A DNA stretch of 14,379 bases from Bacteroidales bacterium UBA4295 (GTDB lineage Bacteria; Bacteroidota; Bacteroidia; Bacteroidales; Paludibacteraceae): the NCBI GenBank assembly GCA_002395805.1, contig DGVB01000019.1, positions 1 through 14,379 on the forward strand, in the 5' to 3' direction. The notes under the pieces are model-generated. The model was not told the DNA's origin. It made no database searches and saw nothing but the letters and a program-made list of their open reading frames with translations. Shown in pieces: positions 1 through 14,379 of the stretch (positions are counted from its first letter, which is position 1; every line of letters begins with the position of its first letter). Position numbers and translations under genes: made by a program.

Positions 1-924
1 ATTTTGGAGAAGATAGCCTACCCCCAACCCCTCCCTAAAGGGAAGGGAGGACACCTTTACTCGTTTGACCAAGATATAGAGGCGTACGAAAATGTACAAT
101 GTACAATTCACAATGCACAATGCACAATTCACAATGCACAGTTTATAGATAATCCGAGGTGGACGTTTGTGCATAGCAATTTCCGGTATCTGAGGAACTG
201 GATGGATTATTACGGTGTGAAAGAGATTGACGGTCTGCTGGCAGATTTAGGGGTTAGTTTCCACCATTTCGACTGCCCGGAGAGAGGTTTCAGTTTCCGT
301 TTCAGCGCGCCGCTGGACATGCGCATGAACCAGACGGCCAAACGGACGGCGGCAGATATTGTCAACAGTTACAGCGAAGAAGAGTTAGCAAAAGTCTTCT
401 GGCTTTACGGCGAAATGAAGAACGGGAGGGGCATCGCAAGGAATATATGCAAGGCCCGTTCTCAGAAGCCGATTTTGAGGACAGAAGAGCTCATTTCAGC
501 CGTGCTTGACCGCACGCCTGAGAAGGGACAAGGGGACAAAGGACAAAGTACAAAGGACAATATAGAACTGGAGATACCGACGCAGTATAAGAAAGATCTG
601 GCGAGGTTGTTTCAGGCGCTTCGGATAGAGGTGAATGACGAGATGGGAGCGCTGCGGGAGATGTTAGTGGCTGCGAGAGACTTACTGAAACCCGGCGGGC
701 GGATAGTCATATTGACTTATCACTCGCTGGAAGATCGGTTAGTGAAAAATTTCCTTAGAAGCGGGAACTTAGAAGGAACGATAGAAAAAGACTTTTACGG
801 AAACGCGCTCACTCCGTTTGATGTTATCGAAAAGGGCCGGGTGGCCAGCGACGATGAAGTAGAACGGAACCCGCGTAGCCGGAGTGCGAAATTACGAGTA
901 GCAGAGCGTAAGGCGAAGCCCTAA
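1..924 (+). CDS. rsmH: 16S rRNA (cytosine1402-N4)-methyltransferase RsmH, 5' end outside window
   Basis: RsmH (MraW) methylates N4 of C1402 in the 16S rRNA decoding centre using S-adenosylmethionine. The frame is open from base 1 and ends at TAA 922-924, giving 307 visible residues. The family's glycine-rich SAM loop, which precedes the FDQD strand, is not present, so the true start lies upstream and the TTG at base 4 is not a start. Visible family landmarks are FDQD, the ADLGVS / ERGFSFRFSAPLDMRMNQ block, LFQALRIEVNDEM, TYHSLEDRLVKNF and the C-terminal NPRSRSAKLRVAERK. Three low-complexity insertions interrupt otherwise conserved sequence: YPQPLPKGKGG before FDQD, a doubled CTIHNAQ just after it, and EKGQGDKGQSTKDN in the middle. 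All keep the frame and coincide with DNA repeats. The last codons and the stop lie in an inverted-repeat element. The gene opens the dcw cluster, as is usual. Confidence 0.96.
   Translation: MLEKIAYPQPLPKGKGGHLYSFDQDIEAYENVQCTIHNAQCTIHNAQFIDNPRWTFVHSNFRYLRNWMDYYGVKEIDGLLADLGVSFHHFDCPERGFSFRFSAPLDMRMNQTAKRTAADIVNSYSEEELAKVFWLYGEMKNGRGIARNICKARSQKPILRTEELISAVLDRTPEKGQGDKGQSTKDNIELEIPTQYKKDLARLFQALRIEVNDEMGALREMLVAARDLLKPGGRIVILTYHSLEDRLVKNFLRSGNLEGTIEKDFYGNALTPFDVIEKGRVASDDEVERNPRSRSAKLRVAERKAKP
20..50 (+). repeat. G/C-rich palindromic repeat inside rsmH
   Basis: A C-rich arm followed by a G-rich arm, with core TCCCT-AA-AGGGA and an outer pairing CTCCCT/AGGGAG. It is translated in frame as YPQPLPKGKGG, at a point where RsmH proteins normally have a short loop before the FDQD strand. 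It resembles the palindrome in murG at 9144-9176, but the CCCTCCC heptamer is in a different codon phase there, which points to a DNA repeat and not a protein motif. Confidence 0.7.
91..144 (+). repeat. Heptamer tandem array (ACAATGC/ACAATTC) inside rsmH
   Basis: From base 96 the sequence divides into 7-nt units: ACAATGT, ACAATTC, ACAATGC, ACAATGC, ACAATTC, ACAATGC, then a decayed ACAGTTT. A 17-nt stretch recurs exactly 21 nt apart (103-119 and 124-140). Three heptamers equal seven codons, so the array is translated as CTIHNAQ twice. None of the seven circular triplets of either unit is a stop. It sits between FDQD and NPRWTFV, positions that are close together in ordinary RsmH proteins. Confidence 0.9.
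525..560 (+). repeat. Heptamer tandem array (AGGACAA family) inside rsmH
   Basis: Units read GGGACAA, GGGGACAA (8 nt), AGGACAA, AGTACAA, AGGACAA. It is translated as GQGDKGQSTKD in a charged loop before the conserved FQALRIEVNDEM helix. Bases 535-555 are identical to 4344-4364 inside murE, where the reading frame differs. Confidence 0.88.
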
Positions 925-1055
925 AGCCATTCGGATAGCGTTTATACTCTTCGGAGTAACTCGCCCCCTGCTCGACGAGTTTTGGCGTACCCATTCGCCA
1001 AAACACGCCTCCGAGAGAGTATAAACTGATCTTCCGCCAAAGGCGGAGGGCTTCG
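914..1055. repeat. Nested inverted-repeat element filling the rsmH-ftsL gap
   Basis: Pairs of inverted arms nest within each other. The outermost are CGAAGCCC 914-921 with GGGCTTCG 1048-1055. Next are 17 nt at 940-956 with 1009-1026, perfect except for one bulged G at 1015. The inner pair is TTTTGGCG 980-987 with CGCCAAAA 996-1003. Small hairpins lie at 971-979 (CTCGACGAG) and 1033-1047 (TCCGCC/GGCGGA). The outer left arm overlaps the last codons of rsmH, whose stop is at 922-924. It is not a simple intrinsic terminator because no T-run follows the structure. A MITE-like or REP-like element, or an RNA processing structure, fits better. The short minus-strand frames here (within 824-1151) mirror the palindrome and I do not call them genes. 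I see no promoter match in the gap. Confidence 0.72.
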
Positions 1056-1107
1056 AATGAAAACAAATAGCAACTCGTAAATTGAGCAGAGAGAAAAAGA
1101 AAAAAGT

Positions 1108-1434
1108 ATGGCAGATGCGCATGACATACAATCATGGCTGAACGGGGACAAACTCCGAAGCCGGAAAATCAGAGAGCAATATCCTCTGATGGGGTTGATA
1201 GTCGCGCTTCTTTTTCTCTACATTCTGACCGGCTATCAGTCCAGCAAACAACAGCACCGGCTGACGGATACAAAAAAAGAGATGCTGGACGCCAAATTCC
1301 GGTACATGACTATCAGTGCGCAACTGACCAACGCCACGCGTCAATCGCAGATCATTGAAGCCCTGCGCGAGCATGGCAGCACACTGCAAGAAAACACCAA
1401 ACCACCAACCAAAATCCTTAACTATTATGAGTGA
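1108..1434 (+). CDS. FtsL-like cell division protein of the Bacteroidota type
   Basis: This is a 108-residue bitopic membrane protein. It has a basic cytoplasmic N-terminus (KLRSRKIREQ), one membrane segment at about residues 26-42 (PLMGLIVALLFLYILTGY), and a polar, helix-prone periplasmic part to about residue 90 suited to a coiled coil. Size, topology and position between rsmH and the division transpeptidase match the FtsL-like proteins of Bacteroidota. In the divisome, FtsL with FtsQ and FtsB recruits and activates FtsW-FtsI; that role is inferred here from family and context, since sequence conservation is low. The ATG at 1108 follows an A/G-rich run (GAGAGAAAAAGAAAAAAG) and has no stronger competitor. 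The stop overlaps the ftsI start by 8 nt, which suggests coupled translation. Confidence 0.83.
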   Translation: MADAHDIQSWLNGDKLRSRKIREQYPLMGLIVALLFLYILTGYQSSKQQHRLTDTKKEMLDAKFRYMTISAQLTNATRQSQIIEALREHGSTLQENTKPPTKILNYYE

Positions 1435-3220
1435 CGAACAACGTAACACTGTATGGCGATTCGCCATCATTTTCACCATCATTGCCCTTGGTTTTATCGC
1501 CGTACTGGGCAAAATCATTTACGTACAGACCGTAGAGCGGGCCGAATGGCTCAAAGTGGCAGAGAAACAAGTGCCGACGCTGAAGCCTATAACAGCCACG
1601 CGGGGAAATATCCTGGATTGCAACGGCCGACTATTGGCAAGCAGCATGCCGCAGTATTATATTTATATGGATACGCGCGTGCCCGCGCTGCACGAGAAAA
1701 ACGGGAAATTATTTCACGCGCACATAGACACGCTGGCGCTGGATTTAGCCACTATCATCGGCGATCACAGTCAGGCGGAATACAAAGCGCGTATCACGAA
1801 TGCCTACCGTCGCGGCGAGAAACGCCTGAAGGTATGCGACCACCGGATCAACTACCTGCAGCGCCAGGAGCTGGAGCAGAACGCATTGATCAAGAAAGGC
1901 AAATACCGCAGCGGCATTTTCTTTGAGGACCAGCACCGGCGAATCAAGCCATACGGTGTGCTGGCGAGCCGCACTATCGGCAGCATCTACGGTGAAGGCG
2001 GAAGCGGCAATTCGGGTCTGGAGAAGCGTTTCGACAAAGAGTTGCGCGGTATAGACGGCATGAGCAGCATCCAGAAAATCGGCGGCCGGTATGAGTCGGT
2101 GACGGTAGAAGAAGCCCAAGACGGCATGGATGTAGTGACCACCATTGACGCCAATTTACAGGATATTGTAGAGAACGCTCTGCTGGTCAAGACGGCCGAG
2201 CGCAAAGCCAAATGGGGCTGCTGCATTCTGATGGAGACACAGACCGGCTATATTCGCGCTATTGCAAATCTGGACCGGTCGGAAGACGGACAATATTACG
2301 AGGCTCAGAACCATGCCGTGCAGCGCGTGGAGCCGGGTTCGACTTTTAAGACTATAGCCCTGACAGCCGCTCTGGACGACGGGAAAATCAAGATAACCGA
2401 CACCGTGAGCGTGAGTCGTCATCCATGGCAGTATTTTACCGTCAAACATACAGACGCCCACCCGATGGACACCTTGCTTACCGTCCGTTCTGCACTGGCC
2501 GTTTCCAGTAATATAGCACTGGCAAAACTGATCACGCGGAGTTACGAAGGTTCGGCAAAGAAATTCGTTCGCCGCATCGAGAAGATGGGTCTGATGGACA
2601 GCGTTTATTGCGAGATCCCGGGAGCAGACAAAGTGCGAATCGATGTACCCAAAGACACCGTGACGCTCAGTAAAATGAGTTACGGTTACTCGGTGGAGTT
2701 GAGTCCGATGCAGATCCTGATGTTCTACAACGCTATCGCCAACAACGGCCGTATGATGAGACCGATGCTGGTGACCGCAATCCAGCAGAACGGCGAGATA
2801 GAGAAGAGTTTCAAGCCGGAGGCGGTCAAGTCGTCCATCTGCGGCAAAAAAGCCATCGAAGATATCAAAGGGGCGCTGCATGACGTCGTATGGGACGATC
2901 ATCTGGGAACAGCAGCAGCCAGGCAATGGAGTCGCAAAGCGCAGAGTAACTTAGTCTCTATCGCCGGCAAGACCGGTACAGCACAGTTGATCATTCCCGG
3001 CCACGGCTACTCGGGCAGACACCACCGAATGACGTTTGTGGGTTATTTCCCGGAAGAGAACCCGCGGTACACCTGCATCTGTATGATCGAGGATCCGCAA
3101 TACCCGTATGACGCAGGTATGGATTGCGGTTCGACCGTACGTGTGATAGCCGAGAAGACGATGGCATACACGGGATGCTATGTTTATAAAGAAGGAGAAA
3201 AGAAATTAGAAAAGCGATGA
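1427..3220 (+). CDS. ftsI: Division-specific penicillin-binding protein (FtsI/PBP3-type transpeptidase)
   Basis: This is a septal D,D-transpeptidase that crosslinks peptidoglycan and partners FtsW. I start it at ATG 1427 (MSDEQRNTVWRF), overlapping the ftsL stop by 8 nt. The longer frame from 1355 adds 24 residues that merely re-read the ftsL end. The protein is 597 aa. It has one membrane anchor at about residues 12-33, then RGNILDCNGRLLASS (from residue 59), the usual opening of the non-catalytic pedestal domain. The transpeptidase domain shows all three active-site motifs: S305-T-F-K308 (nucleophile Ser305), S360-S-N362 and K515-T-G-T-A519. Only about 80 residues follow KTG, and I see no PASTA domain, whereas some dcw-encoded PBPs of this phylum carry one, as far as I recall. 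The end overlaps murE by 4 nt (ATGA). Confidence 0.96.
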   Translation: MSDEQRNTVWRFAIIFTIIALGFIAVLGKIIYVQTVERAEWLKVAEKQVPTLKPITATRGNILDCNGRLLASSMPQYYIYMDTRVPALHEKNGKLFHAHIDTLALDLATIIGDHSQAEYKARITNAYRRGEKRLKVCDHRINYLQRQELEQNALIKKGKYRSGIFFEDQHRRIKPYGVLASRTIGSIYGEGGSGNSGLEKRFDKELRGIDGMSSIQKIGGRYESVTVEEAQDGMDVVTTIDANLQDIVENALLVKTAERKAKWGCCILMETQTGYIRAIANLDRSEDGQYYEAQNHAVQRVEPGSTFKTIALTAALDDGKIKITDTVSVSRHPWQYFTVKHTDAHPMDTLLTVRSALAVSSNIALAKLITRSYEGSAKKFVRRIEKMGLMDSVYCEIPGADKVRIDVPKDTVTLSKMSYGYSVELSPMQILMFYNAIANNGRMMRPMLVTAIQQNGEIEKSFKPEAVKSSICGKKAIEDIKGALHDVVWDDHLGTAAARQWSRKAQSNLVSIAGKTGTAQLIIPGHGYSGRHHRMTFVGYFPEENPRYTCICMIEDPQYPYDAGMDCGSTVRVIAEKTMAYTGCYVYKEGEKKLEKR

Positions 3221-4713
3221 TACTCAAAGAATTACTATCGGTGATCCAGCCGATTGAGGTGATCGGCTCGACGGACAAAGAGATCAACGGTCTGCATTTC
3301 GACAGCCGCAAGATCAACAAAGGCGATGTCTTTGTTGCGCAGGTAGGCACAGCAGTAGATGGACACACATTCATTGATGGTTGTGTCGCCAAAGGCGCGG
3401 CGGCAGTAGTGCTTTCGGACAGGAAGTTTCTGCCGGAGGAAGTCGAAAGTCAAAAGTCGAAAGTCGAAAGCCCCTGCTATATTCTAGTGGAGAATACGGA
3501 CAAGGCGCTGGGATTGATGGCGAGCAAATGGTTCGGCGAGCCGAGTAAGGAGTTGACGCTGGTGGGCGTTACAGGCACAAACGGCAAAACGACCATCGCC
3601 ACCTTATTATATAAACTCGTGCGCGCGTTAGGGCACAAAGCGGGACTTCTCTCCACGGTTGTCAATTATATCGAGGACGAGGCAGTCCCTGCCACTCACA
3701 CCACACCGGACGCCATTGAACTGAACGGGCTGCTGAGACGGATGGCGGATGCAGGATGCGAGTATGCATTCATGGAGGTTTCATCGCATGCCATCGCTCA
3801 GGAACGCATCGCCGGTCTGGATTTCGACGGGGCGTTGTTCACGAACCTCACGCGTGATCATATCGACTACCATAAGACTTTTGACAACTACCGCGATACG
3901 AAAAAACGGTTGTTTGACGGGCTGAAGAAAAGCGCCTTTGCGGTGACCAACAAAGACGACAAGAACGGACTCGTTATGACTCAGAACTGCAAGGCGGAAG
4001 TGAAGACCTACTCCACCCGCTCGCTGGCGGACTACAAGGCTCAGATTTTAGAAGAGGGATTCGAAGGTATGATGCTTAATATCAACGGGAAAGAGGTGTT
4101 TGTACCGCTGGTAGGACGGTTCAATGTCAGCAATTTGCTCTGCATCTACGGCGCAGCGCTGTGTTTAGGATTTGAGGAGTTGGAAGTGTTGCGAGTGCTG
4201 AGCACCCTGAAACCTGTGAACGGCCGCTTTGAGACCATCCGGAGCCCGAAAGGCTGGACCGCCATCGTGGACTATGCCCACACGCCGGACGCCGTAGAGA
4301 ACGTGATTCAGACGATTCGAGAAATCTTAGGAAGTGACAAAGTGACAAAGGACAAAGTACAAAGAAAACTAATCACCGTTGTGGGTTGCGGAGGCAACCG
4401 AGACAAAGGCAAACGGCCGATGATGGCACAGATAGCCAAGAAAGGCAGCGAGCAGTTGATTCTGACCTCGGACAACCCTCGTGACGAAGAGCCGGCAGAC
4501 ATTCTGAACGATATGAAAGCGGGTCTGACGGAGGAAGAACTGCGTAGCACATTAGTGATCGAAGACCGCGAGGCAGCGATACAGACCGCTTGCACCCTTG
4601 CGCAGAGCGGAGACGTCATCCTGATAGCCGGAAAGGGTCATGAGGACTACCAGATTATCAAAGGCGTCAAGCATCATTTTGACGACCATGAGGTGGTAAA
4701 ACGATATTTGTAA
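3217..4713 (+). CDS. murE: UDP-MurNAc-L-Ala-D-Glu:meso-diaminopimelate ligase MurE
   Basis: This cytoplasmic ligase adds the third stem-peptide residue with ATP. The 498-aa protein has the three Mur ligase domains: an N-terminal UDP-MurNAc-binding domain, a central ATPase with P-loop TGTNGKTT (residues 119-126), and a C-terminal domain with VVGCGGNRDKGKRPMMA and D419-N-P-R422. The DNPR motif is the known marker for meso-DAP and argues against L-Lys, so this organism should have DAP-type peptidoglycan. Two extra low-complexity loops coincide with tandem DNA arrays: VESQKSKVES at about residues 76-85 in the N-terminal domain, and SDKVTKDKVQRK at about 372-384 before the GGNRDKGKR block. Neither touches a recognised active-site motif. 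The start at ATG 3217 overlaps the ftsI stop. The TAA stop (4711-4713) is formed by the junction of the first two units of the heptamer array that follows. Confidence 0.97.
   Translation: MILKELLSVIQPIEVIGSTDKEINGLHFDSRKINKGDVFVAQVGTAVDGHTFIDGCVAKGAAAVVLSDRKFLPEEVESQKSKVESPCYILVENTDKALGLMASKWFGEPSKELTLVGVTGTNGKTTIATLLYKLVRALGHKAGLLSTVVNYIEDEAVPATHTTPDAIELNGLLRRMADAGCEYAFMEVSSHAIAQERIAGLDFDGALFTNLTRDHIDYHKTFDNYRDTKKRLFDGLKKSAFAVTNKDDKNGLVMTQNCKAEVKTYSTRSLADYKAQILEEGFEGMMLNINGKEVFVPLVGRFNVSNLLCIYGAALCLGFEELEVLRVLSTLKPVNGRFETIRSPKGWTAIVDYAHTPDAVENVIQTIREILGSDKVTKDKVQRKLITVVGCGGNRDKGKRPMMAQIAKKGSEQLILTSDNPRDEEPADILNDMKAGLTEEELRSTLVIEDREAAIQTACTLAQSGDVILIAGKGHEDYQIIKGVKHHFDDHEVVKRYL
3442..3470 (+). 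repeat. Heptamer tandem array (GTCGAAA) inside murE
   Basis: Four 7-nt units, GTCGAAA, GTCAAAA, GTCGAAA, GTCGAAA, plus the first base of a fifth. It is translated as VESQKSKVES between LPEE and YILVENTDKALG in the N-terminal domain. None of the triplets of the unit is a stop, so it can be read in any phase. Confidence 0.9.
4333..4364 (+). repeat. Heptamer/octamer tandem array (AGTGACAA/AGGACAA) inside murE
   Basis: Units AGTGACAA, AGTGACAA, AGGACAA, AGTACAA, then AG. It is translated as SDKVTKDKVQR just before ITVVGCGGNRDKGKR. Bases 4344-4364 match rsmH 535-555 exactly but are read in another frame, giving TKDKVQ here against DKGQSTK in rsmH. Confidence 0.9.
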
Positions 4714-4761
4714 TTTGTAATTTGTAATTTGTAATTTGTAATTTGTAAATTGTAAGTTGTG
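4706..4761 (+). repeat. ATTTGTA heptamer array across the murE stop and mraY leader
   Basis: Six perfect ATTTGTA units run from 4706 to 4747, followed by AATTGTA and AGTTGTG. The murE stop codon TAA at 4711-4713 is formed inside the array, and the array then fills almost all of the murE-mraY gap, ending 7 nt before the mraY ATG. In the + orientation every third unit gives an in-frame TAA, so this array could not lie inside a gene read in this direction. Each junction reads TAATTTG, one base short of the Bacteroidota -7 box TAnnTTTG. Confidence 0.95.
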
Positions 4762-4768
4762 ATTTAGT

Positions 4769-6040
4769 ATGCTATATTCTTTATTTACCCATTTCAGCGA
4801 TGTATTAGGTGCGCGTTTGTTCACCTACATCTCTTTCCGCGCAATCACGGCGGGTATTTTAGGTCTGCTGATCAGTATCTGGTTCGGCAACTGGTTTATC
4901 AACTACATGAAGCGTCATAACATCTCCGAGACGCAGCGTGACGAGAAAACCGACCCTTTCAATGTAGGCAAAAAAGGAGTGCCGACGATGGGTGGTTTGA
5001 TTGTCATTGCTGCCATCCTGGTACCCTGTCTGCTGTTGGGTAAACTGACCAACGTCTATATGATTCTGATGCTCGTCACCACCCTGCTAATGGGTGCTCT
5101 AGGTTTTGCGGACGACTATATCAAGACCTTCCGCAAGAACAAAGACGGGCTCAACGGATGGATAAAAATCGGCGGTCAAGTGGCATTAGGTCTCATCGTA
5201 GGTCTAACGCTGCGTTTCTGCCCGGCAGTGAGCATGAACGAGGTGGTCACCAGCCATATTGAGAATAATGTAGTTGTGGTTGAGAAGACGCCGGAGATCA
5301 AGTCCACCCAGACCACTATTCCTTTCGTCAAGCATCACAACTTCAACTATGCTGATCTATTCACATGGACTGGGGAGAGCAACAAATACCGCTTCGGCTG
5401 GATCTTCTTTGTACTGCTGACCGTTTTTGTAGTAGCAGCTGTATCCAACGGCGCGAACCTGAACGACGGCATGGACGGTATGTGTGCCGGCAACTCGGCG
5501 ATAATAGGCATCGCCTTGCTTATCCTGGCCTATACGTCCGGTAGCGTCGTCTGGGCGGAATATTTCGACGTGATGTACATCCCGGGCTCGGAAGAGTTGG
5601 TAGTATTCATGGCGTCGTTCGTCGGTGCGCTGGTAGGCTACCTGTGGTTCAACGGATTCCCCGCTCAGGTCTTTCTGGGCGACACCGGAAGCCTCACGGT
5701 AGGCGGTATCATCGGTGTCTGCGCCATGGTCATTCACAAGGAACTGATGGTACCCGTGCTCTGCGGTATATTCCTGATGGAGAGCGTCTCCGTCATCCTG
5801 CAGACACAAGTATATAAATATTACAAGGCTCGCGGACGCCACGTGCGCATATGGAAGAGGACACCGTTCCATGACCATTTCCGCACGTCGGTAGAGCAAG
5901 TGCTGAAGAACGATCCGACCTGTTCGATTGTCTTCAAGGGCAGTAAGAACCTGCATCATGAGACCAAGATCGTCTTACGGTTCTGCATCGTGACGCTGAT
6001 CTTGGCCGCTATCACCATATTGACATTGAAAATAAGATAA
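4769..6040 (+). CDS. mraY: Phospho-N-acetylmuramoyl-pentapeptide transferase MraY
   Basis: This integral membrane enzyme transfers phospho-MurNAc-pentapeptide from UDP to undecaprenyl phosphate, forming lipid I. The 423-aa polytopic protein begins with a hydrophobic segment and ETQRDEKTDPFNVGKKGVPTMGG. Metal and catalytic motifs are F-A-D115-D116-Y, N-L-N-D233-G-M-D-G (usually NLTDGLDG), FLGD305-TGS and P-F-H368-D369-H370-F. The last is HHH in the Escherichia coli enzyme; the middle Asp here may be a lineage variant. It is longer than the E. coli protein (about 360 aa). The extra length lies in a loop of about 60 residues (VSMNEVV through ESNKYRFGW) and in the tail after HDH, which ends with a final membrane segment (IVTLILAAITILTL). 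The leader is an ATTTGTA repeat array, and murD follows after 1 nt. Confidence 0.96.
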   Translation: MLYSLFTHFSDVLGARLFTYISFRAITAGILGLLISIWFGNWFINYMKRHNISETQRDEKTDPFNVGKKGVPTMGGLIVIAAILVPCLLLGKLTNVYMILMLVTTLLMGALGFADDYIKTFRKNKDGLNGWIKIGGQVALGLIVGLTLRFCPAVSMNEVVTSHIENNVVVVEKTPEIKSTQTTIPFVKHHNFNYADLFTWTGESNKYRFGWIFFVLLTVFVVAAVSNGANLNDGMDGMCAGNSAIIGIALLILAYTSGSVVWAEYFDVMYIPGSEELVVFMASFVGALVGYLWFNGFPAQVFLGDTGSLTVGGIIGVCAMVIHKELMVPVLCGIFLMESVSVILQTQVYKYYKARGRHVRIWKRTPFHDHFRTSVEQVLKNDPTCSIVFKGSKNLHHETKIVLRFCIVTLILAAITILTLKIR

Positions 6041-6041
6041 T

Positions 6042-7322
6042 ATGAAACGAATCGTCGTATTAGGAGCCGGCGAGAGCGGCTCGGGCGCAGCCATCCTCGC
6101 CAAAGAGAAAGGTTTTGATGTTTTCGTGAGCGATTGCGGCACGATCAGTGACCCGTATCGCGCTCTGCTGGATCAGAATGGTGTCCAATGGGAAGACGGC
6201 AAGCATAGCGAGGAACTGATTCTCAACGCTGACGAGGTAGTCAAATCTCCGGGTATTCCATTGACCGCTCCGCTCATTAAGAAACTACAAGCGCAAGGCA
6301 CGCCCATCATCTCCGAAATCGAGTTCGCCGCGCGGTACACGAAAGCCAAGATGATCTGCATCACCGGATCTAACGGCAAAACGACCACTACTTCGTTGAT
6401 CTTCTATATCCTGAAGCAAGCCGGTCTTAACGTCGGGCTGGCGGGCAATATCGGCAATTCGCTGGCACTGCAGGTGGCGCATGAGGACCATGACTACTAT
6501 GTGATCGAACTCTCGTCCTTCCAACTCGACAATATGTACGATTTCAAAGCGGACATCGCCATTTTGCTGAATATAACTCCGGATCACCTTGACCGGTACG
6601 ACTATAAGTTCCAGAACTATATCGACGCCAAGTTCCGTATCACCCGCAACCAGACAAAAGAGGACTCGTTCATCTATTGGGCAGAGGATCCGGTGATAGA
6701 CCGCGAGATGAAACGTCTGCAGTTGGGAGCAACCCTCTATCCGTACGGTTTCACCTGTCCGAATCCGCTGCCGGTCGGCGAAGAAGAACTGGCGCTCAAG
6801 GGGCGGCATAATGTGCTTAACTCCATGGCAGCGACCATTGCGGCGAACGTAGTGGGTATTAAGAAAGAAATCATTCGCGAGTCTCTCAAGACCTTCCAGG
6901 GAGTGGAGCACCGCCTCCAGTATGTGGCTACCGTCCGCGGCGTACGTTATATCAATGACTCGAAAGCGACTAATGTCAACTCCTGCTGGTACGCGCTCGA
7001 GTCCATGACTACACCGACCGTACTGATCTTAGGCGGGAAGGACAAAGGCAATGACTATAGCGAGATTGACGAATTGGTAAAGCAGAAATGCCATACCCTC
7101 ATTTTCATGGGGCTCCATAATGAGAAACTGCGGGAGCATTTTGGCGGTTTCGGACTGAATATCATAGACACGGACAACCTGCACGATGCCGTGCAGGCGG
7201 CCTACAACGCGGCGCATGAAGGAGACACGGTGCTGCTCTCGCCCTGCTGCGCATCGTTCGACCTTTTCAAATCCTACGAGGACCGCGGCGAGCAATTTAT
7301 GAAAGCCGTCAGAGAACTCTAG
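6042..7322 (+). CDS. murD: UDP-MurNAc-L-alanine:D-glutamate ligase MurD
   Basis: MurD adds D-Glu to UDP-MurNAc-L-Ala in the cytoplasm, the step before MurE. The 426-aa protein has a Rossmann-like N-terminal domain (VVLGAGESGSGAAILAKEKGFDVFVSD), KSPGIP, and the ATPase P-loop TGSNGKTTTT from residue 108. The central domain shows ELSSFQLD and LNITPDHLDRY, and HNVLNSMAA carries the residues expected to contact ATP. The C-terminal domain has VRYINDSKATN, LGGKDKGNDY and LLSPCCASFDLFKSYEDRGEQF, the usual MurD ending. There are no repeat insertions, unlike in MurE. The start ATG 6042 is 1 nt after the mraY stop. A short CTAG-containing array lies between its stop and ftsW. Confidence 0.97.
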   Translation: MKRIVVLGAGESGSGAAILAKEKGFDVFVSDCGTISDPYRALLDQNGVQWEDGKHSEELILNADEVVKSPGIPLTAPLIKKLQAQGTPIISEIEFAARYTKAKMICITGSNGKTTTTSLIFYILKQAGLNVGLAGNIGNSLALQVAHEDHDYYVIELSSFQLDNMYDFKADIAILLNITPDHLDRYDYKFQNYIDAKFRITRNQTKEDSFIYWAEDPVIDREMKRLQLGATLYPYGFTCPNPLPVGEEELALKGRHNVLNSMAATIAANVVGIKKEIIRESLKTFQGVEHRLQYVATVRGVRYINDSKATNVNSCWYALESMTTPTVLILGGKDKGNDYSEIDELVKQKCHTLIFMGLHNEKLREHFGGFGLNIIDTDNLHDAVQAAYNAAHEGDTVLLSPCCASFDLFKSYEDRGEQFMKAVREL

Positions 7323-7324
7323 AA

Positions 7325-7356
7325 CCCTAGTACCCTAGGATCCTAGTATCCTAGTT
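7325..7356. repeat. Octamer tandem array (CCCTAGTA-like) between murD and ftsW
   Basis: Four 8-nt units: CCCTAGTA, CCCTAGGA, TCCTAGTA, TCCTAGTT. The preceding CTCTAGAA (7317-7324), which contains the murD TAG stop, looks like a decayed fifth unit. The CTAG core is palindromic, so the array carries a stop on either strand and could not be tolerated inside a gene. The remaining gap to ftsW (7357-7388) is A/C-rich and shows no clear promoter. Confidence 0.8.
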
Positions 7357-7388
7357 AAAAATCACAAAAACCTAAACACCAAACTATT

Positions 7389-8627
7389 ATGAAAAGACCT
7401 GATTTAACCAACATCGACCGCACGTTTTGGGGACTCTTTCTGATCCTCATTGTCGTAGCTATCATCGCGCTGTTCTCGGCGTCCTCTACTCTCGTGTACA
7501 TGCATCATTCTGCTCTCGGCCCTATCGGTCAGCAGATGTTTTTCATTGTGCTCGGTATCATCGCTGCTTTCGGCATCCAGTATATTCCTTCTTACTGGGT
7601 GCGATTTGGCGGCTATGCGCTTCTGGCGATCAGTACGCTGCTCGTCTATTCGACCATGATCCCCGGAAACCCGCTGGTGGTCACTATCAACGGCGCTGCA
7701 CGGTGGGTACGTATCGCCGGCATCACTTTCCAGCCCTCCGAACTCGCCAAACTGTCCCTTATCATCGTCATAGCGGACCAACTGGCACGCATTCATTCCG
7801 AGGAGGACAAACGGAAGTATTTCTATCGCACGCTCATTATCGCAGCGGTAGTGATGCTGCCCATCATGGCATCGAACCTATCCACAGCGGTGCTGGTAGG
7901 ACTAATCATTTTCTGTCTCTGGGTGCTTGCGCGCATCCCATGGAAATACACCCTCTCGGTCGTCGGCATTGCCGTATTGGTGCTTGGGCTGGGCTACACC
8001 ATCGTAGAGTTCGGCTTCGTCCGCCCCGGCAGACAGATGCACGGACCGTTCAAACGTGCTACGACCTGGGTAAGCCGCATCGACCGCCATTTTGCGGACG
8101 ACGGAGGATCGAAGTACGTACTCACGGACGAGAACATCCAAGAGGTCTATTCGGCGGTAGCTATTGCCCGTGGAGGAGCCTCGCCGCTCGGTGTACTGCC
8201 CGGGAACAGTAAGGAACGGGACTACCTGCCTCTTGCCTTCGCGGATTATATCTTCGCCATTATCGTCGAAGAGAGCGGAGTCCTCGGAGCGGCATTCCTG
8301 ATTTTTATCTATCTGGCCATTCTCTTCCGTGCATGCAATGTATCCAGCCGCTATTCAGATATGCCGGCTATGCTAATGACGATGGGTCTGGCGCTTATGA
8401 TCACATGCCAGGCGCTCATCTCCATGCTCGTTGCCGTAGGCCTCGGTCCGGTCACAGGACAACCCCTGCCGCTCATCTCCAGAGGCGGAACATCGGTGCT
8501 TATCACTTCCGTCTATTTCGGCATCATGATGGGTGTCAGCCGCGAGCAGAAAGCCCTTCGCGAACGCGTACAGGAAACTATTGAAGAGAGCCAGGAAGAA
8601 GCACCTATTGTTACACTTGATAATTAA
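7389..8627 (+). CDS. ftsW: Septal peptidoglycan glycosyltransferase FtsW (SEDS family)
   Basis: FtsW polymerises lipid II into glycan strands at the septum, paired with FtsI. The 412-aa protein is almost entirely membrane segments, about ten by eye. It begins DRTFWGLFLILIVVAIIALFSASS, a typical SEDS first helix. SEDS signatures are NGAARWVRIAGITFQPSELAK, the loop FADYIFAIIVEESGVLGA, and PLISRGGTSVL (residues 361-371; PFISYGGSS in many FtsW). The charged C-terminal tail (REQKALRERVQETIEESQEEAP) is cytoplasmic. RodA is the main alternative, but position between murD and murG in a cluster that also holds ftsI makes FtsW the better call. The start is ATG 7389, 66 nt after murD, with an A-rich leader. 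Confidence 0.95.
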   Translation: MKRPDLTNIDRTFWGLFLILIVVAIIALFSASSTLVYMHHSALGPIGQQMFFIVLGIIAAFGIQYIPSYWVRFGGYALLAISTLLVYSTMIPGNPLVVTINGAARWVRIAGITFQPSELAKLSLIIVIADQLARIHSEEDKRKYFYRTLIIAAVVMLPIMASNLSTAVLVGLIIFCLWVLARIPWKYTLSVVGIAVLVLGLGYTIVEFGFVRPGRQMHGPFKRATTWVSRIDRHFADDGGSKYVLTDENIQEVYSAVAIARGGASPLGVLPGNSKERDYLPLAFADYIFAIIVEESGVLGAAFLIFIYLAILFRACNVSSRYSDMPAMLMTMGLALMITCQALISMLVAVGLGPVTGQPLPLISRGGTSVLITSVYFGIMMGVSREQKALRERVQETIEESQEEAPIVTLDN

Positions 8628-8636
8628 TATACCACT

Positions 8637-9716
8637 ATGCGCTATTTGATTTCCGGCGGCGGGACCGGAGGACATATTTTCCCCGCAGTCAGTATTGCCA
8701 ATGCATTGAAGGAGTTGGATCCTCATGCTGAGATCTTGTTTGTAGGTGCACTCGGACGAATGGAGATGGAGCGTGTGCCGCAAGCGGGATATAAGATTGT
8801 CGGACTCCCCGTCCGCGGCTTTAACCGCGCACAGCCCTGGAAGAACGTCTCCGTCCTCATTGATCTCGCCAAATCGATTCGCCAAGTGCAGAAGATCATC
8901 CGCGATTTTAAGCCCAACGTAGGTGTCGGTGTAGGCGGGTACGCTTCGGGTGCTGCTATGTGGGCCGCAGCCAACATGGGCATCCCTATTCTTCTCCAGG
9001 AACAAAACGGTTTTGCCGGAGTGACCAATAAGATTCTCAAGGACAAAGCCGCCAAGATCTGTGTAGCGTACGAAGGGATGGAGCGCTTCTTCCCTGCCGA
9101 TAAAATCATTCTCACCGGCAACCCCGTAAGGCAAAACCTTAAACCCCACCCTTACCCTCCCCACAAGGGAGGGGATAAATATCTCCTGATCATCGGCGGG
9201 TCACTCGGTGCACGCACGATCAACGAAGCTATTGCAGCCGGGCTACCTGCCCTGCAAGCTGCCGGCATCCATGCCGTCTGGCAAACCGGCAAGATATATT
9301 ACGAGAAATGCAAAGCCGCATGGGAAGCAGCCGGTAAACCGGCGAATATTGAGGTACATGATTTTCTCTCCGACATGCCGGATCAGTATGCGAATGCCGA
9401 CCTAGTCATCTCCCGCGCCGGAGCAAGCTCTATTTCCGAACTCTGTCTCCTCGGCAAACCCGCTATCCTTGTACCCTCACCCAATGTAGCCGAAGACCAC
9501 CAGACACACAACGCCATGGCGTTAGTCAACAAAGATGCTGCGGTACTTGTTCGGGACGCAGAGGCTGCGGACAAACTGATTTCCACTGCACTAAAACTGA
9601 TTCAGGATGACGAACGGCTCAAAACGCTCCATACCAATATTCTGGCGCTCGCGCAAGCCGACTCCGCACGGCGCATCGCAGAAGAGGTTATAGCTCTCGC
9701 TAAAACGCACTTGTAG
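8637..9716 (+). CDS. murG: Lipid II synthase MurG (GlcNAc transferase)
   Basis: MurG transfers GlcNAc from UDP-GlcNAc to lipid I at the inner face of the cytoplasmic membrane, making lipid II. The 359-aa GT28-type protein has the first glycine loop GGGTGGHIFPA (residues 7-17), VGVGGYASGAAMWAA, and the acceptor-site loop EQNGFAGVTNK. The second domain has GGSLGAR (187-193), SRAGASSISE (Glu268, matching the UDP-GlcNAc-contacting Glu of E. coli MurG) and the PSPNVAEDHQTHNAMAL segment. Residues 170-180 (PHPYPPHKGGD), just after GNPVRQNLK and near the join between the two domains, are encoded by a G/C-rich palindromic repeat. The start is ATG 8637, 9 nt after ftsW. Its stop is 19 nt before the sel1 gene. 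Confidence 0.97.
   Translation: MRYLISGGGTGGHIFPAVSIANALKELDPHAEILFVGALGRMEMERVPQAGYKIVGLPVRGFNRAQPWKNVSVLIDLAKSIRQVQKIIRDFKPNVGVGVGGYASGAAMWAAANMGIPILLQEQNGFAGVTNKILKDKAAKICVAYEGMERFFPADKIILTGNPVRQNLKPHPYPPHKGGDKYLLIIGGSLGARTINEAIAAGLPALQAAGIHAVWQTGKIYYEKCKAAWEAAGKPANIEVHDFLSDMPDQYANADLVISRAGASSISELCLLGKPAILVPSPNVAEDHQTHNAMALVNKDAAVLVRDAEAADKLISTALKLIQDDERLKTLHTNILALAQADSARRIAEEVIALAKTHL
9144..9176 (+). repeat. G/C-rich palindromic repeat inside murG
   Basis: A C-rich run leads into a 7-bp inverted repeat, CCCTCCC 9155-9161 with GGGAGGG 9167-9173, separated by CACAA. It is translated as PHPYPPHKGGD between the conserved GNPVRQ and IIGGSLGAR segments. It is akin to the element at 20-50 in rsmH but read in a different codon phase. 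Confidence 0.78.
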
Positions 9717-9735
9717 ATCTAATACCCCAAAACAT

Positions 9736-12414
9736 ATGAAGCACTATCTCCTTACTTTCCTATGTATCCTTTTCGCTCTCTCGCTTGCGGCGGAGAATGA
9801 TTATTATGCCAATATCGATAAGGCCCGGAATGGCAACAAAAACGCCCAATACAATATCGGCTATTTCTATTTCTACGGTAAAGGAGGTGTCAGTCAAAAC
9901 TACGACATAGCTCTCCCGTGGCTACGCAAGGCCGCCGATCAAGGCGTAGAGCAGGCACAAGCCTTATTGGGGCTCGCTTATGACCATGGTTTTGGTGTGC
10001 CGCAGGACTATGCTACGGCCGCTTACTGGTATCGCAAAGCCGCAGACAAAGGAGATGTATTGGCGCTCAACAATCTGGGATTGCTCTACGACGAAGGAAA
10101 TGGTGTTGAAAAGAATCTCTACAAAGCCGCTGAATTGTACAAAAAAGCAGCCGATAAAGGAGACGATATCGCGCAATATAATATCGCTAACTGTTACGCA
10201 AAAGGGCAAGGCGTTGCCGAAAATGACGACCTCGCCTTCAGTTACTACAAAAAATCAGCTGAACAAGGATATGCCAATGCGCAGTACGAACTCGGCCGAT
10301 GCTATGATTTAGGAAACGGGACGTACAAAAGCGACTATCAAGCTCTCATATGGTATCGCAAAGCCGCCGAACAGAACCATGGAAAAGCACAATACCAGGT
10401 AGCCAATGCCTATCTCTATGGCAGCGGAGTGACGAAAGATGTCGGCCAAGCCATCATTTGGTATCGAAAAGCCATTCCTCTGTTGGAAGCGGAAGCGGAA
10501 GCGGAGGAAGAGAAGGATACTTGGAAAATGAGCTCTTTATATGTTCGGCTGGCGAAAATGGACCTCTACTCTGCCGGATATGAACTGGGAATGGATTACT
10601 ATAACGGTACCGGAGGACAGACGCGCAATTATTCCACCGCCTTCGCTTGGTTCAAAGATGCTGCCCTGCATGATAATGAGAACGCCATGTATATGACCGG
10701 CAAATGCTATGCGCTCGGCCATGGTGTCGGACGAGACAAAACAAAAGCCGTTCAGTGGTATAAGCAAGCCGCGAAAGAAAGAAATAAGGAGGCCATGTAC
10801 GAACTCGGATTGTGTTACAAGAACGGAGACGGCGTCGCGAAAGACGAAGAAGAATCCATAGACTGGCTGGTCAAGGCTGCACGAGACGGGCATGTGGATG
10901 CTATGTATGAAGTGGGCTTATCTTGTGAGAAAAGCGAGATATACGACAACGCGGCGGAATGGTATCTTGAGATGTTAGAGAAAGGAGATGCTGCGCAGAA
11001 AGCCAAAGCCGAAAAGCGCTTGCAGGCGCTTTCGGATGACTACGACAACTCTTTCTTCGGGAATAAAGGAAGCCGGAAAGCCTTTCAATATATCCACCAG
11101 GGATCGCTCGCTCTCAAGGCGAACAACAAGGATGAGAAAATCTATACCAAAGCTATAGCGAAGGATGACTATACCTATCGAGCCACCGGTGAATGGAACG
11201 CCCGGTCGCTGCCCGTCGGATCCTATTATGTAAAACGCGTCCGAGACAATTGGGAGGACAAATATGACACCATTCATATCATCCACCCTGCTACAAACAT
11301 CACCCTACCGCCCATGCTCCCTAAGACCGGCACGCTGGTCGTCAAATCCAGGCCTAAGAATGCGAACGTCTATATAGACGGCGTACAGCGGGGTAACACT
11401 CCCTGGAGAGGAGAACTACAAATCGGAGAACATAATGTTTGGGTTAGCAAACAAGGAAGAATCAGTTCGGCCACGGAACATATTAATATTCCTTACAAAA
11501 ACACTGCCTATACGGATTTCAAACTCAAAAGCGAGTGGTATTACGGTTCGGATTACCATCCCGATCATTACCTAGAGCCCATGTATGGCATCGAGTTCGC
11601 AGAATATAACCGTCACCACTATGCGGGCGTACGATATGGATGGATCCCGAAACGCTTCGGTTTGGATGTCACGGCTCTTTATGGTATCACCAATCAGGAA
11701 CTATCTGCGACTATCGGCCCTACATTCCGGCTCACTTCGTTCTCTTGCCCGCTGAGCCTGCAACTTGCCCTTGGAGGAGGTGCTATGTACCGCTTCACAG
11801 ATAATTATGTTACCTGGGTGGCAGACGCGGCGCTGCGATTCGGTTTCAAAGAAGGATACAAGGATCATAAGTTCGGGTGGTGGTCTTTCTCACTCGGCAC
11901 AAGGTACTACGACGGCAGGTTTATCCCTACGGCTTCGGTCAGCCTGATGCCGGTTCGTGCGCTCGCACTCGCTGCCATGGCGCTTGAGGACGATTTCCCG
12001 CGTATCTATACGGAAATACAAGCCGGACATGAATTCACATCAAGCCAATGGATGATGGGTGCGCAGATTGATTATATCCCCGGTCACCTGGGTATCGGTA
12101 CCTCGTTCATGATCGGTTTCGAAGGAGGATGGGATGTCATGGCAGGACCTGTATTCCGACTCACTCCGGATTATATTCCCTTTGATTTTCAGCTCTACCA
12201 GGGATTCGGATACGGCCATTTCGACCATAGCGGCTTCATGGCAGAGACAAGCCTGAAGTTCGCCTTCGGGCACGACCTCCCTTACTGGGGTTTATGGAGT
12301 TTCAATGTCGGCTGCCAGTACGGTTCCGGCAATGTAGCGGTTACTTTCGGCGTCAGCCTGCCTATTATCTCTATTCTCGGTACCGCCGGTATGGCTACCC
12401 TCTTCTATCTATGA
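9736..12414 (+). CDS. Secreted Sel1-repeat protein with PEGA domain and predicted C-terminal beta-barrel
   Basis: An 892-aa exported protein of unknown function. Residues 1-19 form a Sec signal peptide (KHYLLTFLCILFALSLAA). Residues of about 30-440 hold ten Sel1-type repeats of about 36 aa with the pattern AQY-LG-CY--G-GV--D---A--WYRKAA; the tenth is degenerate. An acidic EAEAEAEEE stretch interrupts between repeats 6 and 7. After a linker, residues 531-598 (TGTLVVKSRPKNANVYIDGVQRGNTPWRG) are a PEGA domain, a beta-rich module of surface and cell-envelope proteins. The last ~290 residues alternate polar and aromatic or hydrophobic positions with many Gly-Tyr/Phe strands and end in LFYL. This suggests a small outer-membrane barrel, inferred by eye. 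Sel1 repeats mediate protein contacts. Location after murG, where murC-ftsQAZ usually lie, hints at an envelope role but does not prove one. Its end overlaps the phosphatase start. Confidence 0.88.
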   Translation: MKHYLLTFLCILFALSLAAENDYYANIDKARNGNKNAQYNIGYFYFYGKGGVSQNYDIALPWLRKAADQGVEQAQALLGLAYDHGFGVPQDYATAAYWYRKAADKGDVLALNNLGLLYDEGNGVEKNLYKAAELYKKAADKGDDIAQYNIANCYAKGQGVAENDDLAFSYYKKSAEQGYANAQYELGRCYDLGNGTYKSDYQALIWYRKAAEQNHGKAQYQVANAYLYGSGVTKDVGQAIIWYRKAIPLLEAEAEAEEEKDTWKMSSLYVRLAKMDLYSAGYELGMDYYNGTGGQTRNYSTAFAWFKDAALHDNENAMYMTGKCYALGHGVGRDKTKAVQWYKQAAKERNKEAMYELGLCYKNGDGVAKDEEESIDWLVKAARDGHVDAMYEVGLSCEKSEIYDNAAEWYLEMLEKGDAAQKAKAEKRLQALSDDYDNSFFGNKGSRKAFQYIHQGSLALKANNKDEKIYTKAIAKDDYTYRATGEWNARSLPVGSYYVKRVRDNWEDKYDTIHIIHPATNITLPPMLPKTGTLVVKSRPKNANVYIDGVQRGNTPWRGELQIGEHNVWVSKQGRISSATEHINIPYKNTAYTDFKLKSEWYYGSDYHPDHYLEPMYGIEFAEYNRHHYAGVRYGWIPKRFGLDVTALYGITNQELSATIGPTFRLTSFSCPLSLQLALGGGAMYRFTDNYVTWVADAALRFGFKEGYKDHKFGWWSFSLGTRYYDGRFIPTASVSLMPVRALALAAMALEDDFPRIYTEIQAGHEFTSSQWMMGAQIDYIPGHLGIGTSFMIGFEGGWDVMAGPVFRLTPDYIPFDFQLYQGFGYGHFDHSGFMAETSLKFAFGHDLPYWGLWSFNVGCQYGSGNVAVTFGVSLPIISILGTAGMATLFYL

Positions 12415-12875
12415 TGACAAATATACTCTTTATATGTCATGGCAATATATGCCGTTCAGTTATGGCGGAGTTTATCTTCCGTCATCTATGTGAACAGGCC
12501 GGAACCGAGGATCGTTTCCATATTGCATCTATGGCAGTATCAACCGAAGAAACCGGTAATGATATCTATCCGCCTGCGAAAGAGACGCTCCGCCGCCACG
12601 GCATTCCTTTTGACCGCCATTATGCACGTCAGATAGACCGTGAGGCTTTTGAACGATTTGACCTCATTGTCTGTGCTGACCGGTCCAATATCAGAACTAT
12701 TGAACGCATGTTCGGTACCTCTCCTAAACTTACCCTCATGATGCACTGGGCTGGCGAAGACCGCGATGTCTCCGACCCTTGGTACACCCGTGACTTCGAC
12801 ACCGCCTTCCGGGATATATACACCGCATGCGAAGGACTACTGAAGCATTTTTCAACACCACAAAAAATCATATAA
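12411..12875 (+). CDS. Low-molecular-weight protein tyrosine phosphatase
   Basis: A 154-aa cytoplasmic phosphatase of the LMW-PTP family. The phosphate loop is near the N-terminus, as in this family: C9-H-G-N-I-C-R15-S, fitting CX5R with nucleophile Cys9. The general acid is in V-S-D122-P-W-Y, where the common form is DPY. Length is normal. The start is ATG 12411 or the adjacent ATG 12414; the longer frame from 12294 only re-reads the end of the sel1 gene. ATG 12411 overlaps the sel1 stop as ATGA, so the two are probably translationally coupled. Relatives in Gram-negative bacteria often reverse tyrosine kinases of exopolysaccharide systems, but no such kinase lies in this window. An arsenate reductase role is less likely, because the arsenate-reductase-type second and third cysteines are not apparent. 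The pfkA start is 2 nt after the stop. Confidence 0.92.
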
Positions 12876-12877
12876 TT

Positions 12878-13861
12878 ATGGAATATCAAATCAATACTAT
12901 CGGAGTGCTGACCTCGGGAGGCGACGCTCCGGGAATGAACGCCGCTGTGCGTGCCGTCACCCGCGCGGCTATTGCCAACAACATCCGCGTGAAAGCTATC
13001 TTTCGCGGCTACAAAGGTCTCATGGACGGCGAAGTACAGGAGTTTACCACCCAGGATGTGAGTGGTATCATCCAGCGAGGAGGCACGATCCTCAAATCCG
13101 CGCGAAGCGAGGAATTCAAAACGCCAGAGGGACGCAAACGCGCTTTTGAGACCATCCGGCGCGAGCAGATAGATGCGCTGATCGTCATCGGTGGTGACGG
13201 CACGTTCACCGGCGCACGCCTTCTGGCGCAGGAATACAATATTCCTGTCATCGGCGTACCGGGAACTATTGACAATGACCTCTGGGGTACCGACTCTACG
13301 ATCGGATACGACACCGCGCTCAACACCATCATGGAATGTGTGGACAAACTCAGGGACACCGGCACCAGCCACGAACGCCTTTTCCTCGTTGAGGTCATGG
13401 GACGGGATGCCGGATTCCTCACCCTGAACGCCGCCATCGCCGCCGGTGCGGAAGCGGCAATCATTCCGGAGAGAGCGACACTCGAAGAACAGCTCGAAGC
13501 CGCTATCGGACAGGGGCGACGCAAACATAAGAACAGCGGAATCGTACTCGTGCAGGAGCATGCTGTACCCGGAGGCGCACAGGCGGTGGCGAAAGTCATT
13601 GAGCAGTACCATCCCGAATACGGCACACGTGTCACGATCCTCGGACACCTGCAAAGAGGTGGGTCTCCTTCCGCCTTTGACCGTATTCTCGCTTCCAGAT
13701 TCGGATGTGCCGCTGTACAAGCACTCATGGACGAACAGCGCTCGATCATGGTCGGATTACAGAACGGCGATGTGGTCTATGTCCCTCTATCCAAAGCCAT
13801 CAAAGAGAAAAAAGACATCAAGGACGACAAATGGCAAGCCCTCCAAGTCCTCAGTTTGTAA
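12878..13861 (+). CDS. pfkA: ATP-dependent 6-phosphofructokinase
   Basis: PfkA phosphorylates fructose 6-phosphate to fructose 1,6-bisphosphate, the committed step of glycolysis. The 327-aa length is that of bacterial PfkA. Motifs are [18 protein letters not shown] (N-terminal ATP loop), [13 protein letters not shown]108-TFTGA, P-G-T-I-D132-N-D (Asp132 equals the catalytic base) and M174-GRDAG. The Gly in GGDGT and the Gly in PGTIDND are the states of ATP-using enzymes; PPi-dependent relatives have Asp and Lys there. I start at ATG 12878, giving [16 protein letters not shown]; the frame from 12827 adds residues that re-read the phosphatase end. The gap to the phosphatase is 2 nt, suggesting co-transcription, although it has no obvious functional link to the wall genes. 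Confidence 0.97.
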
Positions 13862-13912
13862 AAAAAAATGCAGAAAAACGTCTTATTTCGCAGGCTCAAA
13901 CGATTAAAATGC

Positions 13913-13944
13913 ACTTTTTCTTTAAAAAAAGTACGATTTTTTTT
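13913..13944 (+). terminator. Possible weak intrinsic terminator after pfkA
   Basis: A 7-bp A/T-rich inverted repeat, ACTTTTT 13913-13919 with AAAAAGT 13926-13932, is followed at 13937-13944 by eight T residues. The stem is weak, so termination may be partial. The T-run also overlaps the -33 element of the rplU promoter. The stretch 13862-13912 holds nothing else I can recognise. Confidence 0.4.
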
Positions 13945-13973
13945 GGTCATGTCAGAAAAAAGCAGTAATTTTG
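13942..13973 (+). promoter_or_regulatory. Bacteroidota-type promoter of rplU
   Basis: TTTG at 13942-13945 and TAATTTTG at 13966-13973, separated by 20 nt, match the Bacteroidota housekeeping pattern (-33 TTTG, -7 TAnnTTTG). Transcription should begin near 13979-13981, about 80 nt before the rplU start. This is the only full match to that pattern I noticed in the intergenic regions, and it separates rplU from the upstream operon. Confidence 0.75.
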
Positions 13974-13979
13974 CACGCT

Positions 13980-14060
13980 TTTTTGCGGACAGGCTAGATT
14001 AAGTTCCCGTCAGAGCACGAGACGCCGCACCGCCCTAACCATTTAAACAAACGTATATAA
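13980..14060 (+). promoter_or_regulatory. Predicted rplU 5' leader, possibly regulatory
   Basis: The untranslated leader inferred from the promoter. Its 5' half is G/C-richer than the surrounding intergenic DNA and can pair TGCGG 13984-13988 with CCGCA 14025-14029. The 3' end is A-rich (TTTAAACAAACGTATATAA), as usual before starts in this phylum. Ribosomal protein leaders often bind their own product, but no known L21 leader motif is recognisable by eye. Confidence 0.3.
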
Positions 14061-14379
14061 ATGTACGCAATTGTAGAAATGAAAGGCCAGCAGTTTAGAG
14101 TAGAGGCTGGCAAGAAACTGTTCATCAATCGTATGAACGAACTCGAGAAAGGCGCAACCGTTGAATTTGAGAACGTACTGCTCCTGGACAACGAGGGTAA
14201 AGTTAAAGTAGGTGCTCCTTATGTAAAGGGCGCTAAAGTGGTTTGCGAAGTGCTCGACAACGAGTGCCGCGGCGACAAAATTCTTGTTTTCCACAAGAAA
14301 CGTCGTAAAGGTTATCGCAAGCTCAATGGTCACCGTCAGGATTTGACCAACGTAGTAGTTAAAGAAATTGTTATTGCTT
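14061..14379 (+). CDS. rplU: 50S ribosomal protein L21, 3' end at window edge
   Basis: L21 binds 23S rRNA in the large subunit. The frame starts at ATG 14061 with [24 protein letters not shown], the standard L21 opening. It continues with [27 protein letters not shown] and the basic rRNA-binding segment [17 protein letters not shown]. It runs 106 codons to 14378 with one further base, T, at the edge. That is about the full length of L21, so the gene is probably complete apart from its stop codon or a few residues. It has its own promoter and leader, and rpmA (L27) would be expected just downstream. Confidence 0.96.

Follow-up and report, generated by a model that had tools for sequence, protein, structure and literature searches.

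Heptamer arrays in and between genes of a rumen Bacteroidales genome: probable dispersed elements of about 30 nucleotides copied as blocks

The stretch of DNA analysed here, called the window (14,379 nt), belongs to a rumen Bacteroidales metagenome-assembled genome (MAG) and carries rsmH, murE, mraY, murD and murG. An earlier note, made from the sequence alone, had described five heptamer arrays and one octamer array in this region. These arrays are real, TRF finding all six of them. Two GC-rich palindromic inserts are also present (Table 1).

Table 1. Arrays and palindromic inserts of the window
Feature	Position	Strand	Location	Detection
GC-rich imperfect palindrome CCCCTCCCTAAAGGGAAGGGAGG	21..50	+	rsmH, translated PLPKGKGG	by eye
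Heptamer array ACAATGY/ACAATTC, ~7 units	91..140	+	N-terminal variable loop of rsmH (TIGR00006, 227 bits; gene cut by contig end)	TRF
AGGGACAA/AGGACAA/AGTACAA array	525..560	+	second variable loop of rsmH	TRF, span 534-560
Four-unit element A(GTCGAAA GTCAAAA GTCGAAA GTCGAAA)G	3441..3470	+	loop 1 of murE (NF001126, 607.6 bits)	TRF, 3440-3470
Four-unit array AGTGACAA AGTGACAA AGGACAA AGTACAA(AG)	4333..4364	+	loop 2 of murE	TRF, 4332-4364
ATTTGTA array	4706..4765	+	murE-mraY junction	TRF
Octamer array CCTAGTAY/CCTAGGAT	7313..7356	+	3' of murD	TRF, 7313-7354/7326-7355
GC-rich palindromic insert CACCCTTACCCTCCCCACAAGGGAGGGG, same class as 21..50	9144..9174	+	murG (TIGR01133, 299 bits)	by eye

At the first rsmH array, both the length and the unit vary among relatives, and the second rsmH loop holds other sequences there, or none. 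Loop 2 of murE, in which residues 375-380 have a pLDDT below 50 in the predicted structure, is occupied in relatives by AGTCGAA, GGACAAT or palindromic inserts, or is found in the empty form KKEGA. The murE-mraY junction holds other units in relatives, and small palindromic inserts of the kind seen at the start of the window occur in the same loops. The octamer array 3' of murD is conserved in L052.

Arrays of this period are abundant in the genome. In a sample combining the window with 35 further stretches (664,779 bases, 44% of the MAG), period 7 accounts for 68 arrays with at least about three copies, whereas no other period from 3 to 20 exceeds four (two arrays at period 3, one each at periods 6, 8 and 9, four at period 11). 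Three order-4 Markov simulations gave zero period-7 arrays, and 3, 3 and 1 arrays of period 3. Hence, in a comparison with a null such as the earlier note had called for, period 7 lies above chance in this sample. The figure of 68 is a lower count because the census threshold is stricter than that of TRF: it keeps the window arrays at 91, 3440 and 4706 and drops those at 534-560 and 4332-4364. The unit families are few, with 127 same-class pairs vs. 2.85 expected (maximum 15 in 2000 draws). A seed-pool null has a mean of 152 such pairs, above the observed 127, and does not separate the hypotheses; its seeds share the same families and include N runs, for which reason it did not serve as a control. 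Pooled array lengths peak at 30-33 nt for period 7, at 35 nt for period 8 and at 44 nt for period 11. Period-11 arrays thus have a four-copy mode as well.

Copy number is sharply distributed for GTC(G/A)AAA, or GTCRAAA, the unit with the best sampling. In three genomes picked for their richness in this unit (G021, G554, and G490), and with a pattern admitting G/A variants only, exact runs of two, three, four, and five or more units number 114, 37, 92, and 2, figures derived arithmetically from counts and listings for the whole genomes. Of the 94 arrays with four or more exact units, 92 stop at four. The two-unit class is large and mostly unexplained; two short runs were inspected, one being a degenerate four and the other a true two. 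Own-genome arrays also peak at 3.5 copies. Among IMG/VR runs of at least three units, exactly four are found in 38 of 74 for ATTCGTA and in 22 of 38 for AGTTGAA, duplicates included. ATTCGTA, TATTCAT, AGTTGAA and GTCGAAA have no G-tract, yet they are frequently present in four copies. Longer arrays do occur. The window arrays at 91-140 and 4706-4765 exceed four units, as do 5 of the 22 GTC runs of at least three units in G461, one reaching 13, and GTCGAAA in IMG/VR contigs has four units in 11 cases, five in 11 and more in 9.

The ends and the internal order of the GTCRAAA blocks are also set. An A that the search pattern does not require stands at -1 in 41 of 42 G021 arrays (52 in the genome). 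The G at +1 was built into the pattern of that 42-array search, and it follows all 47 listed runs in a search whose pattern lacked it. C is found at +2 in 29 of the 42 arrays and the flanks are otherwise unrelated, so that, as in a mobile element, the same sequence with exact ends recurs at unrelated sites. Within the block, the A variant of the unit occupies positions 1 to 4 in 4, 25, 14, and 9 of 41 G021 arrays (chi-square P 5e-6; within-array shuffle P 5e-5) and in 4, 16, 6, and 2 of 27 G554 arrays (P 5e-5). The commonest unit order in G021 is GAGG (15/41). The element in loop 1 of murE has this order and the same left end, matches the four-unit pattern exactly, and is one of the dispersed four-unit elements.

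The explanations offered so far for bacterial heptamer arrays are polymerase slippage and, where the units are G-rich, quadruplex formation. According to the slippage model (Mrazek 2007, as cited in the excerpts of PMC4679880 and PMC4692102), slippage of DNA polymerase by 7 nt acts on chance seeds, so that arrays gain and lose single units and are pruned by selection. In agreement with this model, period 7 is strictly preferred in several Bacteroidales sets and some arrays are long. However, copy number should then decay from the seed length without any mode, and this expectation fails for GTCRAAA, which has a mode at four, fewer runs at three and hardly any beyond four; other units were tested less fully. 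Moreover, the variant register is kept between unrelated loci, and the unit families are few and lineage-specific. Such block-level identity between unrelated loci argues against slippage as the main source.

Comparison of relatives bears on the same question. GTCGAAA hits (three units, at most one mismatch) number 103, 67, 58, 48, 10, 2, and 0 in seven related genomes, overlapping positions included, with a reversed control of 0 except for 2 in one genome; this range supports the idea of an actively spreading system put forward in the earlier note. Four-unit hits (1-52 each) are present in 44 of 101 genomes of the genus, the reversed control giving 0 in all 101; in a separate four-unit search, it gave 3 matches in G456. 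In the sibling genomes G455 and G456, whose flanks are about 95% identical, an ortholog was found for 12 of 14 arrays. From G455 to G456, 7 of the 12 have the same length, one of period 11 is off by 11 nt, and four are replaced by unrelated sequence. In the other direction, 7 of 10 have the same length, one is replaced, one is off by three units (21 nt), and one of period 11 by one unit. For G457 and G458, with 4 and 8 arrays, two orthologous pairs were obtained in each direction. The differences of 21 and 11 nt are of the kind that slippage produces, as is a ladder of the heptapeptide DNGQxTM, in 21-nt steps, in MurE loop 1 of L066/L067, L071/L074, and L062. However, the ready change of copy number that slippage predicts between close strains is absent from the G455/G456 pair, in which orthologous arrays keep their length or else mostly change as a whole. 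On the copy-number distribution, with its length peak at 30-33 nt, the register and the sibling comparison, we reject slippage as the main source; the model as a whole appears unlikely and the description of the arrays as slippage-driven is not supported.

Sites that carry an array tend to be used again. At 5 of 7 G021 loci with orthologous flanks, a small set, the own genome also has an array, and in four of these the unit is another one. In a flank-filtered comparison of loci, empty forms of array sites exist (L059 vs. L061); no clean target-site duplication was seen among the filled/empty pairs, several of which resemble replacements with altered flanks. In L055, MurE equals that of L056 at loop 1 and that of L053 at loop 2, and identity to the sibling drops locally at these loops. 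Homologous exchange may thus carry alleles between species. Exchange between array-carrying related species, with no movement inside the genome, is nevertheless very unlikely to be the whole explanation. Indeed, the same four-unit block stands at dozens of unrelated sites in one genome, and such non-homologous copies could therefore not be created by exchange at homologous positions.

Placement relative to genes follows stop codons. About 29% of the sampled arrays are in genes (20/68, rsmH included; the gene caller missed the truncated rsmH, and the 91-140 array was therefore counted as intergenic). The sorting of units by stop-codon content proposed in the earlier note holds overall, since 15 of the 19 intragenic arrays called in the sample have no sense-strand stop triplet and the remaining four bear theirs out of frame, as follows from the way in which ORFs were called. 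Two of these four were traced by hand (L035 at 2092 and L167 at 9566; the others are L172 and L175), and in both a TTTAAAG variant stands exactly where the pure unit gives an in-frame TGA. Hence, the view that the arrays are filtered by selection is borne out: those in ORFs avoid in-frame stops, in the two traced cases via a variant unit at the critical place. On the other hand, it is not true that every in-gene unit is stop-free. AGTGACAA in murE (4333-4348) contains TGA; both copies are out of frame (AGT GAC AAA GTG ACA AAG) and, by hand reading, a hypothetical third copy would give AAG TGA, the actual third unit being AGGACAA. Nor does ATTTGTA lie wholly outside coding sequence, as its array includes the murE stop TAA (4711-4713). 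Similarly, the murD stop TAG (7320-7322) falls within the octamer array.

The 49 non-intragenic arrays are concentrated at gene ends. A stop codon is overlapped by 16 of them (null mean 4.3, maximum 11 of 300) and lies within 15 nt of 29 (null mean 6.1, maximum 12), while 16 are close to a start codon (null mean 6.4, maximum 15). All 13 arrays at a 3' edge contain the gene's own stop. This proximity to stop and start codons would suit functional sites, in which four heptamers bind a protein or an RNA and selection keeps four, as proposed for G-quadruplexes; a translational role has been proposed for TAACTGA arrays (PMC4679880, in excerpt), and the modes at four of ATTCGTA and AGTTGAA point the same way. 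However, close relatives carry different units at one site, such a variety of units would not suit a single binding protein, and 17 of 41 four-unit G021 arrays lie in a sense-strand frame open for 150 nt on either side (control: 1037 of 2000 positions drawn at random). The proposed type of quadruplex cannot arise from units lacking G-tracts, whose four-unit modes therefore argue against G-quadruplexes as a general cause. Altogether, we regard functional sites as a rather unlikely explanation.

We consider it probable that a large share of the arrays represents dispersed elements, each about 30 nt long, copied as blocks and filtered by selection. Such an element would normally be made up of four tandem heptamers whose ends are set, as in A(GTCRAAA)4G. 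New sites would receive whole blocks copied from existing copies, and not arise by one-unit slippage; this movement by copying is inferred. Every lineage amplifies a few heptamers of its own and selection would eliminate gene-breaking insertions. Copies free of in-frame stops would persist in loops of essential proteins (RsmH, MurE), and stop-bearing copies at gene ends, where they often become the gene's stop codon. Insert-tolerant sites are occupied again by other heptamer families or by small palindromic elements, in part presumably by way of interspecies exchange. More tentatively, four-copy heptamer blocks of about 30 bp might represent a widespread class of very small mobile DNA, with a putative mover, in which the unit changes by lineage while copy number, register, and ends are kept, and which recolonises the same loops and gene ends as in-frame peptides or new stops.

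Several candidate movers were considered. Y1 transposases are not distributed like the arrays: the array-bearing G455 and G461 lack a PF01797 match, and G458, which is without GTCGAAA, has one (genome completeness not given). REP/RAYT systems are not supported by this pattern, nor by the heptamers, which are direct and not palindromic repeats. Four-unit GTCRAAA in 30 IMG/VR stretches indicates spread and is no evidence of a phage vehicle. Finally, a telomerase-like reverse transcriptase could make repeat tracts that are inserted at breaks; DRT10, for example, produces tandem-repeat DNA (PMC12632851, in excerpt), and an RNA template would suit the set copy number, the register and the lineage-specific units. 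However, since a genome holds several unit families, more than one template would be required in each, and none of 10 genomes, including two with a completeness rating of 100%, gave an RVT_1 (PF00078) match at E 0.001, a search that a very divergent enzyme could escape. Template-directed synthesis is thus highly improbable.

The sharp four-unit mode, the set ends and the kept register in units without G-tracts therefore fit neither slippage nor quadruplexes. Such a pattern indicates that insertion takes place in blocks, by a process that is open to search. The arrays also show how, among closely related species, essential proteins can acquire extra peptide loops and genes new stop codons. Existing genomes allow tests of the copy-number rule, the ends and the reuse of sites.

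Likeness to cyanobacterial STRRs, which are tandem arrays of heptamers, had been suggested and is reasonable, as tandem heptamers are here dispersed across the genome (68 in 665 kb). AATTACG, which we take to resemble cyanobacterial units, is found in three copies in 9 of 395 genomes of a phylum draw (reversed control 0 among the matches listed). The SDRs of Nostoc are very small elements thought to be mobile, but they are single sequences of 21-27 nt and not four-copy tandem blocks. Rickettsia palindromic elements are small repeats in frame within housekeeping genes; they are larger palindromes, whereas the arrays are direct repeats, and the GC-rich palindromes of rsmH and murG are closer to them than the heptamer arrays are.

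Heptamer arrays in Bacteroidota, their limitation by stop codons and a preference of G-rich units for four copies are already published. Contrary to the belief that Bacteroidota arrays were undescribed, the excerpts of PMC4679880 report TAACTGA repeats in Beggiatoaceae, cyanobacteria, and five Bacteroidetes, including Paludibacter propionicigenes, with a patchy distribution; in one Beggiatoaceae genome the arrays have two to six copies, and some Bacteroidetes and cyanobacteria reach 43. Relatives show shorter gaps without obvious repeats, and stop codons are held to be probably a major control on where arrays can sit. Heptamer arrays, patchiness, the stop-codon limit and a Paludibacter host are thus common to both systems. 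However, one mostly intergenic unit was followed in that work as excerpted, whereas here there are many units per genome, an in-gene share of about 29%, set ends and a four-unit mode. The GGGNATC heptamers of Xanthomonas and Nostoc are likewise dispersed, mostly in four units, often near ORF ends and variable between close relatives; they are explained by G-quadruplexes in the excerpts of PMC4692102, whereas the units described here are without G-tracts. Finally, the elements of Geobacter metallireducens (GGACCGG, 49 copies; PMC2700814, in excerpt) also consist of four tandem heptamers, inside and between genes, but they have one GC-rich unit and were taken as regulatory.

The window corresponds to contig C36 of its metagenome-assembled genome (MAG; 1.50 Mb, 40 contigs, rated 61% complete), and by MurE the nearest named genomes are Bacteroidales/Paludibacteraceae MAGs, many of them ruminant-derived. 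ORF calls and NCBIfam identify rsmH, an ftsL-like ORF (named from its position, without NCBIfam match), PBP, murE, mraY, murD, ftsW, and murG. A large ORF (9736-12414) resembles a Sel1/TPR-type repeat protein. The tandem arrays listed in the earlier note were recovered by TRF. Arrays supply the stop codons of both murE and murD, and the array segments of MurE are low-confidence loops in an AlphaFold2 model (mean pLDDT 85.4; residues 375-380 below 50, block 71-80 with a mean of 68).

Features located in the window and in stretches from related genomes (L numbers)
Stretch	Position	Feature	Observation
Window	21-50	GC-rich imperfect palindrome in rsmH	In frame (PLPKGKGG)
Window	534-560	Heptamer array	Below census threshold
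Window	4332-4364	Heptamer array	Below census threshold
Window	9144-9174	GC-rich imperfect palindrome in murG	In frame (HPYPPHKGGD)
Window	9736-12414	Large ORF	Best NCBIfam models MerG, ExoR, MotX, AlgK, all below cut-offs
L055	10001-11470	MurE	Loop 1 DNA as in L056, loop 2 DNA as in L053
L069	16841	Period-11 array	
L089	340	Period-11 array	
L096	5951	Period-11 array	

The excess over chance anticipated in the earlier note was borne out. In a sample of 664,779 bases (44% of the genome), made up of the window and 35 other stretches of the same genome, 68 period-7 arrays were found at a threshold of about three copies or more, a census that passes over two of the five heptamer arrays of the window; three order-4 Markov simulations gave none. 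At the same threshold, periods 3, 6, 8, 9, and 11 gave 2, 1, 1, 1, and 4 arrays. The 68 arrays fall into 31 unit classes, and 127 pairs of arrays share a class, where intergenic heptamers would lead one to expect 2.85 (at most 15 in 2000 draws). With a looser threshold, period-7 arrays per 100 kb number 12.6 in this own-genome sample, 11.8 in dcw loci of close Paludibacteraceae (25 stretches) and 4.7 in those of farther ones (32 stretches), and 3.2 in 26 other loci (mostly Prevotella), period 7 being the most frequent class in all four sets. The farther stretches also hold 15 period-11 arrays; these are frequent in L065-L104, with a mode of four copies (44 nt).

By ORF-based gene calls, 19 of the 68 arrays are intragenic, 20 lie at gene edges and 29 are intergenic; the rsmH array of the window, truly intragenic, is outside the 19 since the truncated rsmH was uncalled. 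The earlier note had held that every intragenic unit is stop-free. In-gene arrays do avoid in-frame stops, 15 of 19 having no sense-strand stop, but the strict statement fails, as the murE unit AGTGACAA contains TGA. The remaining four of the 19 do hold stop triplets, which the way ORFs were called forces to be out of frame. In the third murE unit, where the TGA of AGTGACAA would be in frame, the window reads AGGACAA, and hand tracing of two of those four arrays (L035, L167) finds a TTTAAAG variant exactly where the pure unit would put TGA in frame. At 3' edges, the gene's own stop lies inside the array in 13 of 13 cases. Of the gene-edge and intergenic arrays, 49 together, 16 run into a stop codon, where 300 null placements averaged 4.3 and never exceeded 11. 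The nearest stop codon is no more than 15 nt away for 29 of the 49 (null mean 6.1, maximum 12), and the nearest start codon for 16 (null mean 6.4, maximum 15). The sorting is strict, yet it is an effect that purifying selection would be expected to have.

The readings weighed for the arrays include dispersed elements of about 30 nt, copied as blocks and filtered by selection, which we favor, and replication slippage, by which arrays would arise in place. Pooled lengths, in which orthologous copies count more than once, peak at 30-33 nt for period 7, 35 for period 8, and 44 for period 11, that is, at four units each; in the own-genome sample alone, copy number peaks at 3.5 (26 arrays) and 4.5 (30), dropping to 7 arrays at 5. 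For GTCRAAA, the best-sampled unit, the number of exact runs of each length was worked out from whole-genome matches, counted and listed, to patterns of four, three, and two units (the 15-base pattern, when reversed, gave 3, 1, 0, and 0). Runs of 2, 3, and 4 units number 57, 23, and 51 in genome G021, plus one of seven; 33, 8, and 27 in G554, with none longer; and 24, 6, and 14 in G490, plus one of five. Thus, of the 94 arrays that reach four exact units, 92 stop there. Because mutation in one unit cuts an exact run short, the shorter classes include some decayed fours; of two readable short runs, one is a decayed four and the other is not. G461 is looser, with more than four units in 5 of 22 runs.

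The ends of these blocks are also set. Flanks were read for 42 of the 52 GTCRAAA arrays of G021, 40 of them plain fours, one with seven units and one (L242) continuing with a variant unit. A stands at -1, outside the search pattern, in 41; 29 have C at +2, and 21 have T at -2. No other similarity was seen among the 42 flanks. G at +1 was part of the pattern; still, G comes next after each of the 47 runs of at least three units found without it. Unit positions 1-4 differ in how often they hold the A variant (4, 25, 14, 9 in 41 arrays of G021; 4, 16, 6, 2 in 27 of G554), so the copies seem to descend from four-unit blocks whose register was kept. Families of the own genome follow the same pattern by eye, TATTCATTATTCATTAATCATTAATCATTA being identical at two unrelated places. 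In G461, GTCGAAA arrays in L204, L217 (twice), L224, and partly L221 lie next to a stretch that they have in common, GCAGGACAAGTTACTATAGACGACACATTTT.., the array forming one end of a longer repeated element. GTC units at times adjoin hairpin-like sequence (L176, L222); such elements, of about 58-64 nt (AAGACCGC..GCTRAAAG), are present or absent as blocks among siblings (L055 vs. L056 and L053).

In IMG/VR contigs, some of which may come from Bacteroidales hosts, stretches from one contig being counted separately, a three-unit pattern gave runs of 3, 4, 5, 6, and 8 units in numbers of 28, 38, 4, 3, and 1 for ATTCGTA and 10, 22, 5, 1, and 0 for AGTTGAA; ACAATGC gave 2 and 4 runs of three and four units, plus one of 12. 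GTCGAAA, in a four-unit scan, is less strict (11 runs of four, 11 of five, 9 longer). Other arrays in those contigs have period 7 in 60 of 85 cases. PMC4692102 proposes G-quadruplexes for G-rich heptamers, which share the four-unit mode; they do not explain the mode here, where units are without G-tracts.

Comparison of 40 G021 regions with the own-genome sample and L177 aligned both flanks at seven distinct loci. At five, the flanks enclose an array in the own genome, of the same family at one and of another unit at four (AGTACAA type, AATAATG, AGTTGAA, ACAATTC/ACAATGC); at two, none was seen in the visible part of the alignment. Since arrays take up far less than 1% of the own-genome sample, such reuse is hardly a product of chance, though tolerated sites are few. 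In 25 close relatives, the two MurE loops either are filled, by differing heptamers, by GC-rich palindromic inserts or by other sequence, or have a short form, and RsmH loops, where rsmH sequence is available, show the same range. The murE-mraY gap of close relatives carries ATTTGTA, AATTAAR, TTTGACA, ATTTAGG, ATTTGAR, or octamer arrays, and is almost empty in L059 and L069. Palindromic inserts like those of the window occupy MurE loops in L054, L057, L064, and L068. Judged from its loop DNA, the L055 MurE looks recombinant. Loop 1 of L066, L067, L071, L074, and L062 holds 1, 2, or 3 DNGQxTM-like heptapeptides, in steps of about 21 nt (three heptamers).

In sibling genomes, most orthologous arrays keep their length, and whole-array replacement and length steps are also seen. 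Between G455 and G456, with array flanks mostly 93-98% identical, 12 of the 14 G455 arrays (periods 7, 8, 11) have an ortholog: seven are equal in length and nearly so in sequence, a single array, of period 11, is 11 nt longer or shorter, and at four (MurE loop 2, murD, the murE-mraY gap, one further site) unrelated sequence lies between the flanks. Reciprocally, 10 of 11 G456 arrays have an ortholog, seven with length kept, one replaced, and two changed in length, an AATTACG array by 21 nt and an array of period 11 by 11 nt. Against G459, orthologs were found for only 3 of 14 (G455) and 1 of 11 (G456) arrays; between G457 and G458, for 2 of 4 and 2 of 8. The L059-L061 pair shows whole-array differences at two gaps between genes, plus a 21-nt insert at an apparent murD site.

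Abundance depends on lineage. Three GTCGAAA units (up to one mismatch, overlapping positions counted) gave 103, 67, 58, 48, 10, 2, and 0 matches in seven related genomes (reversed control: 2 in one, 0 in six). A run of four exact GTCRAAA units is present in 44 of 101 genomes of the genus, own included (G559, with the coordinates of G461, taken as one assembly with it), with 0 reversed matches in all; a four-unit search of 10 genomes had 3 reversed matches in G456. One such array is present in the own genome, at MurE loop 1, and G050, of the same genus, has no GTCRAAA with two-, three-, or four-unit patterns. As candidate movers, RVT_1 matched none of 10 genomes in a profile search, and Y1_Tnp, matching six of 10 (four above cut-off), is out of step with the arrays.

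In the searched literature, which leaves most subscription papers outside, no description was found of four-copy, set-end blocks of G-tract-free units, register preservation, or site reuse. Bacteroidetes heptamer arrays, the G-rich four-unit preference, and the four-heptamer elements of Geobacter are already in the literature, as is the stop-codon argument, made earlier for the position of TAACTGA arrays in PMC4679880.
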